64,000 bases of DNA from Curtobacterium sp. MCJR17_055 (GTDB lineage: Bacteria; Actinomycetota; Actinomycetes; Actinomycetales; Microbacteriaceae), in contig NZ_QKLF01000002.1 in assembly GCF_003224335.1 (NCBI RefSeq), positions 186,001-250,000 of the forward strand, read 5' to 3'. The notes under the pieces are model-generated. The model was not told the origin of the DNA. It was given only the letters and a program-made list of their open reading frames with translations, and ran no database searches. This document shows positions 1 to 64,000 of the stretch, piece after piece. The position numbers were made by a program, and so were the translations under genes. Numbering within the stretch: the stretch's first letter is position 1; each line of letters begins with the position of its first letter.

Positions 1-590
1 GTCAGGTCGGTTGCACTGAGGGGGGCGTCGATCGAACCGAGCGGAGCGCCTGCCGCGTTGGTGAACGTGAAGGCCCTCGTGGACACGACCGACGTCGCCA
101 GCGTGCGGGTCGACACGGGCGTCGCACTCAAGGACGGCGTCGACGCCAGGGGGAAGGTGTAGTAATCACTCGCACCCACCTGGGTGCCCGCCCACTTCGT
201 CTCGGTGATCGATCGTCGGACCGGATCCAGCGTGAGCTGCACCAGCACGGGCCGCGACGCCGTCGAGTCCGTGTTGACGTAGGAAAAGAAGCGGACGCTG
301 GTCGCACTCGCGTACTGGAAGGCGTACTGCGGTTCGTCACCCGTCGACACCGCGTTGTTCGTCGCCGATCGCAGGATCCGGGTCATCTCGTTCATCGCTG
401 CTGCTGCCGTACGCGTGTTGTCGTTGACCGCTCGAGCCGTCACCGACGCGCGTTGCGCCGACACGAGGAAGGACCCTGCGACCGTCAGGATGAGGATGCT
501 GAGGGTCATGGCCACGATGAGTTCGACGAGACTGATGCCGCGCTCCTCGGCGAGCAACCGTCGACGCAGCTCCCTCCACCGCCGCGTCAC
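1..590 (-). CDS. PilW-like minor prepilin (partial, runs off the left edge)
   Basis: The C-terminal part lies outside the window; about 196 residues are visible. Starting at GTG 590 (overlapping the previous stop as GTGA), the protein has a short basic leader ending in Arg-Gly, then ISLVELIVAMT with the conserved Glu at +5, followed by a hydrophobic helix. This is the class III prepilin cleavage/methylation signal recognised by PilD-type peptidases. The remainder is a polar, Ser/Thr-rich region consistent with a pilin globular head. Coding overlap with the upstream minor pilin implies translational coupling. PilW-like is a positional and N-terminal call; PilX or another pseudopilin is possible. 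The frame stays open to base 1. Confidence 0.8.
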   Translation of the reverse strand, partial: MTRRWRELRRRLLAEERGISLVELIVAMTLSILILTVAGSFLVSAQRASVTARAVNDNTRTAAAAMNEMTRILRSATNNAVSTGDEPQYAFQYASATSVRFFSYVNTDSTASRPVLVQLTLDPVRRSITETKWAGTQVGASDYYTFPLASTPSLSATPVSTRTLATSVVSTRAFTFTNAAGAPLGSIDAPLSATDL

Positions 591-1951
591 GGTGCACCCT
601 TCGTCCGGGGATCGAAGAGCACCGTGCGTCCGGAGACCGTCACGTTGACGTTCGTCGCTCCGGCGGAAGCGGCGAAGACGGGAGTGTTCGGCCCGAGCGC
701 TGCCGCGGACGTCCCCTCCTTGAACTGGAAGGCCCCGTACGGCAGGGCGATGGTCGTCGCGGTCCTCGAATCCAGCCCGGTGAAGGTGTAGGTGGTTGCC
801 GGTTGGGTCGTGCACCCGGGGTCGTTCGCGGTGCCCGGCCCGGGAGTCGGCGTCGCGACCAGGACGGTGTCGGAGCCCACGAGCTTCACGTCGATCAGGC
901 CCATCGGGATCTTGACCGTGCTGGAGTCACCCGCGACACCGCCGACCCCGGTGGGGACACTCGCCGCGTCCACCATGAGGTTCGACGTCGTGGGGATCGA
1001 CCACGCCAAGGGGTTGACGTTGGCGCACGTCCTCTTGTCGTACTTGCCCGCGTAGACGTCGTAGCCGTAGGGGAACACCCTCGTCTGCGAGGACGTCACC
1101 GTCGTCACCGTCTGACCGCGGACGAAGGACGCGGAAAGACCGCTCGGCAGTTTCGGGTTGCTCCCGGCCCTGGCGTTCGCCGCGTACTGCAGCGTGACCG
1201 ATGCCGGCTGGTCGAGCACGAACGACTGGCTGGCCACACTGCCAGCGACGGTGGCGACCTGCTTCGACGCGGTGGAAGCGAAGTCCTCGTCGGTGTTCCC
1301 GCTCTTCGAGACCGAGACCTCGTAGGTCCCCGGCTTCACGTCGACGGCGTAGGAGCACCCGTTGGCGTCGGTCGGAGCCGGTTGCTCGGGCGGGAGCGCA
1401 GCACCGCCTCCCACCGGCCTGACGGTGACCGTCGCATCGGTGTTGGGCGCACCGTTCGCCGTCGAGACAGCGATGACGATCGTCGAACTCGTGTTGCTCG
1501 CGACCGATGTCGGTGGCGCGACCAGCGTGTCGATGTCGACGGACCGCTGCTTGCTCGACGTTCCGTTCGACCACGCGACCTGGACGTTGACGCGCTTGTA
1601 GGCGAGGACACCGTCTCCCGCTCCGCATGTGTTGTCGGAGCCCGTGGACGTGATCCAGTTCACCGATCGGGTGACGGTGTACTGCTGCCCACCGACCTGC
1701 GCCGGACTCGACGAGTTGGTCACGGTGAAGACGTCCTTGACGCTCCGCACCCGGTCGATCTCCTGCGTGGCGAGGTTGAGCGCAGCCTCGCGCGAGCGAT
1801 TGTCCTGCGTCAGGTAGATGCTCGAGACGATGCCCGCGGCGACCCCTGCTGCGATCATCGCGAACACGGTCATCGCGACCATCACCTCGATGATGGTGAA
1901 GCCGTCCTGCCGCTCGCGCGCCGACTGGAGGAGGAAACTGATGCGCCGCAT
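587..1951 (-). CDS. PilV-like minor prepilin with large extracellular head
   Basis: 454 residues. Residues about 1-17 are a basic leader, then Gly followed by FTIIEVMVAMTVF, a canonical prepilin cleavage site with Glu5 and a membrane helix. The rest is far larger than a typical minor pilin. Around residues 150-215 a stretch (TVTVRPVGG, then a Gly-Cys pair, then VKPGTYEVSVSKSG) resembles a carboxypeptidase-regulatory/prealbumin-like beta domain, which suggests an adhesive or tip module. Several cysteines (CGAGDG, GCSY, TCANVN, GCTT) could form disulfides outside the cell. It follows the major pilin after a strong hairpin and overlaps the next pilin gene by 4 bp. The PilV-like label comes from order and N-terminus; head function is inference. 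Confidence 0.82.
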   Translation of the reverse strand: MRRISFLLQSARERQDGFTIIEVMVAMTVFAMIAAGVAAGIVSSIYLTQDNRSREAALNLATQEIDRVRSVKDVFTVTNSSSPAQVGGQQYTVTRSVNWITSTGSDNTCGAGDGVLAYKRVNVQVAWSNGTSSKQRSVDIDTLVAPPTSVASNTSSTIVIAVSTANGAPNTDATVTVRPVGGGAALPPEQPAPTDANGCSYAVDVKPGTYEVSVSKSGNTDEDFASTASKQVATVAGSVASQSFVLDQPASVTLQYAANARAGSNPKLPSGLSASFVRGQTVTTVTSSQTRVFPYGYDVYAGKYDKRTCANVNPLAWSIPTTSNLMVDAASVPTGVGGVAGDSSTVKIPMGLIDVKLVGSDTVLVATPTPGPGTANDPGCTTQPATTYTFTGLDSRTATTIALPYGAFQFKEGTSAAALGPNTPVFAASAGATNVNVTVSGRTVLFDPRTKGAP

Positions 1952-1983
1952 CGTCGTCTCCCTTCGGGTCGCGGGCAGTGGAA

Positions 1984-2025
1984 CGGCGGCGGGCTCGGAC
2001 CCGGGAGGTCGCGAGCCCGCCGCCG
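1984..2025 (-). terminator. Hairpin between major pilin and minor pilins (attenuator/terminator)
   Basis: A 14-bp perfect stem (1984-1997 with 2012-2025) encloses GACC/GGTC as a short inner helix. It sits 10 bp past the major-pilin stop, before the minor-pilin gene. No T-run follows, as is usual in high-GC actinobacteria. It would let most transcripts end after the abundant pilin or protect the pilin mRNA 3' end. Confidence 0.65.
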
Positions 2026-2034
2026 CGGATCAGA

Positions 2035-2472
2035 TCAGGAGCAGACGGTCTCGGAGACGCCGCTGTCCTGCGTCACGTAGAACGACTTGTTGTTGTTGCT
2101 GACCGCCTTCAGGCAGAACTTGCCGTCCGTGCCGTTGGCGCCCGAGACGAAGGCGGGAGCGGTACCCGGAGTCGTGTAGGTGGACGTCGGGTTCGGGTAG
2201 CCCTGTTCCGACAGCGACGTGAGGTTCGCGGGGTTCTTGTTGTTCTGCGTGAAGTACGTCACGACGGCGGTCTTGGCGTTCGTCAGGTCCGACTTCGCCG
2301 CGGACTCCTTCGCGTTGTTCTGCACACCCACGTACACCGGGATGGCGATCGCGGCGAGGATGCCGATGATGATGACCACGACGAGGAGCTCGATGAGCGT
2401 GAAGCCCTTTTCCTTGTCAGCGGCGAGGTTCTGCCGGCGAGCGTTCAGCTTGCCCAGGAGTGCAAAGTACAT
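2035..2472 (-). CDS. pilA: Major type IV pilin
   Basis: 145 residues from ATG 2472, chosen over an upstream in-frame start because GGAAA precedes it and the leader then has a usual length. The leader (MYFALLGKLNARRQNLAADKEKG) is cleaved after Gly; the mature N-terminus is FTLIELLVVVIIIGILAAIA with Glu5, then the helix continues through IPVYVGVQNNAKESAAKSDL. Two cysteines near the C-terminus (KFCLKA and the TVCS end) can form the usual D-region disulfide. Known role: the polymerised subunit of the pilus fibre. Its own upstream region, with a direct-repeat array, and the hairpin after it suggest expression separate from the assembly genes. Confidence 0.9.
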   Translation of the reverse strand: MYFALLGKLNARRQNLAADKEKGFTLIELLVVVIIIGILAAIAIPVYVGVQNNAKESAAKSDLTNAKTAVVTYFTQNNKNPANLTSLSEQGYPNPTSTYTTPGTAPAFVSGANGTDGKFCLKAVSNNNKSFYVTQDSGVSETVCS

Positions 2473-2573
2473 TGCATTTCCAATCGATTGAGAATGTGAG
2501 GAGAAATCATTCGGGGCCGTGCTGCCGCCGTCATCCATCGTATTGAGCGGATTTCTCGGCCATAATCCCGAGA

Positions 2574-2653
2574 ACGGGGGTCAAAGTGCAGGGAAACACC
2601 CCCACTACCGGGGTCAAGAATGACCTGACTTCCCCACGATCGGGGGTCATGAA
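2574..2653. promoter_or_regulatory. Three GGGGTCA elements phased at 33 bp upstream of the pilin
   Basis: GGGGTCA occurs at 2577-2583, 2610-2616 and 2643-2649, exactly 33 bp apart (about three DNA turns), each with C two bases before it. They lie between the pilC stop and the pilin start. The surrounding 190 bp is clearly less G+C-rich than the genes. A weak -10-like TACGAT on the minus strand lies downstream at 2536-2541. Inferred: a regulator array for pilin transcription. Confidence 0.55.
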
Positions 2654-2664
2654 AAGCGCCCTGC

Positions 2665-3888
2665 CTACTTGACCAGGGTGGTGATCTGGAAGATCGGCAG
2701 GTAGAGCGCGACGATCATGCCGCCGACGACGACGCCGAGGAACGCGATCAGGAGTGGCTCGATCAGGGACGTCAGCGCCTCGGTCGTCGCTTCGACTTCC
2801 GCGTCGTAGAACACCGCGATCTTCTCGAGCATGACCTCGAGGGAACCAGCGTCTTCACCGACGGAGACCATCTGCGCCACCATGCTCGGGAAGATATCTT
2901 CCTCGGCGAGCGGTTCGGCGATCGTCGTGCCTTTCCGTACCGATTCGGAAACGCGCGCAGTTGCATTCTCGATGACGATGTTCCCGGAGACCTGACCGGC
3001 GATCTGCAGGCCCTGGAGGATCGGCACGCCCGCGGCGATCATGTTCGAGAGATTACGGGAGAACCGGGCGATGACGATCTTCCGGTTCAACGCGCCGAAC
3101 ACCGGCACGCGGAGCTTGATCGGGTCGAAGAACGAGCGAACCCTCACCGAGTTCTTGTTGGCGCGCCACCAGAGCCAGGCCACGATCACCAACGGGATGA
3201 GGACCGGCAAGACGAACTTCATCGAGCGGGACGCGTAGACGAGCAGCATCGTCGGCAGCGGGAGGGTTCCCCCCAGGTTGGAGAACATGTCCTGGAAGAT
3301 CGGCACGATGAAGATCAGCATGATCGCCACCGCGGCGAGCGACATGATGAGCACGACGACCGGGTAGGTCATGGCCGACTTGATCGTCGTGCGGAGCTTG
3401 TGCTCCTTCTCGAAGTTCGTCGCGATCGAGTCCATCGCCTGGTCGAGGAACCCGCCGGTCTCCCCCGCGCGGATCATGTTGATCATGATCGGCGGGAAGT
3501 CGGCCTCGTAGCGACCAACGGCGTCCGAGAAGGAGACACCCTGCTCGACCTCGTCGCGGACCTTCTGGAGGATGCCCTTGAGTTTCTTGTTCTCGGTCTG
3601 GTCCGCGAGGATCCCGAGCGTCTTCAGCAGGGACAACCCCGACGACAGCATCGTCGACGCCTGCCGCGCCATGACCGCGAGGTCCTTGAGGCCGACGCCT
3701 TTCTCGAAGCCGGGGATCTTGATCTCGGTCTGCAGGCCCGTGCCGGCCTTGGCCTCGGTGATCGCGATCGGCGAGACGCCCATCCCCCGGAGCCGCTGGA
3801 CGACGGCCCCCTCGGAGGCGGCGTCGAGCCGACCCTTGACGAGCTTGCCGGAGCCGTCGCGGCCCCGGTAGTCGAACGCGAGGGACAT
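2665..3888 (-). CDS. pilC: PilC/GspF-type pilus inner-membrane platform protein
   Basis: 407 residues from ATG 3888, overlapping the pilT stop (ATGA). The N-terminus (SLAFDYRGRDGSGKLVKGRL) is the usual start of PilC proteins. Two GspF domains follow: LAVMARQASTMLSSGLSLLK in the first and FSRNLSNMIAAGVPILQGL in the second. Hydrophobic segments lie near PVVVLIMSLAAVAIMLIFIV, FVLPVLIPLVIVAWLWW and the C-terminal LLIAFLGVVVGGMIVALYLP. Known role: membrane anchor that couples the PilB and PilT motors to pilin movement. Length is normal for the family. It lies directly after pilT, in the order pilB-pilT-pilC found in actinobacterial type IV pilus loci. Confidence 0.93.
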   Translation of the reverse strand: MSLAFDYRGRDGSGKLVKGRLDAASEGAVVQRLRGMGVSPIAITEAKAGTGLQTEIKIPGFEKGVGLKDLAVMARQASTMLSSGLSLLKTLGILADQTENKKLKGILQKVRDEVEQGVSFSDAVGRYEADFPPIMINMIRAGETGGFLDQAMDSIATNFEKEHKLRTTIKSAMTYPVVVLIMSLAAVAIMLIFIVPIFQDMFSNLGGTLPLPTMLLVYASRSMKFVLPVLIPLVIVAWLWWRANKNSVRVRSFFDPIKLRVPVFGALNRKIVIARFSRNLSNMIAAGVPILQGLQIAGQVSGNIVIENATARVSESVRKGTTIAEPLAEEDIFPSMVAQMVSVGEDAGSLEVMLEKIAVFYDAEVEATTEALTSLIEPLLIAFLGVVVGGMIVALYLPIFQITTLVK

Positions 3889-5501
3889 CAGTAACCTCCG
3901 GAGAACTTGTCGCCGAAGTCGATCCCGCTCGCGGCGATCGCGTCGGCGGACGCGTCGGACGGTGATTCGACGCGCTGCACCAGCCGGTCGAAGCCCTCGA
4001 GGTCGTGGACCTTCTCGAGCGCCGCCTTGCGGGTGATGGTGCCGACGTTGACCAGTTCGGCCAGGTCCTGGTCCATGGTGTGCATGCCCGCGTCCCGCCC
4101 CGCCTGCATTGCCGAGGTGATCTGGTACGTCTTGCCCTCGCGGATGAGGTTGCCGATGGCGGGGGTGGTCTTCATGATCTCGGTGGACACGATGCGCCCG
4201 GTGCCGTTCGCCTTCGGGACGAGGGTCTGGCAGACGACGCCTTCGAGCGTCGCCGCGAGCTGCGTGCGGATCTGCCCCTGCTGGTGCGGTGGGAAGACGT
4301 CGATGACGCGGTCGATCGTGCCGGGAGCGCTCTGCGTGTGCAGGGTCGCGAAGACGAGGTGGCCGGTCTCGGCGGCGGTCAGCGCGACCGAGATCGTCTC
4401 GAGGTCGCGGAGCTCGCCGATGAGGATGACGTCCGGGTCCTGGCGGAGGACGTGCTTGAGCGCGCGGGCGAAGGAGTGGGTGTCCGCCCCGACCTCCCGC
4501 TGGTTGATGATCGCCTTCTTGTGCTCGTGCATGAACTCGATCGGGTCCTCGACCGTGACGATGTGGTCGGCGCGGGTCTCGTTGACGAGGTCGATGAGCG
4601 CGGCGAGCGTCGTGGACTTGCCCGAGCCGGTCGGCCCGGTGACGAGGACGAGCCCGCGGGACAGCTTCGAGAACTCCCCGACGTGCTCGGGGATCCCGAG
4701 CTGCTTCAGCGTCTTGATCTTCGTGGGGATGATGCGGAAGGCCGCTCCCCAGTTGCCGCGCTGCTGGTAGAAGTTCACGCGGAAGCGGTACTCCGGCGAC
4801 AGCGAGTACGCGAAGTCGAGTTCCTGCTCCTGGTCGAACTGCGCGGCCTGGTCGCCCGACAGGAGCGTCTTGAGGGCGGCGATGACCTTGTTGCGGGCCC
4901 ACGGGCCTCCCGGCACGGCGGGTCGGAGCGACCCGTCGACCCGCACGGTCGGCGGGGCGTCCGCGGTCACGTGCAGGTCCGATGCGCCCTGGTAGACGAC
5001 CTGCGCGAGGGCGGTGATGAGGTCGGAGTCGGCCACCTCGCGCGCGTGGCGGGTGAAGTTGATCTCGGGGCTGCCGGTCGGCGTGACCACCTGGGTCGGC
5101 GCGTGCGGCGCGACGCTCGGGAGGCTCGTGGTCGCGGCCGCGGGCGCCACCGGCAAGCGCTCGGTCACCTGGTACGGGTCGTACCCGTAGGTGGCGGTCG
5201 ACGGCGGGACCGCGGCCGGCGGGGTCGCCGGCACGGCCTGCGGCTGCGCGACGGGGACGGCGACGGGCTGCCCGACCGGCGCGGACCACGCGGTCAGGTC
5301 GTCGCCGAGGTCGTAGACGGCCGCCGACGGCCCGGCTGCCGCGGCGGGCGGGTACGAGGTCGGTGCCGCCTGCGCGGCCTGCGCGAGGCGTGCGGCACGG
5401 CGACCGCCGACCTCGACACCGGGCATGCCGGGCGTCCCGGGGTGCCAGCCGGCCACCGGCTCGTCGCTGGCGGGCGTCACGTCGTAGACGGACTCGGTCA
5501 T
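3888..5501 (-). CDS. pilT: PilT-type retraction ATPase with long N-terminal extension
   Basis: 537 residues. Residues 1 to about 145 are a Pro/Ala/Val-rich extension not seen in classical PilT (about 350 residues). The core follows: GASDLHVTADAPPTVRVDG, Walker A GPTGSGKS at 289-296, the Asp box around TVEDPIEF, Walker B DPDVILIGELRD at 355-366, the His box ATLHTQSAPGTIDRVID, and NLIREGKTYQI at 451-461, close to the AIRNLIRE motif that marks PilT rather than PilB. Known role: hexameric ATPase driving pilus retraction and twitching. It sits between pilB (18 bp upstream) and pilC (4-bp overlap), so one operon is likely. The extension may tether or regulate the motor; that is inference. Confidence 0.93.
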   Translation of the reverse strand: MTESVYDVTPASDEPVAGWHPGTPGMPGVEVGGRRAARLAQAAQAAPTSYPPAAAAGPSAAVYDLGDDLTAWSAPVGQPVAVPVAQPQAVPATPPAAVPPSTATYGYDPYQVTERLPVAPAAATTSLPSVAPHAPTQVVTPTGSPEINFTRHAREVADSDLITALAQVVYQGASDLHVTADAPPTVRVDGSLRPAVPGGPWARNKVIAALKTLLSGDQAAQFDQEQELDFAYSLSPEYRFRVNFYQQRGNWGAAFRIIPTKIKTLKQLGIPEHVGEFSKLSRGLVLVTGPTGSGKSTTLAALIDLVNETRADHIVTVEDPIEFMHEHKKAIINQREVGADTHSFARALKHVLRQDPDVILIGELRDLETISVALTAAETGHLVFATLHTQSAPGTIDRVIDVFPPHQQGQIRTQLAATLEGVVCQTLVPKANGTGRIVSTEIMKTTPAIGNLIREGKTYQITSAMQAGRDAGMHTMDQDLAELVNVGTITRKAALEKVHDLEGFDRLVQRVESPSDASADAIAASGIDFGDKFSGGY

Positions 5502-5519
5502 CTGCTCGTCCTCCAGGGG

Positions 5520-7190
5520 CTACGCGACCACGCGCAGGATCTCGTCGACGCTCGTGAGTCCGAGCTTGACCTTCTCCCACCCGTCCATCCGGAGGGTGAG
5601 CATGCCCTGCTGCTGGGCGACACGGCCGATCTCCGCGCTCGAGGCACGGGCGACGGCGAGCCGCTCGATCTCCTCCGTGACGGTCATCACCTCGTGCAGT
5701 GCGATGCGCCCGCGGTACCCGGTGTTCGAGCACACGGCGCAGCCGAGGGGAGCGAAGAAGTCCGGGACGGCGGCGTCGGGCGCGTCGAGGAACCCGAGGG
5801 CGTGCAGCTGCTCGGCCTCGTACACGGCGGGCACCTTGCAGCGGTCGCAGAGCTTGCGTGCGAGGCGTTGGGCGACGACGCAGTCGAGGGCGGACCCGAC
5901 CAGGAACGGTTCGATGTCCATCTCGGTGAGGCGGGTGACGGCCGAGGGGGCGTCGTTCGTGTGCAGGGTGGAGAGCACGAGGTGGCCGGTGAGGGACGCC
6001 TCGATCGCGATCTGCGCGGTCTCGTGGTCGCGGATCTCACCGAGGAGCACGACGTCCGGGTCGGACCGGAGGATGCTGCGGAGGGCGGACGCGAACGTCA
6101 GGCCGGCCTTCGGGTTGACCTGCACCTGGTTGACGCCGGCCATCCGGTACTCGACCGGGTCCTCGACCGTGATGACGTTGATCTCCGGCTTCGCGACGGC
6201 GTTCAGCGTCGTGTACAGCGTCGTGGACTTGCCGGAACCGGTCGGGCCGGTGACCAGGATCATGCCGTACGGCTTCGAGTAGGACTTCTGGTACGCCGCC
6301 GCGTTGCGGTCGAGCAGGTTGAGGTCCTTGAGGGTCAACGACGTGTTCGTGTTGTCGAGGATCCGCATGACGACCTTCTCGCCCCACACGGTCGGCAGGG
6401 TCGCCACGCGCAGGTCGATCTGCCGACCACCGTGCCGCACGGACATACGGCCGTCCTGCGGCTTCCGACGCTCGGCGATGTCGATGTCGCTCATGATCTT
6501 GAGCCGGCTGATGACGCCGTTCTGGATGTTCTTCGGCGCCGGGGTCATCTCGTGCAGCACGCCGTCGATGCGGTAGCGGACCCGGACCTCGTGCTCGCCG
6601 GGCTCGATGTGGATGTCGGACGCGTGGTCCTGGATCGCCTGGGACACGAGCAGGTTCACGAAGCGCACGATCGGCACGTCGTCCAGGGAGCCGTCGCCGA
6701 TGTCCGCCTGCTGCTCGTTCGAGCGCGAGGCCTCTTCCTCGAGCGAGGAGGTGAGGTCGTTGAGCTCGTCGTCGGCACGGAGGTACCGGTCGAACGCGGC
6801 GAGCAGGTCGCGCTCGTCGACCTGCAGGGGCTTGATCGGGCGACCGGAGGCCGCGCGGGCGTCGTCGATCGCCAGGACGTTCGCCGGGTTCACCATGGCG
6901 AGCACGAGGGTCTCCCCCTCGAACCCGATCCCGAGGACCGAGTGCCGGCGGCAGAGCGGTGCGGGCAGCACCGAGACCGCGGTGCCGTCGACCGGGTAGT
7001 CGGTGAGCGGGACGGTCTTCGAGTTGTGCGAGGCGGCGCGCGCGGTGATGTACTGCGCCTCGCTCACCACGCCCTGTTCGACCAGCGAGCGGATCGCCTG
7101 CTCGTCGACGTCCTCGTGGCCGGTCATGGCGTCGAGGTACTCGATCGGGAGCGCACCGTTGAGGATGAGGATCTCGGACAGGGTTGCCAT
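5520..7190 (-). CDS. pilB: PilB/GspE-type pilus extension ATPase
   Basis: 556 residues from ATG 7190, chosen because AAGGAGGT lies 9 bases upstream; an in-frame extension to 7511 is unlike the family. An N-terminal MshEN-like domain (about 1-150) is followed by SDIHIEPGEHEVRVRYRIDG, Walker A GPTGSGKS at 315-322, Asp box TVEDPVEYRM, Walker B DPDVVLLGEIRD at 377-388 and His box STLHTNDAPSAVTRL. The metal site typical of PilB is present: Cys448-x2-Cys451 and Cys484-x2-Cys487. Known role: polymerisation of pilin from the inner face of the membrane. First gene of the pilB-pilT-pilC set. Confidence 0.94.
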   Translation of the reverse strand: MATLSEILILNGALPIEYLDAMTGHEDVDEQAIRSLVEQGVVSEAQYITARAASHNSKTVPLTDYPVDGTAVSVLPAPLCRRHSVLGIGFEGETLVLAMVNPANVLAIDDARAASGRPIKPLQVDERDLLAAFDRYLRADDELNDLTSSLEEEASRSNEQQADIGDGSLDDVPIVRFVNLLVSQAIQDHASDIHIEPGEHEVRVRYRIDGVLHEMTPAPKNIQNGVISRLKIMSDIDIAERRKPQDGRMSVRHGGRQIDLRVATLPTVWGEKVVMRILDNTNTSLTLKDLNLLDRNAAAYQKSYSKPYGMILVTGPTGSGKSTTLYTTLNAVAKPEINVITVEDPVEYRMAGVNQVQVNPKAGLTFASALRSILRSDPDVVLLGEIRDHETAQIAIEASLTGHLVLSTLHTNDAPSAVTRLTEMDIEPFLVGSALDCVVAQRLARKLCDRCKVPAVYEAEQLHALGFLDAPDAAVPDFFAPLGCAVCSNTGYRGRIALHEVMTVTEEIERLAVARASSAEIGRVAQQQGMLTLRMDGWEKVKLGLTSVDEILRVVA

Positions 7191-7519
7191 GAGCCCTGTA
7201 CCTCCTTGCTGCCGGGCGCGCCGAAGCGGCGTGGTTCGATGCGCGCCGCCAGGGGTACGACGCTCGTCCACGCTACGTCCGGGCACGCTCCCGGAGCAGT
7301 CCCAGAAGGAGGGGGCGGAGGAGTTGTTGCTGGACCCAGAACAGGGGTACCGACGGGTATCGAGGTGACGGCGAACGCGCATGACCGACAGCATCAGCCC
7401 CACCGATCGCGTCGCGTTCCCGAACGGATCCTCCTGTGCACGGCCGGCGCGCAGGACCGGCTGTGGCGGGGAAGTCGCGACCCCTCGACGCGCCCGGTGA
7501 GCAGGGACCATGATGAGGC
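7191..7519. other. Non-coding region between pilB and the VOC gene
   Basis: No gene can be supported here. The element CAGGGGTAC followed by (C)GACG occurs twice, at 7250-7262 and 7342-7355, upstream of pilB. Its GGGGT core recalls the GGGGTCA array before the pilin, so shared regulation is possible but unproven. The pilB ribosome-binding site AAGGAGGT is at the left end. No convincing -35/-10 pair was found. Confidence 0.4.
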
Positions 7520-7918
7520 ATGGACATCACGAGCGTGACCGTGGGGCTGCCCGTCACCGACCTCGAGGCGTCCTGCCTCTGGTACGGCGCGGTGTTCGAA
7601 CGACTCGAGCCGGACCTCGAACCGACCGAGGGCGTCGCCGAGTACGAGGTCGGCGGGATCTGGATCCAGCTCCTCGAGGACCCCGATGCCGACGAGAACC
7701 CGGCGACCGTCCGCTTCGGCGTCGACGACGTGGCCGCCCAGCACGCCCGGATCGCCGCGCTCGGCATCGACGTGGGTCCGGTCGAGTGTGTCGACGGTGC
7801 GGTCGACTGGTTCGACGTCCGCGACCCGGACGGCAACGTCCTCAACCTGTACTCGCTCGCCGACGAGCGCGGGCGCGGATCCGGCGGCCGCGACAGCGGC
7901 GCCGACCGCCCCGTCTAG
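7520..7918 (+). CDS. VOC-family (glyoxalase/bleomycin-resistance-like) protein
   Basis: 132 residues. One vicinal-oxygen-chelate domain: the start MDITSVTVGLPVTDLEASCLWYGAVFE matches the beta-alpha-beta module, and the second half (VRFGVDDVAAQHARIAALGI, then WFDVRDPDGNVLNLYS) matches the family's closing module with the DPDGN turn. These proteins bind metal and act as lyases, dioxygenases or antibiotic binders; the substrate cannot be read from the sequence. Most VOC metal ligands (His/Glu) are weak here: a canonical first His is absent, so it may be a binding protein. GATGAGG overlaps the start region as a ribosome site. It stands alone between pilB and rpoC. Confidence 0.8.
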   Translation: MDITSVTVGLPVTDLEASCLWYGAVFERLEPDLEPTEGVAEYEVGGIWIQLLEDPDADENPATVRFGVDDVAAQHARIAALGIDVGPVECVDGAVDWFDVRDPDGNVLNLYSLADERGRGSGGRDSGADRPV

Positions 7919-7974
7919 GAATCCAGACGGCAGGCCGGGAGGCCCGTGACGGGGCCGCCCCGGGCCTCCCGTCC

Positions 7975-8038
7975 GGCTCCGCCCACAACGGGCTCCGCCC
8001 ACAACGGGCTCCGCCCACAACGGGCTCCGCCCACAACG
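7975..8038. repeat. Four perfect 16-bp tandem repeats
   Basis: Unit GGCTCCGCCCACAACG occurs four times without mismatch (7975, 7991, 8007, 8023). The array ends two bases before the rpoC terminator hairpin, in the gap between convergent genes. Sixteen is not a multiple of three, and no coding frame uses it. Confidence 0.95.
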
Positions 8039-8039
8039 G

Positions 8040-8077
8040 GGAAGGGCCCCGCATCCTGACGGATGCGGGGCCCTTCC
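8040..8077. terminator. Strong bidirectional-looking hairpin after rpoC
   Basis: A 17-bp perfect stem (8040-8056 with 8061-8077) and TGAC loop lie between the convergent VOC gene and rpoC, 16 bp past the rpoC stop. No long U-run is present on either side, so it is a high-GC style intrinsic terminator or a 3'-end stabiliser for the rpoBC mRNA. Confidence 0.85.
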
Positions 8078-8092
8078 TGGGGGTCACTCGGT

Positions 8093-11974
<3,882 letters not shown>

Positions 11975-12021
11975 TGTTCTTCTCTCTTGCTGAGTTCGAA
12001 ACGTGTTCGGTACGGGAGGGA

Positions 12022-15000
12022 TCAGATGTCGTCGACGGACGACGACTCGAACCGCGAGGAGATGTTGATGCCGAGCTCTTCAGCGGCACGGAAGACCTCG
12101 TCGTCCGTGTCGCGGAGGCTGACCGCCTGGCCGTCCGCCGAGAGGACCTCGACGTTCAGGCAGAGCGACTGCATCTCCTTCATGAGGACCTTGAACGACT
12201 CCGGGATGCCGGGCTCCTGGATGTTCTCGCCCTTGACGATCGCCTCGTAGACCTTCACGCGGCCGAGGATGTCGTCGGACTTGATCGTCAGGAGCTCCTG
12301 GAGGGCGTACGCGGCACCGTATGCCTCGAGCGCCCACACCTCCATCTCACCGAAGCGCTGTCCACCGAACTGCGCCTTCCCACCCAGCGGCTGCTGCGTG
12401 ATCATCGAGTACGGGCCGGTCGAACGGGCGTGGATCTTGTCGTCGACCAGGTGGTGCAGCTTCAGGATGTACATGTAGCCGACCGAGACGGGCTCCGGGA
12501 ACGGCTCGCCGGAGCGACCGTCGAAGAGCTGCGCCTTGCCCGAGGAACCGATCAGGCGCTCGCCGTCACGGTTCGGGAGCGTGGAGTCGAGGAGGCCCTC
12601 GATCTCGCGCTCGTACGCACCGTCGAACACCGGGGTGGCGACCTTCGTGCCGGGGGCTGCGCTGTGCGCGGCCTCGGGCAGGGCGGAGGCCCACTCCTGG
12701 ATGCCCTCGACGTTCCAGCCCTGCTTCGCGAGCCACCCGAGGTGGATCTCGAGGACCTGGCCGAAGTTCATGCGGCCGGGGACGCCGAGCGGGTTGAGGA
12801 CGATGTCGACCGGGGTGCCGTCCGCGAGGAAGGGCATGTCCTCCACGGGAAGGATCGTCGAGATGACGCCCTTGTTGCCGTGGCGGCCGGCGAGCTTGTC
12901 ACCCGCGGTGATCTTGCGCTTCTGGGCGATGTAGACGACCACGCGCTGGTTGACGCCCGAGCCGAGCTCGTCGTCGCCGTCCTGCGAGTCGAACACCTTG
13001 ACGCCGATGATCGTGCCCTCTTCACCGTGGGGCACCTTGAGCGAGGTGTCGCGGACTTCGCGCGACTTCTCGTTGAAGATGGCACGGAGCAGGCGCTCCT
13101 CGGCACTCAGCTCGGTCTCGCCCTTCGGCGTGACCTTGCCGACCAGGATGTCGCCGGGGCGGACCTCGGCACCGATCCGGATGATGCCGCGCTCGTCGAG
13201 GTCGGCCAGGAGGTCCGGGCTGACGTTCGGGAGGTCGCGGGTGATCTCCTCTTTCCCGAGCTTCGTGTCGCGGGCGTCGACCTCGTACTCCTCGATGTGG
13301 ATCGAGGAGAGCGTGTCGTCCTTCACGAGGTTCTGCGACAGGATCATCGCGTCCTCGTAGTTGTAGCCCTCCCACGGCATGAACGCGACGAGGAGGTTCT
13401 TGCCGAGCGCGAGCTCGCCGTTCTCCGTCGCGGGGCCGTCGGCGATGACCTCGCCCTGCTCCACACGCTCACCGGCGCTGACGATCACGCGGTGGTTGTA
13501 GCTGGTGCCCTGGTTCGAGCGGTCGAACTTGCGCAGGTAGTAGGTCTGCGTGCCGCCCTCGTCGAGCTGCAGGGTCACGGCGTCGGCCGAGACCTCGGAG
13601 ACGACGCCCGCCTTGTCGGCGGTGACGACGTCACCGGCGTCGATGGCGGTGTAGCCCTCCATGCCGGTGCCGACGAGCGGCGACTCGGAGCGGAGGAGCG
13701 GCACGGCCTGGCGCTGCATGTTCGCACCCATGAGGGCGCGGTTCGCGTCGTCGTGCTCGAGGAACGGGATGAGCGAGGTCGCGACCGACACCATCTGGCG
13801 CGGCGAGACGTCCATGTAGTCGACCTCGTCCTTGCCGACGAGCTCGACCTCCCCGCCCTTCTTGCGGACGAGCACCTTGTCGTCCTGGAAGTGGAAGTCG
13901 TCCGTCAGCGGGGCGTTGGCCTGCGCGACGACGAAGTCGTCCTCTTCCGAGGCCGTGAGGTAGTCGATGGTCGTGGTGACCTGACCGTTCACGACCCGGC
14001 GGTACGGGGTCTCGATGAAGCCGAAGGAGTTGATCCGACCGAACGACGCGAGCGAACCGATCAGGCCGATGTTCGGGCCTTCCGGGGTCTCGATCGGGCA
14101 CATGCGGCCGTAGTGCGACGGGTGGACGTCGCGGACCTCGACGCCGGCACGCTCACGGGACAGACCACCCGGGCCGAGGGCCGACAGACGCCGCTTGTGC
14201 GTCAGGCCCGCGAGCGGGTTGTTCTGGTCCATGAACTGCGACAGCTGGCTGGTCCCGAAGAACTCCTTGATCGCGGCGACGACGGGACGCACGTTGATGA
14301 GCGTCTGCGGCGTGATGGCCTCGATGTCCTGCGTGGTCATGCGCTCGCGGACGACGCGCTCCATGCGGGACAGACCCGTGCGGACCTGGTTCTGGATGAG
14401 CTCGCCGACGGCGCGGATGCGACGGTTGCCGAAGTGGTCGATGTCGTCCACGTCGAGGCGGAGCTGGACCGGCTCGCCGTCACGGATGCCGTCCATCGTG
14501 GTGCGCTCGGCGTGCAGCGACACGAGGTACTTGATCGTCGCGACGATGTCCTTGACGGTGAGCACCGAGTCGGACAGCGGGGCGTCGATGCCGAGCTTGC
14601 GGTCGAGCTTGTACCGACCGACCTTGGCCAGGTCGTAGCGCTTCGGGTTGAAGTAGAAGTTGTCGAGGAGCGCACGCGCGGCCTCGGCGGCGACCTGCTC
14701 GCCCGGACGGAGCTTCCGGTAGATGTCCTTGAGCGCCTCTTCCTTCGTGAGGACGGCGTCCTTCTCGAGGGTCGACTCCATGGACGCGAAGCCCTGGAAC
14801 TCCTCCATGATCTCTTCGCTCGTCAGGCCGAGGGCCTTGAGGAAGACGGTCACGGACTGCTTGCGCTTGCGGTCGATGCGCACGCCCACCTGGTCGCGCT
14901 TGTCGATCTCGAACTCGAGCCACGCACCGCGCGACGGGATGATGCGAGCGGAGTAGATGTCCTTGTCGGACGTCTTCTCCTGGGCGCGCTCGAAGTACAC

Positions 15001-15510
15001 GCCCGGCGAGCGGACGAGCTGCGAGACGACGACACGCTCGGTGCCGTTGATGATGAACGTGCCGCGCTCGGTCATGAGCGGGAAGTCGCCCATGAAGACC
15101 GTCTGCGTCTTGATCTCACCCGTCATGTGGTTCATGAACTCGGCGTTGACGTACAGCGGAGCGGCGTAGGTCTTGCCGCGCTCCTTGCAGTCGTCGATCG
15201 AGTACTTCGGGTCCTCGAGCTCCGGCGACGTGAACGAGAGCTGCATGGTCTCGCCGAGGTCCTCGATCGGGGAGATCTCCTCGAAGATCTCCTCGAGGCC
15301 GGAGTGCAGCGCGAGGTCGGTGCGACCCTGCTCCTGCCCTTCGGCGAGGCGGGCCTTCCATGCGTCGTTGCCGACGAGCCAGTCGAAGCTCTCCGTCTGG
15401 AGGGCGAGCAGATCAGGAACCGTGAGGGTGTCCGTGATCTTGGCGAACGAGAGTCGCGAGTGGTTGCGACCGTTCTTGGGGTTGGTGGATGCGTTGGGCG
15501 CAGCAGCCAA
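12022..15510 (-). CDS. rpoB: DNA-directed RNA polymerase subunit beta
   Basis: 1162 residues from TTG 15510. This start was chosen over GTG 15546 because CGGAGG sits 8 bases upstream and the product then begins (M)[15 protein letters not shown] before [20 protein letters not shown], as in related actinobacteria. The rifampicin region reads [20 protein letters not shown] followed by [11 protein letters not shown], with wild-type residues at the usual resistance sites, so rifampicin sensitivity is predicted at this locus. Other landmarks: [15 protein letters not shown] and the C-terminal [22 protein letters not shown] clamp. Known role: catalytic core with RpoC. It has its own promoter and a leader of roughly 270 nt. 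Confidence 0.99.
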
Positions 15511-15779
15511 GGGTTTGACCTCCGGTAGGCCCCGTCGGGCCGACACTGACGAGCAGTGTGTAGGTGAGTGGATTGATCGCTCGGCGCAACCCGATGATCA
15601 CGACACGAGTACGGTGAGGCTCCGGGTCCGGAGCCGCCTGTGGGATGATCGGTGAGCGGGCCCCGCCGCCATATACGGGACCGGCATCACCAGGCGTGTT
15701 CTGCGAAGCACCTGCTGAGAGGCGTCTTCGAGGAACTCGGTCGACCGCAATATGACGACACGGATGCCAGGGAGCGCGA
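15511..15779 (-). promoter_or_regulatory. rpoB mRNA leader with internal hairpin
   Basis: If transcription starts just past the 15786 -10 box, the leader is about 269 nt with no gene. It holds the palindrome GGCTCCGGGTCCGGAGCC at 15618-15635, which folds into a compact hairpin. The leader ends in the CGGAGG ribosome site before the TTG start. Leader-based control of rpoBC is inferred only from length and structure. Confidence 0.5.
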
Positions 15780-15785
15780 ACTGTC

Positions 15786-15815
15786 ATCATAGGTCGGGGA
15801 CGAGTGCGCTGTCCA
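15786..15815 (-). promoter_or_regulatory. Predicted rpoBC promoter
   Basis: On the minus strand: -35 TGGACA (15810-15815), an 18-bp spacer, -10 TATGAT (15786-15791). Both hexamers are close to the primary-sigma consensus, as expected for a highly transcribed operon. Confidence 0.65.
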
Positions 15816-15885
15816 GTCCTGGCTTGACCGAGATCGAGTCCGGCGTGTATAAGCCCCGCCGGGCCGGTCTCATTCCCCCGCGCGG

Positions 15886-16437
15886 TCACCGCCGGCCGCC
15901 CCCTCCGAGTGCACGGACCGCGTCGCACGGTCGGTCGCTCCGCACGAAGGTCGTCCGTCCCGCGTCGTCGGTGATCTCCACCCCGGGCCCCGGCGTCAGC
16001 ACGAGTGCCCGGCGGCGGCGCCCGATCCGGAGACCGACCCCGCCGTAGGTGGTGGCGTCCGCCTCAGTCACCCGGACCCTCGTGATCCGCCCTCTGGCGA
16101 TCCGGCGGGGCGGGAGCGGCCGGAAGTGCAGCACGACGGCGTCCTCGGTGACGGTGAACCCGGCGCGGGCGGCGAGGGCGAGTGCGCCGACCACGACGGC
16201 GACGAGCCCGGGGACGACGAGCGCCGACTCGGGCGCGTCCCCCGGCCAGGCGAGGACCGCCGCCGTCAGCGCGAGCCCGGCGGCCAGCACGACCCCGCCG
16301 ACGACGCGCATCCAGACGGGCGCGCTCTGGCGGTCCTCGACGAGCGGCCGGGAGGCCCGCCCCGGCTCCGTCGTGCGAGCGGACGCTCGCGCGGAACGTC
16401 CGGTACGGACTGGGATCGAGAGGGTGTCGGTGGACAT
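15886..16437 (-). CDS. Small membrane protein with bacterial PH-like domain
   Basis: 183 residues from ATG 16437 (MSTDTLSIPVRTGRSA). The N-terminal ~55 residues are polar and basic. Two membrane helices follow (VVGGVVLAAGLALTAAVLAW and VVPGLVAVVVGALALAARAG) joined by a short acidic loop. The C-terminal half (FTVTEDAVVLHFRPLPPRRI, then RITRVRVTEADATTYGG and VEITDDAGRTTFVRSDRP) has the beta-rich pattern of bacterial PH domains that follow a transmembrane hairpin. Function of this group is unknown. It lies upstream of rpoB on the same strand but more than 370 bp away with a promoter between, so it is probably independent. Confidence 0.65.
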   Translation of the reverse strand: MSTDTLSIPVRTGRSARASARTTEPGRASRPLVEDRQSAPVWMRVVGGVVLAAGLALTAAVLAWPGDAPESALVVPGLVAVVVGALALAARAGFTVTEDAVVLHFRPLPPRRIARGRITRVRVTEADATTYGGVGLRIGRRRRALVLTPGPGVEITDDAGRTTFVRSDRPCDAVRALGGGGRR

Positions 16438-16799
16438 GGTCGGGCTCCTTCGGGCGCGGGACGCCCGGACGTGGTGCGGCGGTGTGGGTCGGACGGCGGC
16501 ACGGCGAGGAGGCCCGCGACGAGGGCGGGGCTCGTCGTCGGGCTGCGTCCGGAGCGGTCGGGAACGGCGGCGGACGGGCTCCGGCGTGGACCGGGGCGGG
16601 CGTCGACGGCGTCGGGCCGACCGGGGCGACGGGAACGACCGAAGGTGGGGTCGCGTCGTCCGTCGCACGAGGACACCGGCACGGTACGTCGTGCACCTCG
16701 GCGTCTCCTGACTGTCCATGCAGAAGCATGGATCAGCGGCGGCCAGCGTCCATCGGACGACCGGTCGGCCGGCGCGCGTGCGGTTCGTATCCTGGTCGC
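16438..16799. other. Non-coding gap, no supportable gene
   Basis: About 360 bp between the divergent PH-like and hypothetical genes. Open frames exist on both strands but read as Arg/Pro-rich shadow translations. No repeat or clear hairpin was found. The ribosome site AAGGAGCCCG for the PH-like gene is at the left end. Confidence 0.5.
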
Positions 16800-17174
16800 A
16801 TGCCCAGTCTCTCGAGCGAGGAGCTCTCCAGCTGGATCGCGGAGTTCCGTGCCCACGACGCCGGTGACGCTGCCGACCCACGGGCGATCGACGTGTCGTG
16901 GGACGGTTCCCTCATCGACACCGCGCTCATCGTGGCCCGGCTGGGCACGTCCGGGACCGAGGTCTACCTGAAGCGTGAGATCGGCGGCTCGCCGGAGTGG
17001 ACCGTGACGTTCGAGGCCCGCGAGACCGACGCGCAGGTCTCCGCGGAGCAGGTGATGACCCTGGCCACCGAGGTCCTGGCGGTCGGAAGGCTGTGCGCGT
17101 TCCTCACCGAGCGGACGGCGCAGCACCTCCGCGAGGTCGCGGGCCGCGATGGTGTTCCATCGACCCATGGCTGA
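16800..17174 (+). CDS. Hypothetical protein
   Basis: 124 residues; no family recognised. The sequence is acidic and soluble, with no signal peptide or membrane helix. Predicted pattern: helix (SSEELSSWIAEFRAHD), a beta-rich middle (IDVSWDGSLIDTALIVARL, VYLKREIGGSPEWTVTFEAR), then a helix (AEQVMTLATEVLAVGRLCAFL). The stop overlaps the start region of the next gene, so the two are probably co-transcribed and translated in a coupled way. Composition and third-position G+C match neighbouring genes, which supports real coding. Confidence 0.65.
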   Translation: MPSLSSEELSSWIAEFRAHDAGDAADPRAIDVSWDGSLIDTALIVARLGTSGTEVYLKREIGGSPEWTVTFEARETDAQVSAEQVMTLATEVLAVGRLCAFLTERTAQHLREVAGRDGVPSTHG

Positions 17175-18009
17175 TGCGTTCGACGGGTTCCGGGTCGGTG
17201 CTGGGTACGCGGTGGTCGAGCCGGACAAGCATCGGCCGGGCTCGTTCACCCTGGTGGTCGACGGCACGCCGCAGTCACACGTCGACCTCGAGGACCCGAC
17301 ACACCTGGCGTTCGAGTACATCCGGCGGATCGGGCACGCGATCGACCTCCTGCCGCCGGGGCCGGTCACCGCGCTGCACCTCGGCGCCGGTGCGCTGACC
17401 CTGCCGCGGTACGTCGCGGTCACGCGACCGGGTTCGCGGCAGCAGGTCATCGAGCTCGAGCGGGACCTGGTCGACCATGTGCGGGACGCCCTGCCGTTCC
17501 CCCGCGGCGCCTCGATCCGCGTGCGGTACGGCGACGCCCGCGAGGTGCTCGAGAAGCTGCCGGCCGGTCTCCGCGGCACCGTGGACCTGGCCGTCGTCGA
17601 CGTCTTCAGCGGCGCACGCACCCCTGCGCACGTGACGAGCGTGGAGTTCTACCGCTCGGTCGCCTCCTTCCTGTCCCCGACCGGCATCGTCGCGGTGAAC
17701 GTCGCCGACGGTGCCGGCCTGGCCTTCGCCCGTGGGCAGGCAGCGACGCTGCAGTCGGTGCTGCCGTCCGTCGCGGCGGTCGCGGACACCGGGATGCTCA
17801 AGGGCCGGCGGTTCGGCAACATCGTGCTGCTCGGGTCCCCCGGTGCCCTGCCGATCGCGGAGATGCCGCGGCGGTACTCCTCCGACCCGCTGCCGAGCAA
17901 GGTCGTGCACGGCGACGAGCTGCGGTCCTTCATCGCGGGAGCGCCCATCGTCACCGACACCACGGCCATCGGGTCGCCCGAGCCGAACCGGTCCGTCTTC
18001 GGCGCCTGA
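17149..18009 (+). CDS. Spermidine-synthase-like methyltransferase-fold protein
   Basis: 286 residues from ATG 17149 (GAGG about 12 bases upstream); ATG 17167 (MADAFDGFRVG) is equally plausible and lacks only the first six residues. A Rossmann nucleotide motif is visible at VTALHLGAGALTLPRYVAV, with the acidic ligand after strand two (QQVIELERDLVDHVR), then IRVRYGDAREVLEKLP and DLAVVDVFSGARTPAHVTS, matching the PABS/spermidine synthase fold. The polyamine-site residues of true SpeE are not obvious, so it may be one of the many actinobacterial fused or SAM-dependent homologues whose substrate is unknown. It overlaps the preceding hypothetical gene. Confidence 0.72.
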   Translation: MVFHRPMADAFDGFRVGAGYAVVEPDKHRPGSFTLVVDGTPQSHVDLEDPTHLAFEYIRRIGHAIDLLPPGPVTALHLGAGALTLPRYVAVTRPGSRQQVIELERDLVDHVRDALPFPRGASIRVRYGDAREVLEKLPAGLRGTVDLAVVDVFSGARTPAHVTSVEFYRSVASFLSPTGIVAVNVADGAGLAFARGQAATLQSVLPSVAAVADTGMLKGRRFGNIVLLGSPGALPIAEMPRRYSSDPLPSKVVHGDELRSFIAGAPIVTDTTAIGSPEPNRSVFGA

Positions 18010-18105
18010 GCAGCGGCTGCGGACGGCGTCCCTCGCGGTGCGGACGCTGCCAGGATGGGGGCACGCCGCGCCAGCGCGCGACCGCACACCACGAGGAGGC
18101 CGCCG

Positions 18106-18831
18106 ATGACCAACGACGATCGCACCCCAGCCCCGCAGGGCCACGGCGAGCAGGACCAGCCGCGCTACGGCGAGCGCATCACGCCCGAGCACGGTTCGGC
18201 ACCGCGGTACGAGGACCAGCCAACGCAGCAGTACGGCCAGCAGTCCGCGCCGCAGTGGGGCCAGCAGCGGCACGGCGACCAGCAGTACGGGCAGCAGCAG
18301 CACGGCGACCAGTACGGGCACCAGCAGCACGGGCAGCAGCAGCACGGGCAGCCGCAGTACGGGCAGCCGCAGCAGTGGGACCAGCAGCACGGCGCCGCTC
18401 CCGCCTGGCAGGCGCACGAGGGCGCGGTGAAGCGGAAGCGCACCCTGGGGGTCGTGGCGTTCGGCCTGGGGATCGTGGCCCTCGTGCTCGGTGCCGTCGG
18501 CGGCTGGTTGTTCGGCAGCGGCATCGGGGCGAGCGAGTCGTTCCGGGAGCTCATGCGCAGCGGCGGCTCCGGCACCGTCGACCAGCAGCAGATGTCGCAG
18601 GAGCTCATGTCGGATCCCGCCGTGATGGGCGCCGTCGGCAGCGCCTTGGTCGTGGCGGGCATCGGCTTCGTCATCGGGCTCTGGGCCCTCGTGCAGGGCA
18701 TCATCGCCACCGCCACGGGACGCGGCCGGGTGTGGGGCGTCCTGGCGATCGTCCTCGCCGTCCTCGCCGGCATCGTGTTCTTCGTCGCCTACGGCGCCTC
18801 GATCGCCGCCGCCGTCGCCGGGGCTCGCTGA
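18106..18831 (+). CDS. Membrane protein with Gln/Gly/His repeat N-terminus
   Basis: 241 residues from ATG 18106 with GAGGAGG six bases upstream. Residues about 40-105 are low-complexity repeats built on QYGQ, QHGQ and QQHGD. The C-terminal half has three hydrophobic segments (TLGVVAFGLGIVALVLGAVGGWLFGSG, ALVVAGIGFVIGLWALVQGIIA and VLAIVLAVLAGIVFFVAYGAS). Such proline/glutamine-rich cytoplasmic tails before small membrane domains are common in actinobacterial DUF4190-like proteins, often linked to cell-envelope functions; no specific role can be assigned. A hairpin follows the stop. The repeat region could vary in length by slippage. Confidence 0.72.
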   Translation: MTNDDRTPAPQGHGEQDQPRYGERITPEHGSAPRYEDQPTQQYGQQSAPQWGQQRHGDQQYGQQQHGDQYGHQQHGQQQHGQPQYGQPQQWDQQHGAAPAWQAHEGAVKRKRTLGVVAFGLGIVALVLGAVGGWLFGSGIGASESFRELMRSGGSGTVDQQQMSQELMSDPAVMGAVGSALVVAGIGFVIGLWALVQGIIATATGRGRVWGVLAIVLAVLAGIVFFVAYGASIAAAVAGAR

Positions 18832-18849
18832 CCGCTCGACGCCGACCGA

Positions 18850-18884
18850 CACGGCCCGTCCCGGTGCATCCGGGGCGGGCCGTG
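18850..18884 (+). terminator. Hairpin terminator after the repeat-rich membrane protein
   Basis: A 14-bp stem with one G-T pair (18850-18863 with 18871-18884) and 7-nt loop, 18 bp past the stop. Confidence 0.75.
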
Positions 18885-18943
18885 CGCGTTCCGTGCGCGT
18901 GGCACGGGGACCTCAGGGGATCGCGCGGATACCCTCGACCGTG

Positions 18944-19777
18944 ATGTCCCTCCCGCCCGACGAACGCCGAGACCACGACCGGACCGACCAGGCCCGGGAG
19001 CCCCGTCATGCCGCCCCGGTGACCGCCGGGGTCAGCCCGGGCAGCACCTTCGCGCCGATCAGCCTCCGCCCGGCCGTCGACGTCCAGGTCGTGCAGGACC
19101 GCCTGCGCGACCTCGGCCAGAGCCGGAGCACCGACGCCCTCGCCGAGCGCGCCGAACTGCTCCGTCTGCTCGGCCGCCTGGACGAGTCGCTCACCGTGGC
19201 CGAGGAGGTGTTCCGGCTGACGATGTTCACCGGGGAACGCCAGGACAAGGTCGGCGCACGCATCCGCCGCGCCCACGTCCTGCACGACCTCGGGCGCTAC
19301 GAGCGCGCCGCCACCGAGGCCTCGATGGCGCGCGACACGGCCGCGACCGAGGAGTGGCCGGAGCTGGAGGGCGCCGCCGCCGAACTCGAGGGCTGGTCCC
19401 TCTACGAGCTCTCCCGGTTCGAGGAGGCGCGCGCCGTCCTCAGCCGCGCGTACGACGCCTTCCGCGCTGCCGGAGCACCGTCCGAGCGCACCGAAGCGCT
19501 CCGCACGGCCGTCGAGGCCGCACTCCGGGCCTCCATGGCGCAGCCCGCCCCTGAGCCGGAGGCCGCTCGACCGCGGACCGCCCGCGAGGTCGCGGTCCGC
19601 ACCGAGGGCGAACCGCAGACGCGCATGGCCGAACCGGAGAAGCAGATCCCGCCGATCCGACGCCGGGTGCTCGGTGCGCCCGACGCCGCCCGGACCGAGG
19701 GCGACTCGCTCTGGGGCCGCCTGTCCGCCCGGAAGGACCGGTCCGACGAGGGCCAGGGTCCGCTCGGGGAGCAGTGA
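18944..19777 (+). CDS. TPR-like repeat protein
   Basis: 277 residues. ATG 18944 was chosen; GTG 18941 immediately before it is equally possible. After a disordered ~45-residue head, residues about 60-200 form helical pairs of tetratricopeptide type: ALAERAELLRLLGRLDESLTV, AEEVFRLTMFTGERQDKVGAR, RAHVLHDLGRYERAATEAS, LEGWSLYELSRFEEARAVLS. The C-terminal ~80 residues are Pro/Arg/Glu-rich and probably disordered. TPR proteins are protein-protein scaffolds; the partner is unknown. The stop overlaps the start of the SprT-like gene by 4 bp, so the two are translationally coupled and may act together. Confidence 0.75.
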   Translation: MSLPPDERRDHDRTDQAREPRHAAPVTAGVSPGSTFAPISLRPAVDVQVVQDRLRDLGQSRSTDALAERAELLRLLGRLDESLTVAEEVFRLTMFTGERQDKVGARIRRAHVLHDLGRYERAATEASMARDTAATEEWPELEGAAAELEGWSLYELSRFEEARAVLSRAYDAFRAAGAPSERTEALRTAVEAALRASMAQPAPEPEAARPRTAREVAVRTEGEPQTRMAEPEKQIPPIRRRVLGAPDAARTEGDSLWGRLSARKDRSDEGQGPLGEQ

Positions 19778-20292
19778 CCGCACTCGACCACGTCCGGTCC
19801 CGGGCTGCCGAGCTGATGGGCGCCCACCTGCCCGACGGCTCCTGGACCTTCGCGTTCGACAACGCGAAGACCCGAGCCGGCCAGTGCGACTTCGCCCGGC
19901 GCCGCATCACCGTGAGCCGGCACCTCGCCGTCCGCTTCGCTCCCGACGACGTCGAGCAGGTCCTCCTGCACGAGATCGCGCACGCCCTGAGCGGGCCACG
20001 CGCCGGCCACGGGCCCTCGTGGCGCCGGACGGCCCGTGCCCTCGGGTACACCGGGTCGCGGCTGCACGACGGACCGATCGCGAGCGAACTGGCGCCGTGG
20101 GTGGGGCACTGCCCGGCCGGACACGAGCACTTCCGGTACCGGACCCCCACGCGCCCGCTGGCCTGCGCCCGGTGCTCGCGCCGGTTCGACGAGCGGAACG
20201 TCATCGCATGGACGCGACGCCTGCCCGGGACGACGGAGACGACTAGCCCAGCCCGGGCGGATCGTGTCGGAGGCGCGCCGCACACCCGTTAG
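19774..20292 (+). CDS. SprT-like zinc metallopeptidase-fold protein
   Basis: 172 residues from GTG 19774. The zinc motif HEIAH is at residues 66-70 with the third ligand in GHGPSW (His79), the arrangement of SprT/SPRTN-like domains. A C-terminal zinc ribbon is suggested by CPAGH and CARCSRRF. In eukaryotes SPRTN digests DNA-protein crosslinks; bacterial SprT-like proteins are mostly uncharacterised, so a DNA-repair or protein-quality role is inference. It begins inside the end of the TPR gene and is followed 9 bp later by the CGNR gene, suggesting a three-gene run. Confidence 0.85.
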   Translation: MTALDHVRSRAAELMGAHLPDGSWTFAFDNAKTRAGQCDFARRRITVSRHLAVRFAPDDVEQVLLHEIAHALSGPRAGHGPSWRRTARALGYTGSRLHDGPIASELAPWVGHCPAGHEHFRYRTPTRPLACARCSRRFDERNVIAWTRRLPGTTETTSPARADRVGGAPHTR

Positions 20293-20301
20293 CCTGGGCG
20301 G

Positions 20302-20997
20302 ATGCGAACAGGGCAGGACATCCGGACCGATGCCGGGTCCTCGTGGTTCTTCGACGCGGGACGCATCGCCCTCGACTTCGCGCACACCGGCGGGTTCACC
20401 GACGACCCCGACCGGCGCCGTCCGCGCGGACACCTCGGTGAACTGCTCGCGACCCCGGCCGACCTGGACGAGTGGCTCGGCCTGCACACCGAACCGATCG
20501 ACGTCGGCGCCACCGCGCGCGAACTGCAGGACGCCCGTGCGCTCCGGGCCGCGATCGCCCGCCTCGCCGTCGCCGCAGCACCCGCCGCCGCCGACTCCGC
20601 GGGCGAGCGCACCGCCGTCGCCGCGGGCCTCCGTGCCGGGACCGGACGCACCCGTCCCGTGCCGGACGACATCGACACCGTCAACCTGTTCGCCGCACTG
20701 CCGGACGTGCCCCCGAGCCTCCCGGGTGGTCGACGCCGTGCCGGGGCGAACCGCGTCCGGCTCGCGCAGGCGCTCTCGAGCGTCGCCCGCGACGCCGTCG
20801 CCCTGCTCACCGAGGTCGGCTTCGACGACCTCGAGGCCGAGGGCCGGTCCGCGCGCCTCAGCCGGTGCTCCGCGCCGGACTGCGGCCTGGTGTTCTACGA
20901 CTCCTCGCGCGGCGGCACCCGACGCTGGTGCTCCATGCAGCGCTGCGGGAACCGGGCGAAGGTGCGTGCGCACCGGGCCCGCCGCGCAGGCGTCTGA
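20302..20997 (+). CDS. CGNR zinc-finger putative transcription regulator
   Basis: 231 residues. The N-terminal ABATE-like region (FFDAGRIALDFAHTGG, then HLGELLATPADLDEWLGLH) is typical of the family and is thought to bind ligands. The C-terminal CGNR finger is intact: RCSAPDCGLVFYDSSRGGTRRWC, then CGNRAKVRAHR. Stress-response DNA binding has been proposed for this family; the ligand and targets are unknown. It lies 9 bp after the SprT-like gene. Confidence 0.88.
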   Translation: MRTGQDIRTDAGSSWFFDAGRIALDFAHTGGFTDDPDRRRPRGHLGELLATPADLDEWLGLHTEPIDVGATARELQDARALRAAIARLAVAAAPAAADSAGERTAVAAGLRAGTGRTRPVPDDIDTVNLFAALPDVPPSLPGGRRRAGANRVRLAQALSSVARDAVALLTEVGFDDLEAEGRSARLSRCSAPDCGLVFYDSSRGGTRRWCSMQRCGNRAKVRAHRARRAGV

Positions 20998-21064
20998 CCG
21001 ACACCGAGCTGCGAGCAGCGGGTCCGGCAGCGGGATTGGCAGCGGGCCGCGGACCGCCCGATCT

Positions 21065-21114
21065 GGTGCGGCACCGAAACCCTGGATTCGGTGCACCGAA
21101 CTCTCTGGCATGCT
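21065..21114 (+). promoter_or_regulatory. Palindromic operator/promoter before the Nramp gene
   Basis: A perfect 14-bp palindrome TTCGGTGCACCGAA (21087-21100) is preceded by a second one, GGTGCGGCACC (21065-21075), and CACCGAA is repeated at 21073 and 21094. CATGCT at 21109-21114 is a possible -10 placing the start of transcription at or near the ATG (leaderless). The palindrome would then cover the -35. Metal-dependent repression (MntR or Fur-like) is inference from the target gene. Confidence 0.5.
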
Positions 21115-21120
21115 GACCGC

Positions 21121-22371
21121 ATGACGGACACCGCCGCCCCGGTCGTGAGCCAGCGCCCGCCCGGTCGACGTGCCGCCGGGCTCGGACTGCTCGGACCGGC
21201 CTTCGTCGCCGCCATCGCCTACGTCGACCCGGGCAACGTCGCCGCGAACCTCACCGCCGGCGCCCGGTACGGGTACCTGCTGCTCTGGGTGCTCGTGGCC
21301 GCCAACGCGAGCGCGGTCGTGGTGCAGTACCTGTCGGCGAAGCTCGGCATCGTCACCGGGAAGTCGCTGCCGGAACTGCTCGGCCTGAAGATGCGCCGCA
21401 CGCCGCGCCTGCTGTTCTGGGCGCAGGCCGAGGTGGTCGCGGCGGCGACCGACGTGGCCGAGGTCATCGGCGGCGCACTCGCCCTGCACCTGCTCTTCGG
21501 CGTGCCCCTCGTCGCGGGCGGGCTGATCACCGGCGTCGTCTCGATGGCGATCCTCCTGCTGCAGAACCGCCGGGGCGCCCGGACCTTCGAGGCGGTCGTC
21601 ACGGCGATGCTCGCGGTCCTCACGATCGGGTTCTGCGCCGGGCTGCTGTTCGCGCAGGTGTCCCCCGACGAGCTCGTCGCCGGCATCGCACCCCGGTTCG
21701 CCGACTCCGGGTCCGTGCTGCTCGCCGCCTCGATGCTCGGCGCGACCGTCATGCCGCACGCCGTGTACCTGCACTCCGCCCTGGCCCGCGACCGGCACGG
21801 GGACGTCCCGGCCGGCCCCGAACGGCACCGGATCCTCGTCGCCACCCGCTGGGACGTGGGCCTGGCCCTGGTCGTGGCCGGCGGCGTGAACATCAGCATG
21901 CTCGTCCTCGCCGCCGCCACGCTGCAGGGCGTCGACGGCACCGACTCGATCCCCGGGGCCCAGCGGGCCATCGCCGAGAACGTCGGTCCGGTCGTGGGGG
22001 TGCTGTTCGCGATCGGACTGCTCGCGTCGGGGCTGGCGTCGACGTCGGTCGGCTGCATGGCCGGCGCGGAGATCATGCACGGGCTGCTGCGCGTGCGGGT
22101 GCCGCTCGTGGTGCGGCGGCTCGTCACGCTCGTCCCCGCGATCGTCCTGCTCGCGCTCGACGCCGACGCCACCCAGCTGCTCGTCATCAGCCAGGTCGTG
22201 CTGAGCTTCGGCATCGCGTTCGCGATCGTGCCGCTCGTCGCCTACACGTCCCGGCGGAGCGTGATGGGTGCCGACGTCAACGCCGTCGGCACCCGGGTCG
22301 TGGCCTGGCTCATCGCCACGGTGATCGTCGCCCTCAACGTGGCGCTCATCGTGCTCACCGTCACGGGCTGA
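21121..22371 (+). CDS. mntH: Nramp-family divalent metal (Mn/Fe) transporter
   Basis: 416 residues from ATG 21121. The metal-binding helices are both recognisable: DPGN in TM1 (AAIAYVDPGNVAANLTAG) and MPH in TM6 (GATVMPHAVYLHSAL), giving the Asp-Asn and Met ligands of MntH. About eleven hydrophobic segments fit the LeuT-like fold. Known role: proton-coupled uptake of Mn2+ or Fe2+ at the cytoplasmic membrane. No good ribosome site precedes the ATG, so leaderless translation is likely. An upstream palindrome may be the regulator site. Length is normal. Confidence 0.92.
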   Translation: MTDTAAPVVSQRPPGRRAAGLGLLGPAFVAAIAYVDPGNVAANLTAGARYGYLLLWVLVAANASAVVVQYLSAKLGIVTGKSLPELLGLKMRRTPRLLFWAQAEVVAAATDVAEVIGGALALHLLFGVPLVAGGLITGVVSMAILLLQNRRGARTFEAVVTAMLAVLTIGFCAGLLFAQVSPDELVAGIAPRFADSGSVLLAASMLGATVMPHAVYLHSALARDRHGDVPAGPERHRILVATRWDVGLALVVAGGVNISMLVLAAATLQGVDGTDSIPGAQRAIAENVGPVVGVLFAIGLLASGLASTSVGCMAGAEIMHGLLRVRVPLVVRRLVTLVPAIVLLALDADATQLLVISQVVLSFGIAFAIVPLVAYTSRRSVMGADVNAVGTRVVAWLIATVIVALNVALIVLTVTG

Positions 22372-22384
22372 GCCCGCGCGGCTC

Positions 22385-22684
22385 CTAGGAGACCCGCACG
22401 TCCTTCCAGAACGCCACGTAGCCGCTGTAGTCCTGGCCGACGCGGTCGAACGACGACGGGATCGGCTCCGGGTAGGACCAGGCGTTGTCCACGTGCTCCT
22501 GCCCGTCGACCGTCACGGTCCAGTACTGGGTGTCGCCCTTCCACGGGCAGTGGTACTGGGTGGGGCTCTCGCTGAACAGCTCGGTCTTCACGCTCGCCGG
22601 CGGGAAGTACCAGTTGCCCTCGATCTGGATGAGGTCCGCCTCCGGGGCCTCCGCGATGACGGTGTCGCCGATCACTGCCTGCAT
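22385..22684 (-). CDS. DUF427 protein
   Basis: 99 residues from ATG 22684 with AGGAGG upstream. The DUF427 signature is clear: VIAEAPEADLIQIEGNWYFP, then TQYHCPWKGDTQYWTVTVDG and AWSYPEPIPSSFDRVGQDYSGYVAFW. The fold is a single beta-rich domain; no enzymatic role has been established that I can rely on. It is convergent with the Nramp gene, 13 bp apart, and follows the ComB-like gene on the same strand. Confidence 0.9.
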   Translation of the reverse strand: MQAVIGDTVIAEAPEADLIQIEGNWYFPPASVKTELFSESPTQYHCPWKGDTQYWTVTVDGQEHVDNAWSYPEPIPSSFDRVGQDYSGYVAFWKDVRVS

Positions 22685-22733
22685 GACTTCCTCCTCGTTC
22701 CGGCCGTCGGTCCGACGGCGTCCGACGGGGACC

Positions 22734-23378
22734 CTACGCCCGTGCGGTGGACGGTCGCAGCGTGACCAGGTCGGGACCCACGGCGAGCGCCGCGTGCACC
22801 CGCTCGGCGCCGAGCACGGCGGCCGCCTCGGAGGCCGTGACGAGGTGCTTCGCCGCCCGGCGGAGGCCCGTCCAGGCGGCGCACGCCGCCGCGGCCTCCG
22901 GGGACGTGTGGTCGATGCCGGACTCGACGAGCGCGTCGACGACCGCGCCGGCGCCGAGCAGGTCCTCCACGGCGAACTCCGGGACCGTCCGGACGTCCGG
23001 TGCCTCGCCCGCCTCGGCGGCCGCGTCGCCGCCGACGGGTCCGTCGACGTGGCCGGCCGCGACCACCGCGACGACGCAGCGGTCGCCCCGCTCGGCCTGG
23101 AGGCGCGCCACCCGTCCGGCGACCGCCGCGGTGTTGCCGAGGTGACCGAGCACGACCTCCGGCCCGTCGGGCAGCTGCCCGAGCGGCACACCCCGGTGGA
23201 CGTCGTGGTGGCGGACGTCGTCGTGCCGGACGTCATCGGCGCGGACGTCGTCGGGGAAGGCGGCCGCCGGGAGCACGTCCACCCACACGAGCAGGTGCGC
23301 GTCGGCGGCGACCCGCGCCGCTCCCGGGACACCCCACCCGAACCGCACCTGGTACCGCTGCTGTCCTCGTTCCTGCAC
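22734..23378 (-). CDS. 2-phosphosulfolactate phosphatase-like (ComB family) protein
   Basis: 214 residues from GTG 23378. The pattern (YQVRFGWGVPGAARVAADAH, LLVWVDVLPAAAFPDD, VVLGHLGNTAAVAGRVARLQ, then VVAVVAAGHVDG and FAVEDLLGAGAVVDALVE) agrees with actinobacterial ComB-family proteins. In archaea ComB dephosphorylates 2-phosphosulfolactate during coenzyme M synthesis; actinobacteria do not make coenzyme M, so the real substrate is unknown. An internal repeat DDVRADDVRHDDVRHHDVH (residues about 42-60) interrupts the domain where relatives usually have a short loop, and may impair or modify activity. Confidence 0.6.
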   Translation of the reverse strand: MQERGQQRYQVRFGWGVPGAARVAADAHLLVWVDVLPAAAFPDDVRADDVRHDDVRHHDVHRGVPLGQLPDGPEVVLGHLGNTAAVAGRVARLQAERGDRCVVAVVAAGHVDGPVGGDAAAEAGEAPDVRTVPEFAVEDLLGAGAVVDALVESGIDHTSPEAAAACAAWTGLRRAAKHLVTASEAAAVLGAERVHAALAVGPDLVTLRPSTARA

Positions 23379-23473
23379 GCCGACACGATAGTCGCGGCGG
23401 GGCCTCGGCCGAGCACGCTCCGAGCGGTCCCGCGCAGCTGCCGTGCCCGGTGTGCCCGGTACGATCCCCTGCC

Positions 23474-24106
23474 ATGGAGACCGACCCCGCGCCCACCCTC
23501 ACCGGCGACCGCGTCACGCTCGAGCCCCTGTCGCACGAGCACGCGGACGACCTGCGGGCGGCCGTCGCGGACGGTGACCTCTGGCGCGCCTGGTACACCC
23601 GCGTGCCCGCGCCGGCGGGGGTCGACGAGGAGATCGACCGGCGACTCGCCGAGCAGGCCGCCGGTCGGATGGTGCCGTTCGCCGTGCGGGACCGCCCCAC
23701 CGGACGGGTCGTCGGCGCCACCTCGTTCCTCGACATCGACCGGGACAACCGCCGGGTCGAGATCGGTGCGACGTTCCTCGGCGCCTCCGCCCAGCGCACC
23801 GGCATCAACACCGAGGCGAAGCTGCTCATGCTCTCGCACGCCTTCGACGTGTGGCAGTGCATCGCGGTCGAGTTCCGGACGCACTGGCACAACACCCGGT
23901 CCCGCGCCGCCATCGCGGGCCTCGGCGCGAAGCAGGACGGGGTGCTCCGGAACCACGCCCTCGGCCGCGACGGCAGCCTCCGCGACACCGTGGTGTTCTC
24001 GGTCATCCAGTCCGAGTGGCCGACCGTCCGGCTCTCCCTCGCTGAACGTCTGCGCAGCCATGACCGCGCGGAAGGGTCGCGCCGCCGCTCCGCCCGGCAC
24101 GCCTGA
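23474..24106 (+). CDS. GNAT-family N-acetyltransferase (RimJ/RimL type)
   Basis: 210 residues. RimJ/RimL-type GNAT features: DRVTLEPLSHEHADDLRAAV at the start, GRVVGATSFLDIDRDNRRVEIG in the central strands, and IEFRTHWHN-type segment (CIAVEFRTHWHNTRSRAAIA) with LGAKQDGVLRNHAL near the acetyl-CoA site. Known role of the family: acetylation of ribosomal N-termini, antibiotics or small amines; the acceptor is not predictable here. The C-terminal ~20 residues are Arg-rich. It is divergent from the ComB-like gene with a 95-bp gap. Confidence 0.85.
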   Translation: METDPAPTLTGDRVTLEPLSHEHADDLRAAVADGDLWRAWYTRVPAPAGVDEEIDRRLAEQAAGRMVPFAVRDRPTGRVVGATSFLDIDRDNRRVEIGATFLGASAQRTGINTEAKLLMLSHAFDVWQCIAVEFRTHWHNTRSRAAIAGLGAKQDGVLRNHALGRDGSLRDTVVFSVIQSEWPTVRLSLAERLRSHDRAEGSRRRSARHA

Positions 24107-24140
24107 CGGTCCCGGCGGTGGCCCTCCCGCCGCGGACGCC

Positions 24141-24190
24141 GTGCCGTGCCCGTGCCCGTGCCCGCGCCCATGCCCGCGCCCCCGCCCGCG
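24141..24190. repeat. Degenerate 6-bp (GTGCCC/GCGCCC) low-complexity run
   Basis: Consecutive GTGCCC, GCGCCC and ATGCCC hexamers fill this intergenic stretch between the GNAT and SRPBCC-like genes. It probably arose by slippage and may shift in length between strains. Confidence 0.7.
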
Positions 24191-24227
24191 CGACGGCACC
24201 CCAGCACGCCCGGGTAGCGTCCGCCCC

Positions 24228-24701
24228 ATGCACGTCGGACTCCGCATCGAACTGGACGCACCCGTGGACGCCGTCCGGGACGCCCTCCTCCGGCCGTCCG
24301 TCATGGTCGCCGTCACGAAGCCGTTCCTGGTCTACCGGTCGCTCGACCGCGACGGGTTCCCCGAGCACTGGACACCGCACGACCCGCACCCGATCAGCGC
24401 GTCGACGTTCGGTGTCCTCCCGAGCGGCTCGAGCCACGTCGACATCGACCTGCACGAGACCGAGGGCGTCCCCGTGCAGGTCGACCGCGGTGGCGGCACG
24501 AGCGGGCTGTTCGCCCGGATGGACATGCGCCACCGGATGGCCGTCTCCGCGCTGCCGGGCGGGCGCACGCTGTTCCGCGACCGGCTGACCTACCGGACCC
24601 GGCCGGCGCTCCTCGGGGTGGCGCTCTGGCCCGGCATGTGGGTCATCTGGCAGTGGCGGGCGTTCCGGATGCGGGCCCTCGCGCCCACCTGGCGGGCGTG
24701 A
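24228..24701 (+). CDS. SRPBCC-like (START-fold) protein, function unknown
   Basis: 157 residues. The beginning (MHVGLRIELDAPVDAVRDALLRP) is typical of polyketide-cyclase/START-like domains, whose first strand and helix read like this. The middle (GVLPSGSSHVDIDLHETEGVPVQVDRG) and end (LFRDRLTYRTRPALLGVALW, then VIWQWRAFRMRALAP) follow the family's closing long helix. SRPBCC proteins bind hydrophobic ligands; nothing identifies this one. A low-complexity run precedes it. Confidence 0.65.
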   Translation: MHVGLRIELDAPVDAVRDALLRPSVMVAVTKPFLVYRSLDRDGFPEHWTPHDPHPISASTFGVLPSGSSHVDIDLHETEGVPVQVDRGGGTSGLFARMDMRHRMAVSALPGGRTLFRDRLTYRTRPALLGVALWPGMWVIWQWRAFRMRALAPTWRA

Positions 24702-24771
24702 CCCGAGCGGACCCCGCGGCCGCGCCTCCAGGCCCGGAGCGGCGTCACCGGCCGGGCGTACGCTCAGCGAC

Positions 24772-25404
24772 GTGACCCAGACGGAGACCGCCGACCGCGT
24801 CCGAAGCACCCTCGCCACCGTCGACTGGCGGCGTCGGACCTTCGACCTGTACCGACGGGCGCGGGCCGCCGCGACCCCCGAGGCCGCACACGCACTGTGG
24901 CGCGAGGGCCGGGACGCCATGTTCGCCGGACACCCCGCGAGCCCGCTCCTCCCCGAGGACGCAGCCGCGTTCACGTCCCTCCCCGTCCCCGACTACGACC
25001 CCGCCTGGCGCTTCCGGCTCCGCATCGAGGAGGCGGCCCCGCAGGCGCTCGACGTCGAGACCGGCACCGACGGCGTCGTGCACTTCGACCGCCTCGGCGT
25101 CGTGGAGGTCCCCGGCGTCGGCACGCTCGACGTGTGGTCGCACGGCGGCTACGCGGGTGGGCTGTTCGTCCCGGTGAAGGACGCCGGTGCCGGGAAGCCC
25201 GGCGGGACCTACGGCGGTGGCCGCTACCTGCTCGACACCATCAAGGGCGCGGACCTCGGCGGTGTCGACGGGGAGCTCGTGCTCGACTTCAACTTCGCGT
25301 ACAACCCGTCGTGCGCGTACGACCCGGCGTGGGCGTGCCCGCTCGCGCCGCCCGGCAACACCGTGCCCGTGGCGATCCCGGTCGGCGAGCGGTACGGCTC
25401 CTAG
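24772..25404 (+). CDS. DUF1684 protein
   Basis: 210 residues from GTG 24772. The DUF1684 signature is strong: LLPEDAAAFTSLPVPDYDPAWRF early, GGTYGGGRYLLDTIKGADLG in the middle, and LDFNFAYNPSCAYDPAWACP followed by LAPPGNTVPVAIPVGER at the end. The family is widespread in actinobacteria and bacteroidetes and remains functionally unassigned. The invariant NPSCAYDPAWxCPxAP segment suggests a catalytic or metal site. The GntR gene begins 11 bp later, so co-transcription is likely. Confidence 0.9.
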   Translation: MTQTETADRVRSTLATVDWRRRTFDLYRRARAAATPEAAHALWREGRDAMFAGHPASPLLPEDAAAFTSLPVPDYDPAWRFRLRIEEAAPQALDVETGTDGVVHFDRLGVVEVPGVGTLDVWSHGGYAGGLFVPVKDAGAGKPGGTYGGGRYLLDTIKGADLGGVDGELVLDFNFAYNPSCAYDPAWACPLAPPGNTVPVAIPVGERYGS

Positions 25405-25414
25405 GGTGGACCGC

Positions 25415-25774
25415 ATGTCGGGATTCGTCGCGATCGACGCCGGCGGCCGCGTGCCGCCCTTCGAACAGGTGCGGTCGCAGCTCGCCGCACAGATCACCGC
25501 CGGCTACCTCGTGGACGGCGAGCGGCTGCCGAGCGTCCGCGGGCTCGCCGCCGAGCTCGGGCTCGCAGCCGGCACGGTCGCCAAGGCCTACCAGCTGCTC
25601 GAGGAGGCCGGGCTCGTGCACACCGCGCGGGGTGCCGGCACCCGGGTGGTGCGACCGGCCGAGGTTCCGGAAAGCGTCACCGCCGCGGCGGCCGCGCTCG
25701 TGGCCGCTGCGCGCGAGGCCGGCCTGTCGGCGGACCAGGCGGCCTCCGCGCTGCGGGACGCCTGGCCGGCGTAG
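25415..25774 (+). CDS. GntR-family regulator, YtrA type
   Basis: 119 residues. An N-terminal winged helix-turn-helix covers residues about 10-75: PPFEQVRSQLAAQITAGYLV, GERLPSVRGLAAELGLAAGT, then VAKAYQLLEEAGLVHTARGA. The short C-terminal helix (AAALVAAAREAGLSADQAAS) is the dimerisation tail of the YtrA subgroup, which lacks a large effector domain. YtrA regulators usually sit beside an ABC transporter; here the only close neighbour is the DUF1684 gene 11 bp upstream, which may be its partner or target. Confidence 0.9.
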   Translation: MSGFVAIDAGGRVPPFEQVRSQLAAQITAGYLVDGERLPSVRGLAAELGLAAGTVAKAYQLLEEAGLVHTARGAGTRVVRPAEVPESVTAAAAALVAAAREAGLSADQAASALRDAWPA

Positions 25775-25871
25775 CGGTCCGGAGCGCGCCGACTCCGCGC
25801 CGGGCGACACCGCTCGTACCGGGAGGCGCGTGTCCCGTCGCCGAGTGCGATCGGTGCCCGCGGCGCGACGC

Positions 25872-26765
25872 TCAGCAGTGCTCGAAGACGTACCCGTCGT
25901 CGCCGGCCGGCACGAGGTCCCGGTCGCGGAGGATCGTCATGCGTGGGCGGTCCGGCATCGCACACACGTCCGACCAGTCCTGCTCGAGCGTGTCCGCGTA
26001 CTCGACGTCCACCACGCGGTCGCCGTACACGTCCGTGTAGGCGGCGCACTCGTCGTACTGCACGCACTCCTCGGCCACCGCGAAGTCGAACCCGGTGCGC
26101 TGCTGCCCGACCGTGCCGAGCTGCGGGGTGTTCTTCTGCGCGGCGGCCAGCCCCTCGTCGTGCGCCGCCCGGACGAGCGCGGCGGCGAGCGCGAGGTTGC
26201 CGGAGCGGGTGAGCCTGCCGCCGGACCGGGTCCAGGAGTCGAGGTTGTCGAACTCGACGGCGTCGAACCCACGGTCCGCGCACCGGGCGATCGTCCGCCC
26301 GAGGACCGCAGTGATGGTCGCGCGCGCCGCTGCCGTCCGGGTGTCGAGCAACATCTCGTCCGGCCACCCCGGATCGCGCACGGGCGTGCCGGCCGCCGTC
26401 CGGAGGACCGCTCCCGGGTGGTCGGACAGCCAGGACCCGCGGTCACCGGGCTGGGTCTGGAAGCCGTTGACGTAGCAGATGCCGTACGTGTCGGCGGCCG
26501 GTCGCTCGGTGCTGTCCCGTGCGACGACGGTGACGCCCGTGGGCGGGGCGTACCCGCCGCCGAGCTGGTAGTCGGGGATGCCGGTCGTCGGGAGCGGCCG
26601 GGGAGCCGCAGCGGCGGACCCGTCGGCGTGCGCGGTGGCACCACCCGTCAGCGCGATCTCGCCGCCCGCGCCCGCACAGCCCGCCGAGGCGAGGGTGACG
26701 AGGGTCACGAGGGCGGCCATGACGACGGGGATCCGGGTGCGCACGAGGCATCCTCGCACGCTCAT
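25872..26765 (-). CDS. Secreted GH114 endo-alpha-1,4-polygalactosaminidase-like lipoprotein
   Basis: 297 residues. A signal sequence (VVMAALVTLVTLASAGC) ends in a lipobox with Cys about 30, so a lipid-anchored extracellular protein is predicted. The GH114 domain shows YGICYVNGFQTQPGD, then MLLDTRTAAARATITAVLGR, GFDAVEFDNLDSWTRSG (the family's conserved acidic Asp pair) and AAQKNTPQLG. Characterised GH114 enzymes hydrolyse alpha-1,4-galactosaminogalactan or polygalactosamine in fungal and bacterial biofilms. Substrate here is inferred from family only. It is divergent from the DEAD-box helicase gene and shares its promoter region. Confidence 0.82.
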   Translation of the reverse strand: MSVRGCLVRTRIPVVMAALVTLVTLASAGCAGAGGEIALTGGATAHADGSAAAAPRPLPTTGIPDYQLGGGYAPPTGVTVVARDSTERPAADTYGICYVNGFQTQPGDRGSWLSDHPGAVLRTAAGTPVRDPGWPDEMLLDTRTAAARATITAVLGRTIARCADRGFDAVEFDNLDSWTRSGGRLTRSGNLALAAALVRAAHDEGLAAAQKNTPQLGTVGQQRTGFDFAVAEECVQYDECAAYTDVYGDRVVDVEYADTLEQDWSDVCAMPDRPRMTILRDRDLVPAGDDGYVFEHC

Positions 26766-26802
26766 CGCGAACGCCCCCTCCCGCTCCGGGTCCCCGGCCC
26801 GC

Positions 26803-27105
26803 TATGCTGGGACCACTCGAGGCGCCGATCGCCTCGTGCGTCGTACGGACGCCCCCGAAACTCCCGGTGTCCCGCACCGAGCCCCAGCGGCTCACACGCG
26901 GAACCGACACCGATGTATCGCGCACCTCCCCTCCTCCCGGAACCCGTCCGGGAAGACGGAACCGGTGCCAGGCTCTCTGCTGCGGCGACAGCACCCGTCC
27001 ACCAGCGCCGTCTCCTCCGGGACACGGACCGCCCACGGATGCGCTCCCGCCCGCGCCGGCCTCGACCGCGCGCCTTCCCGGCCGGCAACGGCCCGAGAGG
27101 TCACC
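26803..27105 (+). promoter_or_regulatory. Promoter and structured 5' leader of the DEAD-box helicase
   Basis: A -10-like TATGCT (26803-26808) lies about 300 bp before the ATG. Immediately after the expected start is a perfect 7-bp hairpin (CGAGGCG, 5-nt loop, CGCCTCG at 26818-26836); another, TCCCGG-7 nt-CCGGGA, lies at 26935-26953. No gene fits in the interval. Long structured leaders are known on cold-shock helicase mRNAs; a similar role here is inference. No clear -35 was seen. Confidence 0.5.
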
Positions 27106-28749
27106 ATGACCACCCAGAACACCACGCAGGACCCCCACACCGCCGACGTCCGGTTCGCCGACCTCGGTGTGCCCGCCCCGATGGTCGACGTCCTCGTCGG
27201 CCAGGGCAAGGAGAACGCCTTCCCGATCCAGGTCGACACGCTCCCGGACTCGCTCACGGGCAAGGACGTGCTCGGCCGTGGCCGCACCGGCTCCGGCAAG
27301 ACGATCGCGTTCGCGATCCCCCTCGCCGCCCGCCTCGCCGCCGCACCCCGCCAGCGCCGCGCCGGTCGCCCCCGTGCCCTCGTGCTCGCCCCGACCCGTG
27401 AGCTCGCGACCCAGATCGACGCGACGCTCGCCCCCCTCGCCAAGGCGATGGGCCTCAACACCACGACCATCTTCGGTGGCGTCGGCCAGGGCCGTCAGGT
27501 CGAGGCGCTCAACCGCGGCGTCGACATCGTCGTGGCCTGCCCGGGTCGCCTCGCCGACCTGATGCAGCAGGGCCACGTGCACCTGGACGCCATCGAGGTC
27601 ACCGTCCTCGACGAGGCCGACCACATGGCCGACATGGGCTTCCTGCCCGGTGTGACCAAGATCATGCAGGCGACGCCGGTCAACGGCCAGCGCCTCCTGT
27701 TCTCCGCCACGCTCGACAACGGCGTGGACAAGCTCGTCAAGAAGTTCCTGCACGACCCGGTGATGCACTCCGTCGACGACGAGACCAGCCCGGTCGAGGC
27801 GATGACCCACCACCTGTTCGAGGTCGCCGACGCCGACGCGAAGAAGGACCTCGTCAAGGCCCTCGCCTCCGGCACCGGCCGCCGCATCCTCTTCATGCGC
27901 ACGAAGCACCACGCCAAGCGCCTGGCCAAGCAGCTGTCGAGCCAGGGCATCCCGGCCGTCGACCTGCAGGGCAACCTGTCGCAGGGTGCCCGTGAGCGGA
28001 ACCTCGCCCGGTTCTCCTCCGGCGACGCACTCGTCCTCGTGGCCACCGACGTCGCCGCCCGCGGTGTGCACGTCGACGCCGTCGAGCTCGTCGTGCACGT
28101 CGACCCGCCCACCGAGCACAAGGCGTACCTGCACCGTTCCGGCCGCACCGCCCGTGCCGGTTCTTCGGGTGACGTCGTCACGGTGGCGATGCCCGCCGAG
28201 CGTCGTGACGTCGCGCAGATGATGCGCGCCGCAGCGATCAAGGTCACCCCGCAGCAGGTGACCGCGACCTCCCCGGCCGTGACCGAGCTCGTCGGCGAGG
28301 TCGCCCCGTACCGCGAGGACACGACCCCCGTGGTCCAGCAGCAGCCGCGTCGCCAGTCCTCCGGTGACGCCGCCGGCCAGGGTCGTGGCCGCTCGCGTGG
28401 TCGTGGCGCCCCCGTCGGTGGCACCGGCGGCCGGTCGGGAGGCTCGTCCTCCGCCGGGCGCTCCGCTGCCGGCAGCGACACGGCTGGTTCGGGTTCCCGT
28501 CGTGGTGGTCGGTCCGACGCGGCCGGTCGCGACGACCGCCGTGGCGCGTCGACCGGCGGTGCCGCCTCCGGCCAGCGCCGTGGCGCACCGCGCCGCGCCG
28601 CTTCCGACACCACCCGCGGCGGTTCCGCGTCGGTGTGGTCGTCGGACGGCGGCTACGCCGCCGGTCGGTCCCCGCGTGACGACGCTGCGCCCGCAGCCCG
28701 TCGTGGTGGGTCCCGCCGCGCCTCCCGTCCGGCCGGCAGCGGTCGCTGA
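27106..28749 (+). CDS. DEAD-box RNA helicase with Gly/Arg-rich tail
   Basis: 547 residues from ATG 27106 (GAGAGG upstream). Motifs in order: Q motif region FPIQVDTLPDSL, Walker A GRTGSGKT, PTRELATQI, VVACPGRLADL, DEAD in VTVLDEADHMADMGF, SAT in LLFSATLDN, and the second RecA domain with ATDVAARGVHVDAVELVVH and HRSGRTARAG. Residues about 410-547 form a Ser/Gly/Arg-rich tail with many RGG-like groups, expected to bind RNA and perhaps drive phase separation. Known role: ATP-dependent remodelling of RNA, often in ribosome assembly or cold adaptation. The long leader supports post-transcriptional control. Confidence 0.95.
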   Translation: MTTQNTTQDPHTADVRFADLGVPAPMVDVLVGQGKENAFPIQVDTLPDSLTGKDVLGRGRTGSGKTIAFAIPLAARLAAAPRQRRAGRPRALVLAPTRELATQIDATLAPLAKAMGLNTTTIFGGVGQGRQVEALNRGVDIVVACPGRLADLMQQGHVHLDAIEVTVLDEADHMADMGFLPGVTKIMQATPVNGQRLLFSATLDNGVDKLVKKFLHDPVMHSVDDETSPVEAMTHHLFEVADADAKKDLVKALASGTGRRILFMRTKHHAKRLAKQLSSQGIPAVDLQGNLSQGARERNLARFSSGDALVLVATDVAARGVHVDAVELVVHVDPPTEHKAYLHRSGRTARAGSSGDVVTVAMPAERRDVAQMMRAAAIKVTPQQVTATSPAVTELVGEVAPYREDTTPVVQQQPRRQSSGDAAGQGRGRSRGRGAPVGGTGGRSGGSSSAGRSAAGSDTAGSGSRRGGRSDAAGRDDRRGASTGGAASGQRRGAPRRAASDTTRGGSASVWSSDGGYAAGRSPRDDAAPAARRGGSRRASRPAGSGR

Positions 28750-28865
28750 CCCGGTCCAACCTCAACGTCTCCTCCGAGCGGCCCGGTGTCGCCGCGTACG
28801 GTACTGGTCACCGGCGGATGCGCGAGCGTCCACCGGGGAATCGTCCGTCGTCGGAAGGAGCACGT

Positions 28866-29066
28866 ATGGCTGGGATCGAAGACATCAAGAACGCCGCTGA
28901 GAAGGCGGCCGGCAAGGCCAAGGAAGGCTTCGGCAACGCCACCGACAACGACCGCCTGAAGGCCGAAGGTCAGACCGACCAGGGCAAGGCCTCGGCCAAG
29001 CAGGGCGTCACCGACGTGAAGGACGCTGCACACGGCGTCGCCGACTCCTTCAAGAACGACAAGTAA
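28866..29066 (+). CDS. CsbD-family stress protein
   Basis: 66 residues from ATG 28866 with GGAAGGAG upstream. The Lys/Ala/Gly-rich helical pattern (IEDIKNAAEKAAGKAKEGFG, then NDRLKAEGQTDQGKASAKQG) is diagnostic. CsbD proteins accumulate in general stress (sigma-B regulon in Bacillus); the biochemical function is unknown. Highly hydrophilic, no membrane segment. It has its own strong terminator and a 116-bp upstream gap, so is a single-gene unit. Confidence 0.93.
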   Translation: MAGIEDIKNAAEKAAGKAKEGFGNATDNDRLKAEGQTDQGKASAKQGVTDVKDAAHGVADSFKNDK

Positions 29067-29090
29067 CGAAGCCGGTCCCGTACCGCGCTG

Positions 29091-29126
29091 CGAAGCCCCC
29101 GGATCCGATCGGATCCGGGGGCTTCG
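29091..29126. terminator. Bidirectional terminator between csbD-like and NUDIX-like genes
   Basis: A perfect 16-bp stem (29091-29106 with 29111-29126) and GATC loop, 24 bp after the CsbD stop and 19 bp from the convergent gene's stop. Confidence 0.88.
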
Positions 29127-29145
29127 TCGTGTGCGGGGGACGCCG

Positions 29146-29700
29146 TCAGTGCAGGGCGCCCACCGAGGCGAGACCGGCACGGAGCAGCGCACCGCGACCG
29201 CCCTCCATCTCGTCTGCGACGGCGTCGGACGCGGCCTCCATCGGACTCATCCAGGTCAGTTCGAGGGCGTCCTGCCGGGGTTCGCAGGTCCCGGTGACCG
29301 GCACGACGTAGGCGAGCGAGATCGCGTGCTGCCGCTCGTCCGTGAACACCGAGGCGCCGGGCAGCGGGAAGTACTCCGCGACCGTGAAGGGGTTCGGGCT
29401 GGGCGGCAGCTGCGGGAACGCCATCGGCCCGAGGTCCTTCTCGAGGTGACGGAACAGCGCGGTGCGGATCGACTCGCCGTACATCACGCGACCGGAGACG
29501 AGCGTCCGGGCGATCGATCCGCTCGGGGACACGCGCAGCAGCACGCCGACCTCCGTGACGACTCCGAGGCCGTCGGTGCGCACCGGGACGGCCTCCACGT
29601 AGGTGATGGGCATGCGACGGCGGACGGTCGCGAGTTCCTCGTCCGACAGCCAGCCGGAGCCGGAGTCGGGGTCGGGGTCGGGGGTGCGGAGCGAGGCCAT
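29146..29700 (-). CDS. NUDIX-fold DUF4916 protein with degenerate Nudix box
   Basis: 184 residues from ATG 29700. The DUF4916 pattern is clear: WLSDEELATVRRRMPITYVE, VGVLLRVSPSGSIARTLVSG, HAISLAYVVPVTGTCEPRQD and LELTWMSPMEAASDAVADEM. The segment aligned to the Nudix box (G-x5-E-x7-REUxEExGU) reads GRVMYGE then RHLEKDLG, so the metal-binding Glu pair is replaced by Lys-Asp. Hydrolase activity is therefore doubtful; a binding or regulatory role is possible. The first ~15 residues are Asp/Pro repeats. Confidence 0.8.
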   Translation of the reverse strand: MASLRTPDPDPDSGSGWLSDEELATVRRRMPITYVEAVPVRTDGLGVVTEVGVLLRVSPSGSIARTLVSGRVMYGESIRTALFRHLEKDLGPMAFPQLPPSPNPFTVAEYFPLPGASVFTDERQHAISLAYVVPVTGTCEPRQDALELTWMSPMEAASDAVADEMEGGRGALLRAGLASVGALH

Positions 29701-29774
29701 GCACCGTTCCTACCAGGCCAGGCGGCGAATCCGGTGCCGGAGGAGCACGGCGGTGGACGGATACCGTTGTCCCC

Positions 29775-30392
29775 ATGGTGGATGCGGACGTCGTGCAGTG
29801 GACCCGATCGGCAGCGGACCGCGTCGGGACCCCGCTCCTCGTCGCCCTGCACGGGGTCGGGTCCCACGAGCACGACCTGCTCGGTCTGGCACCGGCCCTG
29901 CCCGCGGCGTGGACGGTGGCAGCGCTCCGGGCACCGGACCCGTGGGGGCCCGGCTTCAGCTGGTACCCGCTCGGGACGCCCGGGTCACCGGACCCCGCCG
30001 CCGCCGACGCGTCCGCGACCGCCGTGCTCGACTGGATCGACGCCGTCGCGGCCGACCACCCGCGGATCGGTCTGCTCGGCTTCTCGCAGGGCGGGTCGAT
30101 GGCCCTGCAGCTCCTGCGCACGCGACCGGAGGCGTTCGCGTTCGCCGTCTCGCTGTCCGGCTTCGTGGTCCCCGGTGTCGACGACGGTCGTGACGACCGA
30201 CTGGCCGCCGTCCGACCACGGGTGTTCCTCGGACACGGGGACGCCGACACGGTCATCCCCGCCGAGGCCACCGCCAGGACCAGCGCGTGGGCGGCCGCAC
30301 ACACCCGGGTGACCGACCGGAGCTACCCGGGTCTGCCGCACGCGGTCTCCGCGGCGGAGCTGGCCGACGTCGCGGCGTTCATCGGCGACTGA
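29775..30392 (+). CDS. Phospholipase/carboxylesterase-type alpha/beta hydrolase
   Basis: 205 residues. The catalytic triad is recognisable: nucleophile Ser in GLLGFSQGGSMAL, Asp in FLGHGDADTVIPAE, His in YPGLPHAVSAAEL. The oxyanion region is LLVALHGVGSHEHDLL. This is the short esterase group related to bacterial carboxylesterase II and YpfH, usually acting on small acyl esters in the cytoplasm; no signal peptide is present. It ends 14 bp before the convergent PadR gene. Confidence 0.88.
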   Translation: MVDADVVQWTRSAADRVGTPLLVALHGVGSHEHDLLGLAPALPAAWTVAALRAPDPWGPGFSWYPLGTPGSPDPAAADASATAVLDWIDAVAADHPRIGLLGFSQGGSMALQLLRTRPEAFAFAVSLSGFVVPGVDDGRDDRLAAVRPRVFLGHGDADTVIPAEATARTSAWAAAHTRVTDRSYPGLPHAVSAAELADVAAFIGD

Positions 30393-30406
30393 GCCGGGAC
30401 GGACGG

Positions 30407-31081
30407 TCAGTCCGCGAGGATCTGGAGGAGGTCCCGGCGCAGCTGGTCGACCTTCGCGGTGGCGGCGGTGAGCTGCGCCTCCGTGGCGGTGGTCCGGTAC
30501 ATGTGCAGCACGCCCATCGCCCTGCGGAGGGACTCGACGAACGCCCGCTGCGAGTCGGGGATGCCGGGCGTGGACTCCCACGCGGCGGCGATCTCGTCGG
30601 CCTTCGCCTCGACCTCGGCGCGTCCGGCGTCGGTGAGTTCGAAGAGCGTCTTGCGGCCGTCGCCCGTCGAGACGACGAGCTCTTCGTCGACGAGCTGCTG
30701 GAGCGTCGGGTAGACCGAACCGGGGCTCGGCTTCCATGCGCCGCCGGTGCGCTCGGCGATGGTCTTGATGACGGCGTACCCGTTCTGCGGGCCCTCGCCG
30801 AGGAGGCCGAGGACGGCGAGCCGGACGTCGCCGCGACGGCGGCGCTCGCGACCGGGGCCGAAGCCGCCGCCGAAGCCCGGGCCGAACCCGGGTCCGCCGA
30901 AGCCGGGTCCGCCGAAGCCCGGGCCGGAGCCGCGACCGCCACGGCCGGCGGAGTCGTGGTCACGGCCATGGAACCCGACGCCGTGGTGCTGGCGGGCGCC
31001 GCCGAAGCGGGGTCCGCGGGGCCCGCGACCGAAGGGGCCGCGGGGGGACGTGGTGCTGGTGTGGTCGTCCATGGAGTGCAT
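30407..31081 (-). CDS. PadR-family transcription regulator with Gly/Pro/Phe-rich N-terminus
   Basis: 224 residues from ATG 31081, with AAAGGAGTC upstream. Residues 1 to about 82 are disordered and rich in GFGGPGF-type repeats. The PadR winged helix follows: VRLAVLGLLGEGPQNGYAVI, KTIAERTGGAWKPSPGSVYP, TLQQLVDEELVVSTGDGRKT, with the C-terminal dimerisation helices (SLRRAMGVLHMYRTTATEAQ). The Gly/Phe/Pro head before PadR domains is recurrent in actinobacteria but its purpose is unclear. An inverted repeat just upstream is a likely autoregulatory site. It is divergent from lhr. Confidence 0.9.
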   Translation of the reverse strand: MHSMDDHTSTTSPRGPFGRGPRGPRFGGARQHHGVGFHGRDHDSAGRGGRGSGPGFGGPGFGGPGFGPGFGGGFGPGRERRRRGDVRLAVLGLLGEGPQNGYAVIKTIAERTGGAWKPSPGSVYPTLQQLVDEELVVSTGDGRKTLFELTDAGRAEVEAKADEIAAAWESTPGIPDSQRAFVESLRRAMGVLHMYRTTATEAQLTAATAKVDQLRRDLLQILAD

Positions 31082-31107
31082 GACGACTCCTTTCGTGGAG
31101 GATGGTC

Positions 31108-31170
31108 CACGACCGGGTTCGTACCGGTCGTGATGCTGTAACGATCGATCGGTACCGTTCGTCTTGTCAA
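31108..31170. promoter_or_regulatory. PadR operator candidate and promoter region
   Basis: An inverted repeat with 9-bp perfect arms (CACGACCGG, 7-nt spacer, CCGGTCGTG; 31108-31132) lies 27 bp before the padR start. CGATCGATCG (31142-31151) and CGGTACCG (31150-31157) palindromes follow, and a minus-strand -35 TTGACA is at 31165-31170. The cluster is between divergent padR and lhr, so either could be controlled. Confidence 0.55.
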
Positions 31171-31211
31171 GCAGCGCCCGCATCAGGACGCTGTCGGTGG
31201 TGAGGAGCAGG

Positions 31212-34200
31212 ATGGACCGGACCATGACGGACGTCTTCGAGCGCTTCTCCCCCGCCACCGCCGAGTGGTTCCGGGGTGCCTTCCGCGAACCGACGGCAGC
31301 GCAAGCCGGGGCGTGGGACGCCATCTCGACCGGACAGCACGCGCTCGTCATCGCCCCGACCGGCTCCGGTAAGACGCTGGCCTCGTTCCTCTGGTCGATC
31401 GACCGGCTCATCGCCTCGACCGACACCCCGCCGGCGAAGCAGCGGACCCGGGTGCTCTACGTGTCCCCGCTGAAGGCCCTCGGAGTCGACGTCGAGCGCA
31501 ACCTCCGGAGCCCGCTGGTCGGCATCACCCAGACCGCCAAGCGGATGGGCCTGGAACCCCCGGACGTCACGGTCGGGGTCCGGAGCGGGGACACCCCCTC
31601 GTCCGACCGGCAGAAGCTCCTGCGGCTGCCGCCGGACATCCTCATCACGACGCCCGAGTCGCTGTACCTCATGCTCACGTCGAAGGCCCGCGAGACGCTC
31701 GTCAACGTCGACACCGTCATCGTCGACGAGGTGCACGCGGTCGCGTCGTCGAAGCGCGGCGCCCACCTCGCCGTCTCGCTCGAGCGCCTCGACGACCTGC
31801 TCGAGAAGCCCGTACAGCGCATCGGCCTGTCCGCGACCGTGCGTCCGGCGGAGGAGGTCGCCCGCTTCCTCGGTGGTCGTGCGCCGGTGCAGATCATCGC
31901 GCCGCCCGCGCAGAAGACGTTCGACCTGCGCGTGGTCGTCCCCGTCGACGACATGACCGAGCTCGGCGCCCCACCGGTCGGGGCGGACGCGACCTCCAGC
32001 CCGACGAACGGATCGATCTGGCCGCACGTCGAGGAGTCCGTGGTCGACCTCATCGAGCAGCACCGGTCGACGATCGTCTTCGCCAACTCCCGACGACTCG
32101 CCGAACGCCTGACCGCCCGGCTCAACGAGATCCACGAGGAACGGGCGCTCGCGACGACGGAGGTGGCCGAGCCCGTGGCCGCCGGCGTCGGCGCCGTGGC
32201 GGTCGCGCAGTCCCCGGGGCGGGCGTCCGCGCACGCGCCGGTGGCCCAGCCGAAGCGCCCGCCGGCCCAGCTCGTCGGCGGATCCGGACAGACCGAAGGC
32301 GGCGGCTCGGACCCGAGCGTGCCGGTGCTCGCCCGTGCCCACCACGGCTCGGTGTCCAAGGACCAGCGCGCGATCATCGAGGACGACCTGAAGTCCGGGC
32401 GGCTGCGCTGCGTGGTCGCCACCAGCTCGCTCGAACTCGGCATCGACATGGGCGAGGTCGACCTCGTCATCCAGGTCGAGGCACCGCCGTCGGTCGCGAG
32501 CGGCCTGCAGCGCGTCGGCCGCGCCGGGCACCAGGTCGGCGAGGTCTCCCGCGGTGTGCTCTTCCCGAAGCACCGGGCCGACCTCGTCAACAGCGCTGTC
32601 ACCGTCGAGCGGATGGTCAGCGGGCAGATCGAGTCGATCTCGGTCCCCGCGAACCCGCTCGACGTCCTCGCGCAGCACACCGTCGCCGCCGGAGCGGTCG
32701 ACACCGTCGACGTCGAGCACTGGTTCGACCTGGTCCGGCGCAGCGCCCCGTTCAGCGGCCTGCCCCGCTCGGCGTTCGACGCGACGCTCGACCTGGTCAC
32801 CGGGCGGTACCCGAGCGACGAGTTCGCCGAGCTGCGCCCGCGCCTGGTCTGGGACCGCGTGCACGGCACCCTGACCGGTCGTCCCGGGGCCCAGCGACTC
32901 GCCGTCACGAGCGGCGGGAGCATCCCCGACCGCGGGATGTTCGGCGTCTTCATGGTCGGGGAGCGGGCCTCCCGCGTCGGGGAGCTCGACGAGGAGATGG
33001 TCTACGAGTCCCGCGTGGGCGACGTCTTCGCGCTCGGGGCCACGAGCTGGCGGATCGAGGAGATCACCCACGACCGCGTCCTGGTGAGTCCGGCGTTCGG
33101 GCAGCCCGGCCGCGTGCCGTTCTGGAAGGGCGACGGCCTGGGCCGACCGGCGGAGCTCGGCCGCGCGACCGGTGCCTTCGTGCGCGAGGTCGAGTCCGCC
33201 TCGGACGAGGACGCCCGCGCGCGGGTGGCGGGCGTCGGACTCGACGACCGCGCGGTCACGAACCTCATCACCTTCCTCCGCGACCAGCGCGCCGCCACCG
33301 GCCACGTGCCGAGCGACACGACGCTCGTCGTCGAGCGCTTCCGCGACGAGCTCGGCGACTGGCGCCTCATCCTGCACTCCCCGTACGGCATGACCGTGCA
33401 CGCGCCGTGGGCCCTCGCGGTCGCGGCCCGCCTGCGGGAACGGCACGGGATCGACGGCGGGGCGATGGCCGCCGACGACGGCATCGTGGTGCGGATCCCG
33501 GAGACCGACGCCGAGCCTCCCGGAGCGGACCTGTTCGTCTTCGACCGCGACGACCTCGAGGCGATCGTCACCGACGAGGTCGGCGGGTCCGCGCTGTTCG
33601 CCGCCCGGTTCCGCGAGTGCGCCGCCCGGGCGCTCCTGCTCCCGCGACGCGACCCCGGCCGCCGCTCGCCGCTCTGGCAGCAGCGCCAGCGGGCGTCCCA
33701 GCTGCTCGAGGTCGCCCAGAAGTACCCGACGTTCCCGATCCTGCTCGAGACCGTGCGCGAGGTCCTGCAGGACGTGTACGACGTCCCGTCCCTGCTCGGG
33801 ATCGCGGACGAGATCGCCCGACGGCGCATCCGGCTCGTCGAGAGCGAGACCGAGCAGCCGTCACCGTTCGCCCGGACGCTCCTGTTCGGCTACGTCGCCG
33901 CCTTCATGTACGAGGGCGACTCCCCGCTCGCCGAACGTCGGGCTGCCGCCCTGTCGCTCGACTCGACGCTGCTCAGCGAGTTGCTCGGTCGGGCCGAGCT
34001 GCGTGAGCTCCTCGACCCCGCGGTCATCGAGGGCGTCGAGCGCGACCTGCAGCGGCTCTCCCCGGACCGCCGGGCGCGGGACGTGGAGGGCATGGTCGAC
34101 GTCCTGCGGCTCGTCGGCGCGCTCGACCTCGAGGAGCTGCTCGACCGCAGCTGGCTCGCGGACGCCCCCGACCGGACCGAGGCGGGCACCACCCTGCGCA

Positions 34201-35960
34201 CGGCACTCGAGGGGCTCGAGCGCGACCGCCGGGTCCTGGCCTTCTCGCACGCCGGCGCCACCCGGTGGGCCGTCATCGAGGACGCGTCCCGGCTTCGCGA
34301 TGCGCTGGGCGTCCCGCTGCCGATCGGTGTCCCGACCGCGTTCGTCGAACCGGTCGCGGACCCGCTCGGGGACCTCGTCGGTCGGTACGCCCGCAGCCAC
34401 GGACCCTTCAGTCTGCAGGAGGCAGCCGGTCGGCTCGGTCTCGGTGTCGCGGTCGTGCAGGACACGCTGCGTCGCCTGGTCGCCGACCGACGGCTGGTCG
34501 AGGGCGAGTTCCGACCGGACCGACAGGGCGCCGAGTGGTGCGACTCCGAGGTGCTCCGACGCATCCGCACGAAGTCGCTCGCGGCGCTCCGGCACGAGGT
34601 CGAGCCGGTGTCCCCGGACACGCTCGCCCGGTTCATGCCGGCGTGGCAGCACGTCCGCGTCCCCGGCACCCGCGGTGGGCTGCGCGGGATCGACGGCGTG
34701 CTGCAGGTCGTCGACCAACTCTCCGGTGTCGCCCTGCCCGCCAGTTCATGGGAGTCCCTCGTGCTGCCGGCCCGGGTGTCCGACTACGCCCCGAGCATGC
34801 TCGACGAGCTGACCGCCACGGGCGAGGTCCTCTGGTCCGGCGGCGGGACCCTGCCCGGCAACGACGGCTGGGTGCGCCTGCACCTCGCCGACACCGCGGC
34901 GACGACCCTGGCCGAGGCCGCCGGGGACGAGACGACCGAGCTGCAGCGGGACGTGCTCGGCGCCCTCGCCGGCGGTGGCGCCTACTTCTTCCGCCAGCTC
35001 GGCCAGGCCGTCGGGAGCACCGACGACAAGGCGATGACGACCGCGCTGTGGGACCTCGTCTGGGCCGGACAGATCACGAACGACACCTTCGCACCGCTCC
35101 GGGCGATGCTCGGCGGCGCGGCGCGCACGTCCGCCGCGCCCCGGGCCCGGGCGTACCGCGGGCGTCGTCGGCCGACGCTGCCGACCCAGTCCGGACCGCC
35201 GAACGTCGGCGGCCGCTGGTCGCTCCTGCCGCTCGCCGAACCCGACGCGACCGTCCGGGCCGCGGCGACCGCCGAGCTCCTGCTCGAGCGCTACGGCGTC
35301 GTCACCCGCGGGGCCGTGCAGGTCGAGGGCGTCCGGGGCGGCTTCGCCGGGGTCTACCGGGTGCTCGCGAAGTTCGAGGAGTCCGGCCGCGCCCGACGCG
35401 GGTACTTCGTCGAGGGGCTCGGAGCGGCGCAGTTCGCCACCGGGCCGACCGTCGACCGGCTCCGCACGTACGCGAAGGACCTGGACGACGAGGAGCGGGC
35501 CGACCCGGACCGCACGCGAGAGGCGCTCACCCTCGCCGCCACCGACCCGGCCAACCCCTACGGGGCGGCGTTGCCGTGGCCGCACGACGCCGCTGACGAG
35601 GACGCCGACGGCTCGACCGGCGCGGAGGCCGCGGGCACGTCCCCGGCGACCACCACCCCGGCGACGAAGACCGGACGGGGGCACCGACCTGGCCGCAAGG
35701 CGGGCGCGCTCGTCGTGCTCGTCGACGGCCAGCTCGCCGTCTACGTCGAACGCGGCGGCAAGAGCGTGCTGACCTTCACCGAGGACCCGGCCGACCTCGC
35801 GGCGGCGGCGACGTCGATCGCGGCCACCGTGCGGTCCGGGCTCGGCAAGCTGTCGGTGGAGCGGGTCGACGGGGAGTTCGTCCTCGAGTCGGCGCTCGGC
35901 ACGGCGCTCCGCACGGCGGGCTTCACCGCCACCCCGCAGGGACTGCGACTCCGTGCCTGA
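31212..35960 (+). CDS. lhr: Large helicase Lhr (Lhr-Core plus C-terminal domain)
   Basis: 1582 residues from ATG 31212 (GAGGAG upstream); ATG 31224 is an alternative. Motifs: APTGSGKT, VDEVHAV, LSATV, FANSRRLAERLTARL, SSLELGIDMGEVDLVI and QRVGRAGH. A low-complexity insert of about 70 residues (Ala/Pro-rich, near residues 315-385) separates the second RecA motifs. The Lhr winged-helix and core domains follow, then the long C-terminal region with a Thr/Ala-rich linker near residue 1490. Mycobacterial Lhr is a 3'-5' DNA/RNA-DNA helicase tied to DNA damage. The Nei2 glycosylase starts 23 bp downstream, supporting a shared repair function. Confidence 0.95.
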   Translation: MDRTMTDVFERFSPATAEWFRGAFREPTAAQAGAWDAISTGQHALVIAPTGSGKTLASFLWSIDRLIASTDTPPAKQRTRVLYVSPLKALGVDVERNLRSPLVGITQTAKRMGLEPPDVTVGVRSGDTPSSDRQKLLRLPPDILITTPESLYLMLTSKARETLVNVDTVIVDEVHAVASSKRGAHLAVSLERLDDLLEKPVQRIGLSATVRPAEEVARFLGGRAPVQIIAPPAQKTFDLRVVVPVDDMTELGAPPVGADATSSPTNGSIWPHVEESVVDLIEQHRSTIVFANSRRLAERLTARLNEIHEERALATTEVAEPVAAGVGAVAVAQSPGRASAHAPVAQPKRPPAQLVGGSGQTEGGGSDPSVPVLARAHHGSVSKDQRAIIEDDLKSGRLRCVVATSSLELGIDMGEVDLVIQVEAPPSVASGLQRVGRAGHQVGEVSRGVLFPKHRADLVNSAVTVERMVSGQIESISVPANPLDVLAQHTVAAGAVDTVDVEHWFDLVRRSAPFSGLPRSAFDATLDLVTGRYPSDEFAELRPRLVWDRVHGTLTGRPGAQRLAVTSGGSIPDRGMFGVFMVGERASRVGELDEEMVYESRVGDVFALGATSWRIEEITHDRVLVSPAFGQPGRVPFWKGDGLGRPAELGRATGAFVREVESASDEDARARVAGVGLDDRAVTNLITFLRDQRAATGHVPSDTTLVVERFRDELGDWRLILHSPYGMTVHAPWALAVAARLRERHGIDGGAMAADDGIVVRIPETDAEPPGADLFVFDRDDLEAIVTDEVGGSALFAARFRECAARALLLPRRDPGRRSPLWQQRQRASQLLEVAQKYPTFPILLETVREVLQDVYDVPSLLGIADEIARRRIRLVESETEQPSPFARTLLFGYVAAFMYEGDSPLAERRAAALSLDSTLLSELLGRAELRELLDPAVIEGVERDLQRLSPDRRARDVEGMVDVLRLVGALDLEELLDRSWLADAPDRTEAGTTLRTALEGLERDRRVLAFSHAGATRWAVIEDASRLRDALGVPLPIGVPTAFVEPVADPLGDLVGRYARSHGPFSLQEAAGRLGLGVAVVQDTLRRLVADRRLVEGEFRPDRQGAEWCDSEVLRRIRTKSLAALRHEVEPVSPDTLARFMPAWQHVRVPGTRGGLRGIDGVLQVVDQLSGVALPASSWESLVLPARVSDYAPSMLDELTATGEVLWSGGGTLPGNDGWVRLHLADTAATTLAEAAGDETTELQRDVLGALAGGGAYFFRQLGQAVGSTDDKAMTTALWDLVWAGQITNDTFAPLRAMLGGAARTSAAPRARAYRGRRRPTLPTQSGPPNVGGRWSLLPLAEPDATVRAAATAELLLERYGVVTRGAVQVEGVRGGFAGVYRVLAKFEESGRARRGYFVEGLGAAQFATGPTVDRLRTYAKDLDDEERADPDRTREALTLAATDPANPYGAALPWPHDAADEDADGSTGAEAAGTSPATTTPATKTGRGHRPGRKAGALVVLVDGQLAVYVERGGKSVLTFTEDPADLAAAATSIAATVRSGLGKLSVERVDGEFVLESALGTALRTAGFTATPQGLRLRA

Positions 35961-35983
35961 GTGGATCATGCCTGAGGTCGATC

Positions 35984-36763
35984 GTGCCTGAGGGCGACAC
36001 CGTCTTCCGCGCCGCGGCCCGCCTGCACGCCGCGCTCGCGGGGAAGGTCCTGACCCGCAGCGACTTCCGCGTACCCGCGTTCGCCGCGCTCGACCTGGTC
36101 GGGCGGACGGTGGACGAGGTCGTGCCTCGCGGCAAGCACCTGCTGCACCGGATCGGCGACCTCACCGTGCATTCGCACCTCAAGATGGAGGGCCGGTGGG
36201 ACGTCTACCGGCCCGGCGAGCGCTGGCGGCGACCCGCGTTCCAGGCGCGCGTGGTGCTCGACGCCGCGGACGTGTCGACCGTCGGGTTCACGCTCGGGGT
36301 CCTCGAGGTCGTCCCGCGCGACCAGGAGTCCACCGTCGTCGGGCACCTCGGTCCGGACCTGCTCGGCCCGGACTGGGACGCCGACCTCGCCCTCGCGAAC
36401 CTCACCGCCGACCCGGAGCGACCGGTCGGCCTCGCCCTCCTCGACCAGCGGGTGATGGCGGGCCTCGGGAACGTCTACCGCAACGAGCTCTGCTTCCTGC
36501 GGGGCGTGCTGCCCACGCGCCCCGTCGGCGAGGTGCGCGACCCCGCGCGGATGGTGACCATGGCCTCCCGGCTCATCGTCGCCAACCGCGACCGGAGCAA
36601 CCGCGTGACCACGGGCGTCGACCGCCCGGGGCAGCGGTTCTGGGTCTACAACCGGGCCGGCAAGCCCTGCCTGCGCTGTGGCACGCGTGTCCGGTCGGGC
36701 GACCTGGGCGAGTCGGAGCTCACGCTGCGGGACACCTACTGGTGTCCGCGCTGCCAGACCTGA
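35984..36763 (+). CDS. nei2: Fpg/Nei-family DNA glycosylase (Nei2 type)
   Basis: 259 residues from GTG 35984. The catalytic Pro2-Glu3 (PEGDTVFRAA) and conserved Lys in VPRGKHLLHR are present, as is the helix-two-turn-helix LLDQRVMAGLGNVYRNELCF. The zinc finger has CLRCG and CPRC spaced as in Nei. Known role: excision of oxidised pyrimidines with beta/delta-lyase activity. The start region is triplicated: (G/A)TGCCTGAG occurs at 35952, 35968 and 35984, so ATG 35968 could also initiate, but only the last matches the required N-terminal PE. It follows lhr by 23 bp. Confidence 0.93.
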   Translation: MPEGDTVFRAAARLHAALAGKVLTRSDFRVPAFAALDLVGRTVDEVVPRGKHLLHRIGDLTVHSHLKMEGRWDVYRPGERWRRPAFQARVVLDAADVSTVGFTLGVLEVVPRDQESTVVGHLGPDLLGPDWDADLALANLTADPERPVGLALLDQRVMAGLGNVYRNELCFLRGVLPTRPVGEVRDPARMVTMASRLIVANRDRSNRVTTGVDRPGQRFWVYNRAGKPCLRCGTRVRSGDLGESELTLRDTYWCPRCQT

Positions 36764-36764
36764 C

Positions 36765-37289
36765 TCAGTGGTCGACGGCCTCGACGATGCAGCTCTGGAC
36801 CTGCTTCGCGGCCTTCGACGTCTCGGAGAAGGCGGACGGTGCTGCGGTCGCGGAGCCCTGCTCGTCGGCGACGACGTCCTCGGCGACCTTGTTCACCGGG
36901 AAGACCGGGCCGTCGAAGTCCTCGGCGGTGGGGTCCTCTTCCGTACCCCAGATGCCGACCTCGTCGTCGTTGGGGTCGTCGCTCGTGTTCGGGGCGACCG
37001 AGACGCCGAGGTACCAGCCCTCGTCGCTCTCCGTGACGCTGACGACGTCGGTGCCGTCGTGCGGGCCGACCGCCTCGTCGATCGCGTCGACGGCGGCGCT
37101 CGAGGCGACCCCGCACGGCGCACTGTTGCGCTGACCCGGGTCGGAGCGGGTCGCGGACTCCTCCGAGCCCGGCACCTTCCCGACCGGGTTGCCGTTCTGG
37201 GCACCGGCGTTCGAGCAGCCGCCGAGCAGCAGGCCGACGGTGGCGAGGCCGACGAGGGTGGCGGTGGTCTTCGCGCGCAAGGTGGTCAT
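36765..37289 (-). CDS. Putative lipoprotein, function unknown
   Basis: 174 residues from ATG 37289. A signal peptide (TTATLVGLATVGLLLGGCS) with lipobox LLGGC places Cys at about residue 25, so a lipid-anchored outer-face protein is predicted. The mature part is acidic and rich in Asp/Glu/Ser (SDDPNDDEVGIWGTEEDPTA), with a lone pair of cysteines (SAPCGVASS and VQSCIVEAV) that may form a disulfide. No domain recognised. It lies 78 bp downstream of the GH81 gene on the same strand and might be its distal partner, but the gap leaves this open. Confidence 0.75.
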   Translation of the reverse strand: MTTLRAKTTATLVGLATVGLLLGGCSNAGAQNGNPVGKVPGSEESATRSDPGQRNSAPCGVASSAAVDAIDEAVGPHDGTDVVSVTESDEGWYLGVSVAPNTSDDPNDDEVGIWGTEEDPTAEDFDGPVFPVNKVAEDVVADEQGSATAAPSAFSETSKAAKQVQSCIVEAVDH

Positions 37290-37367
37290 GCTCCCGACCG
37301 TAGGCCGCCGGAGGTGTGCCGGAGCCCAGGAGCGCGTCCCCCGACCGCGCTCCCGGTCCGGCACCCG

Positions 37368-39452
37368 CTACCCGCGCGCCATGATCCAGGCGAGCAGGTA
37401 CGAGCGGGTGTTGCCGGTGTCGATGTCCTCCGCCGGCAGGTCCCGCGCGGCGGCCAACGCGACCGTCGCCTGGCTGCCCGAGGCGAGCGCCCGGTACATG
37501 AGCAGGTAGTCCCCGAACTGCACCGCGTAGTCGCCCTCCGGCACGGCCTCGTCGAGGACCCGGGCGATCTGCCGCTTCCCGCCGGCCGCGACGTACTCCG
37601 TCGCGACCGCTGGCATCGGGATGAGCTCGATGCCGGCCGGTGCCGCCGGGTCCGCGCTGAACCACGTGGCGTGGTCCCGTTTGCCGCCCCAGTTCAGCGA
37701 GACGATCGTGTGCTCGAACCCGGGGAACGCGCGCAGGTCCGGGTCGAGCACGTCACGCTGGGCAGACACGGCCTCGTTCGCGAGCAGCCAGCTGCCGAGT
37801 TCCGCGGTCGACCGGGAGCCGGAGACCGTCCCCCAACGGGCGAGCCCGTTCCAGGCGGACACGGCCTCGGACGAGGACTCCTGGTTGTTCCCGTCCGCGA
37901 ACGGCGAGTACCCGGAGGCCCACGAGTGCTGCGCGTACGGGTCGTACACGCGGAGTTCCGGGAAGGACGCCGTCGCCTCCGGGGACGCGATGTCCGCGGC
38001 GACGAGGTCGAGCACGGGCGCCCACGCCGCGACGAGCTCGTCCGACCCGTCCGCGACGATCGCCGCTGCGGACAGCAGGTAGCCGTAGTGGAAGTGGTGG
38101 TCGTTGAACTCGTCCGAGCCGTAGGAGGGCGCTTGGCCGACCAGGCCCTTCACGGTGTCGTCGTACCGGAAGCACCGCGTGCCGCTGACGCCGCAGCCCT
38201 CCGGATCGGTCCACTGGTCGATCTGCGTGACCAACTGCTCCCGCAGGCCCGCGGCGACGTCGTCGAGGTCGAGCTGCGTGGCGAGCCGGTACAGGTTCGC
38301 GACCCGGTACAGGTCCTTGCCGCCGCCGTAGCTGTCGGCGCCGAAGGACGCCTCCGAGACCGCGCCGGCGTCCGCGCGGACCTGACCGGTCAGCTCGTCG
38401 CGTTCGGACGAGGACAGCCGGGACAGGTCCAACCGGTCGTCGGCCTGGAGGCTCGGGGCCGCGAACCGGAGCACGTCACCGGTGCAGACGGGGGCGTCCC
38501 CGGTGATGGTCGCGTAGTGCAGACCCGTGCAGTCCAGACCCGTCGCGCCCTGACCGGGCTGCGGCACGATGACGGTGTCGCCCCGTGCCGCGGTGCGGTA
38601 CCCGAGAGCGGTCCGCTGCTCGCCGTGGGTCGCGGTGCCGGTCGACGAGCGGGCGAGGGTGACCTGCTGCAACGGGGACGCCGCCGCGGTGGACAGGGCA
38701 CGCACCTGCTTGCCGGTCGCGTCGTCGGGCACGGGGAAGAGGACGACGGTGCCCCCGCGACCGAGCTCGATCGCGCTGCCGCTGACGTCGCCGCTGGTGA
38801 CGACGCCCCACGTGCGACCGTCGGCGGCGATGGTGCCCGTCGTCGTGCCGTCGGGGCCGTCACCGGTCGCGGTGATGCTCGAGGTCGCGCGCACGGTCTG
38901 TCCGGCCTCGGCCGTGTAGGACACGAGCGGGGACCCCTGCGCGAGGACGGTGTGCCCGACGACCCGGTCGCCGTCGCGGTGTTCGACCGTCACGGACACC
39001 TGGTCGTACGCGGACACGAGGGTCCGGTCGGCGCCGAGGTCGAGCCCGACCTGCTGCACCGCACCACCGGCGATCGTCTTCTCGGTGGCGCTCACCACGG
39101 GCAGCCCGGCGGCGAACCCGTCGTCGGTCACCTGCCACGAGATCGGGGTCGGGAAGACCGGCTGCGGTGCGGCGCCGTAGACCAGGCCGGAGAACCACCG
39201 GTTCGTCGGCGGGACGAGCCCGTCGGCGAGGCGCATGGTGCCCGCGGTGGTCTTCGGGACGGCACCGAGGGCGGCCAGGGCGCGGGCCTGGTCGCGGGCC
39301 TGTTCCCGGTCCGGACCGTCCGCGGACGGTGAGCCGGTCCCGGTGGCGCGGTCCGGGCCTCCCGTCCCGGTCTCGGCGCCGGTCCCGGTGCAGGCGGTGA
39401 GGACGAGCGCGGACGCGGCCACGAGGGCGACGGCAGCGGCACGGAGCCGCAC
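37368..39452 (-). CDS. GH81 endo-beta-1,3-glucanase, lipoprotein
   Basis: 694 residues from GTG 39452. Signal peptide with lipobox LVLTAC (Cys21) and a Thr/Gly-rich linker precede the enzyme. GH81 landmarks: VPPTNRWFSGLVYG at the N-terminal beta-sandwich, DEFNDHHFHYGYLLSAAAIV, VYDPYAQHSWASGYSPF and the catalytic segment ADGNNQESSSEAVSAW holding the conserved Glu residues. Known activity: endo-hydrolysis of beta-1,3-glucan (laminarin, curdlan). It starts 2 bp after the fusion-like gene and is the third gene of a cassette led by a membrane glycosyltransferase, a position comparable to the endoglucanase BcsZ in cellulose operons. That analogy suggests trimming of a self-made beta-glucan rather than feeding. 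Confidence 0.9.
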   Translation of the reverse strand: MRLRAAAVALVAASALVLTACTGTGAETGTGGPDRATGTGSPSADGPDREQARDQARALAALGAVPKTTAGTMRLADGLVPPTNRWFSGLVYGAAPQPVFPTPISWQVTDDGFAAGLPVVSATEKTIAGGAVQQVGLDLGADRTLVSAYDQVSVTVEHRDGDRVVGHTVLAQGSPLVSYTAEAGQTVRATSSITATGDGPDGTTTGTIAADGRTWGVVTSGDVSGSAIELGRGGTVVLFPVPDDATGKQVRALSTAAASPLQQVTLARSSTGTATHGEQRTALGYRTAARGDTVIVPQPGQGATGLDCTGLHYATITGDAPVCTGDVLRFAAPSLQADDRLDLSRLSSSERDELTGQVRADAGAVSEASFGADSYGGGKDLYRVANLYRLATQLDLDDVAAGLREQLVTQIDQWTDPEGCGVSGTRCFRYDDTVKGLVGQAPSYGSDEFNDHHFHYGYLLSAAAIVADGSDELVAAWAPVLDLVAADIASPEATASFPELRVYDPYAQHSWASGYSPFADGNNQESSSEAVSAWNGLARWGTVSGSRSTAELGSWLLANEAVSAQRDVLDPDLRAFPGFEHTIVSLNWGGKRDHATWFSADPAAPAGIELIPMPAVATEYVAAGGKRQIARVLDEAVPEGDYAVQFGDYLLMYRALASGSQATVALAAARDLPAEDIDTGNTRSYLLAWIMARG

Positions 39453-39454
39453 GC

Positions 39455-40195
39455 TCAGATCCCGATCTGACGGAGGAAGTCGCGGAACGCGTCGGTGACA
39501 CCGGCCAGCCGGCCGTCGTCGCGGAGGTGCAGTGTCGCGTCCACCGGGGTGCCCGGGCTCGTGACCCCGGACGACGGCGACGCCGACAGCTCCGGGCTCT
39601 CCACGGACACGGTCGTCTTCGCCTGGCCGTCGGCGTCGGTCACGACGCTGACGTTCTTGACGGTCCCCTCGATCGAGCGGTCGTTCGGCAGGCGCAAGTC
39701 GACCGTCGCACCGTCGGTGATCCGGCCGTAGTCGCGCGGGCTGACGAGGAACTCGGACGTGACGAACAGGCTCTTCGCCTTGTGGATCGTGCCGAGCTCC
39801 GAGCCGGCCTGCACGTACCCACCGGCTTTCACGTCGAGCTTCGCGACGGTGCCGGAGACCTCCGCCTTGAAGGTGATCAGGCCGTCGGACTCGATCTCGT
39901 ACGCGCTGGTGGTGGTGTCCGCGCCGACGACGCCCTTCCGGATGTCCTGGGCGAGCTGCAGGCTCTGGACCTGCATGAGCTCCTGCCCCTCGCGGACGGT
40001 GTCACCCTCCTCGACGTACTCCTCGGTGACCGTTCCGCCGTAGTCGGTGCCGACGGCGTACTCCTGCGCGGTGATGGCGGCCGAGGCACTCGTCACGGCG
40101 CTCCGCCGCTGGTTGAAGACGAGCGTGCAGGCCGCGACGACGACGAGCACGACCAGGATGCCACCGTACAGGCGGAGTCGGTTGGTCCAGGTCAT
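39455..40195 (-). CDS. HlyD/membrane-fusion-like protein of the glycosyltransferase cassette
   Basis: 246 residues from ATG 40195, overlapping the glycosyltransferase stop (ATGA). One N-terminal membrane helix (LYGGILVVLVVVAACTLVF) then an external part with a split lipoyl-like fold: GTDYGGTVTEEYVEEGDTVREGQ and ITFKAEVSGTVAKLDVKAGGYVQAGSEL, followed by a beta-barrel-like segment (VDLRLPNDRSIEGTVKNVSV). No ABC exporter or outer-membrane channel is encoded nearby. In Sinorhizobium, BgsB, a membrane-fusion-like protein, partners the beta-glucan synthase BgsA; the same pairing seems present here. The role, guiding polymer export, is inference. Confidence 0.78.
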   Translation of the reverse strand: MTWTNRLRLYGGILVVLVVVAACTLVFNQRRSAVTSASAAITAQEYAVGTDYGGTVTEEYVEEGDTVREGQELMQVQSLQLAQDIRKGVVGADTTTSAYEIESDGLITFKAEVSGTVAKLDVKAGGYVQAGSELGTIHKAKSLFVTSEFLVSPRDYGRITDGATVDLRLPNDRSIEGTVKNVSVVTDADGQAKTTVSVESPELSASPSSGVTSPGTPVDATLHLRDDGRLAGVTDAFRDFLRQIGI

Positions 40196-42159
40196 GATGC
40201 GACCTCCACGGCCGTCGGGGTGCCGGAGGCGGCGCTGGCGGTGATGACGTCGCGTGCGTTCTGCAGCGAGTCGGGGCGGACGACCTGCGTCCGGAGGGCG
40301 GGCGCGGGCTCGAGGCCGGCCGTGGCGAGGACGAAGACCGGAGCGGTGTCCGCGTCACGCTCCTGCCGGGCGGCCCGCCGGTTGACCGACTGCTCACGGA
40401 ACGCCGTGACGATGAAGGCGCCGAAGATGACCGAGTTCGTGATGTTCCACGCGGTGGCGAGCGTCAGCTGCCCGTTCGACACGTCACGCCAGATCGCGAC
40501 GACGCTCGTCAGGGACAGGAACACGAAGACGAGCACCTGCGGCACGATGAAGTTGAACGGCGAGGGCGCCCGGCCCCGACCGGCTCCCGTGACGTGCCAG
40601 GCCTGCTCCTTCCCGCAGAGCACGTTCCACAGCGCACGGGCGTAGATCGGGAACGACACCGCGGCCAGGAGCAGGGTCTCGTACCGGAACGACCCGAGGG
40701 CGTAGAACGCCAGGACGACCTGCATGAGGTAGAAGCCGAGGTAGAACAGCACCCACTCGCCGACCCCGATCGACATGTTCATCGGGCGGAGGTCGAAGAA
40801 GATCTCGAGCGGCGGGACGAGCAGCAGCAGGCCGGGGACGATGCCGGTCAGGTAGAAGCTCGCGGTGACGAAGTACTGCAGGCGCTGGTCCATCGTGAGC
40901 TTGCGCTTCGGGTTGAACGGGAAGTGCGTGAGCAGGATCTCGAACCCGCCGGTGGCCCAGCGGAGCTGCTGCTTGCTGTACGCCTCGATCGTCTCCGGAG
41001 CGTCGCCGACCGCCAGGGTCATCGGGATGAAGACCGACTTCCAGCCGCGCTCGTGCAGGTGCAGGCTCGTCCAGACGTCCTCGGACTTCGAGTCGGTGTG
41101 GATGCCGCCGACGTCGTCGATCGCCGCACGGCGGAAGATCACGTTCGTGCCGACGCAGAAGGCCGCGTTGAACCGGTTCCGGCCGGGCTGGATGAAGCGG
41201 TAGAACACCGTCTGCATGTAGCCGGCGCCGCGGGAGACGAGGTTGTGCAGGTTGCCGTACGTCTGCGGGGTCTGCACGAACGCGATCGACTCGTCCGCGA
41301 AGAACGGGACGGTCTCGAACAGGAAGTCCTTCGCGGGCACGAAGTCCGCGTCGAAGACGGCGAAGTAGTCGCCCTTCGCGAGCGTCAGGGCGTGGTTGAT
41401 GTTGCCCGCCTTCGCGCCGTTCGAGGACAGCCGACGGACGTACCGGGCACCGAGGCGGTCGGCGAGGGCGCGCACGTCGTCGCTCCGACCGTCGTCGAGG
41501 ATCCACGTGCGGTGCTCGCCGCGCATCGCGACCGCGGCGGCGACGGTCGCGGCGATCTTCGTCAGCTCCTCGCCGTACACGGTGATGAAGACGTCGACGA
41601 CGACCCGCTTGCCGCGGACGCGCATCGGCCAGCGGTGGCCGCGCTCGACGAGCCCGTCACGGGCGATCTCGTCGGGGTCGAAGAGCGTGTCCTGGGTGTT
41701 GTGGAACGCGAAGTCACGCGGGTCGGTACCGCCGGACAGGATCGTCCACATCGACAGCAGGGACTGCCCGACGAGGACGCTCTCCGCGATGATGACGAGC
41801 CCGTAGGGCAGGAAGTCCCCGCGGTTGGCGGGGTTGAGCAGGAACACCGCGTAGGTGACGACGCCGAGCGTCGCCAGCAGCACGATGAGCACCATGACCG
41901 GGCTGTGGGCCCGGGTGTCGCGGTTGCGGGCGGCGGCGGGCTGCTCGGTCACGTGGACGACCGGTGCGGCCGGGCGGTCGGCGCCTTCGGCGCCTTCGGG
42001 GCCTCGGGCGCCTCCGGCGACGACGCCGCCGGAGGACCGGCGACCGGTCCGGCGACGGGGCTGCCCGTCGGCGGGGACCTCGATCACGGTGCGGTCGTCG
42101 GGATCGGTCAGGGGTGCAGAGGTCGTCCGGGGTCGCCGGACGTCCGTGGGTGCGGACAT
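40192..42159 (-). CDS. Processive family-2 membrane glycosyltransferase (beta-glucan synthase-like)
   Basis: 655 residues from ATG 42159. A disordered ~85-residue head; two membrane helices (about 88-108, 117-140); a cytosolic GT2 domain with Asp in LDDG (222-224), DAD (270-272), SED (359-361, where BcsA has TED) and QQLRW (397-401, the QxxRW signature of processive enzymes); then about five more helices. FCVGT (334-338) occupies the priming-loop position. No PilZ domain is seen in the ~75-residue cytosolic tail, so BcsA-style c-di-GMP gating is not evident. First gene of the cassette with the fusion-like protein and GH81. Product is inferred to contain beta-1,3 linkages because of GH81; cellulose or mixed-linkage glucan remain possible. 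Confidence 0.88.
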   Translation of the reverse strand: MSAPTDVRRPRTTSAPLTDPDDRTVIEVPADGQPRRRTGRRSSGGVVAGGARGPEGAEGADRPAAPVVHVTEQPAAARNRDTRAHSPVMVLIVLLATLGVVTYAVFLLNPANRGDFLPYGLVIIAESVLVGQSLLSMWTILSGGTDPRDFAFHNTQDTLFDPDEIARDGLVERGHRWPMRVRGKRVVVDVFITVYGEELTKIAATVAAAVAMRGEHRTWILDDGRSDDVRALADRLGARYVRRLSSNGAKAGNINHALTLAKGDYFAVFDADFVPAKDFLFETVPFFADESIAFVQTPQTYGNLHNLVSRGAGYMQTVFYRFIQPGRNRFNAAFCVGTNVIFRRAAIDDVGGIHTDSKSEDVWTSLHLHERGWKSVFIPMTLAVGDAPETIEAYSKQQLRWATGGFEILLTHFPFNPKRKLTMDQRLQYFVTASFYLTGIVPGLLLLVPPLEIFFDLRPMNMSIGVGEWVLFYLGFYLMQVVLAFYALGSFRYETLLLAAVSFPIYARALWNVLCGKEQAWHVTGAGRGRAPSPFNFIVPQVLVFVFLSLTSVVAIWRDVSNGQLTLATAWNITNSVIFGAFIVTAFREQSVNRRAARQERDADTAPVFVLATAGLEPAPALRTQVVRPDSLQNARDVITASAASGTPTAVEVAS

Positions 42160-42554
42160 GCGCGTTCTCCTGTCGGGTGTCGGAGATGTCGATCCGTGTG
42201 CTCGCGGGGCACGACGGACGACGGGTGTCGGCGACGTCGGCGACAGGATCCGGACGCGGTGGTCCGGCACGGACGGAGGCCAGGGTTCCTCGTCCGGGGC
42301 ACGGTGCTCGCCGTGGGTGCGGCGTGCACCGGAGGGTCCGCCCTCGGGAGGCGGGACCGTGTTCGGTGGGTTCGGGTCGAGCTGCTGACGGCCCGCGCCG
42401 TCAGTGGTGCGATCGTACGACACGACCCGCGACCGCCATGTGACGATCGTGTGAACAGACCCCCAGGTCAGGGGGCACGGGCGCGGCGCGGCGCTGCTCG
42501 TGCGTTCCGCGGACATCGGTCCGCTTGGGCGCGTCACCGGTCCCGCACCGCAGG
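42160..42554 (-). promoter_or_regulatory. Upstream region of the glucan cassette with hairpin
   Basis: About 395 bp without a gene. On the minus strand TACGAT (42412-42417) is a possible -10; just after the expected start is an 8-bp perfect hairpin CTGACGGC-CCGC-GCCGTCAG (42385-42404). A leader of about 245 nt would result. ACGATCGT-type palindromes lie at 42442-42451. No convincing -35 was seen, which would suit an activator-dependent promoter. Confidence 0.45.
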
Positions 42555-43475
42555 TCAAGCCGGCCGATGGAGCCGTTCCGCAGCGACCGACCGCACGGCG
42601 TCCGTGACGCGTTCGAGCAGTGGTGACGCCGTCGTCCACCGCTGCCACCACAGCGCGACATCGGCCCGCCGCCCCGGGGTGAGCTCGACGAGCGCACCTG
42701 AACGAAGCGCGTCGAGGCACTGCGCCTCAGGCAGGAGCCCCCATCCGAACCCGAGCTGCACCGCGCGCGCGAAGTCGGCGGAGTTCGGGACGTAGTGCCG
42801 TGGACCGCGCGGCGCGTGCCCGAGGACCCGCCGGAGGAATCCCTGCTGCAGGTCGTCGTCACGGTCGTAGTCGACGAGCGGTACCCGGTCGAGTCTGGCC
42901 GTCATGCGCCGCTCGGTGTCGGCGCCGTCCAGGTACCGACGGACGAAGGACGGCGCGGCGACCGCCCGGTAGCGATCGACGCCGAGCGGGACGGAGGAGC
43001 AGCCCTGGACCGGTGCCGCCTCCGCCGTGACCGCCGCCATGACCGTGCCGGAGCGCAGCAGTTCGGCCGTCCGGTCCTGGTCCTCACGGTGCAGGTCGAA
43101 GACCACCTCGGTGTCGTGCCGCACCAGGGCGAGGGCGTCGAGGAACCACGTGGCGAGCGAGTCCGCATTCACGGCGAGGGGGATCGAAGGGGTGTGTCCC
43201 GCCCCGTCGGCGCCCGGCATGGCGAGTGCACGCGAGGTCTCCTCGTCGAGCAACCGCACCTGCCGCGCGTGCCGGAGCACGACCTCACCGTCGGCCGTGG
43301 GCGTGATCGGGGTGGTCCGCTGCAGCAGCACCCGCCCGACGAGTTGCTCCATCGCCTTGACCCGCTGGGAGACCGCCGACGGCGTGATCGACAGGGTCCG
43401 CGCGGCCGCGTCGAAGGTGCCCGTGTCGACGGCGGCAAGCAGTGTCTCGAGGTGGTCGCGCTGGAACTGCACCAT
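42555..43475 (-). CDS. lysG: LysR-type regulator LysG/ArgP
   Basis: 306 residues. N-terminal helix-turn-helix: LETLLAAVDTGTFDAAARTL, SITPSAVSQRVKAMEQLVGR. The effector domain has the ArgP-type start (LAVNADSLATWFLDALA) and HYVPNSADFARAVQLGFGWG, LLPEAQC near the C-terminus. Known role: activates export of lysine/arginine through LysE/ArgO when the amino acid is abundant. The divergent neighbour 68 bp away is a LysE transporter, confirming the classic lysG-lysE pair. The minus-strand TAAGCT near the ATG suggests a leaderless transcript. Confidence 0.93.
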   Translation of the reverse strand: MVQFQRDHLETLLAAVDTGTFDAAARTLSITPSAVSQRVKAMEQLVGRVLLQRTTPITPTADGEVVLRHARQVRLLDEETSRALAMPGADGAGHTPSIPLAVNADSLATWFLDALALVRHDTEVVFDLHREDQDRTAELLRSGTVMAAVTAEAAPVQGCSSVPLGVDRYRAVAAPSFVRRYLDGADTERRMTARLDRVPLVDYDRDDDLQQGFLRRVLGHAPRGPRHYVPNSADFARAVQLGFGWGLLPEAQCLDALRSGALVELTPGRRADVALWWQRWTTASPLLERVTDAVRSVAAERLHRPA

Positions 43476-43509
43476 GAGCGCAGCTTACGGCGCACCACGA
43501 TCATGAGCT

Positions 43510-43529
43510 GTGCTGATCCAGCCCAGCAC
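43510..43529. promoter_or_regulatory. LysG operator candidate
   Basis: Inverted repeat GTGCTG-8 nt-CAGCAC (43510-43529) centred in the 68-bp divergent lysG/lysE gap, upstream of a -10-like TACGGT (43531-43536) for lysE. Dyads in this position are the expected LysR-type binding site. Confidence 0.6.
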
Positions 43530-43543
43530 CGTACGGTTCCCCT

Positions 43544-44215
43544 GTGACCGCACTCCTCCCCGCTCTCTCCGGCCTCGGCACCGGCCTGGCCCTCATCGTC
43601 GCGATCGGGGTCCAGAACACCTACCTGCTGCGGCTCGCGGTCAGCGCGCGTCCGGGTGTGGTGGCGGTCGCGGTGGCCGTGTGCACGCTGTCCGACGCCG
43701 CCCTCATCGTCGCCGGGGTGCTCGGTGTCGGCGTGGTGGTCGAACGGGTGCCCGTGGCGCTGCTCGTCATTCGGTTCGTCGGGGCGGCGTTCCTGCTCAC
43801 CTACGGGGTGCTCGCGGCCCGGCGGGCGCTGCGCCCCTCGGACGAGGCGATCCGGCTCGAGGACCGTGCCGCAGACGACGGCACGCCGCCCGCCCGGCTC
43901 GGCGCGGGCCGTCCGGGTGGGCCGACCATGCGGGCCGCGGTCCTGACGATGCTCGTCTTCACGTGGGCGAACCCGCACGTGTACCTGGACACGCTCGTGT
44001 TCCTCGGGTCGGTCGCGAACCGACAGGGCGTCGACGACCGGTGGTGGTGGACCGTCGGCGCGGTGGCGGCGAGCTGCCTCTGGTTCGGTGCGCTCGGGTT
44101 CGGCGGACGGCTGCTGCGACCGCTGTTCGCGAAGCCGGTGACGTGGCGCGTGTTCGACGCCCTCGTCGCGGTCGTCATGCTCGCGTTCGGCGTGGCCCTG
44201 CTGCTCGGCGCCTGA
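43544..44215 (+). CDS. lysE: LysE/ArgO-family basic amino acid exporter
   Basis: 223 residues from GTG 43544. The family start is clear: GLGTGLALIVAIGVQNTYLL (conserved GxQN), followed by CTLSDAALIVAGVLGVGVVV and FTWANPHVYLDTLVFLGSVA with the conserved NPH segment. Six hydrophobic segments are expected. Known role: export of lysine and arginine, preventing toxicity when peptides are catabolised. The -10-like TACGGT lies eight bases before the start codon, so the mRNA is probably leaderless. Control by LysG is expected. Confidence 0.93.
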   Translation: MTALLPALSGLGTGLALIVAIGVQNTYLLRLAVSARPGVVAVAVAVCTLSDAALIVAGVLGVGVVVERVPVALLVIRFVGAAFLLTYGVLAARRALRPSDEAIRLEDRAADDGTPPARLGAGRPGGPTMRAAVLTMLVFTWANPHVYLDTLVFLGSVANRQGVDDRWWWTVGAVAASCLWFGALGFGGRLLRPLFAKPVTWRVFDALVAVVMLAFGVALLLGA

Positions 44216-44249
44216 CGCCGCCGTGGCAAGGGCCGCCGCGGCGCCGCGG

Positions 44250-44319
44250 TTCGACGCCCGCGGTTCGGCGCCCGCGGTTCGACGCCCGCGGTTCGGCGCC
44301 CGCGGTTCGACGCCCGCGG
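44250..44319. repeat. Five 14-bp tandem repeats
   Basis: Unit TTCGRCGCCCGCGG occurs five times, with A and G alternating at the fifth base, so the array also reads as 28-bp units. It lies between lysE and the hairpin at 44335. Not coding in any supportable frame. Confidence 0.93.
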
Positions 44320-44334
44320 TTCGGGCCGGTCTGA

Positions 44335-44392
44335 CGCAACGAGAGCCGGATCGAACCACGGAACACCGTGGTTCGATCCGGCTCTCGTTGTG
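44335..44392. terminator. Very long hairpin between convergent lysE and permease genes
   Basis: A 25-bp perfect stem (44337-44361 with 44366-44390), extendable by two pairs including one G-T, closes on an AACA loop between CCACGG and CCGTGG. It resembles the hairpin at 58143 in loop-proximal CCACGG/CCGTGG and in the outer GTTGTGCG end. It probably ends both transcripts. Confidence 0.85.
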
Positions 44393-44462
44393 CGGGTCCG
44401 GTCGGCGCTGGGTCCGGTCGGCGCTGGGACAGCGACGACCGAGCGCGGGCACCGGGCGGCGG

Positions 44463-45932
44463 TCAGTGCTCGCCGCGACCGACCCGGCTGTGCCGACGGC
44501 TGTAGCCGAAGTAGATCGCGAAGCCGATGACGAGCCAGACGACGAAGCGCAGCCAGGTCTCGACCTCGAGGTTGAGCATCAGCCAGAAGCACAGCACGGC
44601 GGACAGGATCGGGATGACCGGGGACCACGGCACCCGGAAGGCGCGCGGTGCGTCCGGACGCGACCTCCGCAGCACGATGATGCCGACCGACACGAGCACG
44701 AAGGCCGAGAGCGTGCCGATGTTGATCATGCCCTCGAGGTTCTCGACCGGCGTGAACCCGGCGAGGAACGCGACGATGATGCCCGCGACGACCTGCACCC
44801 GGACCGGGGTCTGCGTCTTCGGGTTCGTCACCGAGAACCAGCGCGGCAGCAGGCCGTCACGGCTCATCGAGAAGACGATGCGGGACAGGCCGAGCAGCAG
44901 CACCATGACGACGGTGGTCAGGCCGACGAGCGACCCGATCGCGATGATGCCCGCCGCCCAGGGCAGCCCGACGAGGTCGAACGCCGACGCCAGGGAGGGC
45001 GCGTCCTCCTGCGCGAGCTGCTTGTACGACACCATGCCGGTGATGACGATGCTGACGCCGACGTACAGCAGGGTCACGATGCCGAGCCCGATGAAGATGC
45101 CGCGCGGCAGGGTCTTCTGCGGGTTCTCCGTCTCCTCGGCACTCGTCGCGACGACGTCGAAACCGATGAACGCGAAGAACACCAGGGAGGCGGCGGCGAG
45201 CAGGCCGAAGACGCCGTACTGCGCGGGCTCGGACCCGGTGGCGAAGGACACGAGCGACTGGGTCCAGACACTCCCCTCGGCGCCCTTCGCGGGCTCCGCC
45301 GTGGGGATGAACGGCGTGAAGTTGGCGGCCTTGACGAAGAAGGCGCCGACCACGATGACGAACAGGACGATCGCGACCTTGATGATCGTGATCACCGCGG
45401 ACACCCGGCTCGACAGGCGGGTGCCGAACGCCAGCAGCGCCGTGAAGACGCCGACGATGAGCACCGGCCCCCACGTGAAGCCGATCGGGCCGAGGGCGAT
45501 CGTGCTCGGCAGCGTGATGCCGAAGACGTCGAACGCGGTGCTGAGGTAGATGCCCCAGTACTTCGCGATCACGGCACTGGCCGTCAGCGTCTCGAGGATG
45601 AGGTCCCACCCGACGATCCAGGCGAGCAGCTCGCCCATCGTGGCGTAGGTGAACGTGTACGCGGACCCGGCGACCGGGATCGTCGAGGCGAACTCGGCGT
45701 AACACATGATCGCCAGGCCACACGTGACCGCGGCGAGGATGAACGAGATGATGACGCCGGGTCCGGCGAAGTTGGCGGCGGCGTTCGCGCCGACCGAGAA
45801 GATGCCGGCACCGACCGCGACGGCGATCCCCATCGCGGCGATGTCGAACGTCCCCAGCGAGCGCTTGAGCGAGCGCCCCTTCTCGTCGGCGTCGGCGAGC
45901 GACGCTTCGATGGACTTGGTGCGGAGGGCCAT
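44463..45932 (-). CDS. APC-family amino acid permease
   Basis: 489 residues. TM1 carries the substrate-backbone motif GAGIFSVG (residues about 41-48), preceded by LGTFDIAAMGIAVAVG; about twelve hydrophobic segments follow. FFAFIGFDVVATSAEETENP is the conserved segment of cationic-amino-acid-transporter type APC proteins, and RIVFSMSRDGLLPRWFSVTNP is the conserved cytosolic loop. Known role: uptake of amino acids at the cytoplasmic membrane; the CAT-like motifs hint at basic amino acids, which would complement lysE nearby, but this is inference. Convergent with lysE across the long hairpin. Confidence 0.92.
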   Translation of the reverse strand: MALRTKSIEASLADADEKGRSLKRSLGTFDIAAMGIAVAVGAGIFSVGANAAANFAGPGVIISFILAAVTCGLAIMCYAEFASTIPVAGSAYTFTYATMGELLAWIVGWDLILETLTASAVIAKYWGIYLSTAFDVFGITLPSTIALGPIGFTWGPVLIVGVFTALLAFGTRLSSRVSAVITIIKVAIVLFVIVVGAFFVKAANFTPFIPTAEPAKGAEGSVWTQSLVSFATGSEPAQYGVFGLLAAASLVFFAFIGFDVVATSAEETENPQKTLPRGIFIGLGIVTLLYVGVSIVITGMVSYKQLAQEDAPSLASAFDLVGLPWAAGIIAIGSLVGLTTVVMVLLLGLSRIVFSMSRDGLLPRWFSVTNPKTQTPVRVQVVAGIIVAFLAGFTPVENLEGMINIGTLSAFVLVSVGIIVLRRSRPDAPRAFRVPWSPVIPILSAVLCFWLMLNLEVETWLRFVVWLVIGFAIYFGYSRRHSRVGRGEH

Positions 45933-46011
45933 GGGACGTTCCCGTCATCGGAGCAGGCGGACCCCGGAAGGGTAGTGGTGTACCACGAGCGTCCGCAAAT
46001 GGTGGCGCCGG

Positions 46012-46881
46012 TCAGGCGGTCCGCCACTCCCGCAGGAAGCGCGCACCGGCCTCGTCGTGGATGACGCCCTCCGGCGCGGTCAGCACGGGGTACGGCGTCT
46101 CCGGGACCCCGTCGGCCGGCCGGACGTCGACGTGGGCGACCCGGTGTCCGTTCGCGTGCAGCCAGTCCGCCATCGCGTAGTCACTCCGGGAGTCGCCGAC
46201 CGTCCGCCACTCGAGTGGCAGGGCCCCGTCCTCGGCCAGGAGCTCGAGCGCACGCTCGGCGCCCAGGTCCTTGCCGCTCCGGTCGGACTCGATGTCCGTC
46301 GAGATGATCGTGGGGTCGACGCGCCAGTCCACCGCACCGTGCTCGTCCGGTCGCACGTCGTCGAGTCGACGGGCGCCGAGTCCCCGCCGCTCGAGCGCTG
46401 CCATCGCCTGCGCGTCGAACGCCGGCTGCCGGGCGAGGTAGGCGGCGTTGTCGACCTCGACGAGCTGCTCGATCGAGACCATCGCGCGCTTCGTCTCGTC
46501 GAAGAACACCAAGTCGGCGTACTCGTCCCGGACCAGGTCGCGCATCTCGTCGGCGAAGTCGCGCGGCAGGGCCAGGTCCTCGGCGACGGTGAGCTCACCC
46601 ATGCCGTCCGGGAACTGCGGTCCGATCGAGCACCAGACGGCGCCCTTCTCGCAGATCGCGTGCACGCGACCGCCGGCCGCGAGACCTCCGGCGAGGAGCG
46701 GTCCGACGACCTGCTCACGGATGAAGGCGTCGCTCCGGCCGGTGTTGAACACGACCGGGATGCCCTCCGCGGCGAGCGCGACGAGGTCCTCGATGATGCT
46801 CGGGATCGCGATCGTCCGCGAGAGCGGGCTGGCGATCGGGCCGTCGACGTCGAGCAGGAGTCCGAGGCGGGGTGCGTTCAC
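46012..46881 (-). CDS. HAD-superfamily hydrolase
   Basis: 289 residues from GTG 46881. Motif I is LLLDVDGPIASPLSR (DxD: Asp nucleophile and acid), motif II threonine in VVFNTGRSDA, motif IV in TVGDSRSDYAMADWL. A C2-type cap is suggested by the spacing between motifs II and III (ICEKGAVWCSIGPQF through MVSIEQLVEVDN). This is the layout of Cof/sucrose-phosphatase/trehalose-phosphatase relatives; the phosphate substrate is unknown. It ends about 80 bp before the permease promoter region. No signal peptide. Confidence 0.82.
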   Translation of the reverse strand: MNAPRLGLLLDVDGPIASPLSRTIAIPSIIEDLVALAAEGIPVVFNTGRSDAFIREQVVGPLLAGGLAAGGRVHAICEKGAVWCSIGPQFPDGMGELTVAEDLALPRDFADEMRDLVRDEYADLVFFDETKRAMVSIEQLVEVDNAAYLARQPAFDAQAMAALERRGLGARRLDDVRPDEHGAVDWRVDPTIISTDIESDRSGKDLGAERALELLAEDGALPLEWRTVGDSRSDYAMADWLHANGHRVAHVDVRPADGVPETPYPVLTAPEGVIHDEAGARFLREWRTA

Positions 46882-46951
46882 CCGTCCATCCTGGCGCAGG
46901 ACCGCGCCGTGCAGCGCAGACCGTGCGGCTCCGACCGTCCGGTGCGACTCC

Positions 46952-47008
46952 GGCTGGTCAGTGGTGCTCGGGCTGGTCAGTGTTGCTCGGGCTGGTCAGT
47001 GTTGCTCG
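46952..47008. repeat. Three 19-bp tandem repeats overlapping a stop codon
   Basis: Unit GGCTGGTCAGTGTTGCTCG, three copies (46952, 46971, 46990; the first has one mismatch). The stop codon of the minus-strand hydrolase (46977-46979) is inside the second copy, and a third-copy TCA is in a different frame, so copy-number change would alter its C-terminus. Confidence 0.9.
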
Positions 47009-47819
47009 GGCTGCGTTCGCCGAGGAGGAACGCGTCCACGGCTTCCTTCAGGACGACGGGGTCCGGCACGTGCCCCTGCCCCTCGAGGACCACGGACGTG
47101 GACCCGGGAACGCTCTCGACCACCGCGCGGGCAGCCCCCCGGGCCCACACCGCGCCCGCGGTGCCGGCCGCGACGAGCACGGGGACGCCGATCGCGGCGA
47201 GCACCCGCTCGGGCACGACGAGCCCGCCGAGGACCCGGACGTCGCGACCGAGGACGCCGGCGTCGGCGAGCAGCGCCTTCCAGAGCTTCGGCTTGAGGGG
47301 CACGGCGGACACCTGGAGCATCGGCACCCCGAGGACGCGGGTCAGGTACGCACGCACCGCGGCAGCCCGTCGTCCGCCGGCGATCATCTCGTCCAGGCGG
47401 TCGGCGAACAGGACGTCGTCCGCCCGGGCGTCGGCACTCGCGCGGTAGGGCGGCTCGTAGAGGACGACCCGACCCACCGGGACCCCAGCGGCGACGGCGT
47501 GCAGGACCACGGCGGCCCCCACGCAGATGCCGAGCAGGTCGACCGGTCCGTCGGCGTCGGCCACGACCGCTGCGAGGTCGTCGACCTCGCGCTCGACGGA
47601 CCACGGCCGGGTGTCGCCGCTCTGCCCCCGACCGCGCCGGTCGTACGTGACGACCCGGTAGCGGTCGGAGAACGCCGCGACGACGGCGTCCACGTACGGG
47701 GTGCCCCGGTGGTCGAAGGCGCCGCCGACGAGGACGAGCACGGGTCCCGAACCGCTCGACGAGACCGCGATCTGCGTGCCGTCCGCAGACGTCACCGATC
47801 GTCCGGTGCTGGTCGTCAT
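46977..47819 (-). CDS. Alpha/beta hydrolase with Cys nucleophile motif
   Basis: 280 residues from ATG 47819. Typical alpha/beta-hydrolase layout: DGTQIAVSSSGSGPVLVLVGGAF, VVTYDRRGRGQSGDTRPW, then the nucleophile elbow LLGICVGAAVVLH, an acid near VLVAAGTAGAVW and His in LEGQGHVPDPVV. The elbow reads Gly-x-Cys-x-Gly rather than Gly-x-Ser-x-Gly, as in dienelactone hydrolases, so activity may be thiol-based or altered. No signal peptide. The last residues (SNTDQPEQH) are encoded by 19-bp tandem repeats and are probably variable. Confidence 0.82.
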   Translation of the reverse strand: MTTSTGRSVTSADGTQIAVSSSGSGPVLVLVGGAFDHRGTPYVDAVVAAFSDRYRVVTYDRRGRGQSGDTRPWSVEREVDDLAAVVADADGPVDLLGICVGAAVVLHAVAAGVPVGRVVLYEPPYRASADARADDVLFADRLDEMIAGGRRAAAVRAYLTRVLGVPMLQVSAVPLKPKLWKALLADAGVLGRDVRVLGGLVVPERVLAAIGVPVLVAAGTAGAVWARGAARAVVESVPGSTSVVLEGQGHVPDPVVLKEAVDAFLLGERSPSNTDQPEQH

Positions 47820-48005
47820 GGCGTCCTCGTTCGTCCCCGACGTCGTGTGGTCCGTCCCCGGGCGGATGGCACTGGTCGGTGCCACCCACAGCTCGGGCGA
47901 CGCTGATCTCGGCCCCCGCTGGTCGTGGGCCACGCCGTCGTCGCGAGTCTGACAGGCGGAGCCCCGAGAGTCACCACCCGCGTCCTGGGGGAGCGCTCTG
48001 TGATC

Positions 48006-48068
48006 CCTGTGGACGGCGGCACGTTTCCTGTGGACGACAGCACGGCTCCTGTGGACACCGGTGCCGTC
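48006..48068. repeat. Three 21-bp direct repeats with TCCACAGG cores
   Basis: CCTGTGGAC recurs at 48006, 48027 and 48048, exactly 21 bp apart (two DNA turns). On the minus strand two of the three read xTGTCCACA, one mismatch from the actinobacterial DnaA box TTGTCCACA. They lie between ogt and the alpha/beta hydrolase, in a 258-bp gap without a gene. Confidence 0.75.
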
Positions 48069-48077
48069 AGACGCGGG

Positions 48078-48590
48078 TCAGACCAGCGCGTCGACGCCCA
48101 CGGACTCACGTTCGAGCAGGGCGCGCTTGACGTCGAGTCCCCAGGCGAAGCCGCCGAGGGAGCCGTCCGAGCGCAGGACCCGGTGACACGGGACGAACAG
48201 CGCCGGGGCGTTCCGGGCGCAGACGCTCGCCGCTGCCCGGACGGCATCCGGTCGACCCATCGCGCTCGCGAACGCGGTGTACGTCAGGGTCGACCCGGCC
48301 GGGATGTCCCGCAGCCGCCGCCACCCCTCCGTGAACAGGTCGGTCCCGACCTGGTGGACGGGCACCTGCATGGCGTGGTCGGTCTCCCCCGCGTAGTAGG
48401 CGTCGACGGCATCGGCCGCGGCGACCCGTCCCTCGAGGACCCGCTGAGGCCGGTGTCGCTCGGCGATCCGGGCGAGGACCCGCACGACGTCGGCGGTCCA
48501 CCCCGAGGCGAGGACCCGACCGCGGTCGTCCTCGAGCACGGTGAAGGGTCCGTCGGGGGTGGTCAGGGTGGTGCAGACAGCGTCGGTCAT
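48078..48590 (-). CDS. ogt: Methylated-DNA-[protein]-cysteine S-methyltransferase
   Basis: 170 residues from ATG 48590, overlapping the upstream stop by 4 bp. The active site PCHRV is intact (APALFVPCHRVLRSDGSLGG), with the DNA-binding helix GRPDAVRAAASVCARN and the arginine finger. Known role: one-shot transfer of the methyl group from O6-methylguanine or O4-methylthymine to its cysteine. It is the second gene of an operon with the AdaA-AlkA fusion, as in Mycobacterium tuberculosis (adaA-alkA fused, ogt/adaB downstream). Confidence 0.94.
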   Translation of the reverse strand: MTDAVCTTLTTPDGPFTVLEDDRGRVLASGWTADVVRVLARIAERHRPQRVLEGRVAAADAVDAYYAGETDHAMQVPVHQVGTDLFTEGWRRLRDIPAGSTLTYTAFASAMGRPDAVRAAASVCARNAPALFVPCHRVLRSDGSLGGFAWGLDVKRALLERESVGVDALV

Positions 48591-50203
48591 CGGGGGTCCT
48601 TCCCGGAGGTCGTGGAGGTCGCAGCGGTCCGGTCCATCGCGCGATCGACGATCGGCCGCCAGCAGTGCATCGTCAGGTAGCTCCGCCAGGGGGCCACCCG
48701 TTCCGACCATAGGGAGAGCTCACGCGCCGTCCCGGGCAGCCCGAGTTCCTGTGCACCGTTCCGGACGGCGAGGTCACTGTGGAGGAACAGATCGGGGTGG
48801 TGCCGCACCCGCAGTGCGACGTAGTCGGCGGTCCACGGCCCGATCCCCTTCACGGCGAGCAACCCCGATCGCAGGTCGTCGAGGGACTGGCCGCCGTCGA
48901 CCACGAGCGACCCGTCGGCGAGCGCCGCCGCGACGCGCATGATCGTGTCGACGCGGGCAGCGGGGCCACGGAGGACCTCACGACCACGCTCGGCGACCAC
49001 TGCGGCGCGCGGGAACGTCCGCGCGACGGCCGCACCCGGCACGAGCGCCTCCGGCACGAGCGCCTCCGGCACCGGCGTCCCGAGCGCGGCGACGAGCCGG
49101 GTCTGTGCGGTCCGCGCCGCCGCGACGGACACCTGCTGCCCGATGAGGGTGCGGAACACGACCTCGTGCGGGTCCACCGCCCCGGGCAACCGCATGCCGG
49201 GGACGCGGTCGACCACCGGTGCGAGTGCGGGCACCGCGGCGAGCGCGTCGTCCACCGCCACCGGGTCCGCGTCCAGGTCGAAGAGCGCCCGCACCCGGGC
49301 GACGAGCGTCGGCAGGTCGGACAGGTCGGTCAGGCGCACGAGCAGGTCGAGGCCGACGCGACCCCTGCCTCGCGGTGCCGTCCCACGACGACGGCCGGAC
49401 CGCGACCCGACCCCGTCCTCGGCCGCGGCGGACGCGCGGAACCAGGCCGGGCCTCCCGGCAGGTCCAGCACCCGACCGTAGGACGTGACCCGACCGTCCG
49501 CCCCGGTCCCGACCTGCTCCATGCCGGGGAGCGCGTGCAGTGCATGCCACTCGAGCAGGCCCTGCACGTCGAAGGGCGGCCGGGCCGGCAGGTGCACCCG
49601 CAGTGCCCCGTCGGACCCGGGCGCCGAGCGCCGGTGGGCACGGAGCTCGGTCGGCGTGAGCGCGAAGACCTCGCGCACGGTGTCGTTGAACTGGCGGATG
49701 CTCGTGAACCCGGCGGCGAACGCGACGTCCGCGACGGGCAGGTCGGACCCGGTGAGCAGCGTCCGGGCGGTCTGCGCCCGGTGTGCGCGGCTCAAGGCCT
49801 TCGGGCCGGCGCCGAGCTCCTCGGTCATGATGCGGTTCAGTTGCCGCTCGGAGTACCCGACCCGGCGGGCGAGGCCGGGCACGCCCTCCCGGTCCACGAC
49901 GCCGTCGACCACGAGGCGCATCGCGCGACCCGCGACGTCCTCGCGCAGGTCCCACTCGGGGCTGCCCGGGGTCGCCTCCGGCAGGCACCGGCGGCAGGCG
50001 CGGAACCCGGCGAGGTGCGCGGCGGCGCTCGTCCGGTAGAAGGTCACGCCGGTCGACCGCGGGGTCCTGGCCGGACAGCTGGGTCGGCAGTAGATGCCGG
50101 TGGAGTGCACGGCGGTGACGAACTGCCCGTCGAACCGGGCGTCCCGCGAGGCCGCGATGCGGTACCGCTCGTCGTGCAGCGCTCCGGCTCCGGTCGTCGT
50201 CAT
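48587..50203 (-). CDS. alkA: AdaA-AlkA fusion: alkylation sensor and 3-methyladenine glycosylase
   Basis: 538 residues from ATG 50203. Domain 1 is the Ada N-terminal zinc domain with Cys39, Cys43, Cys70 and Cys73, positions equivalent to E. coli Ada, where the first accepts a methyl from phosphotriesters. Domain 2 (about 85-190) is an AraC-type helix-turn-helix (LARRVGYSERQLNRIMTEEL, FAAGFTSIRQFNDTVREVF). Domain 3 (about 205-535) is AlkA, with the helix-hairpin-helix VKGIGPWTADYVALR and catalytic Asp in FLHSDLAVR. Known role: methylation turns it into an activator of its own operon while the AlkA domain excises alkylated bases. The Arg-rich insert near residues 285-300 is unusual. Confidence 0.93.
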   Translation of the reverse strand: MTTTGAGALHDERYRIAASRDARFDGQFVTAVHSTGIYCRPSCPARTPRSTGVTFYRTSAAAHLAGFRACRRCLPEATPGSPEWDLREDVAGRAMRLVVDGVVDREGVPGLARRVGYSERQLNRIMTEELGAGPKALSRAHRAQTARTLLTGSDLPVADVAFAAGFTSIRQFNDTVREVFALTPTELRAHRRSAPGSDGALRVHLPARPPFDVQGLLEWHALHALPGMEQVGTGADGRVTSYGRVLDLPGGPAWFRASAAAEDGVGSRSGRRRGTAPRGRGRVGLDLLVRLTDLSDLPTLVARVRALFDLDADPVAVDDALAAVPALAPVVDRVPGMRLPGAVDPHEVVFRTLIGQQVSVAAARTAQTRLVAALGTPVPEALVPEALVPGAAVARTFPRAAVVAERGREVLRGPAARVDTIMRVAAALADGSLVVDGGQSLDDLRSGLLAVKGIGPWTADYVALRVRHHPDLFLHSDLAVRNGAQELGLPGTARELSLWSERVAPWRSYLTMHCWRPIVDRAMDRTAATSTTSGKDPR

Positions 50204-50320
50204 GCGGTCAGCCTGACACGGGCCGACGACAGCGGACTGGCGGAGATCGGACATCGCAGCGGGCGGGGGCCGGGGTGACGGGGCGACGGCCGGCCGGGAG
50301 GCACGACTACCGTCGTGCGC

Positions 50321-50887
50321 ATGGGTCCCGGTTCCGACACGGTCGCGTCCGACGCGCTGCCGCATGCCCGCGAGGTCGAGGTCGTGATGCTCCTCGCCTC
50401 CCGGCGGCACCGCTACGAGGGACGTCCGGCCGACGGTTCCGCTCCTCCGCAGCCGGGGGAACGGGAACTCCGGGAACGGATCGACCTGCGGGCCGGACTG
50501 GGCATCGTCGGCGACCGCTACTTCGCGGCCCGGGCGCACGTGCACGCGACCGTGACGGTGATCGGCGTCGAGGGACTCGAGCAGGTCGGCCGCGAGCTCG
50601 GCACGTCGATCGACCCGTCGGCGACCCGGCGGAACGTGTTCCTGCGGGGCGTCGACGTCGAGGCCCTGCACGGCGAGCCGTTCTCGCTCGACACCGGCGA
50701 CGGGCCCGTGCGCTTCCGCGGGTACCGGCCGGCGAACCCGTGCGCGTGGATGGACACGCAGGTGGCACCGGGGGCGTTCCGCGCGATGCGGGGACACGGC
50801 GGGGTGCGGTGTGACCCGGAGTCCGACGGCGTGCTCTCCCTCGGCACGGCGGTGCTCCGCACGGCCCACCCCGTCCCGGACCCCTGA
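50321..50887 (+). CDS. MOSC-domain protein
   Basis: 188 residues from ATG 50321 (GTG 50315 also possible). The MOSC beta-barrel pattern is clear: VVMLLASRRHRYEGRPADGS, ERIDLRAGLGIVGDRYFAAR, TVIGVEGLEQVGRELG, and FRGYRPANPCAWMDTQVAPGA holding the conserved cysteine proposed to carry sulfur. MOSC proteins deliver sulfur to molybdenum enzymes or reduce N-hydroxylated bases; standalone members like this are often linked to base-analogue detoxification (YiiM-like). It is adjacent to the alkylation-repair operon on the opposite strand. Confidence 0.87.
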   Translation: MGPGSDTVASDALPHAREVEVVMLLASRRHRYEGRPADGSAPPQPGERELRERIDLRAGLGIVGDRYFAARAHVHATVTVIGVEGLEQVGRELGTSIDPSATRRNVFLRGVDVEALHGEPFSLDTGDGPVRFRGYRPANPCAWMDTQVAPGAFRAMRGHGGVRCDPESDGVLSLGTAVLRTAHPVPDP

Positions 50888-50929
50888 CCGCGACGAGGCG
50901 GCCGCGACATGCAACGTGGACGGCACCGA

Positions 50930-50947
50930 GCAGCGGAACACCGCTGC
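50930..50947. terminator. Hairpin with AACA loop between convergent MOSC and PfpI genes
   Basis: GCAGCGG-AACA-CCGCTGC, 7-bp perfect stem. The GG-AACA-CC apex is the same as in the 44335 hairpin. Confidence 0.55.
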
Positions 50948-50979
50948 CGGAGACCGCCCACGTCGCGCCCCGGGAGGGG

Positions 50980-51528
50980 TCAGACGAGCGCTGACTCGAT
51001 CGCGTCGACGAAGGCCGGCAGGTCGTCCGGCGTGCGCGAGGTGATCACGGTGCCGTTCGTCGTGTCGACCTGGACCTCCTGATCGACCCACTCGCCGCCG
51101 GCGTTGCGCACGTCGGTCTGCAGCGACGGGAACGACGTGATCGTGCGACCCGGCAGGACTCCGGCCTCGACCAGGGTCCACGGGCCGTGGCAGATCGCCG
51201 CGACCGGCTTGCCCGCGTCGACGAAGGCCTTCACGAGCCCGACCGCGGTGCTGTCCTGGCGGATGGTGTCGGCGTTGATGGTGCCGCCCGGGACGACGAG
51301 CGCATCGTAGTCGCCGGCGGAGACGCCGTCGTAGGTGGTGTCGGTGTCGACGCTCTTGCCCGGGTCCTTGTCGCCGACGAGGGTCTCGATCGAGCCGGAC
51401 TCCTTCGCGGCCACGGTCACGGTGGCTCCACGCTCACGGAGCTGGTCGGTGGGGACGACGATCTCGTCCTGCTCCACGCCGTAGTTCGTCGCGATGACGA
51501 GGATCTTCTTGCCGTCGAGGGCTGCCAT
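50980..51528 (-). CDS. DJ-1/PfpI-family protein (type 1 glutamine amidotransferase fold)
   Basis: 182 residues from ATG 51528 with GAAGGAGTG upstream. The nucleophile elbow PVAAICHGPWTLVEAG holds the Cys, with Glu in NYGVEQDEIVVPTDQL and the following His, the PfpI/YhbO arrangement. YDALVVPGGTINADTIRQ and NAGGEWVDQEVQVDTTNGTV are family hallmarks. Members act as deglycases, chaperones or proteases in stress; which applies is unknown. Confidence 0.92.
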   Translation of the reverse strand: MAALDGKKILVIATNYGVEQDEIVVPTDQLRERGATVTVAAKESGSIETLVGDKDPGKSVDTDTTYDGVSAGDYDALVVPGGTINADTIRQDSTAVGLVKAFVDAGKPVAAICHGPWTLVEAGVLPGRTITSFPSLQTDVRNAGGEWVDQEVQVDTTNGTVITSRTPDDLPAFVDAIESALV

Positions 51529-51750
51529 GGTCACTCCTTCCGCGGACCGGGGTCTCCGGGACCGCGCACACCACGGTCGTCGCCCCGCGCTGGACGCGCT
51601 CGCAGTGCGCAACCGACGCCCAGCGAGGGGTGCGCGGAGCGGACCGGAGCAACGGAGCCGTGCAGTGGTGACTCGTGGAAGTCCGCCGCCTTTGCGGGTA
51701 GTTTGGGGGAAGGCAGAAATTCTCACCGACCCCAAATGGGAAGCAAACTC

Positions 51751-53475
51751 ATGGACGATCTCGACGGCCTCCTCGAGCAGATCCTCGCCGGACGGGCCGA
51801 GGCGAACGACCTCGAGTCCGAGTCCGTTGACTTCAAGCGAGAGCAGAAGTCGCAGCAGGACACGGCGAACGACATGGCTGACGCTGCTGCGTGCTTCGCC
51901 AACGCAAACGGCGGCACTATCGTCCTCGGCGTGGCCGACAGGGGAACCGGCCGAGACGCGTTCCTCGGCACCGCACTCGATCCTCAGTACCTCCGACGAC
52001 GCATATACGACGTGACGAAGCCCTCGCTCGACGTGAGCGTCCGACCGCTCCAGTTCGCGGGCGTACAACTCCTGGTCATCGAAGTCCGCGAAGGTCTGGA
52101 GGTCTACTCATCCCGGCTGAAGATGCCGTCCAAGCGGGTCGGACACCAGTGCGAGCCGATGAGCACTGCCCAAGTGAGTCGCCTCGATGACGACCGTCGC
52201 GGCGGCGACTGGAGCGCGGCGAGTGCTGGGCGCCCCCTCTCCGACGTCGACCGCGACGCCGTCGATGCGCTCCGGTTCTACGTCCGCCGAGCGGCGAACG
52301 AGTCGCTCCTGACGATCTCGGATGCGCCTCTCCAGGATCTCGTCGGAGCCTTGGGACTGCTGCACGAGAGAGGGGACCTGAACAGAGCAGGGGCGATGCT
52401 CCTCTGCGGTCCCGACGACGGGCGCGAGGTGCTGTCGTACCAACACCGGATCTCGGCCGGAGGAGAGACAGACCTCGGACGTCGATGGAACGGGCCGCTC
52501 CTGGTCGCGTACGCCGAACTGATCGCACTCCTGGAAGCACGGATCGGGACGACTCCGGTCAACCTGCGATCTGGTCAGCAGGTGCAGATCGAGGACTACC
52601 CGCTCGCGGCCGTTCGTGAAGCCGTGACGAATGCGCTGATGCACGGAGACCATCGCGACCGTCGGCCGATCCAGGTGGAGCACTCGCCCCAGGCGCTCAC
52701 CGTCATGTCGCCCGGCCCCCTCGTACCCGGGATCTCGCCGGAGAACATCCTCACGCACCCTCCGAAAGCGCGCTTCCCGGCTCTGGCGGACGCACTCCGG
52801 TCGCTGGGGCTGGCCGAGAAGTGGGGACAGGGTGTGGACCGGATGTTCCGCGAGATGATCCGGAGTGGGCGTTCCGTCCCCTTGGTGAGCGTGCGCACGG
52901 GAGACGAGCCGGAGACGATCGTGCAGCTCCTCGGCGGACCCCCGAACACACGGATCACGAAGTTCGTCGCGGACCTTCCGGAGCAGGACCAGAACGACAC
53001 AGACGTCCTGCTCCTCGTCTCCTACCTCACGACGAACAGGACCGTCACGGCGGCCAAACTCGCGCAGGTCGTCCAGCGACAGGTCGATGCCGCTCAGAGC
53101 CTGCTCACCCGGATCGCGAACGACGAGGCGGGGTTCCTGGAGCCGACTGCCGGCACCAAGAACGCGCGTCATCCGACGTACCGGTTCCGTGGAGCGTCGA
53201 TCGCTGCACTCGGTCCGGCGATCACGTACCAAGCGCGGCCCGACACGGACCGCGCGAAGAAGGTCACCGACCACGTGCGCGAGTACGAGACGGTCAACAA
53301 CGCCACGGTGCAACGGATGTTCGACGTCGACGTCTACGCGGCGAGGGACATCCTCCGCGACCTCGTCGATCGGGATGTGCTGACCCGGGTGAGCGAGCAG
53401 CGGCGTGGCCCAGCCGTGAAGTACGGGCCGGGCCCGTCCTTCCCCCAGAAGCAGACCGGCAGGAGGGCGCGCTGA
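51751..53475 (+). CDS. AlbA_2 (Schlafen-type) putative ATP-binding regulator
   Basis: 574 residues from ATG 51751 (GGGAAG eight bases upstream); ATG 51736 adds five residues. N-terminal Schlafen AlbA_2 domain (about 10-125): SESVDFKREQKSQQDTANDM, ADAAACFANANGGTIVLGVA, then VRPLQFAGVQLLVIEV. A HATPase_c_4-like region follows (YPLAAVREAVTNALMHGDHR, with SPENILTHPPKARFPALADA and EKWGQGVDRMFREM). A C-terminal winged-helix region (about 420-570) ends the protein. Such proteins are annotated as divergent-AAA transcription regulators or accompany defence islands. Codons and base composition differ from neighbours (more AT-rich codons such as GCA, AAC, AGA), suggesting acquisition. It ends 3 bp from a convergent gene. 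Confidence 0.85.
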   Translation: MDDLDGLLEQILAGRAEANDLESESVDFKREQKSQQDTANDMADAAACFANANGGTIVLGVADRGTGRDAFLGTALDPQYLRRRIYDVTKPSLDVSVRPLQFAGVQLLVIEVREGLEVYSSRLKMPSKRVGHQCEPMSTAQVSRLDDDRRGGDWSAASAGRPLSDVDRDAVDALRFYVRRAANESLLTISDAPLQDLVGALGLLHERGDLNRAGAMLLCGPDDGREVLSYQHRISAGGETDLGRRWNGPLLVAYAELIALLEARIGTTPVNLRSGQQVQIEDYPLAAVREAVTNALMHGDHRDRRPIQVEHSPQALTVMSPGPLVPGISPENILTHPPKARFPALADALRSLGLAEKWGQGVDRMFREMIRSGRSVPLVSVRTGDEPETIVQLLGGPPNTRITKFVADLPEQDQNDTDVLLLVSYLTTNRTVTAAKLAQVVQRQVDAAQSLLTRIANDEAGFLEPTAGTKNARHPTYRFRGASIAALGPAITYQARPDTDRAKKVTDHVREYETVNNATVQRMFDVDVYAARDILRDLVDRDVLTRVSEQRRGPAVKYGPGPSFPQKQTGRRAR

Positions 53476-53478
53476 TCG

Positions 53479-54132
53479 TCAGCCGCGGATCCGGAATCCG
53501 TCGCCCTCCGGCGTGACCGAGATCCCGTCGTACCCCGTGATGCGCGGGAGGTCGGGGGCCACGTCGGCGGCGAGCACCCCGACGGCGACCGTCGTCGCGC
53601 CGGAGGCGACCGCAGCCTCCAGGCCGGCGGGCGCGTCCTCGAAGGCGAGGCAGTCCGTGGCGGCGAGCCCGAGCAGGGCGGCCCCGCGGAGGTAGCCGTC
53701 CGGGTGCGGCTTGCCGTGCTCGACGTCCGCGGCGGAGACGAACGCGTCCGGGACGGGCACGTCCGCGGCCCGCATCCGGTTCACGGCGAGGTCCCGCGGA
53801 GCGCTGGTGACGAGCGCCACCGGCACACCGGCGTCCTGCAGCCGTCGGACGAAGGCGCCGGCACCGGGGACCTCGACGATGCCGTCGGTGTTCTCGACCT
53901 CGTCGTTCACGAGTTCGAGCGCGACCCGGCGCTGCTCGTCCGGGGACAGGTCGGGCAGGAACCGCCGGATCGTGTCGATCGTCTGACGGCCGTGCGAGAA
54001 GGCGAGGATCGTCTGCGGGTCCAGGTCGTGGTCGGCGCCGAACCGTCCCCAGGCACCCTCGACGATCGCGGTCGAGTCGACGAGCGTCCCGTCCATGTCG
54101 AACAGGACCCCGGACACCACGACGTCGATCAC
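53479..54132 (-). CDS. HAD-superfamily sugar-phosphatase-like protein
   Basis: 217 residues from GTG 54132. HAD motif I DMDGTLVDS, motif II VALVTSAPRD, motif III Lys in EHGKPHPDGYL, motif IV FEDAPAGLEAAV. The alpha-helical cap between motifs I and II (STAIVEGAWGRFGADHDLD, IRRFLPDLSPDEQRR) marks the beta-phosphoglucomutase/sugar-phosphatase group. The GKPHPDGY segment resembles glycerol-3-phosphatase and 2-deoxyglucose-6-phosphatase types. Substrate unknown. It ends 3 bp from the stop of the convergent AlbA_2 gene. Confidence 0.88.
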   Translation of the reverse strand: MIDVVVSGVLFDMDGTLVDSTAIVEGAWGRFGADHDLDPQTILAFSHGRQTIDTIRRFLPDLSPDEQRRVALELVNDEVENTDGIVEVPGAGAFVRRLQDAGVPVALVTSAPRDLAVNRMRAADVPVPDAFVSAADVEHGKPHPDGYLRGAALLGLAATDCLAFEDAPAGLEAAVASGATTVAVGVLAADVAPDLPRITGYDGISVTPEGDGFRIRG

Positions 54133-54185
54133 GTGCCGACCCTACCGCCGGCCGACCCCGGGAGGCCGTGGCGGTCGTGCTGCCG

Positions 54186-54932
54186 TCAGCGCGCCCGGAC
54201 GTACCTCGTGAGCAGCACGTCGCCCGCCCCGCGCAGCACGTGCGCCAACCGCATCCGCCGCAGCTCCGGGGACGAGCCGTGGACGATGCGTCCGCCGGCC
54301 CCGCCCTCGAGCGACGGGTCGATCGACAGGCACAACTCGTCGACCAGGTCCGCCGCGACGAGGGACCCGAGGAACGACGGACCGCCCTCGCAATGGATGC
54401 GTGCGAGGCCGCGGTCGACGAGGGCAGCGCGGACGAGCACCGGGTCGACCGAGTCCTCGCCGCAGGACACGACGTCGGCCACGGCCTCGAGGGCCCGGCG
54501 GCGCTCGGGGTCGGCTGCGGAGGTCGTGAGCACGATCGGCCGGACGGGCGCCTCGGTGAACACGCGGGACGCCGGGTCGAGGCCGAGCGACCCCGTGACG
54601 ATCGCGAACACCGGGTGGTCTGCCGTCCCGCGCGCCCGGCGCCAGGCCACGTCCGGGTCGTGCAGGACCATCGGCCCGTAGCCCTCGTCGCGCACGGTGC
54701 CCGCGGCGACCAGGACGACGTCGGCCGCTCGCCGCAGCAGGTCGAACACCCGGAGGTCGTCGGGGCCGCCGAGGGAGCCGGACCTCCCCGCCGCCGTGGC
54801 GGAGCCGTCGAGCGAGCTGACGAAGTTGACGCGCAGCCAGCCGCCGTCCGCGGCGCCCCCGGCGCCGTCCGTGTAGACGGCGAGCAGGTCGTCGTCGGAC
54901 AGGTCGTCGACGGAGCCGGGCAGGTGGGTCAC
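54186..54932 (-). CDS. Pyrimidine reductase (RibD C-terminal, DHFR-fold) family
   Basis: 248 residues from GTG 54932, overlapping the folP stop by 4 bp. Domain features: WLRVNFVSSLDGSATAAGRS near the N-terminus, VFDLLRRAADVVLVAAGTVR, then GLARIHCEGGPSFLGSLVAA (NADPH-binding loop EGGP) and DELCLSIDPSLEGG. In riboflavin synthesis this fold reduces the ribosyl side chain of a pyrimidine. Position after folE-folP suggests instead, or in addition, a folate-pathway role such as a DHFR-like reduction; that is inference. No deaminase domain is attached. Confidence 0.85.
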   Translation of the reverse strand: MTHLPGSVDDLSDDDLLAVYTDGAGGAADGGWLRVNFVSSLDGSATAAGRSGSLGGPDDLRVFDLLRRAADVVLVAAGTVRDEGYGPMVLHDPDVAWRRARGTADHPVFAIVTGSLGLDPASRVFTEAPVRPIVLTTSAADPERRRALEAVADVVSCGEDSVDPVLVRAALVDRGLARIHCEGGPSFLGSLVAADLVDELCLSIDPSLEGGAGGRIVHGSSPELRRMRLAHVLRGAGDVLLTRYVRAR

Positions 54933-55855
54933 GTGTTGTGCCTCGCTTCCAGGGGTTCCCGCCAGCCGAGGACGGCCTCGACCATGCGCATCGCGTCGAC
55001 GGCCTCGGGGACGTCGTGCATCCGGACGATCCGCGCGCCGAGCAGCGCGCTCATGGTCGCGGCGGCGAGGGACCCGGGCAGCCGCTCACCGCGCGGTCTG
55101 CCGAGGGTCTCCCCGACGAAGTCCTTGTTCGACACCGCCGCGAGGACGGGGTAGCCGAGCGCGACCACCTCCGGCAGGCGCCGGGTCAGCTCGAGGGTGT
55201 GCACGGTGGTCTTGTTGAGGTCGTGCCCGGGGTCGATGACGATCCGCTCCTCGGGGATGCCCGCGGCGAGCGCCCGGTCGACCCGGAGTCGGAGGAACGC
55301 CGCGACCTCACCGGCGACGTCGGCGTACTGCGGCTTCGGGTACTCCTGCCGGGGTGCGGCGAGCGAGTGGGTGATGACGACGGTGGCGTCCGAGTCCGCG
55401 ACGACCTCGGCCATCCGCGGGTCCGCCAGCCCGGTGGTGTCGTTCACGACGCTGGCACCGGCGGCGATGGCGGCGGCGGCGACCTCCGGCCGGAAGGTGT
55501 CGACGCTGATCGTGACGTCGGACTGCTGCGCGACCTGCTCGACGACGGGCACGACGCGGTCGATCTCGTCCGCCGCGGACAGTTCGGGTCCGGGCGCGAA
55601 CTTCACGCCGCCGATGTCGACCCAGTCGGCGCCCTGCTCGGCCGCGGTGACGGCGGCCGCGACGGCACGGTCGAGCGCGAAGGTGCGGCCCTGGTCGTGG
55701 AAGGAGTCCGGGGTGCGGTTCACGATCGCCATGACGGCGATGCGGGAGTCGAAGTCGATCGTGCGGCGGCCGATGGTGCGGACCGGGGCGCGCAGCTCGG
55801 GGACGACCCAGCCGGAGGGTCCGGACGGGAGGCCCGACGCGGGTCCGAGGCGCAT
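54929..55855 (-). CDS. folP: Dihydropteroate synthase
   Basis: 308 residues from ATG 55855, overlapping the folE stop (ATGA). DHPS motifs: IAVMAIVNRTPDSFHDQGRT, the EQGADWVDIGGVKFAPGPEL substrate region (a normal DHPS would read DIGGESTRPG), VTISVDTFRPEVAAAAIAAG, VVNDTTGL, and IDPGHDLNKT. The EST-RPG residues replaced by VKFAPGP mark the divergent actinobacterial 'folP2-like' group, so synthase activity is less certain than the family call. Known role: condensation of p-aminobenzoate with the pterin pyrophosphate; sulfonamide target. Confidence 0.85.
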   Translation of the reverse strand: MRLGPASGLPSGPSGWVVPELRAPVRTIGRRTIDFDSRIAVMAIVNRTPDSFHDQGRTFALDRAVAAAVTAAEQGADWVDIGGVKFAPGPELSAADEIDRVVPVVEQVAQQSDVTISVDTFRPEVAAAAIAAGASVVNDTTGLADPRMAEVVADSDATVVITHSLAAPRQEYPKPQYADVAGEVAAFLRLRVDRALAAGIPEERIVIDPGHDLNKTTVHTLELTRRLPEVVALGYPVLAAVSNKDFVGETLGRPRGERLPGSLAAATMSALLGARIVRMHDVPEAVDAMRMVEAVLGWREPLEARHNT

Positions 55856-56487
55856 CAGGCGTCCGTCCCGTGGCCGGCGTCGGCCGCAGCGGCCGTCCCG
55901 TTCCCGGTCCCCGCACCGATGAGCGCGATCGCCTCCGCACGGCCGGCGGCCTCGGACAGGATCCCGCTCGCCGCGACCGTCACGGTCGTGGAGCCCGTCT
56001 GCCGCTCGCCCCGGGTCGTCACGCACTGGTGCTGGGCGTCGAGGACGACGAGGACGCCGCGCGCCTCGAGGCCGTCCTGCACGGCGGCGACGACCTGCTC
56101 GCCGAGGCGCTCCTGCAGCTGCGGACGCGAGGCCAGGGCCTCCACCACCCGCGCGAGCGTCCCGAGGCCGATGAGCCGCTCCCCCGGCGCGTACGCCAGG
56201 TGCGCGGTCCCGAGGAACGGCAGCAGGTGGTGTTCGCACACCGACCGGAACCGGATGTCCCGCACGACCACCAGGTCGCCGCGCTCCCCGTCATCGGCGG
56301 GCACCGTGCCGTCCCGGGCGATCTGCGTCGCGTCGAGGTCGAGCCCGTGGAAGAACTCCGTGTAGGCGTCCGCGACCCGCTGCGGGGTGCGTTCGAGTCC
56401 TGGTCGGTCGGGGTCCTCGCCGATGCCCGCCAGCAACTCGCGCACGGCGGCCTCGACACGGGCACGGTCCATGCGCTGCGTCACCCG
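55855..56487 (-). CDS. folE: GTP cyclohydrolase I
   Basis: 210 residues from GTG 56487; ATG 56472 (MDRARVEAAVRELL) and TTG 56499 are alternatives. Zinc site and catalytic residues are visible: FRSVCEHHLLPFLGTAHLAY, ERLIGLGTLARVVEALASRP, and RGVLVVLDAQHQCVTTRGER with QHQC. Known role: conversion of GTP to dihydroneopterin triphosphate, the first step of folate synthesis. The C-terminal ~25 residues (GTGNGTAAAADAGHGTDA) are an unusual low-complexity tail. Gene order folE-folP is common in actinobacteria, usually followed by folB-folK, which are absent here. Confidence 0.94.
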   Translation of the reverse strand, partial: RVTQRMDRARVEAAVRELLAGIGEDPDRPGLERTPQRVADAYTEFFHGLDLDATQIARDGTVPADDGERGDLVVVRDIRFRSVCEHHLLPFLGTAHLAYAPGERLIGLGTLARVVEALASRPQLQERLGEQVVAAVQDGLEARGVLVVLDAQHQCVTTRGERQTGSTTVTVAASGILSEAAGRAEAIALIGAGTGNGTAAAADAGHGTDA

Positions 56488-56523
56488 CTCATCCAACACC
56501 GGTCACGCGGTGCGGTCCTGACC

Positions 56524-56620
56524 GGAGAACGCGGTGACGTACCCCGTTCTCCAGGAACGGGCCTCCCGGCAGGACTACCATCCCGTCGCGACGTGCCCAT
56601 CGGTGCGGCCGTCCTCTAAA
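56524..56620. promoter_or_regulatory. Overlapping inverted repeats and promoter between folE and purine permease
   Basis: GGAGAACG (56524-56531) pairs with CGTTCTCC (56545-56552), while CCGTTC (56544-56549) alternatively pairs with GAACGG (56555-56560); the two are mutually exclusive. TCTAAA at 56615-56620 is a possible -10 for the permease, eight bases before its GTG, implying a leaderless mRNA, so the repeats are more likely a protein-binding site than an RNA switch. Confidence 0.4.
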
Positions 56621-56628
56621 CTCCACCG

Positions 56629-58098
56629 GTGAGCGCCCCGCAGACATCCAGCCCGCCCCGGAACAGCGTCGCATCCGGTCTCGACCGCTTCTTCTCCATC
56701 ACGAAGCGCGGATCGACCATCCCGCGCGAGGTCCGTGGTGGCGTCGTGTCCTTCGTGACGATGGCCTACATCGTCATCCTCAACCCGCTCATCCTGGGCG
56801 GCTTCAGCGCCGACCAGGCCGCCAAGGACGTGAGCGGCGGATGGCTCGAGAACGCTCAGGTGGCCGCGGCCACCGGCCTCGTCGCGGGCCTGATGACCAT
56901 CGCGATGGGCGTCATCGCGAACCTGCCGTTCGGCATCGCGGCCGGTCTCGGGATCAACTCGTTCCTGGCCGTCAGCGTCGTGCAGCAGGTGACGTGGGCC
57001 GAGGCGATGGGCCTCGTCGTCATCAACGGCGTCATCATCGTGCTCCTGGCCCTGACCGGGATCCGGACGCTGATCTTCACGGCCGTGCCCGCACAGCTCA
57101 AGGCCGCGATCACCGTCGGCATCGGCCTGTTCATCGCGTTCATCGGGCTCGTCGACTCCGGGTTCGTGCGCTCGTCGGGGCTCGCGTCGCCGCCGCTGCA
57201 GCTCGGCGAGGACGGGTCCGTCGGGGCACTGCCGACCATTGTGTTCCTCATCGGTCTGGTCATCATCGGCACGCTGATGGCCCGCCGCGTCAAGGGCGCG
57301 CTGCTCATCGGCATCGTCGCGACGACCGTCATCGCGATCATCCTGCAGGCCGTGTTCCAGGTGCCGACGTCCGTCGAGTCGAAGACCGGCTGGAACCTCA
57401 ACGCCCCGGGGCTGCCGAGCGCACTGTTCGCCCTGCCCGACCTGTCCCTCGTCGGCCAGTTCGACTTCGGCGCCTTCGCCCGGATCGGCCCGCTCGCAGC
57501 GTCGATGCTCGTCTTCACGCTCGTCTTCACGAACTTCTTCGACGCCATGGGAACGATGACCGGCCTGGCGAAGGCCGCGGGGGTCGCGGAGCAGGACGGG
57601 ACGTTCCCGCGCCTCCGTGCCGCACTCGTCGTCGAGGGCGCCGGCGCGATCGCCGGCGGTGGCGCCTCGGTGTCGTCGAACACGGTGTTCATCGACTCCG
57701 CGTCCGGCATCGGTGAGGGCGCCCGCACCGGCATGGCGTCGGTCGTCACCGGCCTGCTGTTCCTGGCGTCGATGTTCCTCACGCCGCTGACCCAGGTCGT
57801 CCCGCTCGAGGTCGCCGCCGCCGGGCTCGTCGTCGTCGGTGCACTCATGGTCGCCCAGGTCGCGGACATCGACTGGACGGACTTCGGGTCGGCGCTGCCG
57901 GCGTTCCTCACGATCGTCGTCATGCCGCTGACCTACTCGATCGCGAACGGCATCGGTGCCGGCTTCATCAGCTGGGTCCTCATCAAGGCGCTGTCCGGCA
58001 AGGGCCGCCAGGTCTCGTGGCTGCTGTACGTGGTCGCCGCCGGCTTCCTGCTCTACTTCGCACGCGGTCCGCTGGAGTCGCTCCTCGGCGTCGGCTGA
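56629..58098 (+). CDS. NCS2-family purine permease (AzgA/PbuG type)
   Basis: 489 residues from GTG 56629. AzgA-type signatures: TIPREVRGGVVSFVTMAYIV near the N-terminus, FGIAAGLGINSFLAVSVVQQ, FTNFFDAMGTMTGLAKAAGV and ASVSSNTVFIDSASGIGEGARTG in the substrate region. About thirteen hydrophobic segments are expected. Known role: proton-coupled uptake of adenine, guanine or hypoxanthine. It is divergent from folE, which consumes GTP, so purine supply may link the two; that is inference. A long hairpin follows its stop. Confidence 0.93.
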   Translation: MSAPQTSSPPRNSVASGLDRFFSITKRGSTIPREVRGGVVSFVTMAYIVILNPLILGGFSADQAAKDVSGGWLENAQVAAATGLVAGLMTIAMGVIANLPFGIAAGLGINSFLAVSVVQQVTWAEAMGLVVINGVIIVLLALTGIRTLIFTAVPAQLKAAITVGIGLFIAFIGLVDSGFVRSSGLASPPLQLGEDGSVGALPTIVFLIGLVIIGTLMARRVKGALLIGIVATTVIAIILQAVFQVPTSVESKTGWNLNAPGLPSALFALPDLSLVGQFDFGAFARIGPLAASMLVFTLVFTNFFDAMGTMTGLAKAAGVAEQDGTFPRLRAALVVEGAGAIAGGGASVSSNTVFIDSASGIGEGARTGMASVVTGLLFLASMFLTPLTQVVPLEVAAAGLVVVGALMVAQVADIDWTDFGSALPAFLTIVVMPLTYSIANGIGAGFISWVLIKALSGKGRQVSWLLYVVAAGFLLYFARGPLESLLGVG

Positions 58099-58142
58099 GG
58101 TCCGGCCGCGGCGCCGATCGCCGCACCGGCGCCGATCGGCCG

Positions 58143-58202
58143 GCACGACAGGAACCGGCCCACACCACGGACGTCCGTGGTGTGGGCTGGTTCCTGTTGT
58201 GC
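58143..58202. terminator. Very long hairpin between convergent permease and hypothetical genes
   Basis: A 28-bp stem with two G-T pairs (58143-58170 with 58175-58202) and ACGT loop. Near the loop it has CCACGG/CCGTGG and on the outside GTTGTGCG, both shared with the 44335 hairpin. Placed 45 bp after the permease stop. Confidence 0.85.
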
Positions 58203-58259
58203 GCTGTCGGTCCGCGCTGCGCCGATGTCCGCTGACGCCGCTCGGCCGGGAGGCGCGGA

Positions 58260-58715
58260 TCAGTCCGGCAGGTCGGCCGGCGTGGCCTCGTGGTGGGGCA
58301 GGCCCGGCGTCCGCCGGTCCTCCTTCATGCTCGCCTCGAACAGGTGGCGCCTGCCGCCGACGAGCTGCTCACGCGCGGTCCGCTCGAGCTCCTTCGCGGT
58401 GGCGTAGTAGCCGTCGTCGTAGTCCTCCATGATCTGGAACGTCCACCGCCCGGCGATGACGTTCCGCCCGACGAGTTCGGTGTCGATCCGCTCGGCGAGC
58501 TCGGTGTGCCCGGCCTTCCGCAGCTGCTCGACCGCCTCGCCGATGTTCAGGTCGGCGGTGCCGGTCAGTCGGTGGAAGCCGTAGAGGAGTCCGCGCGCGT
58601 GTTCGATGACCTCGATCGCCGCGGAGAGGCTGCCGAGCGCCTCGACGGTCGCCTCGGACACCCCCTCGGGGACCTGGTGTGCGGAGTCGGGACCCTGCCC
58701 GTCGTCGTTCGTCAT
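58260..58715 (-). CDS. Conserved actinobacterial hypothetical protein
   Basis: 151 residues; no named domain recognised. Helix-rich and soluble: SEATVEALGSLSAAIEVIEH, ARGLLYGFHRLTGTADLNIG, EAVEQLRKAGHTELAERIDT, then an aromatic/acidic region (WTFQIMEDYDDGYYATAKEL). The end LFEASMKEDRRTPGLPHHEAT may be flexible. Proteins with this pattern are known among actinobacteria without function. Its start lies 104 bp from the LexA box of the divergent DUF6504 gene, so it could share that control. Confidence 0.75.
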   Translation of the reverse strand: MTNDDGQGPDSAHQVPEGVSEATVEALGSLSAAIEVIEHARGLLYGFHRLTGTADLNIGEAVEQLRKAGHTELAERIDTELVGRNVIAGRWTFQIMEDYDDGYYATAKELERTAREQLVGGRRHLFEASMKEDRRTPGLPHHEATPADLPD

Positions 58716-58789
58716 GCTGCTCGTCTACACGACCGCTCCTCGCGTCGTCCTGGGCGTGCTCGGAGGACGAACGCGGCACGCCGGGGCGC

Positions 58790-58834
58790 TTGCAGCTGTC
58801 GGAGGGCCGACCTAGCATTCGAACACACGTTCGA
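58790..58834 (+). promoter_or_regulatory. SOS promoter with perfect LexA box
   Basis: -35 TTGCAG (58790-58795), 17-bp spacer, -10 TAGCAT (58813-58818), then TCGAACACACGTTCGA (58819-58834), an exact match to the actinobacterial LexA box TCGAAC-4 nt-GTTCGA. LexA bound here would cover the transcription start, a standard repression geometry. Confidence 0.85.
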
Positions 58835-58849
58835 ACGAGGAGGCTCCTG

Positions 58850-59113
58850 ATGATGATCGTCGACACCGCTGCCACCGTGTGGTGGACCGGCGGCGCACCC
58901 GCCCGACTGGTGTGGCTGGGCCGGCGCTGGCGCGTCTCCGACGTCCCGACCCGGCTGACCACGACGCCGACCGACCTGCCCACCGCGATCACCCACGCAC
59001 CCGAGCGCACCGCCGGGTGGCGCTTCCAGGCGACGGCCGAGGACGGCGAGACCCTGGTGGTCGACATCGTCCCGGACGCCGACGGGTGGAGCGTCGCCCG
59101 GACGTGGACGTGA
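58850..59113 (+). CDS. DUF6504-like protein, predicted SOS-induced
   Basis: 87 residues from ATG 58850 with GAGGAGG upstream. The core (WTGGAPARLVWLGRRWRVSD, then GWRFQATAEDGETLVVDIV) matches the small DUF6504 beta-rich domain with its Trp-Leu-Gly-Arg-Arg-Trp-Arg segment. In many actinobacteria a DUF6504 gene stands beside imuB and dnaE2, the damage-induced mutagenesis cassette, itself LexA-controlled. Here no imuA', imuB or dnaE2 is nearby; the gene is alone under a perfect LexA box. Family call is moderate because the protein is short; SOS control is strong. Confidence 0.75.
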   Translation: MMIVDTAATVWWTGGAPARLVWLGRRWRVSDVPTRLTTTPTDLPTAITHAPERTAGWRFQATAEDGETLVVDIVPDADGWSVARTWT

Positions 59114-59151
59114 TCGTGGACGCCCCGTCCGGCCCGCGCTACCGTCACCAC

Positions 59152-59670
59152 ATGACGAGGTGGGTGGCGCTCCTGCGCGGGGTGAACGTGAACGGGATCA
59201 CCATCCGCAGCGCCGAGCTGGCCGAGCTCGTCCGCGGCCTCGGGCACACCGACGTCCGGACGGTCCTCGCGTCGGGGAACGTCCTCTTCACCGCGGACGA
59301 CGCCCCCGACGCGGACGCACTCCGGACGACGGTGGAGCAGGCACTCCGCGATCGCTTCGGGTACGACGCCTGGATCGTCCTCGTCCCGCACGCCGCCGTG
59401 TCCGGGATCGTCGCGGGCTTCCCGTTCCCGTCTGCGGCGGACCGGCACGACTACGTCGTCTTCGGATCCGAGGACGCCGCGCTCGACGACCTGCTCGACG
59501 GCGTCACGGCCGACGGCGTCGAGCAGGTCGCGCGCGGTGACGGCGTCGTCTACTGGTCGTGCCCGAAGGGGTCGAGCACCTCGACGCCCTTCGCGAAGCG
59601 CGCCGGGGCCGCCCGCTTCAAGCACACCACGACGACCCGGAACACGAACACGCTCCGCAAGCTCCTCTGA
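59152..59670 (+). CDS. DUF1697 protein
   Basis: 172 residues from ATG 59152; in-frame GTG 59113 extension is possible. DUF1697 hallmark start: MTRWVALLRGVNVNGITIRS, then LGHTDVRTVLASGNVLFTAD and VYWSCPKGSSTSTPFAKRA near the end, with TRNTNTLRKLL closing. The family is common in actinobacteria and of unknown function; a ferredoxin-like alpha/beta fold is expected. It follows the DUF6504 gene by 38 bp on the same strand and could be part of the same SOS-responsive transcript. Confidence 0.9.
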   Translation: MTRWVALLRGVNVNGITIRSAELAELVRGLGHTDVRTVLASGNVLFTADDAPDADALRTTVEQALRDRFGYDAWIVLVPHAAVSGIVAGFPFPSAADRHDYVVFGSEDAALDDLLDGVTADGVEQVARGDGVVYWSCPKGSSTSTPFAKRAGAARFKHTTTTRNTNTLRKLL

Positions 59671-59677
59671 CGCAAGG

Positions 59678-60445
59678 TCAGGCTTGCGGCGGCTGCCCGT
59701 TGCTCGCCGTCGTGCCGCCGTCCACGGGCAGGACCGCGCCGGTGATGAACGACGCGTCGTCGCTCGCCAGGAACAGCACCGCGGCCGCGACCTCCTCCGA
59801 CCGGCCCCCGCGACCGAGGGCGATCCGCTCGGCGAACGCGGCCTTGAGCTCCTCGTCCTCCGCCTGGGACGTCGTCAGGTCGGTCCAGATGAGTCCCGGC
59901 GCCACCGCGTTCACCCGCACGCCGTGCTGGCCGTTGTCGAGCGCTGCGGCCTTCGTGAAGTTCGTCACGCCGCCCTTCGCCGCGTTGTACGGGCTCATCC
60001 GCCAGTCGGCCGCCAACCCGGACACCGACGAGGTGTTCACGACGGACCCCTTCGTGTCCCGCAGGGCCGGGAGGGCCGCCCGCGTGCCGTAGAACACGCT
60101 CGACAGGTCCGTCTCGACGACCCGGCGCCACTCCTCGGGCGCGATCTCGGTGATGTCGCCCGACGTGAACGTGCCGGCGTTGTTGACGAGCACGTCGACG
60201 CGACCCCAGCGGTCGATCGCCGCGTCCACGACGGTCGGCCATGCGTCCGGGTCGGCGACGTCCGCCTGCAGCCAGAGCGCCTGCTCGGTCGGCAGGGAGT
60301 CGGCGACGTCGCGGACCTTCTCCTCGACGCTGTCCACCAGGACGACGCCGGCGCCCTCGGCGACGAACGCCCGCGCCGTGGCCTCTCCGATGCCGGACCC
60401 CGCGCCCGTGACGATCGCGACCTTGCCCTCGAACCGCTTGCCCAT
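59678..60445 (-). CDS. SDR-family oxidoreductase
   Basis: 255 residues from ATG 60445. Classical SDR motifs: cofactor TGAGSGIG, acidic end of strand two (VVLVDSVEEK, favouring NAD), NNAG in VLVNNAGTFTSGD, catalytic Ser in NTSSVSGLAADW and YNAAK. C-terminal FITGAVLPVDGGTTASNG is the family close. Known role: NAD(P)-dependent reduction or oxidation of an alcohol/ketone; substrate not predictable. Separate transcription from the GH65 operon downstream of it is likely (147-bp gap). Confidence 0.93.
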   Translation of the reverse strand: MGKRFEGKVAIVTGAGSGIGEATARAFVAEGAGVVLVDSVEEKVRDVADSLPTEQALWLQADVADPDAWPTVVDAAIDRWGRVDVLVNNAGTFTSGDITEIAPEEWRRVVETDLSSVFYGTRAALPALRDTKGSVVNTSSVSGLAADWRMSPYNAAKGGVTNFTKAAALDNGQHGVRVNAVAPGLIWTDLTTSQAEDEELKAAFAERIALGRGGRSEEVAAAVLFLASDDASFITGAVLPVDGGTTASNGQPPQA

Positions 60446-60592
60446 GATGTGCTCCTCTCGCGACGGTCGTGCCCGGGGTGGGACGTCATCGGCCCGGAGG
60501 GGCACGGGAGACCACGCTGCCCGCCCCGGGCTGGACGGTGGTCCAGGCGGAAGCGGGCAGCGGGACGGGCGGAGGACAGGCCTCCCGACCGG

Positions 60593-63097
60593 TCAGGAGC
60601 TGACGTCGTCCTCCTCGTCGCGCTCCAGCGAGATCGTCGGGATGGAGGCGGTGATCACCGATCCGTCGGCACGGAGCGTGCCCTGGATGTCGCTGGTCGT
60701 CGGCGCGTGTCCGCTCATCCGCGGCCCCTGGTGCGGCAGCGGCACGACGGTCGGCTCGTCCGGACGGACCTCGATCGGGGCGTTGTGCACCCACGCGTCG
60801 AACCCGCCACCGGTCTCGACCGTGAACGTGAGCGCCTCCTGTGTCAGGTCGACACGGACCCGTGACCCGTTCACGGTGATCCGGAACGTCAGGCGCTCCC
60901 AGTCCGCCGGCAGCCGCGGGTTGAACGTGAGCCGTCCACCGTGGTCCCGCATGCCGCCGAAGCCGTTGACGAGCGCGCCCCAGATGCCGCCGGTGGACGC
61001 GATGTGCACGCCGTCGGTGGTGTTGCCGTGCAGGTCGGCGAGGTCGACGTAGAGCGCGGTCTGGAAGTACTGGTCGGCGAGCTCGTGGTAGCCGACCTCG
61101 GCGGCCATGATCGACTGCACGACGGCGGACAGGGTCGAGTCGCCCGTCGTGAGCGCGTCGTAGTAGTCGAAGTCACGGCGCTTCTCGGCGGGCGTGAACT
61201 CGTGGCCCTGCAGGAACAGCGCGAGCACGACGTCGGCCTGCTTGAGTACCTGGAACCGGTAGATCACCAGCGGGTGGTAGTGCAGGAGCAGCGGGCGCTT
61301 CGACTCGGGCGTGCGCTCGAGGTCCCACAGCTCCTTGTCGAGGAACTGGGCGTCCTGCGGGTGGATGCCGCGGTGCGGGTCGAAGGGGATCTCCATCGAC
61401 TCGGCGGCGTGCTCCCAGTTGACGATCTCCTCGGCGTCGAGGCCGGTGCGACGGACCATGCGGGCGTACTCGTCCGGGTCGTCGACCGCGAGCTGCCGGC
61501 AGGCGTTCACCGCGGACCACAGGTTCGCCCGCGCCATGACGTTCGTGTACATGTTGTCGTCGACGACCGTCGTGTACTCGTCCGGGCCGGTGACGCCGTC
61601 GATGTGGAACTTCTGGTCGCCGTTCGAGCGCCAGAACCCGAGGTCCTCCCACAGCCGCGCGGTCTCGACGAGGATGTCGATCGCACCGCGCTTCAGGAAG
61701 TCGGTGTCCCCGGAGGCCCGCACGTACTGCATGAGGGCGTGTGCGATGTCCGCGTCGATGTGGTACTGCGCGGTGCCGGCCGCGTAGTAGGCGCTCGACT
61801 CCTCGCCGTTGATCGTCCGCCATGGGAACAGCGCGCCCCGCTGGTTCAGCTCGCGGGCCCGGGAGCGGGCGGCGTCGAGCATGTTGTAGCGGAAGCGGAG
61901 AGCGTTCCGGGCGACGATCGGCGCCGTGTACGACAGGAACGGCAGGACGTAGATCTCCATGTCCCAGAAGTAGTGGCCGCCGTAGCCGGAGCCGGTGACG
62001 CCCTTCGCCGCGATGCCGTGCCCGTCGGTGCGGGCCGTCGCCTGCGCGAGCTGGAACAGGTTCCAGCGGACGGCCTGCTGGATCTCCGGCTGGCCGGCGA
62101 CCTCGACGTCGCTGCGGGCCCAGTAGTCGTCGAGCCACTTCCGCTGCTCGCCGAAGACCTGCTCGACGGACTCGTACTTCGCGCGGTCGAGCGTGCGGTC
62201 GCAGCGGTCCGCGAGTTCACGCGCCGGGACGCCGCGGGAGGTGTGGTAGACGATGCTCTTGACGAGACGGATCGGCTGCCCGGCCTTCGCCTGCACCCGG
62301 TAGACGTGCTTGGCGAGGTCGTCCTCGATGCTCGAGGTCTCGTCCCAGGCGTTCTCGGTCTCGATCCGGTGCTCGACGCCGACGCAGATCGTCATGCCGG
62401 AGCTCGACGCCTGGTAGCCGAGCAGGGCGCGGGAGCCCGCGTTCCGCTTCAGCCGCGGCTGGAGCACCCGGTCCGTGAACGACTCGGCCTTGCGCGGGTC
62501 GAACGCGGCGGCGGCGGCCTTCATGCCGGCGTGGTACTCGTCGGCGACGTCCTGACGGTTGAGTACCTGGCTCGACAGCAGCACCGACGCGTCGTGGTCG
62601 AGCATCGTGACCTCGTAGTCGATGACGGCGAGGTGCCGCTCGACGAAGGACACGAGGCGCCGGGAGCGGATGAGGACCCGCTTGCCGGACGGCGTCGACC
62701 ACTCGGTCTCGCGCAGCAGGTAGCCGCCGCGGAAGTCGAGCCGGCGGCTGTGGCGGAGGATGTCCGCCTCGGACAGGACGAGCGGCTCGTCGTCGACGTA
62801 CAGGCGGATGACCTTGGCGTCGGGGACGTTGATGATCGTCTGCCCGGTCTTCGCGAACCCGAAGGCGGTCTCTGCGTGCCGGATCGGCCACGTCTCGTGG
62901 AACCCGTTGATGTACGTGCCGTACTGGACGCCGCCGCGGCCCTCGTCGAAGTTGCCGCGGAGGCCGAGGTACCCGTTGCCGACCGCGAAGTTCGTTTCGT
63001 CGACGCCCTGCTCGTCGGCGTACTCGGTCTCGATCAGGGCCCACTCGTCGACCGGGTACCGGACGCGGTCGAGGGGGTCTTCGGTGATGGGGTTCAT
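60593..63097 (-). CDS. GH65 disaccharide phosphorylase
   Basis: 834 residues from ATG 63097, overlapping the upstream phosphatase stop by 4 bp. The family start (ETNFAVGNGYLGLRGNFDEG) is present; the general acid Glu507 is in GVTGPDEYTTVVDDNMY, with GHYFWDMEIYVLPFLSYT (374-391) in the catalytic domain and phosphate-binding HGNTTDGVHIASTGG later. GH65 enzymes phosphorolyse maltose, trehalose, kojibiose or nigerose to beta-glucose-1-phosphate; specificity cannot be read here. The operon partner is a beta-phosphoglucomutase, which converts that product to glucose-6-phosphate. No signal peptide, so substrate arrives in the cytoplasm. Confidence 0.94.
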   Translation of the reverse strand: MNPITEDPLDRVRYPVDEWALIETEYADEQGVDETNFAVGNGYLGLRGNFDEGRGGVQYGTYINGFHETWPIRHAETAFGFAKTGQTIINVPDAKVIRLYVDDEPLVLSEADILRHSRRLDFRGGYLLRETEWSTPSGKRVLIRSRRLVSFVERHLAVIDYEVTMLDHDASVLLSSQVLNRQDVADEYHAGMKAAAAAFDPRKAESFTDRVLQPRLKRNAGSRALLGYQASSSGMTICVGVEHRIETENAWDETSSIEDDLAKHVYRVQAKAGQPIRLVKSIVYHTSRGVPARELADRCDRTLDRAKYESVEQVFGEQRKWLDDYWARSDVEVAGQPEIQQAVRWNLFQLAQATARTDGHGIAAKGVTGSGYGGHYFWDMEIYVLPFLSYTAPIVARNALRFRYNMLDAARSRARELNQRGALFPWRTINGEESSAYYAAGTAQYHIDADIAHALMQYVRASGDTDFLKRGAIDILVETARLWEDLGFWRSNGDQKFHIDGVTGPDEYTTVVDDNMYTNVMARANLWSAVNACRQLAVDDPDEYARMVRRTGLDAEEIVNWEHAAESMEIPFDPHRGIHPQDAQFLDKELWDLERTPESKRPLLLHYHPLVIYRFQVLKQADVVLALFLQGHEFTPAEKRRDFDYYDALTTGDSTLSAVVQSIMAAEVGYHELADQYFQTALYVDLADLHGNTTDGVHIASTGGIWGALVNGFGGMRDHGGRLTFNPRLPADWERLTFRITVNGSRVRVDLTQEALTFTVETGGGFDAWVHNAPIEVRPDEPTVVPLPHQGPRMSGHAPTTSDIQGTLRADGSVITASIPTISLERDEEDDVSS

Positions 63098-63900
63098 GCG
63101 GTCTTCCGGGGGTCGACGGGAGGCAGGTCGGCAGCGGGCGCGTCGGTGCCCGCACCGCGCAGGTCGGGCAGCAGGTCGGCGAGGTCGGACACGACGACGT
63201 CGGCGCCGTGCTCGCGGAGGGCGTCGACCCCGGCACCGCGGTCCACCCCGACCACCAGGCCGAAGGCACCGTTCCGGCCGGCTTCGACACCGCTCGTCGC
63301 GTCCTCGACCACGACGCACTCCGCCGCGGTCAGCCCGAAGCGGGTCGCCGCGTCGAGGTACGTGTCGGGGGCGGGCTTGCCGGCGAGCCCGTCCGCGCGC
63401 GCGACGGCGCCGTCGACGATCACGTCGAAGCGGTCGATGATGCCCGCGGTGCGGAGCACGTGCTTCGCGTTCGCGGAACTCGACACCACGGCGACCTCGT
63501 ATCCCGCGGCGATCGCTGCGGTGAGGAAGCGCACCGACCCCGGGTACGCGGCCACGCCGTGCTCCTCGAGCTCCGCGGTGAACTCGGCGTTCTTCCGGTT
63601 GCCGAGCCCGCAGACGGTGTCCAGGGTGGGGTCGTCCGCCGGGGTGCCCTCGGGCAGGTCGATCCCGCGGTCGTGCAGGAGCGAGCGGACCCCGTCGTAC
63701 CGCGGCTTGCCGTCGATGAACGCGAAGTAGTCCTGCTCCGTGTACGGCGCGACCCCGTGTGCGGCGAGGTACGGCGTGAAGAGGCGGCTCCAGGCACGCA
63801 TGTGCACCTCGGCCGTCGGCGTGAGCACACCGTCCAGGTCGAAGAGGAGCGCCCGCTGGTCCGCGAGGCGAGCAGGGGTTCGCCGATCCGACGACGTCAT
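63094..63900 (-). CDS. pgmB: Beta-phosphoglucomutase-like HAD protein
   Basis: 268 residues from ATG 63900. HAD motif I FDLDGVLTPTAEVH, with the Asp pair and cap-1 region FTPYLAAHGVAPYTEQDYFA and FIDGKPRYDGVRSLL; motif II VVSSSANAKH, motif III Lys in GLAGKPAPDTYL, motif IV VVEDATSGVEAGRN. It matches the actinobacterial beta-PGM group with a longer cap than E. coli YcjU. Known role: interconversion of beta-glucose-1-phosphate and glucose-6-phosphate. Overlapping stop/start with the GH65 gene makes the pair a functional unit. The C-terminal ~20 residues are a flexible tail. Confidence 0.93.
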   Translation of the reverse strand: MTSSDRRTPARLADQRALLFDLDGVLTPTAEVHMRAWSRLFTPYLAAHGVAPYTEQDYFAFIDGKPRYDGVRSLLHDRGIDLPEGTPADDPTLDTVCGLGNRKNAEFTAELEEHGVAAYPGSVRFLTAAIAAGYEVAVVSSSANAKHVLRTAGIIDRFDVIVDGAVARADGLAGKPAPDTYLDAATRFGLTAAECVVVEDATSGVEAGRNGAFGLVVGVDRGAGVDALREHGADVVVSDLADLLPDLRGAGTDAPAADLPPVDPRKTA

Positions 63901-63949
63901 GGGGCAGACCTTCCAGGGAGCGGTGTCGAACACGAGTGCTGCGCGTCCC

Positions 63950-63978
63950 ACTCTAGGACCGGCACGCGGCGCTGTCCT
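63950..63978 (-). promoter_or_regulatory. Predicted promoter of the beta-PGM/GH65 operon
   Basis: Minus strand: -35 AGGACA (63973-63978), 17-bp spacer, -10 TAGAGT (63950-63955). The start would fall about 40 bp before the ATG. Confidence 0.4.
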
Positions 63979-64000
63979 CCAGCGGTGGGTCCACGCTGAG

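Follow-up and report, generated by a model that had tools for sequence, protein, structure and literature searches.

A conserved three-gene operon of Curtobacterium sp. MCJR17_055, encoding a processive family 2 glycosyltransferase (GT2), a small HlyD/membrane-fusion-family protein (MFP) and a glycoside hydrolase of family GH81, probably makes a linear, curdlan-like glucan, whose linkage we infer to be β-1,3, and exports it across the monoderm envelope (probability about 0.6). Our best reading is that this synthase operon evolved independently and carries its own dedicated β-1,3-glucanase.

The three genes lie on the minus strand of the window, a 64,000-nucleotide stretch of DNA (Table 1), and the open reading frame (ORF) coordinates agree with the tight packing described in the sequence-only reading, including the 2-bp gap between the MFP and GH81 genes. 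The GT2 start is an ATG picked by eye, and the listed ORF extends further upstream. The ATGA overlap may couple translation of GT2 to that of the MFP; a −4 overlap follows GT2 in 74 of the 82 GT2 genes examined, a count based on script-predicted gene starts. A scan for promoters and terminators found none. Folding of the 5′ leader gave a z score of −2.35 from the window sequence alone, and 10 of 45 predicted pairs changed on both sides among nine sequences, a comparison made without a control run; the leader may have a regulatory role. An Rfam search of positions 36000–44500 (E up to 1) found no match in the leader; its only matches, two to mir-434 far below the gathering score, fell in a neighbouring repeat.

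Table 1 Features of the putative glucan synthesis operon in the window.
Feature	Position	Strand	Remarks
GT2 (processive synthase)	40192–42159	−	ATG start, 655 aa
MFP (HlyD/MFP family)	39455–40195	−	ATG start, 246 aa
GH81 (endo-β-1,3-glucanase family protein)	37368–39452	−	GTG start, 694 aa
ATGA overlap, GT2 stop/MFP start	40192–40195	−	4 bp
5′ leader of the operon, conserved, possibly structured	42160–42430	−	Sequence comparison and folding

The triad is a conserved unit in a group of bacteria from soil and plants, beyond what chance would produce: the order GT2, MFP, GH81 is shared by 77 of the 80 named genome loci examined, the other three ending at a contig edge, which bears out the earlier proposal that the three genes form one system. 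The next commonest neighbouring gene family is found in 21 of the 80 loci, and all 13 of 13 relatives carrying the GT2 have the triad. Among 80 genomes of the genus Cellulomonas, 51 carry the GT2, and GH81 of the operon type accompanies it in 50 of them, the remaining locus being truncated at a contig end; none of the 29 genomes without the GT2 has this GH81. A second, long GH81 type shares 29–38% identity with the operon type. The sequence-only reading would have been undermined by GH81 occurring mostly without its GT2 partner; this does not hold for the operon type, whereas the long type does occur without GT2, in seven Curtobacterium-genus and four Cellulomonas-genus genomes. Distances of GT2, MFP and GH81 agree over 67 loci (r of 0.82, 0.85 and 0.75; 0 of 999 permutations each), after 13 of the 80 loci with missing, doubled or short genes were left out, an agreement that shared descent alone would also produce. 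Across the phylum, a survey of 295 other genomes (E 1e-60) listed no match above 46% identity, with no more than four candidates scored per genome. Among the related actinobacterial GT2s with scanned neighbourhoods, one (L210) lay beside a GH8 gene and another (L206) near a GH5-family gene; the triad GT2 lies beside GH81.

The GT2 matches Pfam GT2 families (best score 85.5 bits) and has no Pfam match to PilZ, in line with the earlier reading. It carries the motifs DDG, DADF, FCVGT, SED and QQLRW and a gating motif, WHVTG, together with seven candidate helices at a lenient hydropathy threshold of 1.3 (four at a strict 1.6), much as had been proposed. The patterns DDG, DADF, SED, QQxRW and WxxTG are kept in all 82 orthologues, and FCVGT in 77 of them. 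Elsewhere among 51 compared enzymes, FCVGT/SED was confined to CrdS of Agrobacterium and a single further GT2 from an actinobacterium. The pair CVGT/SED is present, too, in L211, in which a GT2 is fused to AT3/SGNH domains. The same sites read CCGS/TED in two BgsA rows and FCGS/TED in BcsA. Orthology with CrdS, our initial idea from these motifs, was rejected by the tree (AU test, P = 4.1e-6 for a triad–CrdS clade), as was a joint grouping of the triad with CrdS, the two BgsA rows, L146 and L219. The shared FCVGT/SED is thus convergent or not linkage-specific and, because the GT2 is not a CrdS orthologue, its linkage would have evolved separately from that of the alphaproteobacterial enzyme. 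The tree was rooted on PgaC/IcaA, with NodC placed at weak support. On the earlier question of a hyaluronan- or chitin-synthase grouping, the GT2 stood apart from NodC, PgaC and IcaA in a tree that held no hyaluronan synthase. Five CrdS channel residues have been named as differing from BcsA (PMC6821405): Gln237, Lys270, His374, Trp422 and His442. Only one of the five is identical in 26 triad rows, namely the Gln (26/26), which all the other non-BcsA groups checked, BgsA included, have as well; Arg takes the place of Lys, and Val, Ile/Val and Leu/Met those of His, Trp and His. Predicting the linkage from these residues was abandoned, as they neither support nor discriminate.

The MFP matches HlyD_3 at 60.4 bits (Pfam cut-off 22.2), and the single helix and split lipoyl segments noted earlier were both recovered: hydropathy gave one transmembrane helix, and in the predicted structure (pLDDT 91) the half-lipoyl segments fold into one barrel-sandwich, next to a β-barrel. 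With these two domains in the model and a membrane anchor, the protein is a member of the HlyD/MFP superfamily. Fold matches to the model include ZneB, MacA, EmrA and the fusion protein BesA, a diderm efflux partner. The model has no long α-hairpin, only an eight-residue helix (79–86) between the lipoyl halves; such a hairpin is typical of diderm members, though not universal. An MFP profile found no match in CrdA and a 32-column local match in BgsB.

The third protein belongs by sequence to GH81 (Glyco_hydro81C, 136.6 bits; Pfam cut-off 25.6), and endo-β-1,3-glucanase activity is predicted from the family, whose members are known to act on contiguous β-1,3 linkages. At sequence level, the lipid anchor and intact catalytic region described earlier are borne out. 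The N-terminal hydrophobic stretch ends in a lipobox, VLTAC, at Cys21 (the near-identical L062 also scored), and 79 orthologous N-termini comprised 55 with a lipobox by pattern and 12 that were transmembrane-like by eye; the operon GH81 looks membrane-tethered. Asp451 and Glu525, presumably the catalytic acid and base by the identities from work on BH0236, align with its NDHHFHYG and GNNQES stretches and do not vary across the 38 orthologues aligned.

Several known systems resemble the triad in part. The Agrobacterium locus taken as crdASC (L144) likewise combines an HlyD-family gene, a processive GT2 and a third gene, without a PilZ match and with CVGT/SED motifs, but CrdA, at 484 aa, is longer than the MFP (246 aa) and contains an extended helix-rich region according to a crude scan, and CrdC showed no similarity to the GH81 profile in a sequence-level comparison. 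CrdC gave a weak PDB match to an endo-β-1,2-glucanase (E 0.0033). In the Sinorhizobium locus taken as bgsBA (L142), a GT2 without a PilZ match also adjoins an HlyD-family protein, but BgsA carries CCGS/TED and falls in a different GT2 clade; to our knowledge, this operon has no hydrolase. The earlier comparison with BgsA–BgsB extends to gene content alone; a clade uniting the triad with CrdS/BgsA is rejected. BcsABZC similarly places a BcsA-type GT2 and its cognate endoglucanase in one operon; the triad differs in lacking PilZ, in having GH81 in place of GH8 and in that BcsB and BcsC lie outside the conserved unit. Clostridial ccsZABHI, as described in sections of PMC7710045, is a Gram-positive synthase operon with a cognate hydrolase, and its polymer was named from the specificity of that enzyme; unlike the triad, it has a PilZ-bearing CcsA, a CBM-like rather than HlyD-like CcsB, a GH5 enzyme (CcsZ) and O-acetylation genes.

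A mixed-linkage β-1,3/1,4-glucan, like the products of BgsA and RiGT2, with β-1,3 runs cleavable by GH81, would fit the pairing of GT2 and MFP seen in the S. meliloti pair taken as bgsBA and the failure of the channel residues to single out CrdS-type specificity. We consider it unlikely, however, given that the two BgsA rows have CCGS/TED rather than FCVGT/SED and that a tree constrained to keep the triad in the CrdS/BgsA group is rejected (p-AU 7.5e-6). GH81, moreover, is a family for contiguous β-1,3 bonds. In the S. meliloti glucan, by contrast, 1,3 bonds occur singly according to portions of PMC10374906, which also describe a Gram-positive mixed-linkage synthase, a point in favour of this alternative.

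Database names ('cellulose synthase catalytic subunit', 'cellulose synthase (UDP-forming)') and the closest PDB relatives of the GT2 (BcsA, 168 bits) suggest instead a cellulose synthase that has GH81 beside it for another reason. This is improbable: the NCBIfam CelA model, which has a cut-off of 699.1 bits, scores 244.3, PilZ is absent, SED replaces TED, the conserved unit includes neither BcsB nor a GH8 family, and the partner belongs to a β-1,3 hydrolase family. Just as hard to sustain, and if anything more so, is the idea of a nutritional or antifungal GH81 that has no connection with the polysaccharide synthase beyond lying in the same operon. Many of these genomes hold a separate long GH81 as well, so the family may serve foraging, yet the operon type is distinct from it at 29–38% identity, looks membrane-tethered and tracks the GT2, always accompanying it, wherever present, among the 80 Cellulomonas-genus genomes.

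The sequence-only reading knew of no such glucan system described in actinobacteria; curdlan is already reported for Cellulomonas in passages of PMC3035266 and PMC3544764, which cite C. flavigena curdlan work in print since 2005 or earlier. No description of a GT2/HlyD/GH81 operon was found in the open-access literature, judged mostly by titles and the starts of abstracts; the system of PMC12691653 is of a different, Wzx/Wzy type. The available text of PMC3544764 goes no further than listing two loosely CrdS-like GT2s per cellulomonad genome, one of which corresponds by position to the triad GT2, and states that the manner in which C. flavigena reuses its curdlan is unclear. The triad is present in a genome that appears to be that of the curdlan producer C. 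flavigena 134. The second CrdS-like GT2 of that genome reads FCGS/TED, and none of the next three genes, which were scanned, encodes an MFP or a glycoside hydrolase; this GT2 remains a candidate for the curdlan of this species. C. gelida, which carries the triad (L133), is reported in part of PMC3035266 as not making curdlan exopolysaccharide; Agrobacterium C58 carries crdASC, yet makes no measurable curdlan (PMC10819609).

In the curdlan-like reading, the GT2 would polymerize UDP-glucose in the cytosol and thread the chain through a channel that the enzyme itself forms in the membrane, as expected of a BcsA-type family. The membrane-anchored MFP, produced in step with the GT2, could form an extracytoplasmic collar that takes up the chain; lacking a long hairpin in the model, it would have no reach to an outer membrane of the kind seen in diderm fusion proteins. 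GH81, apparently held at the membrane through a lipid or a helix, may cut nascent or misassembled β-1,3 chains, in parallel with the presumed role of BcsZ and CcsZ in cellulose systems, and might also carry out the first step in reusing the polymer. A broader proposal, to which we give slightly less than even odds, is that Actinobacteria drew on a local lineage of GT2s to invent a β-1,3-glucan synthase of their own, with FCVGT/SED convergent with CrdS, and paired it with a hairpin-less MFP and a tethered, dedicated GH81; that the triad is the Cellulomonas curdlan operon; and that Agrobacterium CrdA and CrdC have matching collar and trimming roles.

If this is correct, the triad would name one gene set for Cellulomonas curdlan and supply its cognate β-1,3-glucanase, so that both the identity of the curdlan genes and the reuse of curdlan in C. 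flavigena become testable. The 'cellulose synthase' annotation would be corrected, and the three proteins, a GT2, a small adaptor and a hydrolase, would make up a minimal monoderm synthase. With the triad there would also be a second lineage, independent of the first, for working out what determines β-1,3 as opposed to β-1,4 linkage.

The cassette lies in a 3.29-Mb genome (G000), and its three genes have the positions, the 4-bp overlap and the 2-bp gap between genes that the sequence-only reading had described. Our own family, motif and hydropathy checks likewise matched its assignment of a processive glycosyltransferase (GT2), a HlyD-family membrane-fusion protein (MFP) and a GH81 glycoside hydrolase. 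A protein assigned by name to Curtobacterium sp. MCBD17_023 matches the GT2 at 99% identity.

Positions of the cassette and of other features discussed, in the window or in the extracted locus named
Feature	Sequence	Position	Strand
GT2 gene	window	40192-42159	minus
MFP gene	window	39455-40195	minus
GH81 gene	window	37368-39452	minus
5′ leader, ~270 nt	window	42160-42430	minus
Repeat-like segment	window	44323-44403	
Broken operon GH81, Naasia aerilata	L074	9622-12574	
Cassette site in G007	L189	3890-9316	
Second cellulose-like GT2 with insert, HATPase gene adjacent	L213	6177-10897	
Second cellulose-like GT2 with insert, HATPase gene adjacent	L214	6145-8504	
GT2 fusion protein gene, G022	L211	5911-9945	
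CrdC gene, Agrobacterium	L144	5707-6987	

Counting the host genome itself, a GT2 orthologue (identity at least 57%) is present in 13 of 59 genomes; the genus contributes 10 of its 36 genomes and the rest of the order 3 of 23. The MFP gene and the start of the GH81 gene adjoin it in all 13, and the GH81 orthologue is found in these same genomes, spread across two contigs in G023. A long GH81 type of about 30–37% identity occurs in 13 of the 59 genomes searched, 7 of them without the GT2 (G007 not counted); genome G057 encodes a GH81 of 1148 aa with 30% identity and has no GT2 match at 1e-30. At the cassette site of G007, only an 84%-identical C-terminal GH81 piece remains, between LysR and small lipoprotein genes. 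ORFs that by eye resemble ABC-transporter genes or would encode small secreted proteins lie where the cassette would be. Because this remnant sits between the same neighbour genes with other ORFs in place, the cassette has apparently been lost there.

Among 80 genomes of the genus of Cellulomonas gelida, 51 carry the GT2 (spanning two frames in G102), and the operon-type GH81 is present in 50 of these versus none of the 29 GT2-negative genomes, 4 of which have the long type alone. The sole GT2-positive genome without it is G077, whose GT2 sits on a 4.7-kb contig. Adjacency covers 30 of the 51: the MFP gene adjoins the GT2 gene in 30/30 and the GH81 gene in 29/30, the exception being that of G077 (L161).

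A scan of named genomes, in which the best 80 of 445 loci were kept and closest relatives are thus favoured, returned what we take to be Microbacteriaceae, Cellulomonadaceae and neighbours, Demequina and Propionibacteriales. All three genes are consecutive on one strand in 77 of these best 80 loci, and the exceptions (L086, L121 and L124) each stop at a contig edge. Our own gene calling and clustering counted 80, 78 and 77 of these loci for the three families, and 21 and 16 for the next commonest neighbour families; the flanks otherwise differ from genus to genus. In the same best 80, 74 of 82 GT2 genes overlap the MFP gene by 4 bp, and the MFP–GH81 junction is a 4-bp overlap in 23 cases. Two Demequina loci (L102 and L134) have a duplicated layout, GT2-MFP-GT2-MFP-GH81. 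The operon GH81 of Naasia aerilata is broken across three frames in a complete genome, possibly as a pseudogene or through sequencing error.

The MFP model comprises a transmembrane helix (residues 3-31), a barrel-sandwich, a β-barrel and a C-terminal helix, with a mere 8-residue helix at the position of the hairpin in many diderm relatives. In the best 80 of 445 loci, the GH81 acid Asp motif is present in 80/80 and the base Glu motif in 77/80; in the other three the gene is truncated at a contig end (L068, L080) or frame-broken (L074). N-termini were scored in 79 of these 80 gene calls, excluding the truncated L068. A lipobox pattern was found in 55. By eye, 12 from Cellulomonas and Actinotalea have a TM-like anchor without Cys, which may still be a cleavable signal; 3 paralogues in tandem, each about 1,100 aa long, have a cleavable-looking signal, and the remaining 9 comprise 7 probable start errors and 2 whose Cys escaped the pattern. 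In Cellulomonas loci L116, L120 and L125, a second GH81 of that length and signal type immediately follows the operon GH81.

The 5′ leader is recognisable in nine Curtobacterium-group loci: the window, and upstream of the GT2 gene in L004-L008, L010, L065 and L066. A GACGGC...GCCGTC hairpin is kept in 9/9; both sides change at 10 of 45 predicted pairs, a count made without a control, and the ribosome-binding site falls within a predicted stem. Rfam gave no match to the leader in the window stretch. Between nearby LysE and amino-acid-permease genes lies a segment that looks repeat-like by eye and has sub-threshold Rfam mir-434 matches on both strands.

GH81 is a β-1,3-glucanase family, and this partner hydrolase is the main evidence for a β-1,3 polymer. 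Clostridial cellulose was inferred likewise from a partner hydrolase, according to a portion of PMC7710045. Other actinobacterial GT2s neighbour a GH8 gene (L210) or, with one gene in between, a GH5-family protein (L206), and PilZ is present in L207 and L209. Curdlan-like β-1,3-glucan is our favoured product for the triad, at a probability of about 0.60, lowered from 0.62 after comparison with the channel residues of the curdlan synthase CrdS. The Agrobacterium locus L144 is taken as crdASC because its GT2 has 14/14 CrdS residues at PMC6821405 numbering and its crdA is 1455 bp versus 1458 bp in PMC10819609. The parallel in gene content between triad and crdASC is suggestive only; CrdC weakly matches an endo-β-1,2-glucanase (E 0.0033), a hint that it too may be glycoside-hydrolase-like.

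Among 51 GT2s compared, SED occurs in 26 triad rows, two near-identical CrdS rows and L211, and in none else; CVGT is distributed identically, save one triad row with SVGT. L211 joins a GT2 to acyltransferase-3 and SGNH domains in one protein of 1344 aa, and is a long branch in the GT2 tree. Against a CrdS-like reading of these motifs counts the finding that, of five CrdS channel residues differing from BcsA, only Gln237 is common to the triad; it also occurs in every non-BcsA group checked. Nor do the trees place the triad GT2 with CrdS. In an IQ-TREE analysis (51 rows, 412 columns, root placed by us on PgaC/IcaA), it groups with other actinobacterial GT2s, with weak deep support (95.7/69 for the actinobacterial group and 44/57 where NodC splits off). 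A 32-row mixture-model tree, from which 14 triad rows were dropped along with 5 rows that were near-copies or long branches, supports the triad at 98-99 and the actinobacterial group at 99, and rejects a clade of triad with CrdS (p 4e-6) or with the group around CrdS and the Sinorhizobium synthase BgsA (p 7e-6). Hyaluronan synthases, RiGT2 and CcsA are outside these trees. The shared FCVGT and SED motifs reflect either convergence for β-1,3 linkage or features that are not linkage-specific.

The triad is present in all three genomes taken as C. flavigena 134, C. fimi and C. gilvus, each with two places encoding BgsA-like GT2s. Passages of PMC3544764 describe two CrdS-like GT2s in each species (Cfla_3154/2615, Celf_3456/3585 and Celgi_1506/0939), which our two places appear to match by relative position. 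The second C. flavigena GT2 gene (L213) is followed, in the scanned part of the stretch, by STAS, HATPase and MASE1/SpoIIE genes; GT2s of the L213/L214 type are possibly partner-switch-controlled synthases. The same passages report abundant curdlan from C. flavigena and small amounts from other species. C. gelida carries the triad and is described, in an excerpt of PMC3035266, as lacking curdlan exopolysaccharide, so that expression or assignment may differ there.
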